DNA from: Vibrio splendidus
Lineage (GTDB): Bacteria; Pseudomonadota; Gammaproteobacteria; Enterobacterales; Vibrionaceae
Direction: 5' to 3'
NCBI RefSeq assembly: GCF_024347615.1
Contig: NZ_AP025509.1
Span: 620,001 to 684,000, forward strand
DNA: 64,000 nt
Shown here: positions 1-64,000 of the stretch, in pieces
How the letters are laid out: the number at the start of each line of letters is the position of its first letter
Position numbering within the stretch: the first letter of the stretch is position 1
The notes under the pieces: generated by a model
Told to the model about the DNA's origin: nothing
Databases searched by the model: none
Seen by the model: the letters and a program-made list of their open reading frames with translations, nothing else
Program-made: the position numbers and the translations under genes

Positions 1-14
1 ACTGAAACAAAAGA

Positions 15-43
15 ATTGGTATCGACATAGCGCCGATACCAAT
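15..43 (-). terminator. Hairpin downstream of nrdD
   Basis: A perfect 10-bp inverted repeat (ATTGGTATCG / CGATACCAAT) with a 9-base loop. On the minus strand it is followed by TTCTTTTGTTT, so it can act as a Rho-independent terminator for transcripts coming from nrdD. On the plus strand the tail is weaker. Confidence 0.55.
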
Positions 44-82
44 CTTATTTATTGAAACGTAGATCTTCTAAGTTAACTCGCT

Positions 83-115
83 AACGATCGCAGATCTTAA
101 CTAAGATCCTTCGTT
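83..115. other. Inverted repeat at the nrdD 3' end
   Basis: AACGA...TCGTT enclose a perfect palindrome GATCTTA-AC-TAAGATC (93-108) directly after the nrdD stop codon. No T-run follows on either strand, so it is more likely an mRNA-protecting hairpin or a processing structure than a terminator. Confidence 0.35.
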
Positions 116-118
116 AGA

Positions 119-2242
119 TTAAAGGTGCTTCACGCGACGTTTAACTTCTTCTTGCTTACCGAAGTTAAATGGTCGTGCATCTGGGCTACCAAGGTAACCA
201 CATACGCGGCGCGTTACCGACACTTTGGTTGAGTCATGGTTGCCACACTTAGGACACGTAAAGCCTTTACTTGTACAGTCGAACTCACCGTTGTAACCAC
301 ATTCGTAACACTCATCAATCGGCGTGTTGGTGCCGTAGTAAGGAACACGTGTGTAGCTGTAATCCCATACGTTTTCTAGCGCTTCGATGTTCTTCTGCAT
401 GTTCGGGAATTCGCCGTAACAGATGAAACCACCGCTAGAGATTTCTGGATAAGGCATCTCGAAATCGATCTTGTCGTATGGGTTCACTGTCTTCTGTACA
501 TCTAAGTGGAAGCTGTTGGTGTAGTAACCACGGTCTGTTACGCCATCAATCACACCAAACTCTTTGGTATCAATGCTGCAGAAACGGCTACATAGGTTTT
601 CACTTGGTGTACCGTATAAGCTGAACGCGTAACCTGTTTCTTTCGTCCAAGATTCCACTTCACGCTTCATGTATTCCACCAGCTCAAGCGCTTTAGCACG
701 CATTTCGCCGTCGTCATACAGGTGAACATCTGTGCCGTAAAGCGCAGTCATTGCTTCGTGGATACCAATGTAGCCAAGAGAAACAGAAGCACGGCCGTTC
801 TTGAAGATATCGGCAATGGAGTCGTCTGCTTTCAATCGAACGCCACAAGCACCTTCCATGTAAAGGATTGGAGCAACGCGCGCTTTCACGTTTTCTAGAC
901 GAGAAATACGAGTTTCTAGTGCACGACGAGCCAGCTTCAGTTTTTCATCAAGCAGTTCGTAGAACTTAGTCATATCACGCTGCGCGTTAATCGCAATACG
1001 TGGCAAGTTCAAGCTAACAACACCTAAGTTGTTACGGCCTTCGTGAATCAACTCACCATTTTCTTCGTAAGTATTCAAGAAGCTACGGCAACCCATAGGC
1101 GTTTTAAATGACCCTGTCACTTCTACTACTTTGTCGTAGTTAAGAATGTCTGGGTACATACGCTTAGACGCACACTCAAGTGCCAATTGCTTGATGTCGT
1201 AGTTTGGATCTTGCTTCTGGTGGTTCAAACCATCTTTGATTGCAAACACCAGTTTAGGGAATACCGCTGTTTTGCGGTTCTTACCCAAACCTGCGATGCG
1301 GTTTTTCAAGATAGATTGCTGGATAAGTTTCGAACCCCAGCTTTCGCCTAGACCAAAACCAAACGTAACGAATGGAGTTTGGCCATTAGCCGTGTGTAGC
1401 GTATTTACTTCGTATTCCAAAGATTGGAACGCGTCGTAACACTCTTTCTCTGTACGAGAGATAGCAAAAGCTTCTGGGCTATGAATGTCCCACTCTTTCG
1501 CTAGTGATAAATGCTTCTCGTAGCTCGCCATAACGTAAGGCTCTAAAACCTCATCGATACGGTTAATCGTAGTACCGCCATAGATGTGGCTCGCGACTTG
1601 CGCGATGATCTGTGCGGTTACTGCTGTTGCTGTAGAAATAGACTTAGGCGTGTCGATCTCCGCATTACCCATCTTGAAGCCATGCGTTAACATGCCTTTC
1701 AGATCGATAAGCATACAGTTAAACATTGGGAAGAACGGTGCGTAGTCTAGATCGTGGTAATGAATGTCACCACACTCGTGAGCTTGTACGATGTCACGCG
1801 GCAAAATGTGAGTTTTTGCATAGTGTTTAGCCACGATACCCGCCAGTAAGTCACGCTGAGTTGGGATAACTTTACCGTCTTTGTTGGCATTCTCATTGAT
1901 CAGATCAACATTGCTTTCTTCGATCAAGCCTTCGATCTCACGAGTTAAAGCGCTTTGCTTTTCACGTGCGATGTCGCGGTCATGACGATATTCAATGTAG
2001 GCACGAGCCAGAGACTTATACGGTCCCTGCATTAGCTCATTCTCGACCAAAGTCTGAATTTCAGAAATATGAACTTCATCGTAGTCTTCGAGCTTCAACT
2101 CAACTGCTAATGCCACATTCAGAGCATAAATAGCAATTTCCTTATCGGCTTTGTCTGATGCTGCTTCCACTGCAGCTTGGATACGATCTCTACTGAATGG
2201 AGCTCTTGAGCCATCACGCTTGATTACGATTGATTTCACCAC
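119..2242 (-). CDS. nrdD: Anaerobic ribonucleoside-triphosphate reductase
   Basis: Glycyl-radical class III ribonucleotide reductase, making dNTPs without oxygen in the cytoplasm. The 707-residue protein opens with an ATP-cone (KRDGSRAPFSRDRIQAAV, first ~90 residues). It carries four zinc-binding cysteines near the C-terminus (CYECG ... CPKCG) and ends with the glycyl-radical motif RVCGYLG (radical Gly about residue 682). Length matches the family. Its activase nrdG would be expected just downstream, beyond the window edge. Two NrdR boxes and a perfect FNR site lie upstream, so repression by nucleotide status and activation by anoxia are both predicted. Confidence 0.97.
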   Translation of the reverse strand: MVKSIVIKRDGSRAPFSRDRIQAAVEAASDKADKEIAIYALNVALAVELKLEDYDEVHISEIQTLVENELMQGPYKSLARAYIEYRHDRDIAREKQSALTREIEGLIEESNVDLINENANKDGKVIPTQRDLLAGIVAKHYAKTHILPRDIVQAHECGDIHYHDLDYAPFFPMFNCMLIDLKGMLTHGFKMGNAEIDTPKSISTATAVTAQIIAQVASHIYGGTTINRIDEVLEPYVMASYEKHLSLAKEWDIHSPEAFAISRTEKECYDAFQSLEYEVNTLHTANGQTPFVTFGFGLGESWGSKLIQQSILKNRIAGLGKNRKTAVFPKLVFAIKDGLNHQKQDPNYDIKQLALECASKRMYPDILNYDKVVEVTGSFKTPMGCRSFLNTYEENGELIHEGRNNLGVVSLNLPRIAINAQRDMTKFYELLDEKLKLARRALETRISRLENVKARVAPILYMEGACGVRLKADDSIADIFKNGRASVSLGYIGIHEAMTALYGTDVHLYDDGEMRAKALELVEYMKREVESWTKETGYAFSLYGTPSENLCSRFCSIDTKEFGVIDGVTDRGYYTNSFHLDVQKTVNPYDKIDFEMPYPEISSGGFICYGEFPNMQKNIEALENVWDYSYTRVPYYGTNTPIDECYECGYNGEFDCTSKGFTCPKCGNHDSTKVSVTRRVCGYLGSPDARPFNFGKQEEVKRRVKHL

Positions 2243-2283
2243 TTCTCCTTACTCTTGAGGTATTCACAGACTTATCCACAAAC

Positions 2284-2330
2284 ACACTATATAGAGCGAT
2301 TTATCGTTTAACTAACACTAGATATTGTGG
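2284..2330 (-). promoter_or_regulatory. Paired NrdR boxes upstream of nrdD
   Basis: ACACTATATAGAGCGA (2284-2299) and ACACTAGATATTGTGG (2315-2330) both resemble the NrdR consensus (ACAC-ATAT-GTGT type). Their starts are 31 bp apart, the three-helical-turn spacing known for paired NrdR boxes. They lie 42-88 bp upstream of the nrdD start. Confidence 0.8.
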
Positions 2331-2361
2331 CGTATTTAACGAGAACCACCAACTTTGAGTA

Positions 2362-2375
2362 TTGATTTGGATCAA
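2362..2375 (-). promoter_or_regulatory. FNR-binding site upstream of nrdD
   Basis: TTGATTTGGATCAA is a perfect match to the FNR consensus TTGAT-N4-ATCAA. It is 120-133 bp upstream of the nrdD start codon and just upstream of the NrdR boxes, consistent with anaerobic activation. Confidence 0.8.
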
Positions 2376-2542
2376 TAAAACGCGCACGCTGAACAAGATA
2401 AATCCAATATTATTACGTGAGTTCTCAAGTCGAAAAGAAACAATGTAACAATAAAAAAACTGCTAAAAAGAGTTGAATTTTTGGTAAGTGTTGTAGGATA
2501 ACGGCTCAACTATATTGGACACCAAAATTAGGGAGATTTGGG

Positions 2543-3421
2543 ATGATACGACTTCAAAAGTGGATAATGTTAGCTTGCTTGCTCAGTGGCCAGACATTTG
2601 CTGAACCTTTGACCATATCCAGTTGGAATATCGAATGGTTATCAACCAACGAGGCTGTGAATAAGTTTTCTGCCCAACGTGATCAAGCGGATTTCGATAA
2701 GCTCGAACAGTATTTCCAATCCTTAGATGCGGATGTGGTCGCCTTTCAAGAAGTCGACGACGTCAATGCCATTCAACGCATCACCGGCGATCAATACAAA
2801 ATATTGATGTCTGACCGCGCATTGCCCAAAAACAGTAACCGACAATTCAAAGAAGTGAACCAATATACAGGCTTCGCGGTTCGTAAAGGAATCACACTCA
2901 CCGACTACGCTGACTTTCCTCTGGAAACGAGTGCTAACAGCAAGCTCAGATTTGCCAGTTATATGGTTGTGGAAACGGATTCAAATCCAATTCACATGTT
3001 GTCAGTGCACTTAAAGGCCGGATGCAGCGGCGCTTACAAGTCGAACCGTGACTGTTCAAGACTTAAAGACCAAGCTAAGCAACTGAATAAGTGGATACAG
3101 CAAAGAGAACGTAAAGGCGAAGACTACGCGATTCTGGGCGACTTTAACCATAACCTCTCCTATTCACGAGATTGGATGTGGAAAGATATGACGCAAAATA
3201 CCGATGCTCAGTTGGCAACAAGAAAAACTCGAGCAGATTGTAAGGTGCGCTCAAACCGCAACAATCACCGTACACATCAATTTCGTTCGGTGATTGACCA
3301 TATTGTTGTGAGCAAGTCCTTAGATGCCTCTCCTGCGAAACAAAAGGTATTTGAAACGCAAGATGTTCTGGACTACAAACTCAGTGATCACTGTCCAGTT
3401 TCAACAACGATCAAACAGTAA
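2543..3421 (+). CDS. Secreted endonuclease/exonuclease/phosphatase-family protein
   Basis: A 292-residue member of the EEP (DNase I-like) metal-dependent phosphoesterase fold. An N-terminal signal peptide (hydrophobic stretch ending QTFA) suggests periplasmic or secreted location. Fold motifs are visible in order: SSWNIEWL (metal-binding Asn), FQEVDD (catalytic Glu), LGDFNH (Asp/Asn) and SDHCPV (Asp-His pair), so the active site looks complete. The substrate could be DNA or a phosphoester; extracellular nucleases of this fold are common in vibrios. AGGGAG precedes the ATG at good spacing. Monocistronic, closed by a terminator. Confidence 0.85.
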   Translation: MIRLQKWIMLACLLSGQTFAEPLTISSWNIEWLSTNEAVNKFSAQRDQADFDKLEQYFQSLDADVVAFQEVDDVNAIQRITGDQYKILMSDRALPKNSNRQFKEVNQYTGFAVRKGITLTDYADFPLETSANSKLRFASYMVVETDSNPIHMLSVHLKAGCSGAYKSNRDCSRLKDQAKQLNKWIQQRERKGEDYAILGDFNHNLSYSRDWMWKDMTQNTDAQLATRKTRADCKVRSNRNNHRTHQFRSVIDHIVVSKSLDASPAKQKVFETQDVLDYKLSDHCPVSTTIKQ

Positions 3422-3480
3422 GTTATAGATAACTGCAGATTGTAGATAAGTGCAAATAATAGAAAACAGTAGATATAGAA

Positions 3481-3519
3481 AGAGGCTGACTGGCTTTTAC
3501 TGAAAGCGGGTCAGCCTCT
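3481..3519. terminator. Bidirectional terminator
   Basis: AGAGGCTGAC and GTCAGCCTCT form a 10-bp perfect stem between the convergent EEP gene and the YeeE/YedE pair. Pyrimidine-rich tails follow on both strands. Confidence 0.7.
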
Positions 3520-3577
3520 CTGTTTGGTCAGATAAGATCGAATCCTCTCAGCCATGCAATAAATGGTAGGCGCACTG

Positions 3578-4009
3578 CTAGCAGCTTTTATTGGTTCGAC
3601 CCGCCAGCCACATCCCCACCAGCATACTTAAGACGAACAGCCATACCGTAGGGTTACCGCCACTAAGGCTAGTTACTGCTGGGCCCGGGCAAAAGCCTGC
3701 AATCCCCCAGCCTAAACCAAAAGCTGTAGAGCCAAGAATCAGCTTTCTGTCGATTAGTGGATTGTTACTGCTATCTAAATGTTCGCCATTGACGGCTTGA
3801 GAGCGCTTTTTAATGACCAGATGATAAAACGGAGCGAAGACCAATAGCGCGCCACCCATAACGAATGCCAAACTAATGTCCCAGTTACCGGTAATGTCTA
3901 AGAAGCCGAGTACCTTGTTAGGATCAACCATGCCTGAAATGATCATGCCAGAGCCGAAAAGAATACCTGCGAGCAAGCCGATAACGATAGTAAATGAAGA
4001 GTTTTTCAT
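3578..4009 (-). CDS. YeeE/YedE-family permease, second half-protein
   Basis: Small membrane protein (143 residues, about four membrane segments) of the YeeE/YedE (sulfur transport) family. The hallmark GFCPGPAV motif with its cysteine is present. Such half-size proteins occur as pairs (PmpA/PmpB type) and are thought to move a reduced sulfur species across the inner membrane. Its ATG overlaps the stop of the upstream partner by one base (TAATG), so the two are translationally coupled. Confidence 0.85.
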   Translation of the reverse strand: MKNSSFTIVIGLLAGILFGSGMIISGMVDPNKVLGFLDITGNWDISLAFVMGGALLVFAPFYHLVIKKRSQAVNGEHLDSSNNPLIDRKLILGSTAFGLGWGIAGFCPGPAVTSLSGGNPTVWLFVLSMLVGMWLAGRTNKSC

Positions 4010-4488
4010 TATGCCCCCAAGCCAATCAGGTTTTTAACCAACACTGTTGCCATCGCGACACTCATAAATACACAGGTCGCGACAATTGAACGTTTAGATA
4101 AACGAGCCATTCCGACAATGCCATGTCCGCTAGTACAACCGTTCGCCATCTTGGTACCGAAGCCCACCAATAGTCCGGCTATGATTACCACCGCGAAGTT
4201 GATCTCTTCTAATTGCGGAAGTTGGTAGCCCGTTGGAATCAATAACCAACCGCTCGCGACCATTCCGACAACAAAAGCAAGTCGCCAATGTTTTTCGGTT
4301 TTCTCTGTGTTGGTGTCCGATCTGGATTCAGATCCTGATTCTAATCTTTTGTTGTTTCTAGACGGCAATAAGCGGCTAACGATTCCGCTGATCCCCGCAA
4401 CTCGCCCGATCCCCAACATCAGAACAATTGCCGACGCGCCTAGTAGCATGCCACCGAAAAATGCATCCCAAGGTATTAAACTCATCAC
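4009..4488 (-). CDS. YeeE/YedE-family permease, first half-protein
   Basis: 159-residue membrane protein with the YeeE/YedE signature NGCTSGHG containing the conserved cysteine. A polar, Ser/Glu/Arg-rich cytoplasmic loop lies near residues 43-65. It pairs with the following gene to make the full permease. In other bacteria the pair often sits with an ArsR-type sulfur-sensing repressor and a persulfide dioxygenase. None is visible here, and an insertion sequence starts 160 bp upstream. Confidence 0.85.
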   Translation of the reverse strand: MMSLIPWDAFFGGMLLGASAIVLMLGIGRVAGISGIVSRLLPSRNNKRLESGSESRSDTNTEKTEKHWRLAFVVGMVASGWLLIPTGYQLPQLEEINFAVVIIAGLLVGFGTKMANGCTSGHGIVGMARLSKRSIVATCVFMSVAMATVLVKNLIGLGA

Positions 4489-4543
4489 TGACCTCTCCCA
4501 TCCACAAACTTAAATTTAACTCGTCGCAACTTTAAATTAGGTC

Positions 4544-4578
4544 TTACTAATAAACTTAGATTAGAGTTTACTAATAAA
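4544..4578 (-). promoter_or_regulatory. Direct repeats in the YeeE/YedE promoter
   Basis: TTACTAATAAA occurs exactly twice (4544-4554 and 4568-4578) with 24 bp between starts, amid related ATTAG words. This is consistent with a repressor or activator site for the permease pair; the regulator is not identified. Confidence 0.4.
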
Positions 4579-4676
4579 TATAAATTAGTCAATGCTAATG
4601 TAATGGTGTTATGTTTCGATTTGTAAGTTTGGAATTTAAAAGCGTCCCTGTCTCGTCCTAAAATACGTTGACGATT

Positions 4677-5492
4677 TTAGTTAGCCAGTAACGCAAGTTG
4701 CTGGCTTTTTTCATGCATCTTATTTGGCGTATTCATACCTAGGCTGAGATGTGGCCTCATTTCGTTGTACGTATATATTGACTCTTCAACAAGTGTTTTC
4801 AACTCGCGAAGATCTTTGCACTGAGTAAGCAAGAACTCTTGCTTGAGGATACCATTGACCCGCTCAGCTAACGCGTTTTGGTAACAGTCATAACCATCCG
4901 TCATTGATGGAGTTATACCATGCTTTTTAAGTTTCTCTTGATAGAGGTTTGAGCAATACTGAAGCCCTCTATCTGAGTGATGGATTGTCGCATGACAATA
5001 ACATCGAGTTTTTACCGTCATATCTAAAGCCTTCACAACATCGCTCGCTTTCATTTCATTGCTAACTTCATACCCCATGATTTTACGGCTGAAGGCATCG
5101 GTAACCAATGACAAGTAGTGAACGCCCTCGTTTGACTGAACATAAGTGATGTCGCTCACCAGAACTTCTTCTGGTTTTGACGGAACGACTTCTTTTAGCA
5201 AGTTCGGATGTTTTTTCATCCAGTGTCTGCTGTTCGTTGTTTTGGTGTAACTTCGTTTCGGCTTAACGAGTAAGCGCTCTTCTCTGAGGTAATTAAACAA
5301 AGCATCACGGCCAAGTTTTATTCCCTTAGCTATCAACTTCGGCTTCAGTAAGAAATAGAGCTTACGAGCTCCCAGCCGAGGCATGAATCGTCTTAGCTCA
5401 AGCACCATCCCTTTCACAGGAGCAAGCTCAGCCTGACGAGTGGTCTCACGCTTTTCTCTCTGATAGACACACTGACGAGATATATTGAGCAA
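4677..5492 (-). CDS. IS3-family transposase OrfB (DDE domain)
   Basis: 271-residue catalytic subunit with an rve integrase core. The acidic triad is visible: VSDITYV (Asp), HHSDRGLQY (Asp) and NALAERVNG (Glu), with 35 residues between the second Asp and the Glu. An HTH_21-like segment precedes it. The open frame continues upstream of this ATG into the end of orfA in the -1 frame, so the active protein is probably an OrfAB fusion made by programmed frameshifting. The candidate slip site is the short A-run in the mRNA at 5525-5531. Confidence 0.92.
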   Translation of the reverse strand: MLNISRQCVYQREKRETTRQAELAPVKGMVLELRRFMPRLGARKLYFLLKPKLIAKGIKLGRDALFNYLREERLLVKPKRSYTKTTNSRHWMKKHPNLLKEVVPSKPEEVLVSDITYVQSNEGVHYLSLVTDAFSRKIMGYEVSNEMKASDVVKALDMTVKTRCYCHATIHHSDRGLQYCSNLYQEKLKKHGITPSMTDGYDCYQNALAERVNGILKQEFLLTQCKDLRELKTLVEESIYTYNEMRPHLSLGMNTPNKMHEKSQQLALLAN

Positions 5493-5512
5493 TGAACAAG
5501 CTTTACTTAAGC

Positions 5513-5920
5513 TTACTTTCTTCTCTTTTTGAAGGCTTCTTGCTCCTTCGCTATATACTTTTTTCTTAGCGACATCCCGTGCTCAGCATCAAGAATATCA
5601 ACAACCCTATTGAGAAGAAGGCATCTGAGACGTTCATCTTCGAGCTCTTGTTCAAGTCGTTTTATTTTTTGGGCAGGCGTTTCATTCGCTCTCGGTGATT
5701 TAGGCATCGTGTTCTTCCTTGGGTTGGTAGTCCAATCCATTTTGCCATGCTTTCTTAACCAAGTAAGAACAGTCGAACGACCTTGTATGCCGTAAATTGA
5801 TTGGGCTTGTTTATAGGTCATGTCGCCTTTTTCGATGGCGTCTACAACCTGCAATTTAAAGCCTAGTGTGTAATCACGCTGAGTGCGCTTAACGTAGTGT
5901 TTATTTGGAATGGTCATCAT
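5513..5920 (-). CDS. IS3-family transposase OrfA
   Basis: 135-residue DNA-binding subunit. A helix-turn-helix (about residues 15-60) is followed by a leucine-zipper-like coiled coil (IKRLEQELEDERLRCLLLN) for oligomerisation. It ends with a basic tail (FKKRRK) at the presumed frameshift region. It recognises the IS ends and inhibits or cooperates with OrfB. Confidence 0.9.
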   Translation of the reverse strand: MMTIPNKHYVKRTQRDYTLGFKLQVVDAIEKGDMTYKQAQSIYGIQGRSTVLTWLRKHGKMDWTTNPRKNTMPKSPRANETPAQKIKRLEQELEDERLRCLLLNRVVDILDAEHGMSLRKKYIAKEQEAFKKRRK

Positions 5921-5969
5921 TAGTCCTCAATGTGTAAACACATTTCAGGACGGGACACCCACATGAAAA

Positions 5970-5997
5970 AAGCCCCTAGGCGTTAACCTAAGGGCTT
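5970..5997 (-). terminator. Terminator of the glycosyltransferase gene
   Basis: AAGCCCTTAGG / CCTAGGGGCTT stem, followed on the minus strand by TTTTTTCATG. The IS target site begins about 10 bp further on. Confidence 0.85.
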
Positions 5998-6027
5998 AAT
6001 GTTTTTTCTGTCTTTGGTAAAGAACTG

Positions 6028-7260
6028 TTATTTAATCTTGTTCTTCTCAGCTATCCACTGCGACATGTACTTGGTACTCGCCATACTGTGGTGTTTAAGC
6101 ATCGAACCAAAAAAGTTATCCAGTCGATGAGACTCAAGCTCAGAATCTAGCGCATTCAGTCGCTCGATCAATTTGTCGCCCAGTTGATTCTGCTCGTAGT
6201 GCGCTTCAAGGATCGAATGACATTGGCTTTGAGCCTTAAGCCACTTCTCTTCATCTTTATAAAGAGCAACAGCTTGTTCAACAAACTCGTCGATATCGTC
6301 TGCAACTGCGCCAGGCCATTGCAACTCACCTTGCGGTAACATGCTTTCACTACCAATTTCGCTCGTCACATTCGGAGTTTGTAGCTTCATCGCATCAAGC
6401 AATTTACCTTTAATGCCCGCGCCAAATCGCAGTGGTGCAACACACACACGAGCTTGCTCCATCACTTCTTGAGCGTCTTTAGCCCAACCTTTGATATGGA
6501 AACCGGTTTTAGGGTTATGCAAAGCCGTGGCTTTCGGTGGCGGATACGACCCATAAATATGAAGTTCAGTGTCAGGCAGCTGCTTGCGGATCTTCGGCCA
6601 AATCTTCTGTAACTGAAGCACTGCGTCCCAGTTCGGTGCGTGTCTAAAGTTGCCTATCGTCATGAAATGCTTACGTTCTTCAAAACATTTCGTGTTTTCA
6701 GGTAGAGTGTTGAGATCAACCATGAACGGCAAGTGATGAAGCAGTTTTGGATCGATATTGAACTCAGATTGAAGCAATTCCATTTCATAGCTAGAAATGA
6801 TCAACGAAAGATCACAGCGTAAAATCGCAGCAATTTCACGTTTAGCCAAGTCACTGTATAAATGCGCTTTGGTCAGTTCAGTCTCTTTCTTAACGGCTTC
6901 GTGGCGTGCATTACGTAGAAACTGCAAGTCTTCGGTATCCAATAACTTAAATGCACTCGGACATACCTTCTCCACACGCCAGCCAAACTGCTCTTCCATC
7001 ATAAAACGGTCAAACATCACGACATCGGGTTGCAGATCTTCGATGTACTGGTCAAAGCTATCGCAATTTAACTGTATGGATTTGCTCGAGATGCCCTCTT
7101 CAGAGAGATCGATCATGTGCTCGGTTTCTTGGGCTGGCGTTGCAAATTCAACTGACCAACCTTGTCTCTTGAACAGGCGTAAAAGAGACATCATATGGCT
7201 GCCCGCCGCCGATGAATTCGGTTCTGGCCAAACGTAGCCAATTGCTAAAACTTTCTTCAA
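6028..7260 (-). CDS. Glycosyltransferase (GT4-like, GT-B fold)
   Basis: 410-residue cytoplasmic protein. The N-terminal Rossmann half begins VLAIGYVWPEPNSSAAG, a variant of the usual donor-side loop. The C-terminal Glycos_transf_1 half has the nucleotide-sugar motif around RFGAGIKGKLLDAM (about residues 275-290), where the family usually has an E-x7-E-type helix. It transfers a sugar to an unknown acceptor. It stands alone with its own terminator and no polysaccharide cluster around it, so the pathway is unknown. Confidence 0.8.
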   Translation of the reverse strand: MKKVLAIGYVWPEPNSSAAGSHMMSLLRLFKRQGWSVEFATPAQETEHMIDLSEEGISSKSIQLNCDSFDQYIEDLQPDVVMFDRFMMEEQFGWRVEKVCPSAFKLLDTEDLQFLRNARHEAVKKETELTKAHLYSDLAKREIAAILRCDLSLIISSYEMELLQSEFNIDPKLLHHLPFMVDLNTLPENTKCFEERKHFMTIGNFRHAPNWDAVLQLQKIWPKIRKQLPDTELHIYGSYPPPKATALHNPKTGFHIKGWAKDAQEVMEQARVCVAPLRFGAGIKGKLLDAMKLQTPNVTSEIGSESMLPQGELQWPGAVADDIDEFVEQAVALYKDEEKWLKAQSQCHSILEAHYEQNQLGDKLIERLNALDSELESHRLDNFFGSMLKHHSMASTKYMSQWIAEKNKIK

Positions 7261-7283
7261 AACACTTCCTAAGAAATAACAAA

Positions 7284-7302
7284 AGGGACTGTAGAAGTCC
7301 CT
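7284..7302 (-). terminator. Terminator of the fabH-GNAT unit
   Basis: AGGGACT / AGTCCCT 7-bp stem with 5-base loop, followed on the minus strand by TTTTGTTATTT. Confidence 0.7.
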
Positions 7303-7359
7303 AATTAAACGTAAGTCGATTTATACCGCTGATTATAATTAGTTCTAAAAACTCAGCGA

Positions 7360-7851
7360 TCAGATTCGCTCACCTACATTGCGAGCTATCATAAGCACTT
7401 CATCAGCTGAGTACAGGTTTGAAATCGTGGTTTCGACTTCTGCACCCAACGTAGATTGATAAAGCTTTTGTGCAAAGTTGTCTGCTCTGGTGGTCACTAG
7501 CACGTGTTTGAGCGTCGAGCCTTGATCCGCCAAATGCTGTTTTACCTGCGGCAGGGAATCTAGAATCAGCGTTTTACCCAATCCTTGCCCCTGCGCGCTT
7601 GGTAACACGGCAAGTTGCTCTAGTTCTAAAACAGCTTCAGGTCTAAATCCGCTTTTCTGAACCCAGATGATGTAACCCACGACCTCACCTTCACTCTCCG
7701 CAACAAAGTTAAGAAAGCGTGGTGAAGCGTTTAAGTTACATTGTAACCAAGTTTTTGAGTTTTGCTGTCGAACAAAAGTAGCTTGGTGAACTAAAGCCGC
7801 CCCATTGAGGTCGGCTTTCGTCATAAGACGTACTTTGACGACTGTACCCAT
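7360..7851 (-). CDS. GNAT-family N-acetyltransferase
   Basis: 163 residues with the GNAT acetyl-CoA-binding signature QLAVLPSAQGQGLGKTLI (Q/R-x-x-G-x-G/A) around residues 80-97. The substrate is unknown. It starts 5 bp after the stop of the fabH-like gene and is surely co-transcribed with it. The start at 7851 is kept because the first beta strand (VKVRLMTKAD) would be lost with a later ATG. Confidence 0.82.
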   Translation of the reverse strand: MGTVVKVRLMTKADLNGAALVHQATFVRQQNSKTWLQCNLNASPRFLNFVAESEGEVVGYIIWVQKSGFRPEAVLELEQLAVLPSAQGQGLGKTLILDSLPQVKQHLADQGSTLKHVLVTTRADNFAQKLYQSTLGAEVETTISNLYSADEVLMIARNVGERI

Positions 7852-7856
7852 CAGCG

Positions 7857-8957
7857 TTATTCGCTCGCTGAATTCGGGTGCGTTTTACAGTGTAAAATGG
7901 CTCTTTCTAGAAGCTCTAAAGCAGATTTGTCGGCTTCTGGAAGCTTAGCATCTGATTGACCTAGCGGTTCAACACGGCTACCCCATTTAATATGGCCAGC
8001 ACCCCACGTTAAACCCGCACCAAATGCCGCAACAAGAATGTTGTCGTTAGGCTTAACGAAACCTTGCTCTAGCGACTCACATAATGCAATTGGCACAGTC
8101 GCAGCGGATGTGTTGCCGTAGTTTTGGATGTTAACAAACGCTTTTTCGCGATCGATACCCGCCATATCACACAGAGTTTGGATGATTCGGATGTTCGCTT
8201 GGTGCGGAATCACAACGTCGATATTGTCGGTTGAGATACCTGCGCGACTCAATACTGTGTGTGCCGCTGCGCCCATGCCTTTGACAGCACGCTTAAAAAT
8301 CTCTTTACCAACGAAATCGAAGTCCCAATAACCGTTATCAGCCGCAAAGCGGTCCATAGATGTACCGAATTTTGGTACCGCTAGAATATCACGACCTTCC
8401 GCGTCACAACCGATTTGAGCTTCTTGTAAACCCACTTGCTCTTCAGTACGCGATAGAACCACAGCGCCAGCGCCGTCACCGAAAAGAACCGCAGTGTCAC
8501 GCTTGGTCCAATCAATGAAGAATGACAGACGCTCAGCACCCACAACGATGGCATTGCGATAGTTACCCGCTTGAATTAGTCGAGTCGCTGTTTCAACACC
8601 GTAGATGAAGCCAGTACACGCTGCGTTAAGGTCGAAAGCCGCTGCACTCTTAATGCCTAAGTTCTGTTGAACCTTAGATGCGGTATTTGGAATAAGGGAG
8701 TCTGGGCTGCACGTCGCGATGATCACGAGATCGATATCTTCGGCTGTTAGGCCAGCACACGCCATGGCATGTTTCGCTGCAACAGTCGCTAGCTCAGAGG
8801 TATTTACATGACTGATACGACGGTTTTCGATACCAGTTCGAGTTCGAATCCACTCGTCAGACGTATCAATGAAAGTGCTTAGATCATCATTGGACAGCAC
8901 GGCTGGTGGTAGACACTTTCCCCAGCCAGTAATTTCGGCGTAAAATTTTGTCATCAT
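7857..8957 (-). CDS. fabH: 3-oxoacyl-ACP synthase III (second FabH-type)
   Basis: Ketoacyl-ACP synthase III, condensing an acyl-CoA with malonyl-ACP. The catalytic triad is complete: Cys114 in NAACTGF, His252 in PHQAN and Asn282 in YGNTSA. At 366 residues it is longer than typical FabH (~317) because of a C-terminal tail. It is not in a fab cluster but divergent from trxC. The same pairing (VCA0751/VCA0752) is found on V. cholerae chromosome 2, as I recall it. It is therefore likely the accessory FabH2, possibly with other chain-length preference. Confidence 0.9.
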
Positions 8958-9076
8958 TTACCTGTTTATTGTTTGTTTTTATTTAAGTATCGTATTCTAG
9001 TTTTAAACAGTATAAGCGCTCCGTGCGTGATTCGTAAATCGCGTTAGCAACGGAGTTACAATAAAAAGAGAAAGTT

Positions 9077-9511
9077 ATGTCTACATTCAACACACGATGC
9101 CCTTCTTGTAATGGCGTAAACCGAGTTCCTTCAGAAAGAATTTCAGAAAGCCCAACTTGTGGTAAATGCAAAACAGCATTGCTCGATGGCGCTCCCATCG
9201 AGGGAACGTCACTTAATTTCCAATCTATCTTGAACAGTTCACAGCCTGTGGTTGTCGATTTCTGGGCGACATGGTGTAACCCATGCGTGGGTTTTGCGCC
9301 AGTGTTCAGTGACGTTGCTAAAGAGCGTTCGGGAGATGTTCGATTCGTTAAGATTGATACTGAAGCTCAGCAACAGCTTGCCGCGATGTACCAAATCAGA
9401 AGTATTCCCACGGTGATGGTGTTTAAAGATGGCAAACGTGTCGATACGATTAACGGTGCGTTACCAAAAGGCCAATTTGATCAATGGCTTAATCAAGCTC
9501 TAACCAAGTAA
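9077..9511 (+). CDS. trxC: Thioredoxin 2, with WCNPC active site
   Basis: 144-residue cytoplasmic disulfide reductase of the TrxC type. An N-terminal zinc-ribbon (Cys8, Cys11, Cys28, Cys31) precedes the thioredoxin fold. The active-site sequence is WCNPC (Cys67, Cys70) instead of the near-universal WCGPC; the codon for Asn is unambiguous (aac). The Gly position tunes redox potential in thioredoxins, so the Asn may alter function. AGAGAAAG precedes the ATG. Confidence 0.93.
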   Translation: MSTFNTRCPSCNGVNRVPSERISESPTCGKCKTALLDGAPIEGTSLNFQSILNSSQPVVVDFWATWCNPCVGFAPVFSDVAKERSGDVRFVKIDTEAQQQLAAMYQIRSIPTVMVFKDGKRVDTINGALPKGQFDQWLNQALTK

Positions 9512-9581
9512 CACTATTATTTAAGCTATTGGTTAAGCGATTGAATTAGCTTTGGCTTTATTCTAAGTAAGCACACAAAAA

Positions 9582-9621
9582 TAGGTTAGAGAGTCTTACC
9601 AAATCAAGACTATCTAACCTA
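9582..9621. terminator. Bidirectional terminator between trxC and the GMC gene
   Basis: TAGGTTAGA...TCTAACCTA 9-bp stem with an inner AGTCTT/AAGACT pairing. It is followed by TGTTTTATTT on the plus strand and TTTTTGTG on the minus strand. Confidence 0.75.
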
Positions 9622-9656
9622 CTGTTTTATTTAGGGTTATCACTTAATTTCTTGAA

Positions 9657-11306
9657 TCAAACCACAGCTTCGCCTTTCGCTTGAATGCCAGATTCTTGCT
9701 TGCCAAACCCGTATTGCTGTTTGATCTGGTCTGCGACTTTCTCGGCAATCATAATGGTTGGTGCATTGGTGTTTGCCCCAATCAATGTCGGCATCACAGA
9801 AGCATCAATGACTCTCAAGTTATCCAATCCATAAACTTTAAGATCGTTATCTACCACGGCTAATAAATCACTGTTAGGGCCCATTTTACAGGTCCCGACC
9901 GGGTGATACTGAGTGTCTGCACGATTGCGAATATCTTGCTCGATAGCCTTGTCATCACTGGCGTCCACTGGGTAGAAAGCATTGCCACGGATGTCATCAA
10001 ACGCCGAACTCTCTAACATTTGATACTGCTTCTTCCAGCCCTTAATCATAATCTCCATATCTGCAGGATGACTGAAAAACGCAGGATCGATCTTGGGCGG
10101 ATCATAAGGATCATTACTATTAAGCGTTACGCTGCCGTTGCTTTTCGGACGCAACAAGGTGACATGAGAGGTAAACCCATGACTGGTATGGATTTTTCTT
10201 GCATGGTCATCGACAACTGCGACCACAAATACAAACTCTAAATCCGGCACGGCGATATGATCTTCGGAACAAAGAAAACCAATCCCTTCAGCGAAGTTGC
10301 TACTCATCTTGCCACGGCGTTCTTTGTGCCATAGCGGCAAAGCTTTGGTCATTTCAGAGGCCATTTGCAACGAGATGCCGAAGGTTTCGCGCTTTTCGCT
10401 GCATTTGTACGAATGCACTAAGTCGATATGGTCTTGCAGGTTCTTGCCCACTCCAGGCAACTCATGAACCTGTTCGATGTCATGCGCCTCCAAATCGTCT
10501 TTAGCACCGACACCAGACAATAATAACAACTGGGGAGAACCAAATGCACCAGCAGATAGAATCACCTCTTTGTTGGATCTGATCTGATAACGCTGTCCGT
10601 CCGAGCCATATTCAACGCCAACCGCTTGCTTACCTTCAAACAAGACCTTATGTGTGGTGGCTTTAGTAACGACCGTGAGATTCGATCGTGAAAGGTTTGG
10701 CGTTAAGTAAGCCTTGGCAGCGCTGCATCGTTCACCATTCAGCTGAGTGACCTGGGTCGGCATCGCCCCAAACTGAGCCGCACCGTTAATATCTTCATTG
10801 CGAGGCACGCCTATCGATTCACAGGCCGTTAAGTAGCGTTCAAGCATTGGGCTTGGCGATCTAAGGTTTGCCACATTAAGAGGACCACCTTGACCATGAA
10901 ACTCATCTTGATGAACTTCGTTGTTTTCGGCTTTCTTAAAGTAAGGCAGACACGAATCATAGTTCCAACCAGAATTACCCAAGCTTTCCCATGTATCGTA
11001 GTCGTAGCGGTGCCCACGAGCGTACATCATGGCATTGATAGAACTTGACCCGCCAAGTGTCTTACCTCTTGGTTGGTAACCTTTGCGGCCGTTCAAACCC
11101 GGCTGTTCAACCGTTTCGAAGGCCCAATTATTGAGTTTGGTTGGCATCATAGCCACCACGCCAACCGGTGTATGAATGAATGGGCTCGTGTCTTTACCGC
11201 CCGCTTCTAACAAGCAAACAGTGACATTAGGATCTTCCGACAACCGAGAAGCCATGACACACCCCGCAGAACCACCGCCAATAACAATAAAATCATAACT
11301 ATCCAT
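9657..11306 (-). CDS. GMC-family FAD-dependent alcohol dehydrogenase
   Basis: 549-residue glucose-methanol-choline oxidoreductase, annotated choline dehydrogenase-like in many genomes. The FAD-binding motif VIGGGSAGCVMASRLSE lies at residues 8-24. The GMC signature GRGKTLGGSSSINAM-like segment follows near residue 80, and the catalytic His is in YHPVGTCKMG near the C-terminus. There are no betB or betI neighbours, so glycine-betaine synthesis is unlikely. Its ATG overlaps the upstream acyl-CoA synthetase by 8 bp. The pair resembles the AlkJ/AlkK logic: oxidise a medium or long alcohol, then activate the acid. Confidence 0.88.
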   Translation of the reverse strand: MDSYDFIVIGGGSAGCVMASRLSEDPNVTVCLLEAGGKDTSPFIHTPVGVVAMMPTKLNNWAFETVEQPGLNGRKGYQPRGKTLGGSSSINAMMYARGHRYDYDTWESLGNSGWNYDSCLPYFKKAENNEVHQDEFHGQGGPLNVANLRSPSPMLERYLTACESIGVPRNEDINGAAQFGAMPTQVTQLNGERCSAAKAYLTPNLSRSNLTVVTKATTHKVLFEGKQAVGVEYGSDGQRYQIRSNKEVILSAGAFGSPQLLLLSGVGAKDDLEAHDIEQVHELPGVGKNLQDHIDLVHSYKCSEKRETFGISLQMASEMTKALPLWHKERRGKMSSNFAEGIGFLCSEDHIAVPDLEFVFVVAVVDDHARKIHTSHGFTSHVTLLRPKSNGSVTLNSNDPYDPPKIDPAFFSHPADMEIMIKGWKKQYQMLESSAFDDIRGNAFYPVDASDDKAIEQDIRNRADTQYHPVGTCKMGPNSDLLAVVDNDLKVYGLDNLRVIDASVMPTLIGANTNAPTIMIAEKVADQIKQQYGFGKQESGIQAKGEAVV

Positions 11307-12903
11307 TAGTCACCTCCGCTATTTCTAGTGGGTGCAATTCGCGCTTCAATATTTTGCCGGTTGCTGTCATGGGTAAGGCTTTGCGAATGAATACCTTACG
11401 CGGATATTTGTAATCGGCCAATTGCTCACGACACCATGTTATCAGAGCTGCACTATCACATTGCGTATGTTCGTGAAGCACCACATGAGCGTGAATCTCC
11501 TCGCCTAGGCGATCATGATGTTCACCCACAACCGCGACCATTTCGACATCAGGATGACACATCAATACTTCTTCGATTTCGCGCGGATACACGTTGTAAC
11601 CCCCACGGATGATCATGTCTTTCACGCGGTCAACAATGAACAAGTTGCCGTGCTGATCGGTGCGTCCAATATCTCCTGTTAGGAACCAACCGTCTCTTAT
11701 CGCTTCTGCTGTCGCCTCTGGCCTTTGATAGTAGCCTTTCATGACACTTGGACTTTTGATGCAGACTTCGCCCAATTCACCCATTGCAACAGAGTTACCT
11801 TGTATATCAGTGATCTTGATAAGGTGACCACACAAAGGTTGACCCACACTGCCAGACAATCGGTCACCATCAATATGATTAAAGGTCGCAACTGGCGCTG
11901 TTTCTGATAAACCATAGCCTTCTAATACTGGAAGCTCAAAGCGAGACTCAAACTGTCGTATTACTTCAAGAGGCATAGAAGCACCGCCAGACACGCCAAG
12001 TCTCAAGCTGTGTTTAACCTGTTCAGAGCATTTGCTTGTGTTTTCTAAACTATCAGGAGACTCTTCTCCCGCCTTTAATAGCGAGATATACATAGTAGGA
12101 ACACCCGCAAATACGCTTACTTTGTGGTTAATGATCTGGTCGATCACCAGTGACGGTTCGAAACGCGGAATCAACACCATGGTCGACCCTGTTAGCACAC
12201 TCGCGTTCATCATCACCGTCTGGCCGAAGCTATGGAATAAAGGCAGTGTGGCCATTGTGGTGTCGCTGTACTCCAATCGCATTAGATACTGTGACGACAT
12301 CGCATTGGTTTGCATATTGGTGTGAGAAAGCTCAGCTCCTTTTGGCTGACCTGTCGTACCTGAAGTATAAAGAATCACAGCGGTATCATCACCATGGCAA
12401 GCCACAGACTCAAAAGGAATCAAAGGTTGTGCTAACCAGTCAGCGATTGATTCATGCTGCTCGTTTCTTTCTGAAGTAGTGTCTGCGCCGGCTGGGATGG
12501 GCATCTCGACAAAGTGTTCACAATGGTTTGCCTGTTCGAAACCTTGTAAGCCATAGCGACCGATGGGCAGCTCTTCACTGCCCTCAAAGCATAAATAAGC
12601 TTTCGCGTCCGAATCATTAAGGTGGTAAGCGATCTCTCTTGCTTTAAATAACACGTTCAAAGGCACCACGACGCAGCCTGCTTTTAGAATCCCATAATAG
12701 GCAATCGGGAAATACGTGACATTCGGACACGACAACGCGACCTTATCTCCTTTCTTGAGTCCCAGCTTTCTTAAATTAGCGGCGACGTTTCCAGAAAGTT
12801 GTTCCAACTGAGAAAAGCTGACTTCATCCGTCCCCATTCGCAGAGCGACTTTATTTGGGAAAAGCGAAGCGCTGCGCTCCAAGTTAACAGCAAGATTGTG
12901 CAT
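11299..12903 (-). CDS. Acyl-CoA synthetase (AMP-binding)
   Basis: 534-residue ANL-superfamily ligase that activates a carboxylic acid with ATP and CoA. Motifs appear in order: A3 P-loop ILYTSGTTGQPKGAELSH, A5 GYGLSETAPV, A7 GWFLTGDIG, A8 DRVKDMIIRGGYNVYPREIE and the A10 lysine in TATGKILKREL. All catalytic elements are present. The substrate is most likely a medium/long-chain fatty acid (inference from family and the coupled GMC dehydrogenase). Transcribed divergently from the AraC-type gene at 13207. Confidence 0.9.
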   Translation of the reverse strand: MHNLAVNLERSASLFPNKVALRMGTDEVSFSQLEQLSGNVAANLRKLGLKKGDKVALSCPNVTYFPIAYYGILKAGCVVVPLNVLFKAREIAYHLNDSDAKAYLCFEGSEELPIGRYGLQGFEQANHCEHFVEMPIPAGADTTSERNEQHESIADWLAQPLIPFESVACHGDDTAVILYTSGTTGQPKGAELSHTNMQTNAMSSQYLMRLEYSDTTMATLPLFHSFGQTVMMNASVLTGSTMVLIPRFEPSLVIDQIINHKVSVFAGVPTMYISLLKAGEESPDSLENTSKCSEQVKHSLRLGVSGGASMPLEVIRQFESRFELPVLEGYGLSETAPVATFNHIDGDRLSGSVGQPLCGHLIKITDIQGNSVAMGELGEVCIKSPSVMKGYYQRPEATAEAIRDGWFLTGDIGRTDQHGNLFIVDRVKDMIIRGGYNVYPREIEEVLMCHPDVEMVAVVGEHHDRLGEEIHAHVVLHEHTQCDSAALITWCREQLADYKYPRKVFIRKALPMTATGKILKRELHPLEIAEVTNG

Positions 12904-13206
12904 CCATGATCTCCTTATTCGGCTTAGACCTATTAATCACGGTCACCGTAGACGTTGTTGTATTTTGTTTCGAATATGTGTTTAACCTATGTTCATTTGC
13001 TCTTTGTTTTCGTTTCCAATCTATTGTTATTTCAGCCCTATGCACACGTGCCCGTGTATGGCTTATTAAATTACAACATTTTGATAACATTCTGCAAAGG
13101 TTGCAAAAAGACAAAAAACGGTGATATTCGGACATAATTGCAACACAGCCGACGAAAAGATGTTCGTGGTTAAGATAGAATAAGAACACTCAACAAGAGG
13201 CATATT
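12904..13206. promoter_or_regulatory. Divergent promoter region with inverted repeat
   Basis: A 303-bp region between the acyl-CoA synthetase and its presumed AraC-type regulator. ACACG-TGCC-CGTGT (13044-13057) is a perfect 5-bp inverted repeat that could be an operator. No RNA gene is seen. Confidence 0.4.
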
Positions 13207-14232
13207 ATGGAATACACCGCAGTTTACGAACCGGATATGCAGGCATTTGGTATTCTTGATCTTCAGCTATTGTCTCGATATTTTTCATCATCCTTGACGG
13301 TCGATACGTTATTGAAAGGCAGTAACATCGATGAGTTCCAGCTCAATACGCCAGATACCCACATCACGCTCGCACAAAAATTAGCGGTGTTCAGTAACGC
13401 GCTTGAGAGCTCCAACGTAGAGGGGTTAGGACTAAAAGTTGGACAGGAAGCCCGATTCAGTGATTTTGGTGTGTTGGGTTACGCAGTGTTCAGCAGTGAG
13501 ACACTGTTAGACGCTCTTTTAATGGGCTTCAAATATCTGCGTCTTGCGGGCCCTGTTCTCAAGAAGACCATGTCCGTTGAACATCAAACCGGATACTTTC
13601 GCGCAGAACAACTTATCGAGCTCGACTCTTTGTTGCCTTTCTGTTGTGAGTATTGGTTTTCCGCGATTCAAAGTTTGTGTGAAGAAGTGCTACAGCAGCC
13701 CTTTCCCTCTCTTGTGATCCGCTTCCCTTACCCTAAACCTACCTACGGCGATCTTTATCAGGAGATTTTCCGTTGCCGTGTAGAGTTTGATTGCGAGCAG
13801 CTTGAGTGGCAGTTCGATGCAACACGCCTATATGCACCTTTACCAACGGCTAACCCAATCACGTTACAAATGTGTTTGAAATCTTGTGACGACATGTTGG
13901 CTAGAGTCAGTGCGCCCACCAGCCTTAAAGAGAAGATCTCACAGATGTTTATTGAAAGGCCTGGCTGTTACCCTTCCATTGAAGCGCTATCCACAGAATT
14001 GGGAATGTCTTCTAGAACACTACGTAGACACCTTAAAGCCGCAGATACAAGCTATCAGAAAATATTGGATCACGTGCGATTTCACCTCTCTAGGCATTAT
14101 CTTTCATCGACGCATATGAGTATTGAAGAGATCTCCGATAGAGTGGGTTTTTCGGACAGTGCGAACTTTCGGCATGCCTTTCGTAGGTGGAGCGGAAGCT
14201 CTCCAAGGCAATACCGTAAAGACATCGGATAA
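13207..14232 (+). CDS. AraC-family transcriptional regulator (OruR/Arabinose_bd type)
   Basis: 341 residues. The N-terminal ~200 residues match the arabinose-binding-like sensor domain of the OruR/ArgR subgroup. The C-terminal ~90 carry two helix-turn-helix units (PSIEALSTELGMSSRTLRRH and SIEEISDRVGFSDSANFRHA, the latter followed by WSGSSPRQYR). Divergent position next to the GMC/acyl-CoA synthetase pair makes it their likely activator, responding to a fatty alcohol, acid or related compound (inference). Confidence 0.88.
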   Translation: MEYTAVYEPDMQAFGILDLQLLSRYFSSSLTVDTLLKGSNIDEFQLNTPDTHITLAQKLAVFSNALESSNVEGLGLKVGQEARFSDFGVLGYAVFSSETLLDALLMGFKYLRLAGPVLKKTMSVEHQTGYFRAEQLIELDSLLPFCCEYWFSAIQSLCEEVLQQPFPSLVIRFPYPKPTYGDLYQEIFRCRVEFDCEQLEWQFDATRLYAPLPTANPITLQMCLKSCDDMLARVSAPTSLKEKISQMFIERPGCYPSIEALSTELGMSSRTLRRHLKAADTSYQKILDHVRFHLSRHYLSSTHMSIEEISDRVGFSDSANFRHAFRRWSGSSPRQYRKDIG

Positions 14233-14501
14233 TGTTTTTTGATACCTGAATTAAATCCAAATGATGGAAAATTAGAGGCCTATCATCTTCCAAATTAAAT
14301 AACCAACGAACAAAGGCTTAATAGCTTTTCGACCGCATAAAATCTTGCCAAATCATAAAATGTCGCAATGGCATTTTAGTTTAGATGAACGATAGATTTC
14401 TTTTATCTTAACGACCATTTTTATTCGTTTTACCCAATTCGGTTTCTCCCCCATAGTCGCGGAAAATTCATCGTTTCTTTTACTATTTAGAGGCTCCTGC
14501 A

Positions 14502-15653
14502 TTGGACAACATCCAACCAACAACTCGCATAACTGTTCCTGTTATTGCATTGTCTTTTTACGCGATCGCTTCAGGCTATTTAATGAGTTCATTACCATTA
14601 ATGCTGTCTGAGTATGGCTTAGACAGTAATCTATCGAGTTGGTTGGCGAGTGCCTTTTATGCAGGCCTTTTAGCGGGTACGTTATTGATTGAGCGTGCGA
14701 TCGCTCGCGTTGGTCACAAAGACGCGTTCGTCATTGCACTTAGCGTATTTATCGCCACGATTCTTGTATTACCGTTGGCGCCACATCAATCAGTTTGGTT
14801 GTTGGCTCGTTTCGTCGCGGGTGTCTCAGTCGCTGGGATCTTTGTGATTGTGGAATCTTGGCTAATGAGCGGTGAAGAATCTCAACGTGCGAAACGTTTA
14901 GGGGTTTACATGTGTTCGTTATATGGCGGTTCGGCCGTTGGTCAACTTGGCATCGGATACCTTGGTATTACGGGCGGCGTGCCTTTCATTGCAATGTTCA
15001 CCCTGCTGTTTGGAGCAATCATTGTATTGATGTACGGACAAGCGACAGCACCACAAATTCACGATGCGCAGTCTTTATCACTGAAACAAATCAGCAAGCT
15101 AAGTCACAGCGCTTTGATTGGCTGTATTGTATCTGGGTTAACACTTGGGTCTATTTACGGATTGATGCCTGTCGAACTCGCTCAGCGTAACATCGCACAC
15201 CAAGACATTGGCGGTTTGATGGCGTTAGTGATTATGGGTGGTATGGCCGTTCAACCGATGGTGACGTGGTTGTCTCACCACATAGGACAAGTGTTATTAA
15301 TGGCTCTGTTCTGCCTGCTAGGGGTTGCAAGCATTGGTGTACTAACGATAAACCATGATTTCTACGTACTAGGCATGAGCCTATTCGTACTGGGCATGGC
15401 AACATTCGCACTTTACCCAATTGCGATTAACTTAGGTTGTCGTAACTTAGACCCAAGCTATCTAGTGTCAGTGACTCAGGTTATGCTGTTGTGTTACAGC
15501 ATTGGTTCAGTCGCAGGACCATTGGTAGCAGATAGCTTTATGGATTCTCAAGCAGGACTATTTACTTACCTGTTTGCGTCTCTGCTAGCGACAACGATTT
15601 ACATGTTAATCGCAAGCCTAAAGCGCTCTCCTCTACAGATTGCTGGCGAGTGA
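14502..15653 (+). CDS. MFS transporter (TTG start)
   Basis: 383-residue major facilitator with about 12 hydrophobic segments and MFS loop motifs (IARVGHKDAF after TM2). The start is TTG at 14502, supported by AGAGG eight bases upstream and by the absence of an in-frame ATG before the first membrane segment. Substrate unknown; it resembles the sugar/drug MFS of YcaD type. The 268 bp upstream are AT-rich with no other gene seen. Confidence 0.8.
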   Translation: MDNIQPTTRITVPVIALSFYAIASGYLMSSLPLMLSEYGLDSNLSSWLASAFYAGLLAGTLLIERAIARVGHKDAFVIALSVFIATILVLPLAPHQSVWLLARFVAGVSVAGIFVIVESWLMSGEESQRAKRLGVYMCSLYGGSAVGQLGIGYLGITGGVPFIAMFTLLFGAIIVLMYGQATAPQIHDAQSLSLKQISKLSHSALIGCIVSGLTLGSIYGLMPVELAQRNIAHQDIGGLMALVIMGGMAVQPMVTWLSHHIGQVLLMALFCLLGVASIGVLTINHDFYVLGMSLFVLGMATFALYPIAINLGCRNLDPSYLVSVTQVMLLCYSIGSVAGPLVADSFMDSQAGLFTYLFASLLATTIYMLIASLKRSPLQIAGE

Positions 15654-15683
15654 CATAGCAAGCTCATTAGATAGAGAATAGTG

Positions 15684-15729
15684 GGGCTCTTCGTGTGACT
15701 AATAGTCTAAATGAAGCGCCCTTTTCTTT
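15684..15729 (+). terminator. Terminator of the MFS gene
   Basis: Nine-base stem with one mismatch (15684-15692 against 15713-15721), followed by TTTTCTTT. A second small hairpin (GACT-AAT-AGTC) is nested in the loop. Confidence 0.6.
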
Positions 15730-15771
15730 AACTGTAATAATGCGAAGAAATATAAAACCAGCGAACAGTGT

Positions 15772-16107
15772 TTAAGGTTGGAACACGTAACCTTCACCCG
15801 TTATCGTCATGATCAGCCCATCACCAAACAAAGATCGAATTTCCGAGATGGCGACGATCACAGAAGAATTGGTGACTTTCTCACTTTCCCAGCCAATCTT
15901 CTTTAATTGACTAACACTGAACAGTTCGCCCCGATGTCGATTCATAAATAAAATGATCTTTCGGTACGCCAAAGGCATAGTAGCCAGTACGTAACCATTT
16001 TCAACATTGCGGATGAGTTTGGTGTTGAGTTCAACAATTTTACCGTTTAATTCAAGTACTAGGTTGTTTTCAGAGTGGTTCATTTCTATTGCAGGATAAG
16101 AGTCCAT
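15772..16107 (-). CDS. Stand-alone OmpR/ToxR-type winged-helix protein A
   Basis: 111 residues with a Trans_reg_C (winged helix) pattern: MPLAYRKIILFMNRHRGELFS, then SQLKKIGWESEKVTNSSVIVAISEIRSLF, ending in the wing GEGYVFQP. There is no receiver domain and no membrane segment, unlike OmpR or ToxR family regulators. About 35 N-terminal residues form a poorly conserved extension. It is a tandem paralogue of the gene at 16284, the two lying head-to-tail 176 bp apart. Target genes are unknown. Confidence 0.72.
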   Translation of the reverse strand: MDSYPAIEMNHSENNLVLELNGKIVELNTKLIRNVENGYVLATMPLAYRKIILFMNRHRGELFSVSQLKKIGWESEKVTNSSVIVAISEIRSLFGDGLIMTITGEGYVFQP

Positions 16108-16283
16108 TTTTATATCATTCCCTTACTATATAGCCAGCGACAATGTCAGATTCATTCATATTTATATAACGTCGCTTATAAGTGGACGTTTTAGATTTGA
16201 CGATAATCAATGGAATTCGTACGGTAAAGAGATTAAATTTTTATTATTAAGATATTAACAGGATATAAATAGAGGATTATTTA

Positions 16284-16631
16284 TTACTCCATGACATACC
16301 CTTCGTTGGAAACGGTTTGTATACAACGGCAGTCAAGAATCCTCCTTATCTCGTAAATAGCAACCAACACAGATGCAGATGTCACCGCTTTACCTGCCCA
16401 GCCTACACGCTTCAAAATTTGCTTGCTCACCACTTGGCCTCTGTTCAGGTAAAGATAGAAAAGTACTTTACGATGAGGCTCAGCAAGCGTTCCTATTATT
16501 GAACCACAACCCTGCTTGCGTACGATTTTAGTGCCTGATTGAAACTCTTTATTGTTTAAAATGAGCTTCGACGGAAGAGCTAAATCATCCGTCTCACTGA
16601 TAACTTGGTGCATTAATTCCTCGTGTTGCAT
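16284..16631 (-). CDS. Stand-alone OmpR/ToxR-type winged-helix protein B
   Basis: 115 residues, same architecture as the gene at 15772: EPHRKVLFYLYLNRGQVVSK, KRVGWAGKAVTSASVLVAIYEIRR and the terminal wing NEGYVME. Shared features with its neighbour (G-W-x-x-x-x-V-T-x-x-S-V-x-V-A-I-x-E-I-R) show common descent. No receiver or transmembrane part. A perfect 14-bp palindrome lies 75 bp upstream. Confidence 0.72.
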   Translation of the reverse strand: MQHEELMHQVISETDDLALPSKLILNNKEFQSGTKIVRKQGCGSIIGTLAEPHRKVLFYLYLNRGQVVSKQILKRVGWAGKAVTSASVLVAIYEIRRILDCRCIQTVSNEGYVME

Positions 16632-16705
16632 AAGCAGTCGTCTTCTGAGATATTTCCAATACTATCGAATAGAGCAAAAATACTAAATTGATAGATAGCT
16701 CAATA

Positions 16706-16719
16706 CAGTAATATTACTG
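16706..16719. promoter_or_regulatory. Perfect palindrome upstream of winged-helix gene B
   Basis: CAGTAATATTACTG is a perfect 14-bp palindrome in the promoter region of the gene starting at 16631. Possible operator, perhaps autoregulatory; the binding protein is not known. Confidence 0.4.
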
Positions 16720-16761
16720 CAAAGCTTGATCTTGCGTAATTGATCGAGGAAATAAGCAAGG

Positions 16762-17655
16762 CTAACCAAGAAGTCGATGGCTTTTTCGATATTGGCTGGG
16801 TGACAGACCAAAATGTTTTTTAAAGCGATGTGAGAAGTTATAAGGATCTTTGTAGCCTAAACGGTTGGCAATCATAGAGACTGACCAATCTTGATATTTC
16901 AGCAAACTGGTGGCTTTATCCATGCGCAATTGAATCAATTTACTGCGTGGTGAGAGGTTGAATAGCGTCTTGGTGACTCTATTTAGCTGCTCTTCACTGA
17001 TGAACACCCTTTCGGCCATCCCTGCGACGGTCCATGGCTGGTGCAGACTGCTTTCAATCTCATTATAGAGTGCTTGAACGCGTGCGGTGGTGCTGGTCGA
17101 TTTGGGTTCAAACCCCGTCAACGTTCGGATGATTTCACTCAAGAGCAACTTACGGTAACTGGCTCGCCCTCCTATCTCAAAGTAAACCAAGTTCATTAAT
17201 GACCAGATCTGTTCACACTCTCCGAACGGCACAATCCCCTGACCTAAACTTGCTATGTGCTGCCATTGCTGCGTATCAGGCGTCAGCATCCACGCCATTT
17301 TCCAATAATTATATTGAGGATCGAGTTCAAAACGAAATGGGGTTTCGGCAGGAAGAACCACCAGCGTATAAGGCGTAATCGCTTGTACCGAGGTTGAAGT
17401 GGTTAGAATTCCACCCCCTTCTTGAGTAAAAATCAACGTATGAACATTGACGGATTCTCGCTCAACCCAATAACCATCGTATAGCTTTGCCATACCGCCC
17501 ATATAGACACCAAAGCTTTTCATCTCTGGGATATCTTCAACGGTCAAAAAACGTTCTTTGCACTGTTCGGCAAGAAAAACGTCATCGTGCCAAGTGGATT
17601 TTGGCTTCATTGATTCAATGACGGATTTGCACAGGTTTTGTTGTTTTTTAAACAT
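16762..17655 (-). CDS. AraC-family transcriptional regulator (cupin type)
   Basis: 297 residues. The N-terminal ~180 residues look like the AraC cupin ligand domain. The C-terminal ~100 have two helix-turn-helix units (TVAGMAERVFISEEQLNRVT and SVSMIANRLGYKDPYNFSHR) and the family ending FGLSPSQYRK. It is divergent from the MATE transporter with only 50 bp between start codons, so it probably controls that efflux gene. Confidence 0.87.
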   Translation of the reverse strand: MFKKQQNLCKSVIESMKPKSTWHDDVFLAEQCKERFLTVEDIPEMKSFGVYMGGMAKLYDGYWVERESVNVHTLIFTQEGGGILTTSTSVQAITPYTLVVLPAETPFRFELDPQYNYWKMAWMLTPDTQQWQHIASLGQGIVPFGECEQIWSLMNLVYFEIGGRASYRKLLLSEIIRTLTGFEPKSTSTTARVQALYNEIESSLHQPWTVAGMAERVFISEEQLNRVTKTLFNLSPRSKLIQLRMDKATSLLKYQDWSVSMIANRLGYKDPYNFSHRFKKHFGLSPSQYRKSHRLLG

Positions 17656-17705
17656 GTTGTTACTTCGCTCAAAACACTATAGTTCTGCCATAAATCGGAG
17701 AGCTT

Positions 17706-19103
17706 ATGACAACTAACATCAACCCTAACTCATCTATGAATAACAAGCCAGAGAGCATCTTACCTCGTATCGTTAAACTTGGTTTACCTGTTGCTTTGCA
17801 AAGTGCGCTTGTCGCTATTCTTGCCCTTGCTGACGTATTAATGGTCAGTGATTATGGTATGGAGGCAGCTGCAGCTGTGGGAATTGCGTCAAAATGGCAC
17901 TTCGTTGCTATTATGATTATGGCAGGGTTGGCCTCAGCAAACGGTACATTAGTCGCTCAATACTGGGGAAAGAATGACCGAAAAAGCGCACGAACAGTAT
18001 CCTCGATTGCGATGATATTTGGCTTAAAAGTTCTGCTGCCTGTTACCGCAATCATCACTCTTGGTTCTCAGTTTTTAATGATGTTGCAAACCAGCGATCA
18101 AACCGTGATTGAACTTGGCGCGACTTACCTATGGTATGGCTTCCCTGTTCTACTTCTGACTCACATTGTTGTCGTGGTAGAAGCAAGTATGCGCTCATCA
18201 GGTGACACCGTAACTCCGCTGTTATTAGGTGGCGTTACCATCGCACTTAACATTGCGCTTAACTTCGTTCTTATTAAAGGTGCTTTCGGCATTCCAGCAA
18301 TGGGCGTAGCAGGTGCGGCATTGGCGACAACCTTAGCGCGATTGATTCAAGTGGGCTTAATGTATAGCTACATGCGTATGCGTAAACATTGGCTATTAAC
18401 GACACCGAGCTCACCACATCGCCCGTCATTGTGGTTGTCTTACCGTCGCATTGCTTTGCCGTTGACGATGAATGCTGTGTTGTGGGCAATGGGTACCATG
18501 GCATATCAAATGATTTTCGGTCACATGGGCACGACTGAGCTTGCGGTGTTCTCGATGCTCGCACCATTTGAATCGCTGTGTTACTCGATCTTCTTTGGTA
18601 TCTCAGTGGCGTGTTCTGTTTTGTTAGGCCATTCATTAGGCCGTGATGAATTTGATGACGCGATGAGCATGGGTCTAACCTTCATTAAAGCCGTTGTTGG
18701 TTTTGGCGCGGTCGTTGGGTTGCTACTGTTTATGGGTAAAGAACATGTTCTATCATGGCTAAACCTTTCTACCGATGCATTGTACCCACTCGCTGCACCT
18801 GCAATGACTATTATGTGTTTTGCAGTAGTCATTCGTATGCTCAACATGGTGATCATTAACGGTATTATTCGTGCTGGTGGTGATAACGCTTTTTGCCTGC
18901 GAATGGATTTCATCGCGATGTGGATGGTTGGGATTCCAGTGTGTGTTTACGGCGCATTTGTCGCTGGATGGGATTTCAAATACATCTATGGTCTGATGTT
19001 GGTAGAAGAAGTGGTGAAACTGGCCATCTGTTCACACCGATACTTGAGCCGACGCTGGATCAATAACCTGACGGTTACCTACGAAGAGCCTCAAGCCGCG
19101 TAA
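17706..19103 (+). CDS. MATE-family efflux transporter
   Basis: 465-residue inner-membrane protein with about 12 membrane segments in two MatE repeats (about residues 20-180 and 245-410). Members exchange Na+ or H+ for cationic drugs or metabolites. CGGAGAGCTT just before the ATG provides the ribosome site. Regulated probably by the divergent AraC-type gene. Confidence 0.9.
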   Translation: MTTNINPNSSMNNKPESILPRIVKLGLPVALQSALVAILALADVLMVSDYGMEAAAAVGIASKWHFVAIMIMAGLASANGTLVAQYWGKNDRKSARTVSSIAMIFGLKVLLPVTAIITLGSQFLMMLQTSDQTVIELGATYLWYGFPVLLLTHIVVVVEASMRSSGDTVTPLLLGGVTIALNIALNFVLIKGAFGIPAMGVAGAALATTLARLIQVGLMYSYMRMRKHWLLTTPSSPHRPSLWLSYRRIALPLTMNAVLWAMGTMAYQMIFGHMGTTELAVFSMLAPFESLCYSIFFGISVACSVLLGHSLGRDEFDDAMSMGLTFIKAVVGFGAVVGLLLFMGKEHVLSWLNLSTDALYPLAAPAMTIMCFAVVIRMLNMVIINGIIRAGGDNAFCLRMDFIAMWMVGIPVCVYGAFVAGWDFKYIYGLMLVEEVVKLAICSHRYLSRRWINNLTVTYEEPQAA

Positions 19104-19143
19104 TCTCTTACGTTCTAGGTTTAGTCATCGAATATAAAAACAA

Positions 19144-19167
19144 AAAGGTCTGAGAAATCAGACCTTT
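19144..19167. terminator. Bidirectional terminator
   Basis: AAAGGTCTGA-GAAA-TCAGACCTTT, 10-bp perfect stem between the convergent MATE gene and ygbA, with T-rich tails on both sides. Confidence 0.85.
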
Positions 19168-19203
19168 CTTATTTCTAAACCGTTTTCCACTGCAAACAAT
19201 ACG

Positions 19204-19599
19204 TTACTTTTTGTTCATTCGGATATGGCGGTTCGACACATTCGGCAATGGCTTCTCAGGCACTTTTCGTTTTTCATGTATCAAGTGTCTGATCGCTAAA
19301 ATCGGATGCTTGAGTAACATTCTTGGTCCAGCATATCGCATCACTAAACGCATCTGCTCTTTAGGGTCAGGCTTATAGCAATGAATCGGACACTTATTGC
19401 AGGTTGGCTTCGCCTCGCCATAAGGACAGCGATCAAGTCGGGTTTCGGCATAACGCAATAGTTGCTCGCACTCTTCACATAACGCGTTGTCCGAACGAAC
19501 AGCACCGTGATGATCTTTGCAATAGATGTGCACCATAGCAATAACAGTTTTGTACTCGGTTGCGAGTTCGCCTTGAAGAATGTTGTTATGTTGAAACAT
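19204..19599 (-). CDS. ygbA: YgbA-like nitric/nitrous-oxide-stimulated-promoter protein
   Basis: 131 residues with the YgbA family cysteine pattern: C-x-D-H-H near residue 28, CEECEQLL, RCPYGEAKPTCNKCPIHCY. The conserved MRYAGPRMLLKHPILAIRHL segment follows. E. coli ygbA is induced by nitrosative stress through NsrR and helps growth recovery; the cysteines suggest a metal or Fe-S centre. Here it follows a GNAT gene by 2 bp and is co-transcribed. No NsrR site was recognised by eye. Confidence 0.85.
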   Translation of the reverse strand: MFQHNNILQGELATEYKTVIAMVHIYCKDHHGAVRSDNALCEECEQLLRYAETRLDRCPYGEAKPTCNKCPIHCYKPDPKEQMRLVMRYAGPRMLLKHPILAIRHLIHEKRKVPEKPLPNVSNRHIRMNKK

Positions 19600-19601
19600 G
19601 A

Positions 19602-20117
19602 TTAATTACTCAATGATAGACCGTACAGGTTGAGATTGACGCTTTCATTGATCGCCTCTTCAACTCGCTCAAACACAAAACCCAACTTAGTCAGCAGTGC
19701 GATGCTTCGAATATTATCAGAGGTCGTGATGGCAACTAAATGATCGATATCAGCATTATGTTGAGCTTGTTCAATTATCGCTTGTGCCGCTTCCTTTGCA
19801 TAACCTTGGCCATAGACTTCAGGTACAAAGCCATAACCAATATCATGCGCCTCTAGTGTGTCTCTTTTAATCAAACCACAGACACCGATTGGCGTTGAAG
19901 ACTCTTTAATCTCGACCATCAGTAAACACACACCCTTCTCTCTATACATCTTAAGAATGTTGTTTTCGATGTATTCAACAACCTTGCCAGTATCTGTAAT
20001 TTCCTTGTCTCCGATGTAACGTAAGAAATCTTCTGAGCTATATAATCGCTGAATAAACGCCGCATCTTGAGGTGCGATCATTCTTAATCGTAAGCGTACG
20101 GTTTCGACTGCCTGCAT
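19602..20117 (-). CDS. GNAT-family acetyltransferase (RimJ/RimL-like)
   Basis: 171 residues from the preferred ATG at 20117 (AAGGAAA upstream; the longer open frame to 20189 adds an unlikely leader). The domain begins ETVRLRLRMIAPQDAAFIQRL. The acetyl-CoA site is GYGFVPEVYGQGYAKEAAQA, and the ending LTKLGFVFERV is typical of RimJ/RimL acetyltransferases. Substrate unknown. First gene of a two-gene unit with ygbA. Confidence 0.82.
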   Translation of the reverse strand: MQAVETVRLRLRMIAPQDAAFIQRLYSSEDFLRYIGDKEITDTGKVVEYIENNILKMYREKGVCLLMVEIKESSTPIGVCGLIKRDTLEAHDIGYGFVPEVYGQGYAKEAAQAIIEQAQHNADIDHLVAITTSDNIRSIALLTKLGFVFERVEEAINESVNLNLYGLSLSN

Positions 20118-20214
20118 AGTGATATTTTCCTTGCTGGATAGCATGTAAATATTGAGTTCTAGATCTAAAATGATTATCCTCCACCGCATAAACTAAATAC
20201 AAGGCTATGCAGCA

Positions 20215-20445
20215 ATGAACCGTAAGAAAAAAATCAATCAAATTCTAAAGAAAAGACAGAAACAGGCGACGTCTAAACTGCATGGTAGCAACAAGCCTCG
20301 CTATATTTCTAAAGCTGACCGCGCAAAAATGGAAGCTGAAGAGCAAGCGAAAGCCGCTCAAGAGCAAGCTGAAGGCACAGTTGAAGCTTCTGTTGAATCG
20401 GAAGAAGCGGGTATCGAAACTAAAGAGACAAAAGCTGCAGAGTAA
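20215..20445 (+). CDS. DUF2986 protein
   Basis: 76-residue, highly charged protein. Its start MNRKKKINQILKKRQKQ and the KPRYISKADRAKME block are the conserved DUF2986 core, known mainly from Vibrionaceae and relatives. The C-terminal half is Glu/Ala-rich and of low complexity. Function unknown; the basic head could bind nucleic acid or ribosome (speculative). Ends at a strong terminator. Confidence 0.85.
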   Translation: MNRKKKINQILKKRQKQATSKLHGSNKPRYISKADRAKMEAEEQAKAAQEQAEGTVEASVESEEAGIETKETKAAE

Positions 20446-20514
20446 GTTTTTAACTCACGATACTCTGCCCAGCACTCTGAACCAAAACTCAGACTAGAGC
20501 CAACGGACAAGAAC

Positions 20515-20547
20515 AAAAAAAGCAGCCTCTATTTGGGCTGCTTTTTT
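20515..20547. terminator. Bidirectional terminator
   Basis: AAAAAAGCAGCC / GGCTGCTTTTTT, a GC-rich stem with A and T runs on both sides. It serves DUF2986 and possibly the converging ABC operon. Confidence 0.88.
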
Positions 20548-20611
20548 GATCGTATTTTTTGAACGAGCTATTTATTAGCTAACGGTTTATTAGCTAACTT
20601 GTTTTAGCCAC

Positions 20612-21535
20612 TTAACCTTTGAAAGGCTGAACTTCCCAGCGAGCAAATGGCGCTTTTGCGTTAATCCCTGCTCTTCCCCAACGGTCTACAGAATCAACAA
20701 CAAGAATTCGCTCATTCGGCACCAGTGACTTAATCAAAGTTGTAGGCTTTTTCGCTGTGACTAACCAGAGTGCATCGTCTTCTGAAAACATGGCTTTGAG
20801 TTTCGCTTTGTCTTGCTCTGTCCATTCCAGTTCTGCTTTGAACATGCGCTCTTCAACAAACAGTTGGCTACCTGAAGCGAAATCTTCCAAACTTTCTGAA
20901 AGCAACAATACTGAATCTACGTCGTTATCCAATAACACCGCTTGTTGCTTGTTAATCAGTTCACGAACATCAAGCATCACGCGTTGTAGGTTGCTATCAA
21001 TGGTCTCAGCTTGCGCCGGCCACAACAACTTAAAGTCATCAGCCACAATTGCCGCCATACGCGTTAGATTGGTTGGGTTTAACCACGCGTATTTAGACAC
21101 TTCACCATTTGATAACGTCAGCGCAGCGACACCTTGCGCGCGCGGTGTAATCGCTTGAGCAGCATCCACCTCAACCAAATGGATGTTGCCTTGTCTTGCG
21201 TATACAAATGTAGGATCAGCTTGCCAGATAGATGACAGCGTTAGTGCAACGGTCGCCTTTTCTCCTGATTGAAGGACTTTGCTCGCCCCCTTAGTACCAA
21301 ACCAGTTAGGCAGACGATCAATACCGTAGCGTTTTGGTGGTAGATATTCAGTCGTAATGTCTGTGCCTTTGGTTAGCTCTGTCGCTAGCGCATAAGTCAC
21401 AGGCGTACTGGTGAGGATATCTTCAGCATTAACATTGAGAGATACCAATAAGCCAACCAACAACAGACTACTAAGTGCACTCACTTGAGCCGCTGCTTTT
21501 ACGGAGATTGAGATACGATTCATTAAAGAAGTCAT
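20612..21535 (-). CDS. Second TroA-like binding protein of the Fpv-like operon (FpvF position)
   Basis: 307 residues with a hydrophobic N-terminal export signal. Its layout is that of a cluster A-I (ZnuA/TroA) solute-binding protein: YALATELTKG early, WLNPTNLTRMAAIVADDF in the middle. The histidine usually found just before WLxP is replaced (KYAWLNP) and other metal ligands are not evident. A second, divergent binding protein at the end of such an operon is exactly the position of FpvF in P. aeruginosa. It may hold the siderophore or a partner rather than a bare metal (inference). Confidence 0.65.
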   Translation of the reverse strand: MTSLMNRISISVKAAAQVSALSSLLLVGLLVSLNVNAEDILTSTPVTYALATELTKGTDITTEYLPPKRYGIDRLPNWFGTKGASKVLQSGEKATVALTLSSIWQADPTFVYARQGNIHLVEVDAAQAITPRAQGVAALTLSNGEVSKYAWLNPTNLTRMAAIVADDFKLLWPAQAETIDSNLQRVMLDVRELINKQQAVLLDNDVDSVLLLSESLEDFASGSQLFVEERMFKAELEWTEQDKAKLKAMFSEDDALWLVTAKKPTTLIKSLVPNERILVVDSVDRWGRAGINAKAPFARWEVQPFKG

Positions 21536-21537
21536 GA

Positions 21538-22413
21538 TTATGCCTTTCTTATAATTCGGTATAGCGTTGCCGCTAGGAAAAACGTTGCAGAAACGATGAT
21601 GATTGAAGCGCCTGATGGCACTGGCAATTTAAGCTCCATCGGTAATACCGTTCCGACCAAACACGCGATGGTTGCCAACAACGCAGAAAGCAAAACAAAG
21701 CTGCCCATGCGTTTTGTCAACAGTCGAGCCGTCGCGCCTGGGATGAGCAGTAATGCCCCAACAAGAACCGCCCCCACGATCTTCACTGCTGCAATCGTCA
21801 CTAAGGTGATCATCATGACAAACAAGTAATCATAAAAGCTGGTGTTATAGCCACGAACCTTGGCAATATCAGGGCTAATACAAGTGAGAAGAATACGGTT
21901 GAACGTCGGTATCAAGAGCAAAATAATGAGTGCGCAGCTGCCTGCGAGAATCGCTAAGTCTTGATCTGTTACCGTGAGAATCGAGCCAAACAGCACGTTC
22001 TCAAGCATGTGGATATTGATCTTACGAGCCACGTACATCAACAATGCCGCACCGACCGCTAACGCAAGTGCCAGGAAAACGCCAACTAAAGTATCGTATG
22101 GCACGTTGGTTCTATTTCTTACAAAGTGAAGAAGCAAAGCGAAGATCATACAGAAGCTAAACAAGCCAATAATTGGATTTTCTGGTGGCTCACCAAGCAG
22201 AACACCGATAGCGATACCGGTTAAAGCCGCGTGGCCGACTGCTTCAGAGAAGAAAGCCAGACGCTTTGCAATCACCAAAGTACCCAGGCCACCTAGTAAC
22301 GGGCCCAGTAACAACGCAGCAACCAGTGCATTCACCATGAACGCATACATAAAGCTGTCTGATAACCAGCCCGCTTCCACACCACTAATGGCAAGTTGTC
22401 GTAACCATTCCAT
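21538..22413 (-). CDS. Metal ABC transporter permease (ZnuB/FpvE-like)
   Basis: 291-residue ABC-3 family integral membrane protein with about eight or nine segments and the motif GLGTLVIAKRLAFFSEAVGHAA in its N-terminal third. It imports metal ions together with the ATPase just upstream, whose stop overlaps this start by one base. Fur-type control of the operon and gene order point to iron rather than zinc. Confidence 0.9.
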   Translation of the reverse strand: MEWLRQLAISGVEAGWLSDSFMYAFMVNALVAALLLGPLLGGLGTLVIAKRLAFFSEAVGHAALTGIAIGVLLGEPPENPIIGLFSFCMIFALLLHFVRNRTNVPYDTLVGVFLALALAVGAALLMYVARKINIHMLENVLFGSILTVTDQDLAILAGSCALIILLLIPTFNRILLTCISPDIAKVRGYNTSFYDYLFVMMITLVTIAAVKIVGAVLVGALLLIPGATARLLTKRMGSFVLLSALLATIACLVGTVLPMELKLPVPSGASIIIVSATFFLAATLYRIIRKA

Positions 22414-23147
22414 TACGCAACCTCCTTCGATTTAACGATAGCTACGCCACTGCTGTAGTGCTGGAACAAGCTTTCAATCTTACTTGGGTGCAGCACTTGT
22501 TCGTGTGGACCACTATCCACCAAGAATCGATTCACAACATGTACATTGGCGTCAAGACGACGCACTGCAGTTACATCGTGATGAACGGCAAGAATGGTGC
22601 GACCTTCATCAACGCATTCACGAATTAGAGATTCAAGATAACGAACGCCCTGCTCGTCCATCCCTGTGGTCGGCTCGTCTAAAACCAATAAACTTGGGTT
22701 ATCCAATAAGGCTTGAGCAAACAATACACGTTGTTGCTCACCACCCGACAACTGCCCCATTCGGCGATCGCTACGTGTCGCCATACCCACTCGATCTAAT
22801 TGTGCTAATGCAAGATCCAACTGCTTAGACTTGCGACGCCAAAATAGCGGAATTCGAGTTTGGTTAAGCAACACGAAATCCATTACCGTCAGGGGTAAGC
22901 TCGATTCGAAGGCCGCTTTTTGAGGAACGTAACCAATACTTGGCTTTTCTGGCCAATGAATATTGATTTGCCCAGAGAAAGGTGTCAGACCAAGAACAGA
23001 GCGCAGCAAAGACGTTTTGCCTCCGCCGTTTGGCCCCATGATCACATGGCACTGACCCGCTTTAAGTTCTAGTGAGATATCGTCAAGTATGACGTTATTG
23101 TCGTATTGCAGACCGAGTTGATTGATTGAAATCGATGGACCTAACAT
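22413..23147 (-). CDS. Metal ABC transporter ATP-binding protein (ZnuC/FpvD-like)
   Basis: 244 residues. Walker A GPNGGGKTSLL, Q-loop YVPQKAAF, signature LSGGEQQRVLFAQAL, Walker B LLVLDEPTTGMD and H-loop LAVHHD are all present. Energises the permease encoded next. Its start overlaps the stop of the binding-protein gene by one base (TAATG). Confidence 0.93.
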   Translation of the reverse strand: MLGPSISINQLGLQYDNNVILDDISLELKAGQCHVIMGPNGGGKTSLLRSVLGLTPFSGQINIHWPEKPSIGYVPQKAAFESSLPLTVMDFVLLNQTRIPLFWRRKSKQLDLALAQLDRVGMATRSDRRMGQLSGGEQQRVLFAQALLDNPSLLVLDEPTTGMDEQGVRYLESLIRECVDEGRTILAVHHDVTAVRRLDANVHVVNRFLVDSGPHEQVLHPSKIESLFQHYSSGVAIVKSKEVA

Positions 23148-24082
23148 TATGCGTTCCCGCTTTTAGCTTGGTTCGCCGCCGCAAATTTCATTGCTTCGAT
23201 CAACGTCTCGAGGTTCTTCTTCATCTCAACTTCAACTTTGTCGTCTTGATATTCGCCATGCGTCATGTGAGAGAAACGGTAAAGCTGAACACCCGTTTCC
23301 GCTTCAATCGTGTCTACAAAACGGTTTGGCATGTTTAGCTCGTAGAACAGAACATCAATGCCCGACGCGCGGATCTTTTCGATCGTATCTTGCAGTTGGC
23401 TCGCACTTGGCTCAACACCGTGTGCTGGCTCTATCACCGCTGCTACATCAACACCAAACTCTTGAAGGATATAACCATAAGCATTGTGCGTGGTCGCTAC
23501 TTTCATGCCTGATGTATCGAGTTCACCTAATGACAACATCGCATCACGCTTCATAAAACGAAATTGCTTGGCGTACTTACGCGCATTTTTACGATAAAAA
23601 GCCGCGTTGTCAGGATCGAGCTTAGACACTTCACTGGCGATTGTGTAAACCTTTTGAATCGTTGTCGAAAGCCCAACGAAGGTATGCGGATTAACGGCAC
23701 CTTGACCAACAGACTGACCAAGAGCAGGAAGTAAAGGCACTTCTTTGTTTGCTTCGATAACCACTAAGTCATCACGTTGCGCGGCTGAAATCACTTTAAG
23801 CGCGAAGTCATCGTGACCAATACCGTTTACCACGATGGCGTCCATCTGGCTCAATCGCTTTAAGTCGTTCGGTTGTGGTAAATAGTTATGCGGATTAAAG
23901 CCAGCATCAACCAAAGGAAGGATGTTCACTTTGTCACCCACTACCGCTTTTACGTAGCTGTAGTAAGGTTGAAGCGTGATACCAATCGTCAGCTTATCGC
24001 TATCGATCTTGTATTCTTTTGCCAGTGCATTGGGTGTCATTAACACCGCCAATAACGACATGAACAGAGTCATAATTCGCAT
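23147..24082 (-). CDS. Metal ABC transporter substrate-binding protein (ZnuA/FpvC-like)
   Basis: 311 residues from the ATG at 24082, chosen because AAGAGAT precedes it and the signal peptide (LFMSLLAVLMTPNALA) follows at once; a longer frame reaches 24175. TroA-like cluster A-I binding protein. Candidate metal ligands sit in GFNPHNY, VNPHTF, TTHNAYGY and the C-terminal FYELN. The His-rich acidic loop of true ZnuA zinc importers is missing. First gene of the ABC part of the operon. Confidence 0.88.
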   Translation of the reverse strand: MRIMTLFMSLLAVLMTPNALAKEYKIDSDKLTIGITLQPYYSYVKAVVGDKVNILPLVDAGFNPHNYLPQPNDLKRLSQMDAIVVNGIGHDDFALKVISAAQRDDLVVIEANKEVPLLPALGQSVGQGAVNPHTFVGLSTTIQKVYTIASEVSKLDPDNAAFYRKNARKYAKQFRFMKRDAMLSLGELDTSGMKVATTHNAYGYILQEFGVDVAAVIEPAHGVEPSASQLQDTIEKIRASGIDVLFYELNMPNRFVDTIEAETGVQLYRFSHMTHGEYQDDKVEVEMKKNLETLIEAMKFAAANQAKSGNA

Positions 24083-24131
24083 AGTAAATCTCTTATTATT
24101 TTTGAACATTTTGTTTTTCGAGAATCTGGGG

Positions 24132-24692
24132 TTAATGAGAAGAAGCATCATGCTGATCAGCAACTTCTGACTCATTCACCACCAATTTCCAACCAGTAGA
24201 CTCAAGCGTGTGTTGGTCAAAAGTAGCTGGCTGTTTCGCTACACCACCAAAGAAAATCCAGATTTCAGGTGAAACGCTGTTGGCGTTTAAAATAAAGGAA
24301 TCAGCAAAGCCATGATCGCTTGGCGTAGAAAAGTAGTAACCACGCTTATCCAATACCCAAGTATGAGAACCTTTACGCTTCCAACTCTGGTCTTCAACAA
24401 ATGGCGCGACCCATTCATCCTTAAGTGACACAATACTTGGCCATTCACCGTCTGAGTCCATACGCAGGTCACGAATTTCTTCATGTGCTAAACGCAGCTC
24501 TGACAACATTGCCAAGTTTTCTTGTTCAACATCAGTTACCAGAATTTGATGATCAAGTACCACTTTCGCATGGGATTCTGCTTGATGAAATGGGATCGCG
24601 ACCGTGGCAAAGCTCAGGATGAATACAATGATCAGCCCTACCCATTTACCCTCTCTGCCACCCGTATCAGCACGTACGCCTTGGATCATCAT
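24132..24692 (-). CDS. Membrane-anchored periplasmic protein of the Fpv-like operon
   Basis: 186 residues: a short basic cytoplasmic head, one membrane segment (about residues 17-36), then a periplasmic domain. That domain has a helical part (VEQENLAMLSELRLAHEEIRD) and a compact WxxDKRGYYFS region. I believe it corresponds to the family annotated DUF6162 beside such metal ABC genes, and to the FpvK position. Function unproven. Its ATG overlaps the previous stop by 4 bp (ATGA). Confidence 0.6.
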   Translation of the reverse strand: MMIQGVRADTGGREGKWVGLIIVFILSFATVAIPFHQAESHAKVVLDHQILVTDVEQENLAMLSELRLAHEEIRDLRMDSDGEWPSIVSLKDEWVAPFVEDQSWKRKGSHTWVLDKRGYYFSTPSDHGFADSFILNANSVSPEIWIFFGGVAKQPATFDQHTLESTGWKLVVNESEVADQHDASSH

Positions 24693-25024
24693 TTTTCGCT
24701 GATCTCAACAACGTCGACTTCAACAGGAAACTCGTGGCCTGAATCAAACACAAGGTAAAACTCAGTATCTGGGTTTGGAAACTCAACGATGGAGCGCTTA
24801 TCCGTCATCTGTTTTGCAATCAAGTTGTCTTCGTAGTCGTACATTTGAACCGCGTAATCAATCGCTTTACTACCATCAGAATAACCCGCTTCACAGGCCA
24901 CAGTTTTGCCTTCAAACCAGCAGCTCATCAATGGAAAGTGTGCTTGCGCAGGTAATGCAGCGAAACCAAGTCCTAGAGCTAAGCAAGGAGTCATCAAAGC
25001 GTTAAATTTTGTTTTTATTGTCAT
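24689..25024 (-). CDS. Small periplasmic protein of the Fpv-like operon
   Basis: 111 residues with a signal peptide (ending LPAQA) and a two-cysteine mature domain (SCWFEGKTVACEAGYSDG). It resembles the beta-sandwich segment of DUF4198/NikL-type proteins, as if it were a short relative of the preceding gene product. Not recognised with certainty; probably the FpvJ position. Translationally coupled to the next gene. Confidence 0.6.
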   Translation of the reverse strand: MTIKTKFNALMTPCLALGLGFAALPAQAHFPLMSCWFEGKTVACEAGYSDGSKAIDYAVQMYDYEDNLIAKQMTDKRSIVEFPNPDTEFYLVFDSGHEFPVEVDVVEISEK

Positions 25025-25073
25025 GGTTCATACCCTAGCCACAGTGCAAATTCTCAGTAGTAAACTGAGCGAT

Positions 25074-25094
25074 AAAGGGCTCAAATGAGCCCTT
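25074..25094. terminator. Hairpin inside the Fpv-like operon
   Basis: AAGGGCTC-AAAT-GAGCCCTT, 8-bp perfect stem in the 115-bp gap between the DUF4198 gene and the 111-residue gene. On the plus strand a T-run follows (AAGTTTTTT); on the minus (operon) strand the tail is weak. It may therefore be a partial terminator or mRNA-stability element separating reductase and transporter halves. Confidence 0.45.
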
Positions 25095-25139
25095 AAGTTT
25101 TTTGGTCTTTTAATCAGGGATCTAGCCCCGATATCACAA

Positions 25140-25976
25140 TTATTGAAGCAGTGCTTCGAACGTTAGGTGAACGTTCGCGCTTGCTTTGTCAGCCAGTGGG
25201 TTGTCAATCAACTCACCTTTGTAGTTCGCTTTCATTACGTAACGGCCCGCTACGTCTGGAGTGAAGGTAATTTCACCGTTCTTGTCACTCACAACATCAA
25301 TCTGCTCTTGGTGGTTGCGGTAAAGCGTGCCTTCACGAGTGATCTCCGCTTTCACGTCTTTTTGAATTTCACCGTTGTAGAAGAATTGGAATGTCACCGG
25401 TTCGCCTTCAATGATGTCTGAAGGGTGCGTTACTGGCTTCATTTCAAGTAGCTTGCCTTCAATTTTGAAGACTGAATCCGATGGCTTACCTACTGTGATG
25501 TAGCTTTCTGCACGAGTGAAGCTGATTTGTGTTACCACGTCACGCGACTTTTCAGGAAGAACTGAATCACGTTCCGCTTTGTTTGCTTTGATCCATTTCA
25601 CTGTGTCACGACGACCCGCTTTGTACTGTGTGTAGTAAGATGGCTGGTTGTTGATCGCAACTTTGTGTGTACCTTCTTCTTCAAAGTAGAAATCGAAGAT
25701 TGAACGACGTTTGCCGCGAACAACAAAGTTAGGACGTTCGCTACGGCCATCAGGCATGATGACATGTGCATTTTCACTGCCTGCAGGCTTATCAAAAACA
25801 AACGTACCGTGAGACGCAGTCACATCGAACGTTAGCCAATCACCGCCTTCTTTCGATACGGTAAAGTGTGATGGCAAAATCCAGCGTGGGTGAGCTTGTG
25901 CTGTTGTCGTAACCGCTAGGCCGAACGCCATAACACCCGCTAGTGCAAGTGCCTTAATTTTTGTCTGTTTCATCAT
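25140..25976 (-). CDS. DUF4198 periplasmic protein
   Basis: 278 residues from the ATG at 25976 (GGAA six bases upstream; an earlier ATG at 25988 has no ribosome site). Signal peptide ending TTAQA; the mature protein begins HPRWILPSHFTVS, as in DUF4198 proteins found beside metal and siderophore importers. It is predicted to be a periplasmic beta-rich protein with an Ig-like C-terminal half (GEPVTFQFFYNGE ... EITFTPDVAGRYVMKA). In this context it probably helps remove or hold iron (inference). Confidence 0.75.
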   Translation of the reverse strand: MMKQTKIKALALAGVMAFGLAVTTTAQAHPRWILPSHFTVSKEGGDWLTFDVTASHGTFVFDKPAGSENAHVIMPDGRSERPNFVVRGKRRSIFDFYFEEEGTHKVAINNQPSYYTQYKAGRRDTVKWIKANKAERDSVLPEKSRDVVTQISFTRAESYITVGKPSDSVFKIEGKLLEMKPVTHPSDIIEGEPVTFQFFYNGEIQKDVKAEITREGTLYRNHQEQIDVVSDKNGEITFTPDVAGRYVMKANYKGELIDNPLADKASANVHLTFEALLQ

Positions 25977-26076
25977 GTTCAATTCCATTATTTATAATTG
26001 TTAGCCGTGTCGCTCTATCTGAGCCTACGATGACGACTGTCTATTCTGTTCAGTTTGCTTTTGCTATTCGCACTTA

Positions 26077-26595
26077 CTATTTAGCGATGTAGTTCAGAGT
26101 GATTTCACCCGTCTCTTCTGTCGCCTTTAACTCATAAGAAGCGTTTGAATCTGTTAGCGATACTTTTTGACGAAGGTAATTACGGCCGCCGTGTTCACGT
26201 ACAACCTCGATATGAACCGTGTACTCACCCTGTTCTAGAGTTTGACCATCATCGCTCTTACCATCCCAAACGAAACGGTACTGGCCAGCAGGGCGCGTTG
26301 CAGAGGTCACTGCATCAACCAATTCACGATCGTAACGTCCCACTTTTCTCCACCAGCTGCGTAAGTCTTTAAGCCATTCATCTTTACCGACCCAAAGCTC
26401 AATGGTTTTCACTGACTTTCGTTCGCTGTTCTCTACCCACACCGCCACATAAGGACGCGCGTACATAGAGGTATCAATCTTTGGAAGCTTAAAGTTCACA
26501 TCAAGTTTTGCCGTATCAGGGATCGCTTGTGCCATACCTAGGCTTGGCAAAAGAGATAAAGCAAGAAGCGCCTTGCTCCAGTTCATTTTTTTCAT
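26077..26595 (-). CDS. DUF2271 periplasmic protein
   Basis: 172 residues from the ATG at 26595 (AAAAGG nine bases upstream; a TTG-initiated frame starts at 26604). Signal peptide ending GMAQA. The DUF2271 core is visible: PYVAVWVENSERKSVKTIELW, a W-rich middle (EWLKDLRSWWRKVG) and WDGKSDDGQTLEQGEYTVHIE, a FlgD-like Ig strand pattern. DUF2271 genes co-occur with PepSY reductases in iron loci. Biochemical role unknown. Confidence 0.78.
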   Translation of the reverse strand: MKKMNWSKALLALSLLPSLGMAQAIPDTAKLDVNFKLPKIDTSMYARPYVAVWVENSERKSVKTIELWVGKDEWLKDLRSWWRKVGRYDRELVDAVTSATRPAGQYRFVWDGKSDDGQTLEQGEYTVHIEVVREHGGRNYLRQKVSLTDSNASYELKATEETGEITLNYIAK

Positions 26596-26679
26596 GTTTA
26601 ACAACCTTTTAAATCCGTTTAACCTTTAGTTCGTTCTTCAGGCTGATTCATCAAGCAGACTCATCAACCTAATGGAGGG

Positions 26680-27309
26680 TTAAGGTACGGCGACAAAATA
26701 GATAGCAAGCGAGATTGCAGACCCAAATACCATCCATTTAATGGAGGTATTCAGTGTTTTTTTCTTAGGTAACAGTAAGCACACGCCTGTAAGTACAAAG
26801 AAGATCATCAGTAGCGCTGTGATATCGATGAACCATTTCCACACCTCACCGCTGTTACGGCCTTTGTGTAGGTCGTTCAACAGTGCAATCGCGCCGTAGT
26901 TCGTGGTTTCGACCTCGACCATTTCAGATGTCACGTCAACAAATACAGACGCGTTGTAACCTGGTCCTTTAAAGTCCATGGACACTTCTCCAATCAGCAA
27001 CTCACCGTCTTCAATTTCGGCGTAGATGTCTAAACCAGAAGGAACGCCAGACAAATTAGCCTCTTCAAACAGAAATGTTTCGAAGGCACTTTCGTCGGCT
27101 TTTAATCGTCCGTCTTGGATCGTGAACAAACTCGTAGGAAGCTCTAAAGTAGAGCGTTGGATATTAGGTTGGCTTGATTCAAATAACTCAGGTCTATTCA
27201 GGGTGATGCCTGTCACTGAGAAGAAAAGAACAACGAACAGAAGTGCCATTGAAATATAAACATGAAGTCGACGAGCCCATGATTGAACCGCCCTACTTTT
27301 TAACGACAT
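26680..27309 (-). CDS. PepSY-associated membrane protein (FpvG-like reductase position)
   Basis: 209 residues from the ATG at 27309. One N-terminal membrane segment after WARRLHVYISM, a periplasmic PepSY-like domain (about residues 45-145), then LHKGRNSGEVWKWFIDITAL and two C-terminal membrane segments. The conserved His residues of the LHVY and DLHKG motifs resemble haem-binding PepSY reductases such as FpvG, which reduces ferric siderophore in the periplasm. First gene of the nine-gene operon, directly behind a Fur-like site. Confidence 0.75.
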   Translation of the reverse strand: MSLKSRAVQSWARRLHVYISMALLFVVLFFSVTGITLNRPELFESSQPNIQRSTLELPTSLFTIQDGRLKADESAFETFLFEEANLSGVPSGLDIYAEIEDGELLIGEVSMDFKGPGYNASVFVDVTSEMVEVETTNYGAIALLNDLHKGRNSGEVWKWFIDITALLMIFFVLTGVCLLLPKKKTLNTSIKWMVFGSAISLAIYFVAVP

Positions 27310-27760
27310 ACAAACCAATACCTATAAATTTTATGGCGTCAATTTAGTTGATAATCATTCGTATTGGCATTCAATTTACATTGTTTACGTTTGCCGAGCG
27401 GCGTAAGGAAATTTACATAACATTACATGGGAAGTAATCGAACTGTATGCATATTCTTGCTAACTTGTACTAAAGGGAATTGATAGCTTGTATTTGAGGT
27501 CATCGATAGTAAGGTCAAACCTCGAAAAATCTCAATATCAACATGCTTGATTGAGGTTGGTTTAAGGTAGCAGTTGTGGCTTTAAGGAATGAAAGTTGGG
27601 ACTATTTAAGCTTCGTGACTATTAACCTTTGGGGCTATTTGATCTTTGGAACATTTTGAAGATCATACACAAACGGCGGACTCTTCGGTTGATGCGGTTT
27701 GTTAAATACAGACTAATAACCGATTTAACGATAGCTAATAAGGCTTAAAGGGATTTTGAA
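27310..27760. other. Intergenic region, 451 bp
   Basis: Holds the Fur-like site and promoter of the iron operon on the left. The rest (27400-27750) has several repeated short words (GGCTATTT, TTGGGACTATTT) but no open frame, tRNA or strong hairpin that I can see. Confidence 0.5.
27347..27365 (-). promoter_or_regulatory. Fur-box-like site of the Fpv-like operon
   Basis: GTTGATAATCATTCGTATT matches 14 of 19 positions of an AATGATAATCATTATCATT-type Fur box and lies about 40 bp upstream of the PepSY gene. Confidence 0.7.
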
Positions 27761-28081
27761 ATGCGTATTATTGTTTTGGCTTTTACAGCGCTCGTAACAG
27801 CGTGCAGTAGCTAAATGAGCAACACAGAAGAGCACGTCCAAGAATACATCGGCTCAGACATAACCGATGCACAAGAGCAGTATCTAACCGAACGCTCACG
27901 CCCTGTTAGTTTTTGGGCATCTAGAAACTATGCCTGGGCTGAGACGAAGAAACCACTAGATAATGGTTACACTTTACATGCCTTTAAGAACCCTTATCGT
28001 GACTGCACCATTAACTGGGTCGCTAACACCAGTGGCGCAATTCAAAGTGCAACGCTTAGTGGCACGATGTGCGAGCCTTAA
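27761..28081 (+). pseudogene. Small lipoprotein gene interrupted by one in-frame stop
   Basis: From the ATG at 27761 (AAGGG upstream) the frame reads a lipoprotein signal MRIIVLAFTALVTACSS, then TAA at 27812-27814. It continues in the same frame, starting with ATG, as an 88-residue domain (MSNTEEHVQEYIGSD...) ending at 28081. The lipobox LVTAC and the mature domain are thus split by a single codon. A one-base change (for example AAA to TAA) would explain it. Either the protein is lost, or the ATG directly after the stop re-initiates and gives an unexported form. The mature part has two cysteines and DCTINWVANTSGAI. Confidence 0.8.
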
Positions 28082-28153
28082 TCAATCCATTCCAATCGAA
28101 CAATAACGCTAGATGAGCTAAAGTCCCAAGATGGGCTTAAGTCGCCTAAATTA

Positions 28154-28191
28154 AAAAGGGTGTCATTTGAACGATCAAATGACACCCTTTT
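28154..28191. terminator. Strong bidirectional terminator
   Basis: AAAAGGGTGTCATTTGA-ACGA-TCAAATGACACCCTTTT, a 17-bp perfect stem. It serves the small lipoprotein gene and the converging TonB operon. Confidence 0.92.
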
Positions 28192-28242
28192 GCTTTTCTT
28201 GTTTCTTATGCGCTGTTCTTGTCTTCTGTTTGCGATGAGCGG

Positions 28243-29421
28243 TTAAACGTTTCCGTTGTCACTAACCGTTCTAAGCTGAGTCAGGTATTTAATCCAGCCT
28301 TTCGCCTCAGAAGATGGCTCAATGTTATTGGCACGCTTGGCTTGAGCAAGGGCGTTATCAAGATTCTTTAGCTTGTACCATGAACGCACTTTCGCTAAAG
28401 CAACGTCGGCTTGTTTGTTTTTGTCTTTCACTTTGTCTAAAACAACCAACGCTCGGTCGTAGTAACCCTGCTGAACCAATAGCTGTGCCACATTCCAGTG
28501 GTATTGAGTGTCTTTTTTAGACGCTAACGTCCACACTTCAATGGCATTGTCCCACTCTTTCGCTAGCTGCCAGTAGGTTGCTTGCTCAGCCAAAAGTTGA
28601 ACGTCACTGTTCGCGTCATCTAACTTACTTATTTCTTCAGCAGCTCGCTCTGGAATACCTCGTTTGGCATAAAGCTGTGCTAATAAACGGCGATCCGAAT
28701 TTTTAAGCTCAACGCCCTGTAAATCAGCCAGTGCTAACGTGTTCAATGCATCACGATTACGTTCCAATCTTAGCTGAATACCGACAAGTTGACGCCACCA
28801 GTTATCTTTCTCTGGTTGAAGTTCAATGAGGCTTTCCAGTGTCGGAATAGACTGCTTCCACTGTTTTAACTGAAGCTGTGCGCCCAATTTTAGCGATAGA
28901 GGCGACAACTCTGCTTTTGAATTGAATTTGTCTCGATTACCGATGGCCACTAGGACTTTCGACCAGTTTTCAATTTGGTATTCAGCTTGTGCAATTCGCA
29001 TCCAAAGCGTGTCTTTCTTTTCCTTTTCTGGCGCTGTTTTCACTAACTCGTAATAGTGCGAAAGCGCATTTTTAAACTGCTGATCGTTCAACAACAAATC
29101 AGCCAGCATGCGCTTGGTTATCCAAGCTTGCTCATCAACAAGTAAATTACTGTCGACCGCATAAGTAAGCTGCTTAATTGCCGTGTCGGTTTTTCCATCT
29201 TGCCAGTAAAACACACCCAGCATACGAGCTACGTATGCTTTGTCGTAGCCTTTAGAAAGCTCCAAGCCTGCAAGTACGTCAATCGCCTGTTTAACCTGTT
29301 CATCTTGAGCAAGCTTATGCGCCTTTTGAACACGAATAGCAGTATATTGAGTCAGCTCTTTTGCTTGTGTTGTAAGGGGCATTAACAACAAGCCCACTAA
29401 TATCCATATCTGTTTCATCAT
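28243..29421 (-). CDS. TPR protein of the TonB operon
   Basis: 392 residues with a signal peptide (ending TTQA), followed by repeated helical pairs (about ten TPR-like units, e.g. AYVARMLGVFYWQDGKTDTAIKQL). A periplasmic TPR partner is a regular last gene of Vibrio TonB2/TonB3-type operons and may scaffold the complex. Overlaps the tonB stop by 4 bp (ATGA). Confidence 0.85.
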   Translation of the reverse strand: MMKQIWILVGLLLMPLTTQAKELTQYTAIRVQKAHKLAQDEQVKQAIDVLAGLELSKGYDKAYVARMLGVFYWQDGKTDTAIKQLTYAVDSNLLVDEQAWITKRMLADLLLNDQQFKNALSHYYELVKTAPEKEKKDTLWMRIAQAEYQIENWSKVLVAIGNRDKFNSKAELSPLSLKLGAQLQLKQWKQSIPTLESLIELQPEKDNWWRQLVGIQLRLERNRDALNTLALADLQGVELKNSDRRLLAQLYAKRGIPERAAEEISKLDDANSDVQLLAEQATYWQLAKEWDNAIEVWTLASKKDTQYHWNVAQLLVQQGYYDRALVVLDKVKDKNKQADVALAKVRSWYKLKNLDNALAQAKRANNIEPSSEAKGWIKYLTQLRTVSDNGNV

Positions 29422-30038
29422 TTTGCCAACTTAAACTCTAGTTTCACGGTTTGACCAACCTGAGCTATCGCTTTTCCATCGACGACTTTTGGTTGATATT
29501 TCCATTTTTTAAGTGCTCTCATCGCTTCACGTTCAAACATACGACGTGGGTTTGCGTCAGTGACTTGAATGTCAATTGGGCGTCCCGTTTCATCGATGGT
29601 AAAAGACATAATGACATGGCCTTCAGCGCCGCGCTTCAGCGCTTTTGCTGGGTAACGAGGTTCTACTCGATATAAAGGCATTGCCTGTTGGTTCGACCCA
29701 AAATCCGAAAATGTCGGCGCGTTAATCGCGAGGCCATCAACCGATGTATTCAAATCCAATGAAGGCAGTGAAGACATCGAATTCAGAGGCGTAACTTCAG
29801 CTTGTGACTGAGACGTTTTCGCTTCCGGTGGCGGCTCTGGCATTTCTGGTTTTTCAGGGACTGCACGCTGTCTTCTTTGGACTTCTTGTTCTTGTTCCAC
29901 CATCACCATATTGAAACTTAACGTCTCACTATTATCTGGTGAACGTTGGTGGCCATTATCGACCATCCAAGCCATAAAAGAAAACAGAGCTAAGCCCAAT
30001 GCGCCCGCTAGCGGTAAAGCAAGAAATAGGCGAATCAT
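29418..30038 (-). CDS. tonB: TonB-family energy transducer (TonB2/TonB3 type)
   Basis: 206 residues. One N-terminal membrane segment, a short proline/glutamate spacer (PEKPEMPEPPPEAK, about residues 63-76), and a C-terminal TonB domain with YRVEPRYPAKALKRGAEGHV and ALKKWKYQPK. It passes inner-membrane proton energy to outer-membrane receptors. The short spacer and TtpC partner place it with TonB2/TonB3 rather than TonB1 of vibrios. Confidence 0.93.
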   Translation of the reverse strand: MIRLFLALPLAGALGLALFSFMAWMVDNGHQRSPDNSETLSFNMVMVEQEQEVQRRQRAVPEKPEMPEPPPEAKTSQSQAEVTPLNSMSSLPSLDLNTSVDGLAINAPTFSDFGSNQQAMPLYRVEPRYPAKALKRGAEGHVIMSFTIDETGRPIDIQVTDANPRRMFEREAMRALKKWKYQPKVVDGKAIAQVGQTVKLEFKLAK

Positions 30039-30057
30039 TTATGAAGATCCTCCAAGA

Positions 30058-30462
30058 TCATCGCTTTTCAGCAGCAAGCGCAATGTTTTTAACACCCGCA
30101 CCTTTAGCAGCGTCCATCACTTTAACAACCGTACCGCTGTAAGCGTGTTCATCCGCTTGAATAACCAAAGAAGCATCAGGTTGTTCTAGCAACAAGTGTT
30201 CTAACGTTGCTTGGACACGCTCAACATCAACAACACGTTTATCTATGAAGATGTCATTCGCAGAAGTAATCGCTACAAAGATGCCCGCATCTTTTTGGCT
30301 TACTACGTTAGAAGCTTGTGGGCGATTGACTTCAACCCCTGATTCACGAACAAATGAACTGGTCACAATAAAGAAAATAAGCATGATAAATACAATATCA
30401 AGCATCGAAGTAAGGTCTATTTGAGCCTCTTCGTTTTTAGAATGACGTCGACCGAGTCTCAT
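30058..30462 (-). CDS. exbD: Biopolymer transporter ExbD
   Basis: 134 residues: basic head, single membrane segment with the proton-path aspartate (IDLTSMLDIVFIMLIFFIVT), then a periplasmic domain. Partner of ExbB and TonB. ATGA overlap with exbB upstream and 19 bp before tonB. Confidence 0.94.
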   Translation of the reverse strand: MRLGRRHSKNEEAQIDLTSMLDIVFIMLIFFIVTSSFVRESGVEVNRPQASNVVSQKDAGIFVAITSANDIFIDKRVVDVERVQATLEHLLLEQPDASLVIQADEHAYSGTVVKVMDAAKGAGVKNIALAAEKR

Positions 30463-31019
30463 CGTTGACTCCTTAAAGATTTTTCTAATTTCAATTCTAA
30501 GCGGTTACACACTTTCGCTAAACGAGCGTGAACAAACATGCCCGCTAATGCAGCAACCATACCCGCCATGGTTGGCAGTGTTGCCAACGAGATACCTGAA
30601 GCCATCAATTTAGGGTCACTGCTTCCTTGAGTCGCCATGACATCAAAAACAGAGATCATACCGGTAACGGTACCTAACAAGCCCAACATAGGACAAATCG
30701 CGACTAACAGCTTAATAAAATTCAAGTTTTGGTTAAGTAAGATACTCGCTTGGCCTAACCAACCTTCACGAATGGCTTTAGCATGCCAAGAAGAGTGATC
30801 TTCTCTTTCATGCCACTTTGTAATCCAAGCTTGGCGTTGCTTTGGAAAGTAGAACGCTAGATAAAGCACACGTTCTACCACAAGCACCCAATACACTAGG
30901 ACAACAGCGGCTAGCCACCACAGGACGAAACCGCCCTGCTCCATAAAGCTTGATAAAGACAGCAGCCAGTCACTCGTTAACCAACTTGCTGGTAATAGAG
31001 AACCCGACAAAATATCCAT
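30459..31019 (-). CDS. exbB: MotA/TolQ/ExbB proton channel protein ExbB
   Basis: 186 residues with three membrane segments and the family core LVAICPMLGLLGTVTGMISVF plus MASGISLATLPTMAGMVAA. Forms the proton channel with ExbD. One-base stop/start overlap with the ttpC gene before it. Confidence 0.93.
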   Translation of the reverse strand: MDILSGSLLPASWLTSDWLLSLSSFMEQGGFVLWWLAAVVLVYWVLVVERVLYLAFYFPKQRQAWITKWHEREDHSSWHAKAIREGWLGQASILLNQNLNFIKLLVAICPMLGLLGTVTGMISVFDVMATQGSSDPKLMASGISLATLPTMAGMVAALAGMFVHARLAKVCNRLELKLEKSLRSQR

Positions 31020-32395
31020 TACGCAGCAGTCCCAACTGGTGAGACAACAAGTTTTGATTCAACCGTCTTTTCTGCCTGCTCAGCAACAAGGCCAATCCCT
31101 TGTTTCTCAAGAATATTGCGAATGTTCTCTGATTGAGTGCTAAGAATGTTATGTGCCAGTAGTAGTGGCATTGCAGCAACAAGACCAAGTACGGTTGTTA
31201 CAAGCGCCATCGAAATACCACCCGCCATCACTTTAGGGTCGCCATTGCCAAACTGTGTAATCACTTGGAATGTTTCGATCATGCCGGTTACGGTACCCAA
31301 CAAGCCAAGCATAGGTGCGAGCGCTGCTAGAAGTTTCAGCATCGACAAACCTTTCTCTAGGTGAGTCTGTTCATCAACGACCGCTTCTAAAAGACGTAGC
31401 TCAAGTGCTTCAACCGTTTGGTTTTGTTCTTTGTTGTAAACCGCAAGAACGCGACCCAGAGGGTTGTCACCCGCTTGTTCAGGGTTCTTAAGTTGTGCGC
31501 GAATTTTCTGACGAGCGATAGCCAAAGAAATACCACGAACTAATGCGATGATTAAACCAATTGCCAACAAGCCAAGAATCACTTTACCAACAACACCACC
31601 CGCTTGAAGGCGGTCAGTTAGGCTTGGTTCCAAAGCTAATTGATCTAGCATGAATCCACGGGAGGGATCGACTACCACGTTAGACACTTCGCCATTAGCT
31701 AATGTAGAAAGCGACGCCAGTGTTGGACCATTTGATGGCTGCTTCAAGTAAACAATCGCATCTTGGTGCTTAGAGTCCCACCATACGTAACCTGGTTCTG
31801 CAACCAAACCAATAGAACCAAGGCGATAAACTTCTGCACTTTCAGTTACTCCCTCATCATTAACAAGAGCAACAGTCGATTTGCTTATCTCCGAGCTCGC
31901 TTTGATTTGCTCCATCATGCTTAACCAAAGGCCTGTTAATTGAGACATCGAAGGCAATGATTTAGCGTCCACGATGTCATAAACAGTTTCTGTGTAAACA
32001 GCTCGATCGACATTAGTAACGGTGTCAGATAGTTCATGATCGAGATCTTTCGCGTTTTGTCTTACAACTCCAAACAACTCACCTAAGCTACCAGTCTCTA
32101 AACGCAGTTTCTCTTCTAAACGAGCCAGTTTATTTTCGTTATCACTGAATGTACTCGTTAGAACGTCTGTCGCGTTTTGAACCGATGTACGTTTCGCATC
32201 AAGCTGTGCTTTGATGGCTTTGAGTTCTTGTTCTGTCTTTTTGAAGTCAGCCTCACGCACCACGTTGTGAGAAGCTTGAGTGCGGCTTTCTGATTTTGCT
32301 TTATTAACTAGCTGAGCAGTCGTGTCTGATGCAGAGAAAGCAGAAAATGAAATGGACGTAATACAAAGCAATGCTGCTAATGGCTTAAAGTTCAT
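31019..32395 (-). CDS. ttpC: TtpC, long ExbB-like protein of the TonB2/3 system
   Basis: 458 residues. A signal peptide and ~240-residue periplasmic, partly coiled-coil domain (KKTEQELKAIKAQLDAKR) precede a C-terminal MotA/TolQ/ExbB channel domain (LAALAPMLGLLGTVTGMIE, MAGGISMALVTTVLG). TtpC is essential for TonB2-dependent transport in Vibrio species and absent from E. coli. One-base overlaps on both sides show a tightly coupled operon. Confidence 0.92.
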   Translation of the reverse strand: MNFKPLAALLCITSISFSAFSASDTTAQLVNKAKSESRTQASHNVVREADFKKTEQELKAIKAQLDAKRTSVQNATDVLTSTFSDNENKLARLEEKLRLETGSLGELFGVVRQNAKDLDHELSDTVTNVDRAVYTETVYDIVDAKSLPSMSQLTGLWLSMMEQIKASSEISKSTVALVNDEGVTESAEVYRLGSIGLVAEPGYVWWDSKHQDAIVYLKQPSNGPTLASLSTLANGEVSNVVVDPSRGFMLDQLALEPSLTDRLQAGGVVGKVILGLLAIGLIIALVRGISLAIARQKIRAQLKNPEQAGDNPLGRVLAVYNKEQNQTVEALELRLLEAVVDEQTHLEKGLSMLKLLAALAPMLGLLGTVTGMIETFQVITQFGNGDPKVMAGGISMALVTTVLGLVAAMPLLLAHNILSTQSENIRNILEKQGIGLVAEQAEKTVESKLVVSPVGTAA

Positions 32396-33174
32396 TACTT
32401 AACCTCCGCAACAGTTAAAGAAACAGGTAAAGTGATTAAGCTTGGAGATGCTTGCTTATTAGCAATATCGTACGCTTTGTCCAACTCAGATTTCATCGAA
32501 GAATCAAGCTCTTGCCATTGAGCGCTATTTTGGTCCCAAGACCAATATTGAGTACCATTCAAGTTACGAGCGACTAGTGAAATACGTCCAAGATGCAAAA
32601 CGTCAACTTCAAGTACTTTATCTTTACTTAACTCGACACGGCTTGAATAAGAACTGAGCTTAATACCGTAATCCACTTCAATTTGATACGCCTCTAAGAT
32701 ACGGCGATATTTTTCAGCGTCGCTGACATCAGCACGAGTTATCATCGCTTTCAGCTTTTCAACGCGACGCAGACGGCTCTTTTTCTTGAAAGGAAGATCA
32801 CTTTCAATAACTTCTTGGAGGCCATCGATCATCTTGTACATTAAAGGCACAACACCTTGACGCGTTAGCTTAATTTCATCGATCTGCCCTTCAATGCTCT
32901 GAGCTTCTTGATTCTGGCTTTCAACCAATGCAGCAAGGTGATCGTGATAGATTTCTAGATTTTTCACTTCTTCTTGCAGACGCTCAATCTCAGCTTGCAG
33001 CATTAAAGTCGCTTGTGAGCTTTTATCAATAACCTTTTGGCTCGAAGCCGACGCGTTATTGGTCTTGTTTTGAATTGATTGAGCTTGATCCAAGCTGTTT
33101 GCCATAGAAGACGTTGCAACCAAACTGATGGCAAGCGCTAGGCTAGTTTTTAAAAGATTCATAATTGTAGTCAT
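32395..33174 (-). CDS. DUF3450 periplasmic coiled-coil protein
   Basis: 259 residues with a signal peptide (SLVATSSMA) and a long coiled coil (ATLMLQAEIERLQEEVKNLE, residues ~50-115). DUF3450 proteins precede ttpC in Vibrio and marine gamma-proteobacterial TonB operons. A structural partner of the TtpC complex is likely. First gene of the six-gene operon with a Fur-like site about 40 bp upstream. Confidence 0.87.
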   Translation of the reverse strand: MTTIMNLLKTSLALAISLVATSSMANSLDQAQSIQNKTNNASASSQKVIDKSSQATLMLQAEIERLQEEVKNLEIYHDHLAALVESQNQEAQSIEGQIDEIKLTRQGVVPLMYKMIDGLQEVIESDLPFKKKSRLRRVEKLKAMITRADVSDAEKYRRILEAYQIEVDYGIKLSSYSSRVELSKDKVLEVDVLHLGRISLVARNLNGTQYWSWDQNSAQWQELDSSMKSELDKAYDIANKQASPSLITLPVSLTVAEVK

Positions 33175-33210
33175 TTACTATAAGAAGAAGGTCAAATGAG
33201 TTTTATTGAT

Positions 33211-33229
33211 AAGCAGTCTCATTATCATT
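33211..33229 (-). promoter_or_regulatory. Fur-box-like site of the TonB operon
   Basis: On the minus strand AATGATAATGAGACTGCTT; the left half is a perfect Fur half-site, the right half is weak (13 of 19 overall). Located 37-55 bp upstream of the DUF3450 start. Confidence 0.5.
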
Positions 33230-33280
33230 AAAAGTCACTCGCATTACTAGGGATATTTTTACTAAATAGCAGAATCACGA

Positions 33281-33306
33281 AAGGGGAAAGTCGAAACCTT
33301 CCCCTT
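33281..33306 (-). terminator. Terminator-like hairpin after the siderophore receptor
   Basis: AAGGGGAA / TTCCCCTT 8-bp stem with 10-base loop, 36 bp past the receptor stop; only a short T-run follows. Confidence 0.6.
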
Positions 33307-33341
33307 AGTATTTAAGCTATCAATGACATCCTACAGACAAA

Positions 33342-35459
33342 TTAGTATTTAACCTGCAGTGTTGCCATGTAGTTGCGGCCTTCGCCGATTACTACGCTAC
33401 TTGTGCTGCCGCCTTCAAGGTAATCTGTATCAAACAGGTTTTCTACATTGAAACGAGCAACGAAATCTAGGTTTTCGTCATACTTCATTGTATGGGCGAT
33501 ACCCATGTCTACACGAGTGTAAGCATCTTTCTTAAACGTGTTAGCGCTTTCTGTGTAACGCTCACCTACATGGTAAACACCTAGGTTTACATCAGTACCA
33601 TTGTTGAATGCATAAGTAGACCAAATACTTGCAGTAAACTCAGGAACGTCTGCTGGAGTTTTACCTTCAAGTGCAGGATCATTTTGGTATTCAGCATCCA
33701 AGAACATGGTTGATGCACTCAAAGAGAATGCTTCCGTCATGTAACCAGTAGCCGACAGTTCTACACCAGTATGAACTTGTTCACCAACTTGGCTTGTGCG
33801 TGTCTCTTTGCCGTTATTATTAGCTGGATCTAGATCTTCAGTCACCTGCATGTTCGATTGAGTGATCTGGAAAAGCGCTCCAGATACGAACAGACGTTCG
33901 TCAAACAGTTCCCACTTAGAGCCTAGTTCGTAAAGCGTACCCTTCTTAGCATCTTGAGACTGACCAAAGTTCACGTCATCTTTATCTGTGATTTCGCCAA
34001 TAGGTTCGAAACTTTCAGAGTAAACCGCGTAAATCGAACCATTAGGCGCTGGTGAATAAATCACACCAAGCTTAGGAAGAATGTTGTTGTAGCTTTCTTC
34101 TTGATTAGAACTGCTCGTCGTTTTGTCGTAAGCGAAACGCACGCCACCAAGTACTTGCCACTGTTCAGTCAGTGTTACTAGATCTTGAACGTAAAGACCG
34201 TAGTGTTGGCTTTCAGAGTGAGACACTTCATTGTCGTTCTTGTAGCTAACGTTAGAAGGCATATTAAAGCCGTTACCACATGCAGCGGCAGCTTCTGCTT
34301 CTGTTGCGTTAACACATGTGTAGCCAGAATCGTATAAACGCTCGTAATCGTAATGAAGACCATTCACACCAACAAGTAGGCGGTGGTTTACACCTAGTGC
34401 ATCGAAATCACCAGTAAAATCTACATAAGCCGTATCAAACGTCCATTCATCGTGACGGTCTGATACCTTGTAGCCGTAACCGCCGCTCTTATCGCTATAT
34501 ACTGTGTTGTTTGATTCTGTACGTTGACGTTCATAGAACTGACGGCTGATGCCTGTCTTCACAGACCAAGCGTCGTTCAAGTTAGCGGTTACCGATGCAC
34601 CGTAGTTTGCAACGTCGTTATCTGTTTGAGCAAAGCGTTGGTCATTAACCGTGTTAGGGTCGATAACTTTACCAGTAGAAGTATCGATTTTAGAACCGTT
34701 GTCTAAATCGCCCTCTTCAATAGTGCGGTCGTAGTGCACAGACAACATGATGTCTTCGTTAATATCGTAATCAACAAATAGGCCACCAACAAAGCGGTCT
34801 GTCTCTACATCTGTACCATCAAAACGTGTGCGGTAAGAGTCTTGATTTTCTTGTGAAACAATAAGACGAGCACGTAAGGTTTGGTCATCGTTCAATGAGC
34901 CACTTACATCAGCAGTAGTACGAGTGTAGCTATCAGAACCAATATCTTGGCTTACGTTAACTTGAGTTTCATATGTTGGCTTCTTAGAAACCATATTCAC
35001 AAGACCGCCAGGAGCAGACTTACCGTAAAGTAGACCAGCTGGGCCTTTCAATACTTCAACTCGCTCCAAAAGCTCTACTGGCTGACGGTAGTGAGACCAG
35101 TGTTGGACGCCATCACGCAGGTAGCCAGAGCTACTCTCCAAATCAAAACCACGAAGCGTGAAACGCTCACGGTTAGTTGACTTAGAACCCGCACCAACAG
35201 ATGCGTCGTTTTTAAGAACTTCACCTAACGTACTTGCACGCTGTTCATCGATGATTTGCTCATCGATTACTGAAACTTGTCCCGGAGTCTCTAATTGAGT
35301 CGCCTCCATGCGCATTGCTGTTGTGTTTGTATCGGCCTTGTAACCGTAGTCACGACCTTCAACAACCATGTGTTCGTCTGTTTTTACTGTTTCTGCCAAT
35401 ACTGCTGGTGAAGCTAATACTGCGCCGATCACTAAGGCCAATGGGCTCTTTGAAAACAT
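33342..35459 (-). CDS. TonB-dependent siderophore receptor
   Basis: 705 residues from the ATG at 35459, chosen because GGAGTAAAGG precedes it and a signal peptide (LALVIGAVLASPAVLA) follows; the open frame runs on to 35549. Plug domain: TonB-box-like EHMVVEG, GQVSVIDEQIIDEQ, RFTLRGFD, VEVLKGPAGLLYGKSAPGG. A 22-strand barrel follows, ending in an aromatic-free LQVKY. There is no N-terminal signalling domain, so it does not control a sigma factor. It belongs to the FhuE/FpvA-like siderophore family. The ligand is unknown, but the Fpv-like operon nearby makes a siderophore whose iron is released in the periplasm plausible. Confidence 0.92.
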   Translation of the reverse strand: MFSKSPLALVIGAVLASPAVLAETVKTDEHMVVEGRDYGYKADTNTTAMRMEATQLETPGQVSVIDEQIIDEQRASTLGEVLKNDASVGAGSKSTNRERFTLRGFDLESSSGYLRDGVQHWSHYRQPVELLERVEVLKGPAGLLYGKSAPGGLVNMVSKKPTYETQVNVSQDIGSDSYTRTTADVSGSLNDDQTLRARLIVSQENQDSYRTRFDGTDVETDRFVGGLFVDYDINEDIMLSVHYDRTIEEGDLDNGSKIDTSTGKVIDPNTVNDQRFAQTDNDVANYGASVTANLNDAWSVKTGISRQFYERQRTESNNTVYSDKSGGYGYKVSDRHDEWTFDTAYVDFTGDFDALGVNHRLLVGVNGLHYDYERLYDSGYTCVNATEAEAAAACGNGFNMPSNVSYKNDNEVSHSESQHYGLYVQDLVTLTEQWQVLGGVRFAYDKTTSSSNQEESYNNILPKLGVIYSPAPNGSIYAVYSESFEPIGEITDKDDVNFGQSQDAKKGTLYELGSKWELFDERLFVSGALFQITQSNMQVTEDLDPANNNGKETRTSQVGEQVHTGVELSATGYMTEAFSLSASTMFLDAEYQNDPALEGKTPADVPEFTASIWSTYAFNNGTDVNLGVYHVGERYTESANTFKKDAYTRVDMGIAHTMKYDENLDFVARFNVENLFDTDYLEGGSTSSVVIGEGRNYMATLQVKY

Positions 35460-35565
35460 GTCCTTTACTCCGCTTTTATTCTTTTGTACGAGCACTTTGT
35501 TATTTATTCGATGTGCTCGGTTGAACCGTTTCCGGTACCACTGAATCATTTCGGGAGTGAATATA

Positions 35566-35584
35566 AGTGATAATTATTACCATT
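35566..35584 (-). promoter_or_regulatory. Fur box of the siderophore receptor
   Basis: AGTGATAATTATTACCATT, 16 of 19 matches to an AATGATAATCATTATCATT-type Fur box, about 110 bp upstream of the receptor start codon. Confidence 0.82.
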
Positions 35585-35883
35585 TGCATTAAATTTACAT
35601 TCTTTGCATTCGTAAAGATTTGTAAAGCCCACTGAACGTACACTTTCTTTAGCTCAACAAAATCAATTCAATACGTTAATTGAGCGTGCAGATCTGTAAA
35701 CATGAATTCAACATTTCACTATAAGGTCATTGGTCTGATCAATCTAAGCAGCCAAGATCAATACAAATACTGTCTTGTCTTATTTACTACCTTTGAAACG
35801 ACTGATTGATGTATAAAACCCTCGATAAATGTAAATAAATGGTGAATTATTTTGTTTTTATTTGTTTAATTTACACGATTATC

Positions 35884-35899
35884 AGTGATTCTGATCACA
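35884..35899 (+). promoter_or_regulatory. CRP-like site upstream of the dicarboxylate symporter
   Basis: AGTGATTCTGATCACA matches 9 of 10 conserved positions of TGTGA-N6-TCACA. TATAAT lies just downstream (35902-35907). The geometry relative to the true promoter is unclear. Confidence 0.5.
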
Positions 35900-36007
35900 T
35901 CTATAATTTCAAACTCATTTTTTGTTTTTCGATTTGATCAACCGACTGCTAATCTCCCGCTCACTTTGAAAAGGTATCAAAGTTATAAATAATAAGGAGT
36001 GTTCTAA

Positions 36008-37312
36008 ATGAATACCAAGAAACCTATGTCTTTAACTGGTCGAGTTATCCTCGGTATGGTCGTGGGCATATTAACGGGATTTGCCATTCAATCCCTTTTT
36101 GCAGACAGCGGATTTGTTAACAACTACATCGTTAACGGACTCTTTGAAGTAGGCGGACAGATTTTTGTCGCCAGTTTAAAAATGCTTGTTGTGCCACTAG
36201 TCTTCGTTTCACTAGTGTGCGGTACAAGCTCTCTTAAAGACTTATCAACTCTTGGCCGTATGGGTGGCAAAACGCTTGCACTTTATATCGGTACTACAGC
36301 CGTTGCTATCACTCTAGCACTCACTATCGGTAACCTGTTCCAACCTGGAGCTGGTGCGGATCTTACTGCTGCGAGCTCTTTCAAATCAGCGGACGCCCCT
36401 TCTTTGGGCCAAGTAATCATCGACATGTTCCCAACCAACCCTATTCAGGCGATGGCTGAGGGCAAAACGCTGCAAGTTATCGTATTTGCTGTGTTGTTTG
36501 GTATTGCAATCAGTGCAGCGGGTAAACCTGGCGAGCGTATCGCAGCGGTTTTCTCTGACTTGAACGAAGTGATCATGAAGCTTGTTGCTCTTCTGATGAA
36601 CCTGGCGCCTTACGGTGTGTTCTTCTTGATGGCGAAGCTGTTCTCTGGGCTTGGTTTAAGCGCAATTTGGAACCTAGCAGAATACTTCTTAGTACTTGCT
36701 GGTACCCTACTTCTACACGGTTTGGTTACCTACAGTGCAATGCTTAAAGGATTCACAGGCCTAAGCCCGATTACGTTCTTACGTAAGATGGAAGATGCAA
36801 TCATGTTTGCATTCTCAACGGCATCTTCAAACGCAACGATTCCAGTAACGATGGAAACGGCTAAAAACCGCATGGGCGTAGACAACAAAGTCGCTTCTTT
36901 CACTGTACCGCTAGGTGCAACAGTGAACATGGACGGCACTGCTATCATGCAGGGTGTTGCAACGGCATTTATCGCACAGGCATACAACATCGACCTGACC
37001 ATGGGTGATTACCTTATGGTTATCCTAACAGCGACATTGGCGTCTGTTGGTACTGCAGGTGTTCCAGGTGTAGGTCTTGTTATGCTAGCGATGGTATTGA
37101 ACCAAGTTGGTCTACCGCTTGAAGGTATCGCGCTTATCATGGGTGTTGACCGTCTTCTTGATATGATTCGTACCGCAGTAAACATCACAGGTGATAGTGC
37201 CGTAACTATCATTGTGGCTAAGTCTGAAGGTTCTTTTGACGAAGCTCGCTTCAATGACCCTGCTGCTGGTGAGAAAGAAGAAGAAGTTAAGCTAACACGC
37301 CAACAGGCATAA
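36008..37312 (+). CDS. Dicarboxylate/amino acid:cation symporter (DAACS)
   Basis: 434-residue secondary transporter of the GltP/DctA family. Family landmarks: KMLVVPLVFVSLVCG in TM2, the re-entrant serine-rich loop AFSTASSNATIPVTME, NMDGTAI in TM7 and DRLLDMIRTAVNITGD in TM8 (substrate Asp/Arg/Asn). Imports glutamate, aspartate or C4-dicarboxylates with Na+ or H+. AAGGAGTG before the ATG; a strong terminator follows. Confidence 0.93.
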   Translation: MNTKKPMSLTGRVILGMVVGILTGFAIQSLFADSGFVNNYIVNGLFEVGGQIFVASLKMLVVPLVFVSLVCGTSSLKDLSTLGRMGGKTLALYIGTTAVAITLALTIGNLFQPGAGADLTAASSFKSADAPSLGQVIIDMFPTNPIQAMAEGKTLQVIVFAVLFGIAISAAGKPGERIAAVFSDLNEVIMKLVALLMNLAPYGVFFLMAKLFSGLGLSAIWNLAEYFLVLAGTLLLHGLVTYSAMLKGFTGLSPITFLRKMEDAIMFAFSTASSNATIPVTMETAKNRMGVDNKVASFTVPLGATVNMDGTAIMQGVATAFIAQAYNIDLTMGDYLMVILTATLASVGTAGVPGVGLVMLAMVLNQVGLPLEGIALIMGVDRLLDMIRTAVNITGDSAVTIIVAKSEGSFDEARFNDPAAGEKEEEVKLTRQQA

Positions 37313-37393
37313 TCTAGCTTTTCTGTCGCTCTTACCTTCAAGCTAAGGCGTAATTAATGGCTATGCCTAGCTGATAATCAAAAGCGTATAAAC

Positions 37394-37426
37394 AAAAACG
37401 CCACTGCTGATGCAGTGGCGTTTTTT
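37394..37426 (+). terminator. Terminator of the DAACS gene
   Basis: AAAACGCCACTGC-TGAT-GCAGTGGCGTTTTTT, strong stem plus T-run. Confidence 0.93.
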
Positions 37427-37431
37427 ATTGG

Positions 37432-37509
37432 GCTATGTTTCTAAGTTATATTTCTAAGCTATATTTCTGAGCTATATTTCTAAGCTATATTTCTAAGCTA
37501 TGCTTCTTA
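37432..37509. repeat. Six tandem copies of a 13-bp unit
   Basis: Consensus GCTATATTTCTAA repeated six times (starts 37432, 37445, 37458, 37471, 37484, 37497). The outer copies are slightly diverged and the inner four nearly identical. It lies between convergent genes, after the symporter terminator and before the histidine kinase stop. No open frame. Confidence 0.9.
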
Positions 37510-37561
37510 GCACGCTTTCAGTCATAGTTATCTATGGAGCAAGACAGGTAACAGCAGGAAG

Positions 37562-38947
37562 CTAATCAGCGATTGGGAACATTAGATTTACTCTCAATCC
37601 CCCATCGTCTCTATTCTCAGCAGTAACCTGCCCATTCATCACACCCATGGCTTCCTTCACGATCGCTAGCCCAAGACCGTAACCACCAGACTGTTTATCA
37701 CGGGCTGACTCTATGCGAGTAAACGGATCGAAAATCCCTGCAATCTTGTTATCAGGAATGCCATCACCGTCATCTTCTACAGATATGACACTGTAACGTT
37801 TATCGGTTAACAGTTCATAGGTAGTCACGACAACATGAGCATTCTCACCCGCATATTTGATCGCGTTACTGACCAAATTACCGATAACTCGCAGGAGTAA
37901 CCTTTCATCAACATTAACCATTGATGTCGGCGTCTCTAAATCACCAATCAAAGTTTGATTCGGTTTTAAATCATTTTGCATCTGCGCGATTAGCATCGAA
38001 CAATAATGCTCAAGGTGCATCAAGCTTGACTTGGAGTCATAGCGAGACGTTTCTAGACGGCTGAATTCAAGGATCTCACCCACCAGCTTGTTCATCTCTT
38101 CCGTTTCACTTTCCATTCGCTCAAGCAAGCCTATGCTCTTATCATCTACCTTACTGCGCAACAGGTGCAATGCGAGGTTTTGCCTTGCCAATGGTGTTCT
38201 AAGTTCATGAGACACATCGCGAATCAAACGACGCTGCTTTTCAGCGAGAGACTTGATCTCAACTGTCATATGATCAAAATCATGAGCAAGTTCGTTGAAC
38301 TCCCGCGTCGTGGAATTTAACTCAGACACTACACTGACAGTGAAGTCGCCTTGCGCCAACCTTCGGCTCGCTTCTCTTAATCTATCCAGCGGCTGCTGCA
38401 GGCTTTTCGCCATGATAATTGAGAACAGAGACAACACGATCAAAGCTATTACCGCTTTCAACATGTAAGAATATGGCGCAAAGGATTTAGCCGGGTGAAA
38501 CTGGTGTGGGAGTTGGATAACCAGTGTTTTACCGTTATTGAGTGGCAGGCCGAATATCGGCTTACTCACACGATCACTAAGTTGGTGATCTAACGTTCTT
38601 AAGTATTTGAGCTTAAATTCAAAATGCGGGTGCATGTGACGATGTGTAACTGGTCGATTGTCTTTATCGATGACAAACAGATAATACTGCTGAGCATTGC
38701 CCCAATCCGCGAGTTCATCCATGTCCCCTTCTTCAATCAATACATTCGCTTGATAAGCAAGGTCGAGCATTTCAGCTTTAACCGATTCTGGCACTTTAAG
38801 CAGCGCTTTCATCAAGGCTCTTTCAGCGACACCTTGTAGGGTCAAAATGCTAACTAAAATGACGGTCAGGTAACTGAATAATTGGAAAGTGAGTCCGTCT
38901 TTGCGCTTAGCAATAAAATCAGGGCAACGCAGCAGTTTTTTACTCAT
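37562..38947 (-). CDS. Sensor histidine kinase (EnvZ/CpxA type)
   Basis: 461 residues: membrane segment ~21-40, periplasmic sensor ~41-160, membrane segment ~161-181, HAMP ~182-235. The dimerisation box RDVSHELRTPLAR has the phosphoryl-accepting His247, followed by N box NLVSNAIKYAG, DDGDGIP and GGYGLGLAIV. The periplasmic part has a His/Pro/Phe-rich patch (THRHMHPHFEF), suggesting metal sensing (inference). Start overlaps the response-regulator stop by 4 bp. Confidence 0.92.
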   Translation of the reverse strand: MSKKLLRCPDFIAKRKDGLTFQLFSYLTVILVSILTLQGVAERALMKALLKVPESVKAEMLDLAYQANVLIEEGDMDELADWGNAQQYYLFVIDKDNRPVTHRHMHPHFEFKLKYLRTLDHQLSDRVSKPIFGLPLNNGKTLVIQLPHQFHPAKSFAPYSYMLKAVIALIVLSLFSIIMAKSLQQPLDRLREASRRLAQGDFTVSVVSELNSTTREFNELAHDFDHMTVEIKSLAEKQRRLIRDVSHELRTPLARQNLALHLLRSKVDDKSIGLLERMESETEEMNKLVGEILEFSRLETSRYDSKSSLMHLEHYCSMLIAQMQNDLKPNQTLIGDLETPTSMVNVDERLLLRVIGNLVSNAIKYAGENAHVVVTTYELLTDKRYSVISVEDDGDGIPDNKIAGIFDPFTRIESARDKQSGGYGLGLAIVKEAMGVMNGQVTAENRDDGGLRVNLMFPIAD

Positions 38948-39609
38948 ACTCCTACCGACTCTAGGTAGCTATAACCTTTACCACGAACAGTTTTGATATG
39001 TTGCTTCGACAAGCCAGCTTGGACCAATTTTCGGCGTATATTACTGATGTGCATATCTAAATTACGATCGAAAGGACAAAGCTCTTTCTTTAGAACATGG
39101 ATTTGCAGGTCAGATTTTGAGACGACAATACCGTCATTTTTGACAAGATAATCAAGCAAATCTTTTTCAGTGCCCGTGAGAGGTAAACGAGAGAGTTGTT
39201 CGCACAAACCGTGATTAGAGGAAGCTAAAGATTGTCTCTGGCGTTCAAAACCGACTCGGCGCAAGATCACCTTAATACGGGTTAGGAGCTCAGGAACATT
39301 GAAAGGTTTGGCGATGTACTGGTCGGCTCCAGCTTGGTAGCCATCCAGCATAGAGGCATCGTCGTTCAGCGCAGTCAGCATAAGAATGGGAGTAGCAAAA
39401 CGCTGACAAATACGCCTCGCCACTTGAATTCCGCTCAAGTTTGGAAGCATTACGTCTAGTAGAACCAAATCGACAGGGTTCGATTGAATAAACTCTAGCG
39501 CAGATTCACCACAATGAACGGTATCGACGTGATACCCCTCATTTTCCAATACTTCACCCAGTAACTCACACAACTGGATATCATCATCAACAACTAAAAC
39601 GCGAGACAT
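38944..39609 (-). CDS. OmpR-family response regulator
   Basis: 221 residues from the ATG at 39609 (a GTG nine bases earlier is possible). Receiver domain with Asp52 as phosphorylation site (LVLLDVMLP), then a winged-helix output domain ending IKTVRGKGYSYLE. Closest in style to CpxR/RstA. Forms an operon with the kinase encoded next. Targets unknown. Confidence 0.92.
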   Translation of the reverse strand: MSRVLVVDDDIQLCELLGEVLENEGYHVDTVHCGESALEFIQSNPVDLVLLDVMLPNLSGIQVARRICQRFATPILMLTALNDDASMLDGYQAGADQYIAKPFNVPELLTRIKVILRRVGFERQRQSLASSNHGLCEQLSRLPLTGTEKDLLDYLVKNDGIVVSKSDLQIHVLKKELCPFDRNLDMHISNIRRKLVQAGLSKQHIKTVRGKGYSYLESVGV

Positions 39610-39689
39610 TGCACACACCGATAAATAAGAACAGTTTGCATTCTAATTATCGTTATTATTGATTTCAATTATAAAGTGTGGGATTTCCT

Positions 39690-40163
39690 CTATAGAAGAA
39701 AATCTTTTTCAATCGGTACAAATTTTGAGGCAGAATCGATAAGATTTTGAGCAGTTAACCCCGGAACGCCATACACTTCAACAGGTTTGCCAAAACGCTC
39801 TTTGATTCGCTCTACAAGGATTTCGAAATCACCATCTCCTGATACCAAAACAATCGTATCAACCGTCTCAGCAAGTTCTATCGCATCTAACGCGATACCT
39901 ACATCCCAGTCGCCTTTTGCACTGCCATCTCGGCGCTGAATAAACGGCTTTAACTTCACATTAAAACCCACACCACGAAGGATATGGTGAAATTGACGCT
40001 GCTTTGGATCTTGGCTTGAGATTGCGTAAGCATTAGCTGCCACAACGTTACGCCCTTCCGTGGCAACATACCAAAACTGGTTATAGTCGAAGTTAGAACG
40101 GTATTTGTCACGCGTTGTGTAGTAAACGTTCTGAACGTCGACCAAAATTGCTATGTTTTCCAT
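39690..40163 (-). CDS. LabA/NYN-domain protein (PIN-like nuclease fold)
   Basis: 157 residues. The NYN pattern is clear: AILVDVQNVYY (first Asp), KGDWDVGIALDAIEL and VLVSGDGDFEILV (Asp-rich active site). Proteins of this family are predicted RNases. All acidic residues appear conserved, so activity is likely. It starts next to a block of 20-bp tandem repeats. Confidence 0.88.
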   Translation of the reverse strand: MENIAILVDVQNVYYTTRDKYRSNFDYNQFWYVATEGRNVVAANAYAISSQDPKQRQFHHILRGVGFNVKLKPFIQRRDGSAKGDWDVGIALDAIELAETVDTIVLVSGDGDFEILVERIKERFGKPVEVYGVPGLTAQNLIDSASKFVPIEKDFLL

Positions 40164-40255
40164 AATTTCATACCTTTAGATTTTCCGTATACCCTATTCT
40201 ATTCAACTCTAAAATGCGAGCCGCTTTCTTTAATAAAAATGAACTCATTAGCTAT

Positions 40256-40386
40256 GCTTAACGTAGTTAATATTGGCTTAACGTAGCTATTATTAGCTTA
40301 ACGTAGCTGTTATTGGCTTAACGCAGCTGTTATTGGCTTAACGTCGCTACTATTAGCTCAACGTAGCTGTTATTCGCTTAACTCAG
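40256..40386. repeat. Six and a half tandem copies of a 20-bp unit
   Basis: Consensus GCTTAACGTAGCTGTTATTG with starts at 40256, 40276, 40296, 40316, 40336, 40356 and a partial copy at 40376. It fills the divergent promoter region between the LabA-like gene and the DUF4174 gene, so copy number could influence either promoter. Confidence 0.92.
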
Positions 40387-40418
40387 AGCTTGTTTGAGTT
40401 TATCAAGGAAGGTGGGAC

Positions 40419-40970
40419 ATGCAGCACCAACAAATAATCAGATCATACCTTGGCAACAACACCAACGGCTCAGTGTTGGCCTTTTGCTGTTCAGGGATAA
40501 CCAAAGCAATATCCAAACCATTGAAAACTCTATTAACAAGCGCGGTTATGTTTATGATTCTATCAGTCAACTCGTTGCACGCTTACCCAGCCTACTCTCA
40601 CTCCAAGGCCTTACCGCACCGCAGTGTGATCTATTTTGCGCCGAAGGAAGACTCCGCCGTCAAAGAGTTTCTCAATGAAGTGTTAATCAATAACTGTCAA
40701 TTGGATGAACGAGACGTGGTTATCATAGTCATCGCGGAAAGCGGCTACACAGTCCCTACTTGGCTTGAAGAAGAATTTAACTTAGAGGCGGTAACCGACA
40801 GCTATGGAATACCGAAAGGCTCACATACTGCTGTTTTGATAGGTAAAGACGGAAAAGAAAAGCACCGATGGAATGGGAAGACGGATTGGAACCTTATCAC
40901 CGACATTATTGATGAGATGCCTATGCGCCAAAAAGAAATGCAGCGACAAAGTAGCCGCTGCAGTATTTGA
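40419..40970 (+). CDS. DUF4174 protein, probably exported
   Basis: 183 residues; AAGGAAGGTGGG directly before the ATG supports this start. An internal signal-like stretch (LLTSAVMFMILSVNSLHA) lies at residues ~38-55. The DUF4174 domain follows (RSVIYFAPKEDSAVKEFL, then YGIPKGSHTAVLIGKDGKEKHRW), a thioredoxin-like fold without the CxxC pair. Function unknown. Confidence 0.75.
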   Translation: MQHQQIIRSYLGNNTNGSVLAFCCSGITKAISKPLKTLLTSAVMFMILSVNSLHAYPAYSHSKALPHRSVIYFAPKEDSAVKEFLNEVLINNCQLDERDVVIIVIAESGYTVPTWLEEEFNLEAVTDSYGIPKGSHTAVLIGKDGKEKHRWNGKTDWNLITDIIDEMPMRQKEMQRQSSRCSI

Positions 40971-41021
40971 TTCTTAGTCAGCTAAGCGTTCGCTTAACAC
41001 ACTAACTTGTAAATTAATCAA

Positions 41022-41798
41022 TTAAGCTTGCGTGTTAAACCAAGCCAATTTTTCATGAAGCTGAGCAACGCTACCTACCACAATCAATGCTGGGCTTTTT
41101 GCAACGCTGGCAAGATTGGCTAGGTCACTCAACCCACCACGGAACACTTTCTGCTCTTGACGCGTACCATTCTCAATAATCGCAACCGGCATGTCTGCTC
41201 GCATACCGTTATCCAGTAAGTTTTTCTGAATGTTCGGGCTCTCTTTCAGACCCATGTAAAACACGATCGTGTGATTGTGTTGAGCAAGCGAACGCCAATC
41301 AATATCTTCGCCATCTTTCTTTAGGTGGCCAGTAATGAATTGAACGCTTTGTGCGTGATCTCGATGTGTCAGCGGAATACCCGCGTAAGCAGTCGCCCCT
41401 GCAGCTGCGGTGATACCGGGTACCACTTCAAATCTCACGCCGTTTTCAGCCAGAGTTTCACACTCTTCACCACCACGACCAAAGATAAACGAATCACCAC
41501 CCTTTAGACGGACAACGTGCTTGTTTTCTTGTGCTTTGGTCACCAATAATTGGTTGATCTGATCTTGTGGTACACAGTGATGATCGAGCTTTTTCCCCAC
41601 ATACAGCATTTCTGCATCGGAGTTAGCCATTGCCAAGATATCTTTAGATACTAAGCGGTCATAAACGACCACATCAGCCTGTTGAATAACGCGTGCCGCT
41701 TTTAGGGTAAGTAAGTCTGGGTCACCAGGGCCCGCGCCTACTAATGAAACCAATCCTTTGGTTACTTCTTTAACATTCGATGACGATACTTCTGACAT
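41022..41798 (-). CDS. cobA: Uroporphyrinogen-III C-methyltransferase
   Basis: 258-residue SUMT. It methylates uroporphyrinogen III twice with SAM to precorrin-2, the first step to sirohaem. Motifs: [20 protein letters not shown] (SAM loop), [16 protein letters not shown], and [13 protein letters not shown]. It supplies the sirohaem of NirB encoded upstream. A terminator after nirC and a 295-bp gap suggest its own promoter as well. Confidence 0.95.
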
Positions 41799-42031
41799 GC
41801 TGTGCTCCGAAGGTTTGCTTGTTTTATCTCAAGCTTTAATCTATGTGATAAGTCACTGTATTCATGATGACTTATCCAAATCCTTAACCCTTAGACTATC
41901 AGGTGTTGAGTTAAATATTCAGTCTAAATACTAACGAAGATAGAAGTAATTATAACAAAACAGTCTATTGCGAGTATTTTACTCAATAAAAATCAACGCA
42001 TTGATGATGTTTAAGGCGTTCGAACTAAAAA

Positions 42032-42055
42032 AGCCCCAAACATGATGTTGGGGCT
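42032..42055 (-). terminator. Terminator of nirBDC
   Basis: AGCCCCAA / TTGGGGCT stem with TTTTTTAG following on the minus strand, between nirC and cobA. Confidence 0.9.
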
Positions 42056-42094
42056 CTAAATCTCATACTAAATTACGTTTCACCGTATTCAGAA

Positions 42095-42910
42095 TTACTT
42101 AGCACCTAGAGAAGGAGCTGTTCTAGCGTGTGTTAGGAACAAAGGTACACATGTTAAGAACAAACCACCTACGATGTTACCTAGGATTGTTGGGATAAGG
42201 TTGAAGTTCAACCATGTCGCGATACCGAAATCAGCGCCAAGAATCATACCCAGTGGGAATAGGAACATGTTTACTACTGTATGCTCGAATACTAGTGCGA
42301 AGAAGATAAAGATTGGGAACCACATCATTGCGACACGACCAGACACTGTACGTGCTGTCATGTTACCAATCACACCTAGACAAACCATTAGGTTACAGAA
42401 GATGCCGCGTACGAAACACGTGATCCAGCCGTCCATACCCATGTTTTCAAAACCTAGGCTGCGACCAGTAGAAACAGCGATGAATTTCTGCGCTACTGCA
42501 TTTGGTTCTAGAGAGAAATTACCCGTTAATGAGATAGCAACCAGTACCGCAACGATTAGAGAACCGATAAGGTTACCAAGGCCAACGATACCCCAACAAC
42601 GCAGTACACGACCCCAAGTCACACCTGGTCGGTTATCGAATTTCGCTAAAGGTGCAAGGCCGAATACGCCCGTTACTAGGTCGTAACCCATTACACTTAG
42701 AATCACGAAGCCTACTGGGAACACAAGAGCGCCAACGATGCCGATACCTGTTTGCACGATAGCCGTGATTGCTACAACAACGGCTAGAGAAAGAATGATG
42801 CCTGCCATTGTGCTTCGAATCAGAAGATCACGAGTACTCGTTTTCGTTTTCGCTTCACCCACATCGATCATCGTTTGAACGAATTCAGCTGGTTTAAAAT
42901 CAGGAGACAT
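42095..42910 (-). CDS. nirC: Formate/nitrite channel (NirC type)
   Basis: 271-residue FNT-family membrane channel with six segments. Typical pore elements include GNLIGSLIVAVLV, a FCNLMVCLGV segment and HTVVNMFLFPLGM (channel His). Position after nirBD indicates nitrite import or export. Longer N-terminus than focA-type proteins. Confidence 0.9.
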   Translation of the reverse strand: MSPDFKPAEFVQTMIDVGEAKTKTSTRDLLIRSTMAGIILSLAVVVAITAIVQTGIGIVGALVFPVGFVILSVMGYDLVTGVFGLAPLAKFDNRPGVTWGRVLRCWGIVGLGNLIGSLIVAVLVAISLTGNFSLEPNAVAQKFIAVSTGRSLGFENMGMDGWITCFVRGIFCNLMVCLGVIGNMTARTVSGRVAMMWFPIFIFFALVFEHTVVNMFLFPLGMILGADFGIATWLNFNLIPTILGNIVGGLFLTCVPLFLTHARTAPSLGAK

Positions 42911-42960
42911 AAGGTTGTCCTTAAAAAGTTAAAATTAAAAGTTAAAATCGGATAGGAAAA

Positions 42961-42992
42961 GGTTCTAGTTGCCGAACTAAGGCAATGTCGAT
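42961..42992 (-). terminator. Hairpin between nirD and nirC
   Basis: GGTTCTAGTT / AACTAGAACC, 10-bp perfect stem with a 12-base loop, followed on the minus strand by TTTTCC. May be a leaky terminator or processing site reducing nirC expression relative to nirBD. Confidence 0.55.
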
Positions 42993-43033
42993 AACTAGAA
43001 CCCTTGATCTATCAAATCTTGTTACGTATTCGA

Positions 43034-43372
43034 TTATGCTGAGATTTCAACAGCACCTTTGGTAATACGAGCTTTATACGCTTTCACGCTGAAGTTCTCG
43101 TCTTCCATGCACACACCTGTTGCTAGGTTAAAGCGTTGCTTCTTAAGTGGGCTCGCCACCCAAAGCTCACCTTTGTGCTCAACCGTTAAACCGCGAGATA
43201 AAACGTTTGATTGGAAAAACGGATCAGTATTACTAATAGCGAACACTTCTTCGGCTTTAGTTGGGCGGAAAATAGCAACTTGCTCACCACCAACCAATGC
43301 ACAAACACCGGTACCTGGAATAATATCTTCGATCTTACAAACTTTGGTAAATGCCATGATGTCGTCTCCCAA
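43034..43372 (-). CDS. nirD: Nitrite reductase (NADH) small subunit
   Basis: 112 residues of the NirD Rieske-like fold; the iron-sulfur ligands of true Rieske proteins are absent, as normal for NirD. Begins directly after nirB (adjacent stop/start). Partner of NirB in cytoplasmic nitrite-to-ammonium reduction. Confidence 0.94.
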   Translation of the reverse strand: MGDDIMAFTKVCKIEDIIPGTGVCALVGGEQVAIFRPTKAEEVFAISNTDPFFQSNVLSRGLTVEHKGELWVASPLKKQRFNLATGVCMEDENFSVKAYKARITKGAVEISA

Positions 43373-45931
43373 TTAAACCAGTTCAACGTGAAGGATGTCG
43401 CCCTTCGCTTCTGGGTGTTTTTCTGTAAATGTTGCTGGGCGGTGTTGTTCACGGCCATCGTCAACAAACACAACGTTTTCATCGCGATCATCAGCATTGA
43501 TGAAGTGTGAGAAGCGCTTAAGTTGAGCTTCATCGTTGATAGTGTCAGTCCACTCACAAGCAAAGTTACCCACTAGGCCAGCGACGTCAGCTTCAAGCTG
43601 GTCGTTGATGCCAAGTTTATTATCAACAATCACTTCACGTAGGTAGTCAACGCCGCCTTCTAGGTTGTCCATCCATACCGAAGTACGTTGTAGTGGCGCA
43701 GCCGTGCGGATGTAAAACATCATGAAACGGTCGATGTATTTCAGCAGTGTTTCTTGGTCTAGGTCGCTTGCCAATAAATCTGCGTGACGAGGCTTCATAC
43801 CACCGTTGCCACACACATACATGTTCCAACCAGCGTCCGTTGCGATAATACCTAAATCTTTACCTTGAGCCTCAGCACACTCACGAGTACAGCCCGACAC
43901 ACCGAACTTCATCTTATGAGGAGTACGGATGCCTTTGTAACGGTTCTCGATCATCACGCCTAGGCCAACTGAATCTTGAACGCCGTAACGACACCAAGTT
44001 GAACCAACACATGTCTTAGCCATACGAAGTGCTTTTGCGTAAGCTTGACCCGTTTCGTAACCTGCAGCGATTAACTTCTTCCAGATTGCTGGTAAGTCAT
44101 CTTTCTGAGCACCGAATAGACCGATACGTTGTGCACCAGTGATCTTCGTATATAGGTTGTATTCAGCCGCAACATCCGCAAGAACGCTTAGAGCTTGAGG
44201 CGTTACTTCGCCACCCGCCATACGAGGGATAACCGAGTAAGTACCATCTTTCTGAATGTTACCTAAGAAGTTGTCGTTGGTATCGTGCAGTTTTACTAGT
44301 TCAGGCTTAAGGATGTGGTCACCCCAGCAAGAAGCAAGGATAGAACCCGCTAGAGGCTTACATACTTCACAGCCGTAGCCTTTACCGTATTTCTCAAGTA
44401 GCTCGTCGAATGTTTTGATTTCTTCGATACGAATCAGGTGGAAAAGCTCTTGGCGAGAGTAAGCAAAGTGCTCACAAACGTCGTTCTTCACTTCTACACC
44501 CGCTTTTGCAAGTTCAGCGTTTAGCACAGAAGTCACAAGCGGAATACAACCACCACAACCTGTACCTGCGCCGGTCACTGCTTTGATATCACCAATGGTA
44601 TGGTGACCTTCAGCGACCGCTTGAGCGATCTTGCCTTTGGTTACGTCGAAACAAGAACAGATAACGGCAGTTTCCGGTAATGAGTCGGCGCCAAGCGTTG
44701 GTTTTTCACCACCAGCGTGTGCTGGAAGAATCAATGCATCTGGGTGTTCTGGTAGGTCAATTTCGTTCAACATAAGTTGAAGAAGGTCACCGTAATCAGA
44801 AGTATCGCCAACCATTACTGCGCCAAGCAGTTTCTTGTTGTCTTCAGAAACGATTAAGCGTTTGTAAACTTCTTGCTCTTCGTTTTGGTAAACGTAGCTT
44901 TTGCAACCAGGAGTACGACCGTTTGCATCACCGATTGAACCTACTTTCACGCCCAGAAGCTTAAGCTTCGCAGACATGTCAGCACCTTCAAATGTGCTTT
45001 CGTTACCAACAACGTGGTCAACGGCAACTGTCGCCATCTTGTAACCAGGAGCCACTAGCCCGTAGAACGTTTGGTTCCAAGACGCACACTCACCGATTGC
45101 GTAGATATCTTTGTCTGTCGTTTGACAGTGATCGTTGATCTCGATACCACCGCGAGGCGCAATACCTAGACCCATTTGACGAGCAAGTTTGTCTTGTGGG
45201 CGAATACCAGCAGAGAATACGATGAAATCAGTTTCTAGCTCAGTTCCGTCTGCAAAACGCATCACGTTACGAGCTTCAGTGCCTTCAGGAGCAATTTCAA
45301 GCGTGTTCTTGCTTGTATGGACATTGACACCCATACGTTCGATCTTTTGACGAAGCTGATTACCACCTGCAAGATCAAGCTGCTCTGCCATAAGCTTTGG
45401 AGCAAACTCAACAACGTGAGTGGTTATGCCAAGCGCTTTAAGTGCGCCTGCTGCTTCAAGGCCAAGTAAACCACCACCAACAACAACACCAGATTTAGAA
45501 TTCTTAGCGGTTGCTTCGATAGCTTTTAAGTCTTCGATAGTACGGTAAACAAAACAGTCTTTGCCTTCGTGGCCTTTAATCGGCGGTACGAATGGGAAAG
45601 ACCCCGTAGCAAGGATAAGCTTGTCGTATTGAATTTCACGACCAGTGCTTGAGTAAACTGTTTTCTTTTCACGGTTAACGTTGATAGCACGTTCGCCGAT
45701 CAGCATATTGATGCCATGTTTCTCGTAGAAACCTTCTTTAACTAAAGAAAGTTCATCTGCAGTGTGGTGTGAAAAGTAAGAAGAAAGGTGAACACGGTCA
45801 TACGCAACACGTGGTTCTTCACAGAACACCGTAATGTCCATGTTTGCAACATCTGTCTTCTCGACTAAATCTTCGATATAGCGATGGCCTACCATCCCGT
45901 TACCGATTACGACTAGCTTCATCTTGCTCAT
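43373..45931 (-). CDS. nirB: Nitrite reductase (NADH) large subunit
   Basis: 852 residues. FAD/NAD domain (VVIGNGMVGHRYIEDL; VVVGGGLLGLEAAGAL), then a BFD-type [2Fe-2S] domain (CSCFDVTKGKI ... GAGTGCGGC). The sirohaem/[4Fe-4S] domain follows (CVGSTWCRYG ... GVSGCTREC). It reduces nitrite to ammonium with NADH in the cytoplasm; sirohaem comes via cobA. Upstream FNR and NarP-like sites predict induction by anoxia and nitrate/nitrite. Confidence 0.97.
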   Translation of the reverse strand: MSKMKLVVIGNGMVGHRYIEDLVEKTDVANMDITVFCEEPRVAYDRVHLSSYFSHHTADELSLVKEGFYEKHGINMLIGERAINVNREKKTVYSSTGREIQYDKLILATGSFPFVPPIKGHEGKDCFVYRTIEDLKAIEATAKNSKSGVVVGGGLLGLEAAGALKALGITTHVVEFAPKLMAEQLDLAGGNQLRQKIERMGVNVHTSKNTLEIAPEGTEARNVMRFADGTELETDFIVFSAGIRPQDKLARQMGLGIAPRGGIEINDHCQTTDKDIYAIGECASWNQTFYGLVAPGYKMATVAVDHVVGNESTFEGADMSAKLKLLGVKVGSIGDANGRTPGCKSYVYQNEEQEVYKRLIVSEDNKKLLGAVMVGDTSDYGDLLQLMLNEIDLPEHPDALILPAHAGGEKPTLGADSLPETAVICSCFDVTKGKIAQAVAEGHHTIGDIKAVTGAGTGCGGCIPLVTSVLNAELAKAGVEVKNDVCEHFAYSRQELFHLIRIEEIKTFDELLEKYGKGYGCEVCKPLAGSILASCWGDHILKPELVKLHDTNDNFLGNIQKDGTYSVIPRMAGGEVTPQALSVLADVAAEYNLYTKITGAQRIGLFGAQKDDLPAIWKKLIAAGYETGQAYAKALRMAKTCVGSTWCRYGVQDSVGLGVMIENRYKGIRTPHKMKFGVSGCTRECAEAQGKDLGIIATDAGWNMYVCGNGGMKPRHADLLASDLDQETLLKYIDRFMMFYIRTAAPLQRTSVWMDNLEGGVDYLREVIVDNKLGINDQLEADVAGLVGNFACEWTDTINDEAQLKRFSHFINADDRDENVVFVDDGREQHRPATFTEKHPEAKGDILHVELV

Positions 45932-45997
45932 AAGAATTCCTGAAGGTTATATATTTCTTAACTACACGAATAATGAATTATGAAAGAAAATGAAAAT

Positions 45998-46011
45998 ATG
46001 ATGTAAATCAA
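45998..46011 (-). promoter_or_regulatory. FNR-like site of nirB
   Basis: On the minus strand TTGATTTACATCAT, one mismatch from TTGAT-N4-ATCAA, 67-80 bp upstream of the nirB start codon. Confidence 0.75.
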
Positions 46012-46033
46012 TTACGAAAACGAACTACCCGAA

Positions 46034-46054
46034 AGGGGTAGAACAAAAGAGGTA
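46034..46054 (-). promoter_or_regulatory. Two NarP/NarL-like heptamers
   Basis: TACCCCT (46034-46040) and TACCTCT (46048-46054), read on the minus strand, both fit TACYYMT and lie just upstream of the FNR site. The local inverted repeat TACCC-N5-GGGTA is one base short of the canonical 7-2-7 arrangement. Confidence 0.4.
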
Positions 46055-46187
46055 GATCTGCTTATTTATCGAGCTAAGCAAACGAATAACCTTGGTTTTG
46101 ATAGGGTTTAGCGGAATTTTATATACACTTTGGCGCACTTGAAAGAGTGTTGTAAAGTTTCACAATAGGTTAGCAATAACGTAAGTA

Positions 46188-46206
46188 AATGACAATCATT
46201 TTCATT
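46188..46206. promoter_or_regulatory. Fur-box-like site
   Basis: AATGACAATCATTTTCATT matches 17 of 19 bases of AATGATAATCATTATCATT and sits in a larger GTAAATG...CATTTAC palindrome. It is about 255 bp from nirB and 335 bp from the pseudoazurin gene, so its target is unclear. Confidence 0.65.
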
Positions 46207-46540
46207 TACTGACTTAACACAACGCTGAAACTTACGTTAATTTCCAAATTCATGAAGAACTATGTGCAGTTATGAAAGGGTTTAGCCGAATAAATGAACA
46301 TTGAATCATAATGTCATCCATTTTATTAAATCCGAATCGTGACAAACAACTCGCAAAATGTCCTTAGATTATTAACGAGCCTTGAAGACAAAGCTTTCCC
46401 AGTTATCAAACTGTTAATTTAATTGATCCAGCACATATAGCGTTCAAATTCACCGAGGCTATATCAAATCAAGCTTTCAACCAAACGGTGAATAAATTAA
46501 AATTATTGGAAATAATTCTCATTTGATAGAGCCAACTACT

Positions 46541-46996
46541 ATGCGTGTACTTCTACTGATCTTAACTATCATTGCCACTCCTGCACTTGCTGAAACAAAA
46601 GTCATCAAACAAGTGATGGACATGAATTCTGAGAACATCGACAAGATGTATCAATTTATTCCTGATTACGTAGAAATCGAACCTGGTGATAAGGTGCTTT
46701 TTAAAGGAACCGTTGGCTCTCATACAGCCCATAGTATTCAAGGGATGCTTCCTAACGGCGCTAAACCTCTTATGATATCCGGGTCAAACGCTCAGGAAGT
46801 CACTTTTGATAAACCCGGAGTTTATGGCATAAAATGTAAAGTACATCACCGACACGGAATGGTGGCGCTAGTGGTCGTGGGTGACCCAAGTGTTAACTTA
46901 GAAGAAGCTCGCACTGCGGCCAAAAAACGTGTGAGTCGCCGAGCTCAGAAGAAGATGCAAGACTTGCTCGATCAAGCAGAGCAAAAGGTTCAATAA
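46541..46996 (+). CDS. Pseudoazurin-like blue copper protein
   Basis: 151 residues from the ATG at 46541; signal peptide ending ATPALA. The type 1 copper ligands align with pseudoazurin: His61 (SHTAHSI), Cys99, His102 and Met107 in CKVHHRHGM, with the same spacing (38, 3 and 5 residues). The C-terminus is an unusual basic helical tail (about residues 120-151, KKRVSRRAQKKMQDLL). Periplasmic electron carrier. Located beside the idr-like cluster, it may donate electrons to the Rieske subunit or the peroxidases (inference). Confidence 0.85.
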   Translation: MRVLLLILTIIATPALAETKVIKQVMDMNSENIDKMYQFIPDYVEIEPGDKVLFKGTVGSHTAHSIQGMLPNGAKPLMISGSNAQEVTFDKPGVYGIKCKVHHRHGMVALVVVGDPSVNLEEARTAAKKRVSRRAQKKMQDLLDQAEQKVQ

Positions 46997-47080
46997 CCTT
47001 TGTCCCTACTTTTAAAGCACCGACTCTCCATTTGGTATTGAGATAGGAATGCCTGTCTGAAAACGGTTTTCGGGAGTCAG

Positions 47081-47119
47081 TAACAATAAACAGCGCCGAA
47101 TTAGCGCTGTTTATTGTTA
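47081..47119. terminator. Long perfect hairpin after pseudoazurin
   Basis: A 16-bp perfect stem (TAACAATAAACAGCGC and complement) with a 7-base loop between convergent transcription units; works as a bidirectional terminator or barrier. Confidence 0.75.
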
Positions 47120-47165
47120 TCTACTTAGACATGGTCAAATGTTCCGCACTAAACGTACAAACATA

Positions 47166-47609
47166 TCAAACTAGCCACCCCGTTCTAAATGAAACTCCGA
47201 CAACCACAAACAAAATTGAAATAATGGTCACTGGCACAATGTGCAGTGCCATATCAACCAAGTTGTCCTTCGATAGTTTTGGAATCACACGAAAGCGTGC
47301 GTCTAGGGCCAGCAATACCGTCAGAGACAGCAACGTCAATTTAGCGGCAATGCCATGAGCCAATGGAATCGACATATCAAACCATAAGCTAACGTCCGGC
47401 AACATGTGATAAGCGAGCATCAACCCGGTCACCACTTGAACTACCAAAGCAGGCATTCCCACCTTTTCGTACCCTTGCTCGAATTCCAATAACATTTCTG
47501 GAGAACGGTGTTTCAAGACTTTAGGAAGGATAACGACGCTGAGAATAATGTGCCCTCCCGTCCAAATGGTGGCAGCCAATACATGCAAAACCAATAATAC
47601 GCCAAACAT
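47166..47609 (-). CDS. CopD-like four-helix membrane protein
   Basis: 147 residues with four membrane segments and conserved histidines (LLVLHVLAATIWTGGHIILS, HGIAAKLTLL, ALHIVP). It resembles the CopD/cytochrome b561-like group often annotated copper resistance D. It begins 9 bp after the idrA-like stop, so it is the last gene of that operon. The histidines could bind haem b and make it a membrane electron donor (inference). Confidence 0.7.
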   Translation of the reverse strand: MFGVLLVLHVLAATIWTGGHIILSVVILPKVLKHRSPEMLLEFEQGYEKVGMPALVVQVVTGLMLAYHMLPDVSLWFDMSIPLAHGIAAKLTLLSLTVLLALDARFRVIPKLSKDNLVDMALHIVPVTIISILFVVVGVSFRTGWLV

Positions 47610-47618
47610 AAACTTCCC

Positions 47619-50345
47619 TTACACAATGTTACGTGGTGCAAAGGAGAACCCTTCAAACTCACGCTTATATTTTGATTCACCAATTTTCTTTATTTTGGCG
47701 ACGCCCATTTTATAGTTGTAGTTACCACTGATTTGGTCAACTACCCTTGTTGTTAAAGCATTCGCTGGGTTCTTCATGTCCATCATATTGCAATACAACA
47801 CACCTTTCTTGGTGGCTGAGGTGACAATCGCAACGGCTTTAATCTCCGCGTAATCCAGTTGAATGTGACCATTTTTCATTAGGTTACTAAACTGAAAATC
47901 GTCTGACTCGATACCCAGAATCGTATCTTTAAAATTGGCCACCCGCTCCGAATACACCAGTACTTCATCTCCGGCTTCTATGCCCCGTTTTTCCGCATCT
48001 TCTGGGTGTACTTCAATCCAGTTTTCAGGCCAACGATGAGTGATGTAAGGCCTGCGCTCGGTATCATCAAACCCTGACTGCCAAATCTCGTTAATACGAC
48101 CATTCGAAAACCATAACTCGTCCTTTTGGGGGGTAAGCCAAGCGTGGAAATCACTGAACAGATCCCAAGGGTGCTTTTGAAGATTGACCTTCCCCGTCTG
48201 ACTATTAAATTGAGTGAGCTGTTTACGCATAATATTGGCGCCTTGAGGCCCATCTTGCAGCCCTTTTTCGACCAGATCACCCCAACTCATTTCAGTATCA
48301 TGTAGGCGTTTAGTGCCAATCAGCTTTTTGGTGTCATAGTTATAAAATACAGGGCCTTGGATCCCTTCGGTACCAAATTCAGCGAGCTTTTGATGAAGTG
48401 TTTTTCCTTCAGAATGTGCTGCAACTTTGATCATATTGAAATCTTTACGGCTACCGCGACTAAATCGCGATGACTCTTCGGCTACGTCATTCGAGTTTTG
48501 CCAATCAAACCCGTCATACCCCATCCGGGAAGCCATTTGAGCAACGATCCACCAGTCTGGCTTAGCCTGACCCGGCGCATCAGCGAACTTTTGGTAAAGG
48601 CGTAGACGACGCTCACCATTAGCGCGCATGAAATCCTCTTCCCCCCAAGTCGCGGCCGGAAAGATGATATCAGCGAGTTGTTTACCTATAGGATCACGTA
48701 AATAAATATCTTGATTGATGACGACCATTCCACCGGAATCTGCTCGTTTTTTGAGAGTATCAATAATGTGTTGTTTATCACGTCGCGTCACTTGGTGAGG
48801 GTTACGTGTTGTTAAATCGGTGAATTTCTCTTTCAACCCATAACTACCACACATAGCTTGAATCCATGTCGTACCAATGACATGGGCCATACGGGTATGC
48901 CCAGAATAGAGATATCTGTCGGTGTCTATTGAGCGTCGACGTCTACCTGCCACTTTTTCAGGTGACTTATTCCTTGGTAGTTTCCCACCCGCTAGCCCAC
49001 CTCGTTGATGCCCACCAAATCGACCAATAACACGCCCTTCTCGGCCACCAGTACCGATTATCGTTGCAAGGGAGGCGATGGCATTGGTATTCCCGGTATT
49101 ATTCGACCAATAAAAGCCCTTCTCTATACCAATTGAGGCTTTAACTCGTTGACCGTTGACAGGCATTGCCAACATCTCAGCGGCTTTGTGGATCTTCTCC
49201 ACATCAATACCCGCGATCGATGCGGCATACTCAGGTGCGTATTCTTTCTGCTCCAAATTCCATTGCTTATAATCATCAAAGCCATTCGTTTGGAATTTGC
49301 CCCAAGTGGTTCTCCACTGCCATGGCGTATTACGAGTACCCTGACCAAAACCAGAGCTAGATTCCCATTTATTATTGACCCAGTTTTTAATCCACTCGTT
49401 GTCTTGCCAGCCTTGCTCTAAGATCACTCGAGCAATTGCACCAATCACAAGATTATCGCTACCGGGATTAATATCGAGGTGCAATCCACCTTGAGATTTA
49501 AGCCACGCTATGCCTGCGGTTTCACGAGGGTTCAAAATTACGGTTTTCATTCCACGATGCACCGCAGGCATAATGAACTGCGTAAAAATGATGGTTTTGG
49601 TCTCATACGGATCCGTTCCGCAGATCATCAAAGTATCTGCCGCGCCCCAGTCATCATAACTTGGAGCAAAATTATCAAAACCCGCATCTCGAAACCCTGG
49701 GGTTGCAGTGACATCTGACGGCGTGTCGTGAAACGAAAAATTCGCGGTATTAACATGACGCAATGCATACTTTGTTATCGCATAGGTGTTTTCAATATAC
49801 TGATAGGAATAGGTTTTTACGCAGTAACTGTTGGAGCCATGCGTATCAATCACATGACGGCCGACTTGGGCCGCTATATCCAACGCAAAATCCCATTCTA
49901 CAGGTTGTAACTGACCGTTAATTCGAACAAGTGGTTGCTTCAATCGATCTTTGGTTGGTGTTTCTGGGTTATAAAGCTTTCTTGCGAGCAGTCCACCACG
50001 AACCGAAGAATCACCGCCTTTATTGACGACCTGTATGTCTTTGTCTGCGACTACAACCACATGGTGTGGTTTGCCATTATGCGAAACAATATTATGTTGC
50101 TGTGGCGAAACCCAAGCTTGTAATGCATGAACGGGGAAGTCGACAGCAAACGCATTTTCGTTAGAGCGAGCTCCACCTGAAGGGCTATTTACAGGCCAAC
50201 GATAAACCTTATAACCGCACGCCACGATACAATAATCACAGGCTGTTGTGATAACTTCAGCATGAACAGGAGGCAGTAAAGTATTAGTCGGTTGGAGGTA
50301 CTGACGGTTTAAAGGAGATTGATTGCTTGAAGAAGATTCACTCAT
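47619..50345 (-). CDS. idrA: Arsenite-oxidase-like molybdoenzyme, probable iodate reductase catalytic subunit
   Basis: 908-residue DMSO-reductase-superfamily enzyme. The N-terminus has the AioA-type [3Fe-4S] site CDYCIVACGYKVYRW (Cys36, Cys39, Cys43) with Ser114 (SSVRGG) in place of a fourth cysteine. Of the arsenite-site residues of Alcaligenes AioA (H195, E203, R419, H423), three align (His206, Arg442, His446 in GRFGGH) but the Glu is Ala214. No own export signal; as in Aio it would travel with the Tat-targeted Rieske subunit. Co-transcription with a Rieske protein and two di-haem peroxidases is the hallmark of dissimilatory iodate reductase IdrABP1P2. An Aio-like oxidase of unknown substrate is the alternative. 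Confidence 0.75.
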   Translation of the reverse strand: MSESSSSNQSPLNRQYLQPTNTLLPPVHAEVITTACDYCIVACGYKVYRWPVNSPSGGARSNENAFAVDFPVHALQAWVSPQQHNIVSHNGKPHHVVVVADKDIQVVNKGGDSSVRGGLLARKLYNPETPTKDRLKQPLVRINGQLQPVEWDFALDIAAQVGRHVIDTHGSNSYCVKTYSYQYIENTYAITKYALRHVNTANFSFHDTPSDVTATPGFRDAGFDNFAPSYDDWGAADTLMICGTDPYETKTIIFTQFIMPAVHRGMKTVILNPRETAGIAWLKSQGGLHLDINPGSDNLVIGAIARVILEQGWQDNEWIKNWVNNKWESSSGFGQGTRNTPWQWRTTWGKFQTNGFDDYKQWNLEQKEYAPEYAASIAGIDVEKIHKAAEMLAMPVNGQRVKASIGIEKGFYWSNNTGNTNAIASLATIIGTGGREGRVIGRFGGHQRGGLAGGKLPRNKSPEKVAGRRRRSIDTDRYLYSGHTRMAHVIGTTWIQAMCGSYGLKEKFTDLTTRNPHQVTRRDKQHIIDTLKKRADSGGMVVINQDIYLRDPIGKQLADIIFPAATWGEEDFMRANGERRLRLYQKFADAPGQAKPDWWIVAQMASRMGYDGFDWQNSNDVAEESSRFSRGSRKDFNMIKVAAHSEGKTLHQKLAEFGTEGIQGPVFYNYDTKKLIGTKRLHDTEMSWGDLVEKGLQDGPQGANIMRKQLTQFNSQTGKVNLQKHPWDLFSDFHAWLTPQKDELWFSNGRINEIWQSGFDDTERRPYITHRWPENWIEVHPEDAEKRGIEAGDEVLVYSERVANFKDTILGIESDDFQFSNLMKNGHIQLDYAEIKAVAIVTSATKKGVLYCNMMDMKNPANALTTRVVDQISGNYNYKMGVAKIKKIGESKYKREFEGFSFAPRNIV

Positions 50346-50929
50346 TAAACTACCTCCACATCGATCAGGTTTTCCATGCGACCAAAGATCAACCCCATAA
50401 CGCCAACTGCATAGATGTCGTCACCTTCGAGCTCGAGCAGTACTTGAGGTAAGCTCTCAAAGGCTTGACCAGACACCATAATTCCATGGCGACGCAAATC
50501 AAATGTAGATAGGTGGAATGGGCACTGCCCGACAATGCGATGCTCCCCTGTTGCTTTATAAGCACCGGTTAAAGGCCCACCTTGATGAGTACATGTCATC
50601 GAATAGGCCACAATATCGCGCTGTAACCCTATCCCACCGCCACATTCGATGTCGGATTTAACCAGCATCGCAATCGAATTTTTTCCTTCATCTGGATATT
50701 GAAAGTGAACCGGAATGTGGTTGATGAGTTGACTTAACTTTGCGATTTTCTTACGCGGGTAACCGACAACACGACCTTCAACTTGAGTTTCAGAATCAGT
50801 CCCTGCAAATAAGGTAAGAGGAACCATAGATACGGCAGTAGCCGCACCGGAATAAAGTAAAAAATCACGTCGTGACATCATGCATTTGTTGTGTCGTTTA
50901 CTTGAATTTTGCTCTGAGTTGGCGATCAT
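50345..50929 (-). CDS. idrB: Rieske [2Fe-2S] subunit of the Aio/Idr-type enzyme
   Basis: 194 residues. A twin-arginine signal (SRRDFLLYSGAATAVSM, residues 19-35) is followed by a Rieske domain with CTHQGG (Cys113, His115) and CPFHLSTFD (Cys136, His139), the arrangement of AioB/IdrB. It carries electrons between a periplasmic donor and the molybdopterin subunit and takes it through the Tat pathway. ATGA overlap with the peroxidase gene upstream and one-base overlap with idrA. Confidence 0.82.
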   Translation of the reverse strand: MIANSEQNSSKRHNKCMMSRRDFLLYSGAATAVSMVPLTLFAGTDSETQVEGRVVGYPRKKIAKLSQLINHIPVHFQYPDEGKNSIAMLVKSDIECGGGIGLQRDIVAYSMTCTHQGGPLTGAYKATGEHRIVGQCPFHLSTFDLRRHGIMVSGQAFESLPQVLLELEGDDIYAVGVMGLIFGRMENLIDVEVV

Positions 50930-52092
50930 TTTTCTGCTCCAGCAAGTTCTTCTTTAGTAAATAGCGGTTGGTATTCTGGAATGGTTGGCTCTTCAATAAA
51001 AATCTGCTCACCTGAAAATGCTTCTACAAAGCTCAATAAGTTCTTTTTATCTTGTTCCGTTAAACCAAGAGGTTGAATTAGAGCAGATTTAGTCTGAGGG
51101 TATCCAGTAGTGCGCCCATCATCTGCCACACCACCTCGGTCGTAGAAATCAATCACCGCTTCTAAAGTTGGAATGGTGCCATTGTGCATATAGGGCGCAG
51201 TGTATTTTGTATAACGTAGGCTCGGTGTGCGGAACTTACCTAACATCTCTTTGCGTTTAGCTCGAAAGTAAGCACCGGGGTCGGCCTTTGTGGTGCGGTA
51301 CATCTCTTCGGTGACACCTTTAGAATAAAGCTCAAATCTAAATGTTATCTGCGCTAATCCATCATCATTCCACCAAGGACTTGGCGGCACACCAATGTTG
51401 TAGAATTTTTGGTCAGATGCCAAAGCCCCGTTGTGACAAGCAATGCAATTCGCTTTGCCTTCAAACAGAGCTTTACCCTTCAATTGGGACTCAGACAAAG
51501 CGGTTTTGTCACCGAGTAAATAGTTGTCTATTGGTGTGTCACGTTGAACCATCGTGCGTTCAAACGCGGCTATAGCGCGCCAAGCGTTATGTATTTTCGG
51601 AGTATCATCACCAAACACTCGCTTAAAGCGTTCAACATACTCAGGAACTAAGGCTAAACGCGCTTCCATGATGTCGTCTTCACCATTACCCGCGACCGCG
51701 CCCTTCGCTGCATCTTTGGCTTGCGCTTCCAATAACATAGCGCTGCCCGCCCAGAAAAATTTGTCGTAATAAGCCGCATTAATAATCGTTTGGCTATTGC
51801 GCCAATGTACCGTACCCGGATATCCCATGGATAAGTCATCAGGAAAACCCCAGCCCTGCGATTGAATATGGCAACCAGCACATGGGCTAGTCGTATCGCC
51901 ACTTAGCCGACCGTCATAAAATAAGATCTTTCCCAACTCTATTTTTTCGGGTGTTTGTTTATTATCCACAGGCACAGGCACCTCCCCTAGAGGCTCAAAC
52001 TGTACCTTTGCATTAACAACATTGGGAAGCCCCGTCATCCCAATAAGAATAAAGAGTGCTGCCTTTAATACAGAGCGCTTAGTTACGAGCAT
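50926..52092 (-). CDS. idrP1: Di-haem cytochrome c peroxidase (IdrP1-like)
   Basis: 388 residues from the ATG at 52092, chosen for its perfect ribosome site GGAGGA and following signal peptide (AALFILIGMTGLPNVVNA). Two c-haem sites, CAGCH (71-75) and CIACH (216-220), define the MauG/CcpA family. In the iodate system the paired peroxidases are proposed to remove hydrogen peroxide formed during iodate reduction. Overlaps the upstream peroxidase gene by 14 bp. The P1/P2 labels are tentative. Confidence 0.75.
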   Translation of the reverse strand: MLVTKRSVLKAALFILIGMTGLPNVVNAKVQFEPLGEVPVPVDNKQTPEKIELGKILFYDGRLSGDTTSPCAGCHIQSQGWGFPDDLSMGYPGTVHWRNSQTIINAAYYDKFFWAGSAMLLEAQAKDAAKGAVAGNGEDDIMEARLALVPEYVERFKRVFGDDTPKIHNAWRAIAAFERTMVQRDTPIDNYLLGDKTALSESQLKGKALFEGKANCIACHNGALASDQKFYNIGVPPSPWWNDDGLAQITFRFELYSKGVTEEMYRTTKADPGAYFRAKRKEMLGKFRTPSLRYTKYTAPYMHNGTIPTLEAVIDFYDRGGVADDGRTTGYPQTKSALIQPLGLTEQDKKNLLSFVEAFSGEQIFIEEPTIPEYQPLFTKEELAGAEK

Positions 52093-53188
52093 TTGACCAA
52101 TCCTCCGTGTATTCGTAGCCGAAGTCATAGTCTAACCATTCGTATTCTTCGCCTATAAGGGGATCTCCAGATAACGATTCCAAAAAAGCCACCAGCGCCT
52201 TTTTTTCGTAGTCCGTTAGGGAAAGCGTGGTGAGTCGAGAGTCTTTGTTTGAGTCTTCGCCACCACCTTGATTATAAAATTCAACCACATCTTCAAGCGT
52301 GGCAAGCATGCCATTGTGCATATACGGCGCAGTTTGACTGAGCTCTCGCAGCGTTGGCGTTATGAACTTACCGCGATCGCTACCATCCGCTTTATGAGTT
52401 TGAACATGAGCACCAACATCGCGCTTTAACGTTAAGTAATCTTGCACACCCATAAACATGTTGTAGGCAAGAAAAGATTGATGTCGCATGGGGTCTAAAA
52501 ATATCTCATGATTTTCAGGCACTCCGGTATTGTGTGCCTTTCCGTCCGAAAACAGAGCGCCACGATGGCATTGGCTGCACCCCGCTTTGCCTGTGAACAG
52601 CTTTTCTCCCTGGATCGCTAAGTCGCTAAGCTCGCCCTTGTCAAAAGGGACATTCTTCGAAGTCAGTGTCTTTAGGTATTCAGGCAGAGCTTTGCGCACT
52701 CCGCCATTTGACGGTTCTCCAAGATTGGCCGCTTTAAACATCTCGACGTATATTGGGTCTTGTTTGAGGCGTTCCTGCATCAAACGCATGTCCATATTCA
52801 TCAGCCAGTCTTCAGTGATATTTTCCCGAACCACATCGTTTAGGTTGGTGCCAATACGACCATCGTGAAACCACACCTCTTTATAGGCTGCATTAATAAG
52901 TGTTGGAGCATTACGAAATCCATCACTCCCCGTATACGCAGGGCTTAACGGTTCAGGGTAAGAAAAACCATTAGACGGAATGTGGCAACTGGAACACGAA
53001 ATCGAGTCATCCCCGGACAAGCGCGTATCAAAAAACAGTCGTTTGCCGAGTTCTGCTTGAGCTGGATCGATATCTAAAGGAGGCAAAGCAGCATGTAAAC
53101 TCATCGTAAAAAAGGAGCACAATACTACGCAGACTTTTCGAGCGAAGCTTTGAAGTGTGGACTGTGCTCGTAAAACACTCATCGGCAT
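52079..53188 (-). CDS. idrP2: Di-haem cytochrome c peroxidase (IdrP2-like)
   Basis: 369 residues (or 367 from ATG 53182, which has GGAA at better spacing). Signal peptide ending SLHA. Two c-haem sites CSSCH (65-69) and CSQCH (204-208), and family motifs LFFDTRLSGD and TPTLRELSQTAPYMHNG. Clearly a paralogue of the next gene. First gene of a five-gene operon (P2-P1-B-A-CopD-like) reading away from a divergent promoter with an FNR-like palindrome. Confidence 0.75.
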   Translation of the reverse strand: MPMSVLRAQSTLQSFARKVCVVLCSFFTMSLHAALPPLDIDPAQAELGKRLFFDTRLSGDDSISCSSCHIPSNGFSYPEPLSPAYTGSDGFRNAPTLINAAYKEVWFHDGRIGTNLNDVVRENITEDWLMNMDMRLMQERLKQDPIYVEMFKAANLGEPSNGGVRKALPEYLKTLTSKNVPFDKGELSDLAIQGEKLFTGKAGCSQCHRGALFSDGKAHNTGVPENHEIFLDPMRHQSFLAYNMFMGVQDYLTLKRDVGAHVQTHKADGSDRGKFITPTLRELSQTAPYMHNGMLATLEDVVEFYNQGGGEDSNKDSRLTTLSLTDYEKKALVAFLESLSGDPLIGEEYEWLDYDFGYEYTEDWSNARN

Positions 53189-53246
53189 TCCGTTTTAAGG
53201 ATTGTTATCAATGAAGCCTATTATTAACACGTGAAACATTAAAGAT

Positions 53247-53260
53247 ATGATTAGGATCAT
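53247..53260. promoter_or_regulatory. FNR-like palindrome in the idr/HEAT divergent promoter
   Basis: ATGAT-TAGG-ATCAT retains the TGAT/ATCA core of the FNR site and differs only at the outermost base of each half. It lies about 60-65 bp from both divergent start codons. Confidence 0.5.
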
Positions 53261-53319
53261 ACAATTCGGAATGATAAGAGTTATTATTCAAACTTGTTAG
53301 TTCAGTGGTACTAAAACCT

Positions 53320-55302
53320 ATGTCTCTCGATAAATTCCTTCTCTGTGTCGAACATACCTATCTTGCTGGGAACGTATCCGATCAAATTCTAGCAACTCAG
53401 TTTCTCGCTCAATTTTCGCAAACTAAACACCTCTTGCTTACAGGTTTAGAATCCAACGTTGTAGATGTTGTTATCACAAGCCTAGAATGTTTAGCTCAAG
53501 ACAAGCATGCTCCTATCAAAGACATCATCCACTGCTTTCAACTGTGGGATGACAGCGAAGTAAAACTAGCCGCATTGAATGCTGTTGAGCACAACAACGA
53601 TTCAGAACAAGCGAAGGGATTATTGATAGACGTCGTTTGTGACGATATCGATTACTGGGAGGGTGAATGGAATGATGGTGATGATATCCGTTTGAATGCT
53701 GCACGTATTTTGGATAACCATGAAATTAATTTAGATTATATTCAAGCGAGTCGTTTACTGCCCCTACTTCGAAGTGACCCAGAGCCTGATGTTCAGGTCA
53801 AACTAGTCTCAGTGCTATCGCGTCACTCACCGGCACTACTTAAAGAGAACTTTGCAGTAACGCGCACAAACGATATGCGTATGTTATTGAAAAGCACACC
53901 GGATAAAATAACGTTATTCAAAGCCACGCAACACCAAGATCTACGTTGCCAGCAAATCGCCTTTCAACGGCTGTCTCAAATGAACAGTCGTGAGTATTTG
54001 CAAATGTTTTTAACTGGCCTTTCGCACTTAGACCCACTGATAAGACAAACATCTCTCAGTACATTGGAAAAATGGAATTACCAAGTCGACATTAAGCACC
54101 TTGGTCAGAACGACTTATTACAAGAAATTCCAATCGATATCCTTTCGGCACTGCTTAGCGACAATCACAAGCAACAACTCGTGAATCAATGGCAAGATAA
54201 ACGGCACCCTTCTCATTCAATAACGGCGATGCTTCAATTAATTTCGAGCTTAAACCCGCAGAGTAAACAAGCCCAACTTAGCCGCTTTATGCCAGTCTTT
54301 TATGAGAAGTTTTCGAGCTTAGACGAAGCGACTCAACTTGATTGCTTGAATGTTTTATTAAGTGACATATCACAAACCCTAAGCCTTGCCTTTATCCGTC
54401 AGCAACTGCAATCGGGCACTTGCAGCAATTCAGTGAAGCGACAACTCATTGAGCACCTATCTCATACTCTAGCACCGAGTTCTCAGGCCTATCTAAAAGA
54501 GCTCATTGTCGACTTACCTGTAATTATTACAACCAATCAAACAGAAAGAGAAACGGCGACAACAGAAGTACCACATCGACAACTTAACGATCCGAATGAT
54601 GACGCTAGTGCCACACAACCTCCTATCACTTCCACGCTTGATTCGTTGAGGCAATCAGCGCATTCAAAACCTTCAACAAGACATGCTCGAACCAAACGAG
54701 TTGCAATCGAAAGCTTGTCAAACCTAGCGTTAGCGATTGAATACTGTCAAGACAAGCAATATCTGGTGGAGCTTTGCTCTACTGAAAAACTTACCAGCCT
54801 ATCCAACGCTGAGTTTCACGCGCTAGTCATTGCCTTGCGTTGTCATCATATCAACTTGACCGACGTTGAGACCCCCTACTTCAACCAATCGGTATTAGAT
54901 CTAGTCTTGAATGATGATTGTTCCAACCTCGAAAGTATCATCGATTGGCTTGGCACTCTCTGGATCGATCAACACCGTTTACAACTAATAGCCTCTGAAA
55001 GCCTCCCTCTAAAAGTCTGTTTAGTGCGATATACCACTGACGAAACAGAATTACTCGGGCTACTAAAGCACCCTTATATTGGTATCCAAATCGCGGCGCT
55101 GAAGCAATTAAAACAGTCTGGTGGTTCACATGAAGAGCTAGTTAGCTTGATCTTAGAAGAGCCAGTACTTTATCCTCAAATCTCTCTTTTTGATGCTAAT
55201 ACAGTCTACAACGTACTTGCTGAGAAAATCCAAGGTTCACCTTCAATAGCTCTACAAGCTGCCCTTGCGTTTCTTTGTACACAAAATATGCAAATCACAT
55301 AA
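53320..55302 (+). CDS. HEAT-repeat protein divergent from the idr-like operon
   Basis: 660 residues from the ATG at 53320 (a GTG frame starts at 53305). Helical repeats of HEAT type occur through the N-terminal ~400 residues (for example DDSEVKLAALNAVE, DPEPDVQVKLVSVLSRH, DPLIRQTSLSTLEKW). A polar Thr/Ser/Pro-rich linker (about 405-460) and a second helical part follow. No signal peptide, so cytoplasmic. No catalytic motif recognised. HEAT scaffolds can serve as maturation factors; shared promoter suggests a link with the molybdoenzyme (inference). Confidence 0.7.
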   Translation: MSLDKFLLCVEHTYLAGNVSDQILATQFLAQFSQTKHLLLTGLESNVVDVVITSLECLAQDKHAPIKDIIHCFQLWDDSEVKLAALNAVEHNNDSEQAKGLLIDVVCDDIDYWEGEWNDGDDIRLNAARILDNHEINLDYIQASRLLPLLRSDPEPDVQVKLVSVLSRHSPALLKENFAVTRTNDMRMLLKSTPDKITLFKATQHQDLRCQQIAFQRLSQMNSREYLQMFLTGLSHLDPLIRQTSLSTLEKWNYQVDIKHLGQNDLLQEIPIDILSALLSDNHKQQLVNQWQDKRHPSHSITAMLQLISSLNPQSKQAQLSRFMPVFYEKFSSLDEATQLDCLNVLLSDISQTLSLAFIRQQLQSGTCSNSVKRQLIEHLSHTLAPSSQAYLKELIVDLPVIITTNQTERETATTEVPHRQLNDPNDDASATQPPITSTLDSLRQSAHSKPSTRHARTKRVAIESLSNLALAIEYCQDKQYLVELCSTEKLTSLSNAEFHALVIALRCHHINLTDVETPYFNQSVLDLVLNDDCSNLESIIDWLGTLWIDQHRLQLIASESLPLKVCLVRYTTDETELLGLLKHPYIGIQIAALKQLKQSGGSHEELVSLILEEPVLYPQISLFDANTVYNVLAEKIQGSPSIALQAALAFLCTQNMQIT

Positions 55303-55501
55303 CCTATTAGCACTAATAATCGACCCATTTAAGGTTTGACACACTATTTTTCGATTGGTCGGCAGGTTAAAACAACAGAGCCAACGGATCACGGGCATTG
55401 TAAGACATTGTATGGGTATGTATTACGGCAACTGCAATCACCCAATATCACGCGACATCTCGGTATATTAGCACCACGTTCTAAATCATAAGATGTGTAC
55501 C

Positions 55502-56692
55502 ATGAAAGTGTTATCTTTAACTGCGTTCGCTGCCACTGTTCTTCTTGTCGGTTGTAATAGTTCAAACCAAAGCAAGCCTGTGACAAGCCAAGAAAATGTC
55601 AAACCATCCGTTGTTCACAGGATCACAATAGAAGCGGTCCCTTCTCAGTTCTCTGCGTATTCCAAAGCAGGTTATAACCGACATGTCGCGGTCAATGCCC
55701 CTAATGGCAAATCTATCCATATTCTAATTATGGATCGCCTGAGCAATTATCAGATAGTCAAAGCAGTCAATGTTCTCAATCACTATCTAACCCCCGTTGA
55801 TGGCACTAAATACGGGAGCGCTGACTCAAAACGCGATATTGCAAATGCTATGGCGAACAATGGCGCAATATTGAAACTAATGAATTATCACGATGAGCCC
55901 CAATATAACGACGATTTGGATGGCCAACCCTTGTTCGAAGAGGAAATTCAAGTAGAAGGCGGAGAATGGTACGTTCGACAGGATTATGAAGAGCATCGCG
56001 ATGCGTCTTACGAAGAAATTCTCCACCTAGTCCATGACTATGGTATTGGTGTTCTTAACTCCCCTCAAAGTGGCGAATCGGCATTACCTTTATTTCAAAA
56101 AGAGCTGAATACAATACAGACTCAGGCTTTACATAATGCCTATACACCTCCAGTTGACACTTTGGTAGAGTGGCAAGAAGAAGTCAGTGTTGACCAAGAG
56201 TACTTTGCAGCCGTCATTGATAGCTATTACGGGCTTTGGGGGGCGTATAGTGGCGAAGGTATGTGGGGGTTATACAAAGTTAAAACTCGCGACGACTTTT
56301 CTACAAGAGATCCTAACGCGCAATATATTACTGAACAGATTTTCTCTCCAACACTGGCTTACGACGCATACATTGCTGATACATTCACCGGCACTTTTAA
56401 AATGCAATATGACCCAGCAACGCCCTACACTCATCACTCTCAATATCTGACGAAACTAACGCTATCGGGCAAGAATAACGCAAATATTGAGATCAATGGA
56501 TATGATAATAAGGTAGCCGGAAATTTAGGTGTTAATACGATTGTAGTACATGGTCCTAAAAGTGAATACCAAATCCACAATCTTGGGGGCGGTAAATTTC
56601 AGCTCAATGACACCGTTACTTCACGCGATGGCTTGAATACCCTATCAAGCATTGAACAAGTGCAGTTCACTGATCAGCGTTGGACTCTTTGA
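55502..56692 (+). CDS. Unrecognised lipoprotein with RTX-like C-terminal tail
   Basis: 396 residues from the ATG at 55502 (another in-frame ATG at 55493). Lipoprotein signal KVLSLTAFAATVLLVGCNSS. The middle is acidic and rich in Tyr/His/Glu (ASYEEILHLVHDYGIGVLNS), and I cannot assign a family. The last ~75 residues (NANIEINGYDNKVAGNLGVN, then GLNTLSSIEQVQFTDQRWTL) resemble the C-terminal capping region of RTX/serralysin-type calcium-binding proteins. A tail like that on a lipoprotein is unusual. It is transcribed alone, between the HEAT gene and the first tRNA array. Confidence 0.7.
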   Translation: MKVLSLTAFAATVLLVGCNSSNQSKPVTSQENVKPSVVHRITIEAVPSQFSAYSKAGYNRHVAVNAPNGKSIHILIMDRLSNYQIVKAVNVLNHYLTPVDGTKYGSADSKRDIANAMANNGAILKLMNYHDEPQYNDDLDGQPLFEEEIQVEGGEWYVRQDYEEHRDASYEEILHLVHDYGIGVLNSPQSGESALPLFQKELNTIQTQALHNAYTPPVDTLVEWQEEVSVDQEYFAAVIDSYYGLWGAYSGEGMWGLYKVKTRDDFSTRDPNAQYITEQIFSPTLAYDAYIADTFTGTFKMQYDPATPYTHHSQYLTKLTLSGKNNANIEINGYDNKVAGNLGVNTIVVHGPKSEYQIHNLGGGKFQLNDTVTSRDGLNTLSSIEQVQFTDQRWTL

Positions 56693-56831
56693 CTAGCAAC
56701 TTTCTCTTTGATTCAGCTCTAAATGTGTCTAACCTTTCGAAGGTAATGAATGGGTTTTACGGGCGTTCTTCTATCTGAAAAGGTAAAAGAAAAGCATTCA
56801 AAAACCAAAACCACTTTCCTGCAGACGTAAA

Positions 56832-56859
56832 AAAGCCCGACCATTTCTGATCGGGCTTT
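56832..56859 (-). terminator. Terminator of tRNA array 1
   Basis: AAAGCCCGA / TCGGGCTTT stem with TTTTTT on the minus strand, just past the last tRNA-Cys. Confidence 0.88.
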
Positions 56860-56867
56860 CAAAATAA

Positions 56868-56941
56868 TGGAGGCGCCTCCCGGAGTCGAACCGAGGTCCA
56901 CGGATTTGCAATCCGCTGCATAGCCACTCTGCCAAGGCGCC
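56868..56941 (-). tRNA. tRNA-Cys (GCA)
   Basis: 74 nt including encoded CCA; cloverleaf GGCGCCU / AGGCGCC acceptor stem, anticodon GCA at 56907-56909. Last gene of array 1. Confidence 0.97.
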
Positions 56942-57005
56942 TTCAATAGTGTTTTAAGAGAACAACTCTTTTGAACATTACCAAACAAGGTAACAATCAA
57001 ATAGA

Positions 57006-57092
57006 TGGTGCCCCGGGCCGGACTTGAACCGGCACAACGCGAACGTCGAGGGATTTTAAATCCCTTGTGTCTACCAATTCCACCACCAGGGC
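57006..57092 (-). tRNA. tRNA-Leu (UAA), A:U variant of the variable arm
   Basis: 87 nt with encoded CCA, long class II variable arm and anticodon UAA within GGGATTTAAAATCCC. Differs from the other two Leu copies only at two positions that pair with each other in the variable arm (A:U here, G:C there). Confidence 0.96.
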
Positions 57093-57172
57093 ACGCAATT
57101 CTTTATTGCGATGCCGATTACTGAAAAGTAAAACACCATCTTAATGTCAAAATGAATCAACATTACAAAATT

Positions 57173-57248
57173 TGGAGCGATACATCGGGTTCGAACCGAT
57201 GACCTCAACCTTGGCAAGGTTGCGCTCTACCAACTGAGCTAGTATCGC
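57173..57248 (-). tRNA. tRNA-Gly (GCC)
   Basis: 76 nt with encoded CCA; anticodon GCC in CUUGCCAAG; acceptor GCGAUAC / GUAUCGC. Confidence 0.97.
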
Positions 57249-57296
57249 AATTTCATTCATCTAATTTCTCATCGATTAAATAAGAGAGAAAGAGAA

Positions 57297-57370
57297 TGGA
57301 GGCGCCTCCCGGAGTCGAACCGAGGTCCACGGATTTGCAATCCGCTGCATAGCCACTCTGCCAAGGCGCC
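57297..57370 (-). tRNA. tRNA-Cys (GCA)
   Basis: 74 nt, identical in sequence to the tRNA-Cys at 56868. Confidence 0.97.
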
Positions 57371-57453
57371 TTTATCAACATAAAAATATATTGAAGTGTT
57401 TAAAGAGAACCACTCTTTGTTCAACACTCTACTTAAAGTAGAAACTAGATAGA

Positions 57454-57540
57454 TGGTGCCCCGGGCCGGACTTGAACCGGCACAGCGCGAACGCCGAGGG
57501 ATTTTAAATCCCTTGTGTCTACCAATTCCACCACCAGGGC
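57454..57540 (-). tRNA. tRNA-Leu (UAA)
   Basis: 87 nt; first gene of array 1. Its 5' flank (57541-57590) repeats, diverged, the spacer found upstream of the other Leu copies, showing unit duplication. Confidence 0.97.
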
Positions 57541-57616
57541 AACGCAATCATGCGATGCTGATTACCGAAGAGTAAAACACCATCTCTCTGCGACCTAAGC
57601 CGTGAGAACGAGGTGT

Positions 57617-57644
57617 ACTTTAACGGATAGAAAAAATTCGTCAA
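57617..57644 (-). promoter_or_regulatory. Promoter of tRNA array 1
   Basis: Minus strand TTGACG, 16 bp, TAAAGT. Lies about 77-104 bp before the first tRNA-Leu and has the same layout as the promoter of array 2. Confidence 0.75.
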
Positions 57645-57802
57645 CAGTAAATTTTATCTTTCAATTCAAGTGATTAATTATCGAACTCAAACGATTGAAA
57701 TTACTACAGATCGCACAAACTGCACACACAACACCCTACATACAATACCTAATTCGACCTCGGATTATCTATTAGACTTAACTATGGCTACCGAATTCGA
57801 AT

Positions 57803-57832
57803 AAGAAAGCCAGTCAACAGACTGGCTTTCTT
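57803..57832. terminator. Terminator of the SGNH-CitC fusion gene
   Basis: AAGAAAGCCAGTC-AACA-GACTGGCTTTCTT, 13-bp perfect stem 31 bp past the stop of the gene at 57864. Confidence 0.85.
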
Positions 57833-57863
57833 ACAGAAAAGTAGTTTGAAAGCTAATCCAAAC

Positions 57864-59681
57864 TTAATAATTTTCTTTTAAGAATTGGTATGTAGGCTTG
57901 GGAACTATTGCTTCTATACTGCTGAAATCTCGGCTTGCTAAGAACTCCCTTACTTTAGAAGCACTAATCACATCGCCATTTGTTGAAATGCGCTCAATGA
58001 TTTCAACTTCAATATCATATGCAGGGAGTAGTTCCTGCATTTTTTCGTTGTATTGTTGGGTGATTTGACACTTTGGCTCATTCCCAAGGAATATCTTACT
58101 AATATTCAGCGCCTTAGCTATGTACTCACAGAAAAACCAGGCTTCCATTGATGCATCAGCTTTAGCTTCAGAAGTTTCTTTATCGAAGTAATCAGGGTAA
58201 GTCAACTCAGTACAAATAAACTTTCCGCCTCGAATAACGGTTACGTTGCCAATATGCTTCGTACTTTCAAAGACTAACTTAAATCGATCTTCGAATTTAA
58301 AGAAAGATTTATCTTCTTCGATAACAAAAATGAACAACTTATCGACACTTCTTGCCGCGTGCTCGATTAAGTGCAAATGTCCTTTAGTAATTGGATTACA
58401 GTTGACAGCGACACTGCCAATAACACCTTCACAATCTGATTCATACTGTTTTAATAATTCTAAGTAAGACTTCATTTCGCAAGATTCAACCGCCTGAGCA
58501 GTGTGTCTAAATAAAAAGTATTTGAACTTTTCTATGACCAACAGAATGCTCTCATTTACTTTATCTCCTCGGTTAACTAGCTTTAAAGCTTTGTTATGCA
58601 ACAAAGGGAGTAACTGATCTTTAACTATTACCTCCGATAGCACTTTATTGCCTCTAGATGAGTAGTGACCTTGTTTATTGTTTAAGTCGATAAAAAAGTC
58701 GCTGCCTCTGTCAATATCATTCAAGTCTATTTTATTTGATTCTGGAAGATCAACATGTCTAAACTCGTCAAAGTTGAAGAACACAACTATATCATTTTTT
58801 TTGATATTTGTTTGAACCAAGTTATTCATCGCTTGTAGTAGTTTCATCCCGATAATCCCATGATTCTCAACTACTACATCAGAAAAGAATTCATTTACGT
58901 TCTTTTGTACTTGAGAAACGAGAGTGTTGCTATCACTCATACCACTAGAATATGTTGTAGACGAGCCGAAAAACAAAACCCTACGATTTACATCATTCGG
59001 CTGCCCCACTGTAACTCTTAAGCCATTTTCCACTGACATCATTGGCTTATCACTGTCTAGAAGCGCGATTTTTGTACCTTTTATCACAGGGCGCGAGTAA
59101 TCAAAAAGTGAAGGTATACATTTTTTTTCAGCGTCGTCATACAATGAGAGTATATAGTTAGGAACTTTACGTCCTTGCCCCCAAAGATTACGTTCACCTG
59201 CATACTTGTGAGTATTCGACATAAGATCTTTTTCTTGAGCGGACTTTATTTTTAGATCTTTACCAATACCAACAACATCAATTAATAAGGGGGTAGCACC
59301 TTGGCTCTTAACGTAATCAGTTACAAATTTAACTTTTTCAAAATCATTTATTGTGTTATTTAAAAGCCCCATACCATTTACGATATCACTATCAATGAAC
59401 TCAATTGATTTGTCTTCCTGCAAACGACTTGCTTTTGATAACTCATCTTTCATTAAATATAAATTCAGCAACATAAAATAGTATTCATGTTTATTGAATT
59501 CATAAATTAATTCTTCTAAGACTCGAGTTGCACTTTTATAGTCGCTTTTTTGCACGTATAGCTCAGCAAGCCTAAGGTTTTTAGACATCTTAATTTTCGA
59601 AGGTAGTATAGGAAGCAATCGATATAAATTTCTCAATATTTTGTATGACACTAATTTATACGATTGACTTTTTGATAGCAT
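57864..59681 (-). CDS. TPR / SGNH-like / citrate-lyase-ligase-like fusion protein
   Basis: 605 residues, AT-rich. Residues ~35-90 look like a TPR pair. Residues ~230-355 resemble an SGNH/GDSL hydrolase: block I FFGSSTTYSSG (Ser240/241), block II-like ENHGIIG and a block V-like GHYSSRGNKVLSE with His339. Residues ~418-605 match the CitC-type nucleotidyltransferase domain of citrate lyase ligase: NPITKGHLHLIEHA (the H-x-G-H-type motif), EEDKSFFKFEDRF, LGNEPKCQITQQYN and ISASKVREFL. No citrate lyase genes are nearby, so it is not citC proper. The role may be surface-glycan or small-molecule modification (inference). It sits between two tRNA arrays, suggesting acquisition. Confidence 0.75.
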   Translation of the reverse strand: MLSKSQSYKLVSYKILRNLYRLLPILPSKIKMSKNLRLAELYVQKSDYKSATRVLEELIYEFNKHEYYFMLLNLYLMKDELSKASRLQEDKSIEFIDSDIVNGMGLLNNTINDFEKVKFVTDYVKSQGATPLLIDVVGIGKDLKIKSAQEKDLMSNTHKYAGERNLWGQGRKVPNYILSLYDDAEKKCIPSLFDYSRPVIKGTKIALLDSDKPMMSVENGLRVTVGQPNDVNRRVLFFGSSTTYSSGMSDSNTLVSQVQKNVNEFFSDVVVENHGIIGMKLLQAMNNLVQTNIKKNDIVVFFNFDEFRHVDLPESNKIDLNDIDRGSDFFIDLNNKQGHYSSRGNKVLSEVIVKDQLLPLLHNKALKLVNRGDKVNESILLVIEKFKYFLFRHTAQAVESCEMKSYLELLKQYESDCEGVIGSVAVNCNPITKGHLHLIEHAARSVDKLFIFVIEEDKSFFKFEDRFKLVFESTKHIGNVTVIRGGKFICTELTYPDYFDKETSEAKADASMEAWFFCEYIAKALNISKIFLGNEPKCQITQQYNEKMQELLPAYDIEVEIIERISTNGDVISASKVREFLASRDFSSIEAIVPKPTYQFLKENY

Positions 59682-60003
59682 GAATAGAGCCTTTTACATT
59701 ATCTTTAGAAATTAGAAACTTTGATGATGCTACCATATTTTATTTTCAGTAATGTAAGGTTAAGTAAGGTATTGTATTTATCTTAGTTACATATCATATC
59801 TCATAAAATCTAGCTTATTTATCAGTCAAATCTAAATTATTGTTAAGATAAATTAACTAATATTACAGATTAAGACTAGTTAGGTTGTTTAGATTATTTT
59901 TAATACTAATTTAATACAATTCCATAGTTCGTTTAAACACCTTCATCCTCGTTTCACAATCTAAGGCTATTGTAATTAAACTACTTTAAAACGATGTGCG
60001 CCC
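59682..60003. other. AT-rich intergenic region, 322 bp
   Basis: Divergent promoter region between the fusion gene and the lipase. Very AT-rich with runs such as TTATTTTTAATACTAATTTAA; no tRNA, hairpin or open frame stands out. Confidence 0.6.
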
Positions 60004-60792
60004 GTGAAACCACTAAAACGATACCAATATGAACGCTACGCTGTGCTCTGCAACCTCGCCTACCCAAGAGTTTTTAAACAAACTCGTTACGGTTTTGATC
60101 CTAATGGACAGCGCATCATAAAGAATCAATTTGGTAAAACCATGATTCGAGTCTTATGGAGCAGCGACAAAGATGAAGTAGTCGTGGTTATCAAGGGATC
60201 ACACAGTGTTTCTGACTGGCTACTCACTTTTGCGCTATGGACCAGAAGCTGTAAAAGAATTGGGCTGAACTATCGTGTTCATGCTGGTTTCTATCATCTC
60301 ATGTTCCAAGAAAGCCAACCGAGTCGTAACGAAGACAAGCTTGGGCAAACCGTTATCGAACGCTTAGAAGCCACGCTCACACCTTTATTAGAGCAAGGGA
60401 AAAGGATTTCTATCACCGGCCACTCTTCTGGCGGCGCTATTGGCTGTGTGTTTGCTGACTACCTAGACCAAAAATACCCGGGTTGTATTAAACGAATCGT
60501 CACGTTTGGGCAGCCCGCGGTCGGTGATTGGAGTTTCAAAAAGAACTACCGTTTGAGCAAGAAGACCTACCGAATATGTTGTGACATCGACATCGTGACC
60601 TTTATGCCCCCGGTTCCCCTATTGTATTGGCATGTAGGCAAAGTACTTTGGCTCTATAACGGCAGGATTTACGAAAACACACCGACGTTAATACGCCTCG
60701 GGCGATCAATATTCAGTTGGTTAATCCGGCCTTTCTCTTATCACCTAATGAGTAAGTATATTCGTAACAAAGACTTCTTTGACAAACATTGA
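60004..60792 (+). CDS. Class 3 lipase-family protein (GTG start)
   Basis: 262 residues beginning with GTG at 60004. Alpha/beta-hydrolase of the Lipase_3 family: nucleophile elbow GHSSGG (Ser141) after RISITGH. The catalytic Asp is likely in DIDIVTFMPP and the His probably in SYHLMSKY. No signal peptide, so the enzyme is cytoplasmic or exported otherwise. Substrate unknown. Followed by a strong hairpin. Confidence 0.85.
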   Translation: MKPLKRYQYERYAVLCNLAYPRVFKQTRYGFDPNGQRIIKNQFGKTMIRVLWSSDKDEVVVVIKGSHSVSDWLLTFALWTRSCKRIGLNYRVHAGFYHLMFQESQPSRNEDKLGQTVIERLEATLTPLLEQGKRISITGHSSGGAIGCVFADYLDQKYPGCIKRIVTFGQPAVGDWSFKKNYRLSKKTYRICCDIDIVTFMPPVPLLYWHVGKVLWLYNGRIYENTPTLIRLGRSIFSWLIRPFSYHLMSKYIRNKDFFDKH

Positions 60793-60810
60793 GCATGCTC
60801 TATAAATAAA

Positions 60811-60843
60811 AAAGAGCACACGCTTTAACAGCCAGTGCTCTTT
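60811..60843. terminator. Bidirectional terminator
   Basis: AAAGAGCAC / GTGCTCTTT stem between the convergent lipase and chemoreceptor genes, with A and T runs outside. Confidence 0.82.
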
Positions 60844-60889
60844 CTAGTTTCTAATTGATCTTTGTGCTTAAGCTAATATTAGCCTGAAC

Positions 60890-62779
60890 TTAAAGCTTGA
60901 ATCGTGACAGCTCTTGTTTCAAGTCACTTGCTAAATGACTTAGCTGATCGGCTTGTGAAACCGCATCGGTCGCATCAACTGCCATTACATCACTTACTTC
61001 ACGGACAGATTCCGTATTCGCATTGATTTCCGCAGTGACTAAAGACTGTTCTTCAGCAGCTGAGGCAATCTGAGTCGCCATATCACTGATCATCTGAATC
61101 GCTTCACGGATTTGAGCCAAACTCTCTCCGGCCATATCCACATCGTGCACGCTTGTTTTCGCCATATCGTGACTTTGTGTCATCACTTTAACCGCACCAT
61201 TAGTCGCTTGCTGTAGGCGTTTTATCTTGTCTTCGATCTCTTCTGTTGAAGCATGAGTACGTTGAGAAAGCACACGAACCTCATCAGCAACCACAGCAAA
61301 ACCTCTCCCTTGTTCACCGGCCCTAGCCGCTTCAATAGCCGCATTAAGAGCGAGTAAGTTCGTTTGCTCCGCTATTTCGCGAATCGTCGCCAAGATAGAC
61401 GCGATTTGCTGACCATGCTCTTCAAGCTCACTGATGATAGACACAGCGCTTGTTAGCTCAGTAGCGAGGTCATTGATCGATGATTGGCTTTTAGCCATCT
61501 GTTGGAAGCCTTGCTCGCTCAACTCCACCGAGTGAGTCGCGCTTTTGGCCGTACTCTCAGCATTCGTGGCGATTTCGGCTGTTGCTGTTGCCATTTCTGT
61601 CACAGCCGTTGCCACCATCGTGATCTCATCTTGTTGCCTGCTTACACTATCACTGCGCTTCATCGCACTGGTATTAGCATGCTCGGCACCGCTGTTCATC
61701 GCGGTAGAAACTTGAGTGACGTTTTGCATCATTTGATGGAGCCGATCAACGAAGACATTAAACTTATCGGCAAGTTGACCCACCTCATCTTGGCTCGACA
61801 CTTGTAGTCTTTGTGTGAGGTCGCCTTCCCCTTCCGCAATATCAGCTAATGCTTCACTCACTCGACCCAGCTCAACTAATTGACGAGCCACAAACCATGA
61901 GGTTGCTGCAGCCATAACGATCAATACAACCAAACCTGTAGTGATTTGGCTAATCAACATATTGAACAGAGGCTGCTCTAGTACGTCTTTATCCATTTCA
62001 ATCACAAGTAGCCAGTCGGTGCCTTTAATAGGCTCAGCCATGATGACGCGCTCATCACCATCAACTTGTGTAAAAATTGTCGTTAAGTTTTGTGCAGCAC
62101 TGTTTAATCCAGAAACACTTAATTCAGGTGCTATCTCTTTGACTTGCTTAAGGATGAAATCTTTATTCTTATGAGCAACGACCGTGCCTTGCTTATCAAT
62201 TAGGATCGCTCGTCCATTACCTGGAACCTGAATGGCTAATACGTCTTCAATCAATTTGTCTAATGCCAAGTTTGATGCCACAACACCAATGATCGATCCA
62301 TTCTCGGTCACAGGATCGGTCAATGTAACCACTAAGGTTTGCATGGTTACACTCACATACGGCTTGGTTGTTACTGCACGGTTCTCAGCTAAGGTTTGTT
62401 TGTACCAACCTCGAACTCTTGGGTCATACCCCGCTTTATTCAATGAAGGATCATGACGGAACATCTCACCTTCTTTGTTACCGTAATAACTCAATCCAAA
62501 CCCACCAGATACCAAGGTTTGACGTAAATGAGGAACGATATCTATTGAAGGGTTAAGCTGTACTTGTTGTTTAAGCCCATGTACTGCTTGTTTCTTATCG
62601 TAAAACCAGTCACTGATGCCCTTTGCATGGGCTTGAAGTGTATTACGACTTTCACTTTCTATAGCTTGCCAGCTGTTTGTTTGAAAAGTCTTATAACCCA
62701 TGAAAAGAAGAATGGCAGATGTAACAGCAATCGCCAAAACTACAGAGAAAACCATTTTTCTCTTTAGACTAAATTGCAT
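60890..62779 (-). CDS. Methyl-accepting chemotaxis protein (dCache type)
   Basis: 629 residues: membrane segment ~9-29, periplasmic dCache_1 ligand domain ~35-270 (with [14 protein letters not shown] and [17 protein letters not shown]), membrane segment ~275-297, HAMP ~298-350. The signalling hairpin carries the conserved tip [20 protein letters not shown]. The DxRxRxWY pattern of dCache receptors often binds amino acids or organic acids. No CheA-binding pentapeptide tail for CheR seen. Confidence 0.94.
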
Positions 62780-63037
62780 ATTTAAGAACCTCTTATAGAA
62801 TAATTAAAGAAATATAAAGAGGGACACTATCACTCATGCGCATGTTTTAATTAGGGTTATCCCATAAAACAATGAAACAAATTGAGCATTGTGGTTAATT
62901 GTGACTTTGATTTATTTAGCGGTTTATCAACAAAGGCTCGACTTAGGATTCCACCAAAACGGCGTTGGGCTTAGCAAATATCAAAGGGAGAAATGAAGAG
63001 GTAAGGATGAAGAAACAAGAAGCAAAGCACCAGAAAC

Positions 63038-63068
63038 GAAAAAACCAGCCACGAGGACTGGTTTTTTC
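63038..63068 (-). terminator. Terminator of tRNA array 2
   Basis: AAAAAACCAG / CTGGTTTTTT stem with an inner GCC...GG part; T-run follows on the minus strand just past the last tRNA-Cys. Confidence 0.85.
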
Positions 63069-63075
63069 TAAATGA

Positions 63076-63149
63076 TGGAGGCGCCTCCCGGAGTCGAACC
63101 GAGGTCCACGGATTTGCAATCCGCTGCATAGCCACTCTGCCAAGGCGCC
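63076..63149 (-). tRNA. tRNA-Cys (GCA)
   Basis: 74 nt, same sequence as the other tRNA-Cys copies; last gene of array 2. Confidence 0.97.
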
Positions 63150-63213
63150 TTCAATAGTGTTTTAAGAGAACAACTCTTTTGAACATTACCAAACAAGATA
63201 ACAATCAAATAGA

Positions 63214-63300
63214 TGGTGCCCCGGGCCGGACTTGAACCGGCACAGCGCGAACGCCGAGGGATTTTAAATCCCTTGTGTCTACCAATTCCACCACCAGGGC
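63214..63300 (-). tRNA. tRNA-Leu (UAA)
   Basis: 87 nt, identical to the copy at 57454 (G:C form of the variable arm). Confidence 0.97.
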
Positions 63301-63380
63301 ACGCAATTCTTTATTGCGATGCCGATTACTGAAAAGTAAAACACCATCTTAATGTCAAAATGAATCAACATTACAAAATT

Positions 63381-63456
63381 TGGAGCGATACATCGGGTTC
63401 GAACCGATGACCTCAACCTTGGCAAGGTTGCGCTCTACCAACTGAGCTAGTATCGC
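63381..63456 (-). tRNA. tRNA-Gly (GCC)
   Basis: 76 nt, identical to the copy at 57173. Confidence 0.97.
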
Positions 63457-63506
63457 AATTTCATTCTTCTAATTTCTTACCTTATCAAAACGTAAGAGAA
63501 AGAGAA

Positions 63507-63580
63507 TGGAGGCGCCTCCCGGAGTCGAACCGAGGTCCACGGATTTGCAATCCGCTGCATAGCCACTCTGCCAAGGCGCC
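63507..63580 (-). tRNA. tRNA-Cys (GCA)
   Basis: 74 nt; first gene of array 2, 56 bp after the promoter -10 element. Confidence 0.97.
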
Positions 63581-63635
63581 ATTTTTCAACACGTTAGTAC
63601 CGACTAAACGTTAGCCCCGCTGTGTTCGGGTGCCT

Positions 63636-63663
63636 ACTTTACGGATTGAGTGAAGATAGTCAA
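63636..63663 (-). promoter_or_regulatory. Promoter of tRNA array 2
   Basis: Minus strand TTGACT, 16 bp, TAAAGT, followed by a GC-rich discriminator (AGGCACCCG) as expected for growth-rate-controlled stable RNA promoters. Confidence 0.78.
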
Positions 63664-63777
63664 ACAAAAATGTGAATTTAAATTCTGTTTGCTGACATTT
63701 AAATCAAATTGCTGCATGTTCGATCTCTTCAATCAAAAAACACACAGCAAAAACGATTTAAATAAGATGTTCTAGCG

Positions 63778-64000
63778 CTACCACTTCTTCATGAAGCGGC
63801 CAACGAGACTCGGATGATACGACCAACAGTGATCAAACATGGTCATAAGTTGAGGGTTACCATACTTAGAAAGACTAACCGCATGGAAACGGTTTTTGTG
63901 CTCTTTCAATTTTTCAACCTGAGCAATCATTTCATCAGATTGCTTAGGGGCAATAAAGTCAGAAAGTACGATCAAATCTGCGTTCTTGTATTTATCACCC
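63778..64000 (-). CDS. viaA: ViaA, C-terminal part (5' end outside window)
   Basis: The frame is open to the window edge and encodes the last 74 residues of a VWA-domain protein. The segments DLIVLSDFIAPKQSDEM, NRFHAVSLSKYGNPQLMTMF and the end VGRFMKKW match the end of ViaA, partner of the MoxR ATPase RavA, which helps load or protect respiratory complexes. ravA is expected upstream, outside the window. Confidence 0.85.
   Translation of the reverse strand, partial: GDKYKNADLIVLSDFIAPKQSDEMIAQVEKLKEHKNRFHAVSLSKYGNPQLMTMFDHCWSYHPSLVGRFMKKW

Follow-up and report, generated by a model that had tools for sequence, protein, structure and literature searches.

A probable marine-type iodate reductase (idr) operon in Vibrio splendidus and a HEAT-repeat gene that co-occurs with it

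The window analysed here is a 64,000-nucleotide stretch of Vibrio splendidus DNA (contig NZ_AP025509.1, positions 620,001 to 684,000), in which an idr operon and the gene of a CopD-like membrane protein form a series of five minus-strand genes running from 53188 to 47166 (ORF coordinates within the window). The operon opens with idrP2 (52079..53188), encoding a di-haem c-type peroxidase of the MauG/CCP family (CCP_MauG), and continues with idrP1 (50926..52128), encoding a second such peroxidase (CCP_MauG). Two CX2CH motifs are found in each product, at residues 65 and 204 of IdrP2 and at 83 and 228 of IdrP1, and the two labels follow the gene order given in the literature (idrP2,P1,B,A). The third gene, idrB (50345..50929), encodes a Tat-targeted Rieske [2Fe-2S] subunit with the sequence SRRDFL and the spacing CXHX20CX2H, and idrA (47619..50345) encodes a marine-type molybdopterin catalytic subunit that carries the [3Fe-4S] motif CX2CX3CX70S at C36, C39, C43 and S114 and an alanine at position 214. 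Profile searches assigned Rieske_3, Molybdopterin and Molydop_binding domains to IdrA, and Rieske and TAT_signal (PF10518) to IdrB. The last gene (47166..47609) encodes the CopD-like protein, whose match to PF05425 (33.5 bits) is just above the cut-off of 32.1. The likely start of idrP1 is an internal ATG at 52092, 12 codons on from the listed one, and the overlap between idrP2 and idrP1 is 14 bp with this start or 50 bp with the listed ATG; idrP1 and idrB overlap by 4 bp, idrB and idrA by 1 bp, and 9 bp separate idrA from the CopD-like gene. A preliminary description of this DNA had noted the same five-gene operon, and our analysis agrees with it in coordinates, the kinds of protein encoded, the small overlaps and the 9-bp last gap, as well as in the residues of the [3Fe-4S] site.

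Two plus-strand genes, just beyond the stretch covered by that description, flank the operon, and both are found again near idr in relatives. Divergent from idrP2 lies a HEAT-repeat gene (53305..55302, likely start ATG 53320), recognised with an iterated HMM, whose product gives weak Pfam HEAT matches below cut-off and has no signal peptide by eye. At the other end, convergent with idrA, is a gene for a pseudoazurin-like cupredoxin (46523..46996, likely start ATG 46541) that exceeds the cut-off for PF00127 and scores 85.9 bits against TIGR02375, below its cut-off of 109.85. The inverted repeat ATGATCCTAATCAT (53247..53260, minus strand) is situated 59-72 bp upstream of idrP2, and its core, TGATN4ATCA, is what we take to be the FNR-type consensus. 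The genome (two contigs, 5.88 Mb) holds one full-length IdrA, on contig C2, and the nearest named relatives are from Vibrio tasmaniensis (97%) and V. splendidus (96%).

The preliminary description suggested that the P-P-B-A gene order might mark a variant of the system. This order is instead canonical: the accessible text of PMC10989891 gives idrP2,P1,B,A for Pseudomonas sp. SCT, Denitromonas sp. IR-12 and that paper's own MAG, and PMC8801600 states, in the part available, that two peroxidases always precede idrAB. Among our own loci, P-P-B-A was the order at every locus with all four genes identified, and this holds for an Azonexus plasmid too, where IdrA shares 48% identity with that of the window. 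A variant gene order is therefore rejected.

IdrA was placed with a tree built from 57 selected rows by a quick method and rooted at the midpoint, in which AioA rows form long branches. The window's IdrA falls within a 39-row marine clade (support 99) comprising Vibrionaceae, Moritella, Oceanospirillaceae, Thiotrichaceae, Sedimenticola and Roseobacters. An Azonexus-type clade of 13 rows (support 100), with Azonexus, Sulfurivermis, Halomonas and a Rhodocyclaceae MAG, is sister to it, and five AioA proteins lie outside both, across a branch of 2.37. Identity to the window's IdrA is 66-97% within its own clade, 45-49% in the Azonexus-type clade and 29-31% in AioA. The 908-residue protein thus falls outside AioA, and this placement, the cofactor motifs and the P-P-B-A synteny bear out the earlier assignment of the cluster to the Idr type. 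According to the accessible text of PMC8801600 (2022), one small IdrA clade holds all experimentally confirmed iodate respirers. We infer that the Azonexus-type clade is this clade, that of SCT and IR-12, because its loci show the accessory genes described for proven respirers; on the Azonexus plasmid, the neighbours are two-component genes, a c-type cytochrome gene and moaA. The window's IdrA lies outside the clade so equated (45-49% identity, alanine in place of aspartate), an observation that speaks against the main reading proposed below.

The clades also differ in the residue aligned with position 214 of the window's IdrA, which sits in an ungapped stretch near the Mo site. We compared 468 sequences drawn from best matches (109 loci and 359 listed proteins, which overlap), each assigned to a clade from its identity with the window's or the Azonexus sequence. 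Among these best matches, the residue is neutral in 341 of 341 marine-type sequences (Ser 326, Ala 14, Pro 1), Asp in 122 of 122 Azonexus-type sequences and Glu in all five AioA. This glutamate ends the AioA stretch HNRPAYNSE and is presumably Glu203 of the Alcaligenes enzyme. His206, Arg442 and His446 of the window are invariant across the 468 sequences, and the cluster residues are kept in all but two gapped Azonexus-type rows. NCBI arsenite-oxidase models exceed their cut-offs for both IdrA (TIGR02693, 388.9 bits, cut-off 359.05) and IdrB (TIGR02694, 112.7 bits, cut-off 95.65), which is probably why relatives are named 'arsenate reductase (azurin)'. Despite this model call, an AioA identity is rejected by the tree and the active-site residues. 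Judged from its sequence, marine IdrA forms a clade distinct from both AioA and Azonexus-type Idr.

Searching with the iterated profile, we located relatives of the HEAT-repeat gene in the idr neighbourhood at 45 of 78 loci (the 109 less 26 near-duplicates and 5 AioA loci), making it the commonest neighbour after the core genes. Some of the 33 loci with no HEAT gene nearby are on short contigs, and others extend ~10 kb on both sides (among them L048, L053, L073 and L099). The gene is divergent upstream of idr in Vibrio, Moritella, Marinomonas and several Oceanospirillales loci, and follows idrA in Ruegeria, Pseudovibrio and Hyphomicrobiales. Among 196 Vibrio genomes, HEAT (E<=1e-8) and IdrA (E<=1e-100) were present in the identical 19, and HEAT is likewise duplicated in the two genomes with two idr copies, with one HEAT copy split in two. 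A class-level sample of 274 genomes contained IdrA in 10, full-length HEAT (at least 246 bits) in 10 and both in 9; the HEAT profile matched 58 of these genomes at E<=1e-8, and the other 48 matches, partial and of at most 80.5 bits, were not counted as family. In this sample, HEAT without IdrA occurred in one MAG (G288, 90% complete), and IdrA without full-length HEAT in one genome of Azonexus type (G320); among the nine genomes with both, G423 carries a divergent IdrA (1359 bits), in which the key residue is Ser. In five of these nine, IdrA and HEAT sit on separate contigs, and contig breaks may there hide their closeness, since four of those IdrA contigs are short (9-21 kb). In G398 the idr operon is in a 110-kb contig, and HEAT is absent from the 19 kb read around it. 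In a phylum-level sample of 319 genomes, IdrA was found in four and HEAT (E<=1e-30) only in G000; the IdrA of G486 and G686 bear the Asp signature, and G479, marine-type by its residues, has no HEAT at this threshold. Pooling the three samples, HEAT is present in 27 of 28 marine-type genomes and, at full length, in none of the three Azonexus-type genomes, counts in which related genomes are not independent trials. Outside Vibrio, the HEAT gene of such genomes is often away from idr. Against the main reading stand the marine-type G479 lacking HEAT, G288 with HEAT and no IdrA, and the presence of HEAT nearby in only 45 of the 78 loci. The lack in this genome of a close relative of the kinase that accompanies idr elsewhere also counts against it.

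By sequence comparison, the HEAT protein is evolving fast, with 49-60% identity between the window and its group, compared with 96-97% for IdrA. An AlphaFold2 model (mean pLDDT 82.6, pTM 0.66) predicts two alpha-solenoid parts, residues 1-399 and 465-660 counted from the ATG at 53320, and the low-confidence linker between them holds S438, a serine conserved in 30 of 30 rows. The best 50 Foldseek matches to this model were the PP2A scaffold, importins and general HEAT/ARM solenoids only, and the predicted fold therefore indicates a binding scaffold and nothing more on function. We infer that the HEAT protein serves marine-type IdrA as a dedicated partner in the cytoplasm, its likeliest role being that of a chaperone for maturation or export. 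This role is favoured because HEAT tracks IdrA rather than two-component genes, and because IdrA must fold and leave the cytoplasm on the Tat signal of IdrB. Our search of the open literature for HEAT repeats and iodate gave only unrelated papers and found no HEAT-repeat molybdoenzyme chaperone, and the accessible texts of PMC11445184, PMC8801600 and PMC8692401 do not mention a HEAT-repeat protein.

The pseudoazurin gene was found in 12 of the 196 Vibrio genomes (E<=1e-6), each of them IdrA-positive and with idr adjacent. At 9 of the 21 Vibrio idr loci, idrA is followed by a gene for a cytochrome c of ~102 residues (labelled c551 here). Pseudoazurin is found at 12 of these loci and the small cytochrome c at 9, with both at one, neither at one and exactly one of the two at 19. 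Such alternation fits a view in which the two proteins would be interchangeable donors to IdrB, and we propose pseudoazurin as the electron donor to IdrB in the window. The genome also has a cytochrome c1 gene, which makes a quinol-bc1-cupredoxin route possible. Pseudoazurin and iodate reductase were not found together in the open literature searched; 'azurin' is absent from the accessible texts of PMC11445184 and PMC8801600, as is 'pseudoazurin' from that of PMC8692401.

The core TGATN4ATCA recurs in 13 of the 92 upstream regions with enough flank, compared with a mean of 0.72 and a maximum of 4 in 300 Markov shuffles, an enrichment that is suggestive only, because the loci are related. The operon is probably expressed at low oxygen via this putative FNR-type site, in agreement with the induction of idr under low oxygen reported for Roseovarius azorensis in the accessible part of PMC11445184. 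Upstream of idrP2, a sigma-54 promoter was found neither in the window nor, by the strict pattern, at scanned loci other than L040.

Taken together, we consider it probable that the window holds the complete idrP2-P1-B-A operon of a marine dissimilatory-type iodate reductase that works as follows. IdrA and IdrB would be assembled in the cytoplasm, with the HEAT protein acting as a maturation or export chaperone for marine-type IdrA, and would then be exported through the Tat system on the signal of IdrB. In the periplasm, electrons would pass from quinol through bc1 and pseudoazurin to the Rieske centre of IdrB, and from there through the [3Fe-4S] cluster of IdrA to Mo, where iodate would be reduced to hypoiodous acid. 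IdrP1 and IdrP2 would clear H2O2 or similar oxidants, the role put forward for them in SCT and IR-12, and expression of the operon would be favoured at low oxygen through the FNR-type site. The strain may thus reduce iodate; iodate activity data for idr-carrying Vibrio were not found in the open literature searched.

Three competing explanations were weighed. The HEAT protein might be a regulator in an iodate-sensing circuit with a two-component system rather than a partner of the enzyme: in V. sinaloensis (L031), HEAT adjoins, in the same orientation, genes for a sensor kinase and a sigma-54 response regulator, and clustered genes of the same group occur in Moritella (L033), Photobacterium (L034), Enterovibrio (L037) and Marinomonas (L038). 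However, the window's lineage keeps HEAT with no two-component genes adjoining it, no close relative of the idr-associated kinase is encoded in the genome (best 26%), and in Ruegeria HEAT continues the line of idr genes, with idrA before it and pseudoazurin after; we consider a regulatory role rather unlikely. The second explanation concerns the CopD-like protein, which the preliminary description raised as another possible mark of a variant and which could serve a new Idr variant as its dedicated quinol dehydrogenase in the membrane. The 9-bp gap to idrA recurs in L029, L030 and L109-L112, and this points to such a role, the proteins of these loci and the window being 95-100% identical. The gene is nonetheless found in 14 of the 196 Vibrio genomes (E<=1e-6), where it adjoins idr in only five (the window's group) and lies elsewhere in nine; 14 of the 19 idr-positive genomes do not have it near idr, and 6 of the 14 genomes that hold it are without idr. 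From this distribution (beside idr in 5 of 19, without idr in 6 of 14) the CopD-like protein is probably not an Idr component, and it is rejected as a new Idr subunit. A cytochrome c1 gene, and hence probably a bc1 complex, is moreover at hand, and we regard a dedicated quinol dehydrogenase role for the CopD-like protein as highly improbable.

The third explanation concerns the substrate itself, as arsenite, another oxyanion or a reactive halogen species could be the main substrate of the marine-type enzyme, with iodate reduction at most a side reaction. In its favour are the neutral active-site residue of marine-type IdrA, where Azonexus-type enzymes have Asp and AioA has Glu, the many relatives named arsenate reductase (azurin) or arsenite oxidase, with an arsenite-oxidase model passing its cut-off, and the report, in the accessible text of PMC11445184, that iodate reductase activity in crude extracts of R. 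azorensis was below detection. The same text reports that the strains did not grow anaerobically on iodate, and both findings also count against the main reading. However, at every locus with enough flank, idrB-idrA comes after two di-haem peroxidases, as in proven Idr and unlike in the five AioA loci, and identity to AioA is only ~30%. In addition, PMC11445184 reports, in the part available, that three idr-bearing marine Alphaproteobacteria (outside our tree) reduce iodate, that iodate induces idr in R. azorensis, and that IdrA was the top protein of the active gel band. We therefore regard a different main substrate as rather improbable, and favour the reading of the operon as an iodate reductase.

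The idr operon itself is of a known kind, and Idr in Vibrio is already published, as the accessible text of PMC8692401 lists 145 genomes with idr genes and names Vibrio and Moritella among the carriers. What looks new is the marine IdrA clade with its neutral residue, the co-occurring HEAT gene and the alternation of pseudoazurin and cytochrome c. We suggest, as a tentative synthesis that we hold at somewhat less than even, that marine iodate reductase is a distinct subtype that needs a dedicated, fast-evolving HEAT chaperone for its maturation, and whose electron donor is pseudoazurin in some cases and a small cytochrome c in others. A gene that tracks marine-type IdrA across genomes would reveal what this subtype needs beyond idrABP1P2, and a HEAT partner would matter for heterologous expression and for genome-based prediction of iodate reducers. 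As 19 of the 196 Vibrio genomes carry the operon and most do not, the subtype is directly testable in an easily grown Vibrio. According to the accessible part of PMC11445184, the reaction of iodide in surface seawater with ozone is a main source of atmospheric iodine.

Among known systems, AioAB arsenite oxidase shares with the window's Idr the cofactor motifs, the B-A gene pair and the His/Arg/His positions, and differs from it in its ~30% identity, in Glu where the window has Ala, and in the absence of peroxidases from the five AioA loci seen. The IdrABP1P2 systems of Pseudomonas sp. SCT, Denitromonas sp. IR-12, Azoarcus DN11 and Aromatoleum TC-10 are like that of the window in the four core genes, in the order P2-P1-B-A and in the [3Fe-4S], Rieske, Tat and CX2CH motifs. 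In Azoarcus DN11, the Rieske pattern of IdrB is, in the accessible description, CXHX18CX2H, whereas that of the window, CXHX20CX2H, is two residues longer; of 100 marine-type IdrB, 82 have X20 and 18 have X18. The Azonexus-type clade, which we equate with SCT and IR-12 from its neighbour genes, is 45-49% identical to the window's IdrA, with Asp where the window has Ala, and its accessories (a two-component system, c551 and moaA) were not recognised in the window neighbourhood read; accessory genes vary within the clade of proven respirers, according to the available text of PMC8801600. The marine Alphaproteobacteria R. azorensis, Notoacmeibacter marinus and Aliiroseovarius sediminilitoris share idrABP1P2 and reduce iodate under low oxygen, as reported in the accessible text of PMC11445184. 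In our tree, which covers relatives of these rather than the three reported strains themselves, Ruegeria, Roseibium and a Roseovarius strain have marine-type IdrA 67-68% identical to that of the window. In Ruegeria, idrA is followed by HEAT and then by pseudoazurin, whereas in Vibrio the HEAT gene lies divergent upstream of the operon.

The HEAT-repeat gene that lies divergent to the iodate reductase (idr) operon in the window (53305-55302, forward strand) encodes a protein with only 49-50% identity to its counterparts at the sister loci L029, L109, L110 and L112, while these four share 84-95% identity among themselves. In the same comparison the catalytic subunit, IdrA, is 96-97% identical. 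This suggests that the window's HEAT gene either was replaced by another allele through recombination or has changed very fast.

The window also carries two tRNA arrays, Cys-Leu-Gly-Cys-Leu (56868-57540) and Cys-Leu-Gly-Cys (63076-63580), which are separated by ~5.5 kb and are apparently a duplication.

Two Vibrio genomes, G003 (loci L116 and L117) and G036 (L118 and L119), each harbor two idr operons, which in both cases belong to different subclades; in G003, one HEAT copy is broken across two frames. The exception to the pairing of marine-type IdrA with HEAT is genome G479 (L148), where a marine-type operon is accompanied by a divergent pseudoazurin-like gene and no HEAT match was detected in the genome at E<=1e-30. 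In Vibrio sp. THAF190c (L131), the four idr genes, HEAT and pseudoazurin all reside on a 1.7-Mb replicon (NZ_CP045339.1) that is recorded as a plasmid and that, judging from its size, may be a second chromosome.

One gene family is represented close to idr in 10 of the 78 non-redundant idr loci, upstream in L046, L048, L058, L064, L073, L078, L095, L099 and L108 and downstream in L104. Within this family, Pfam searches covered the L058 proteins, identifying the member there as a cytochrome bd-like subunit I, whose gene is followed by two further cytochrome genes, one for a small c-type protein and the other for a protein of 782 residues that carries an EB_dh domain. This bd-like gene group is perhaps a dedicated quinol dehydrogenase, a component that is missing from the idr cluster according to PMC8692401.
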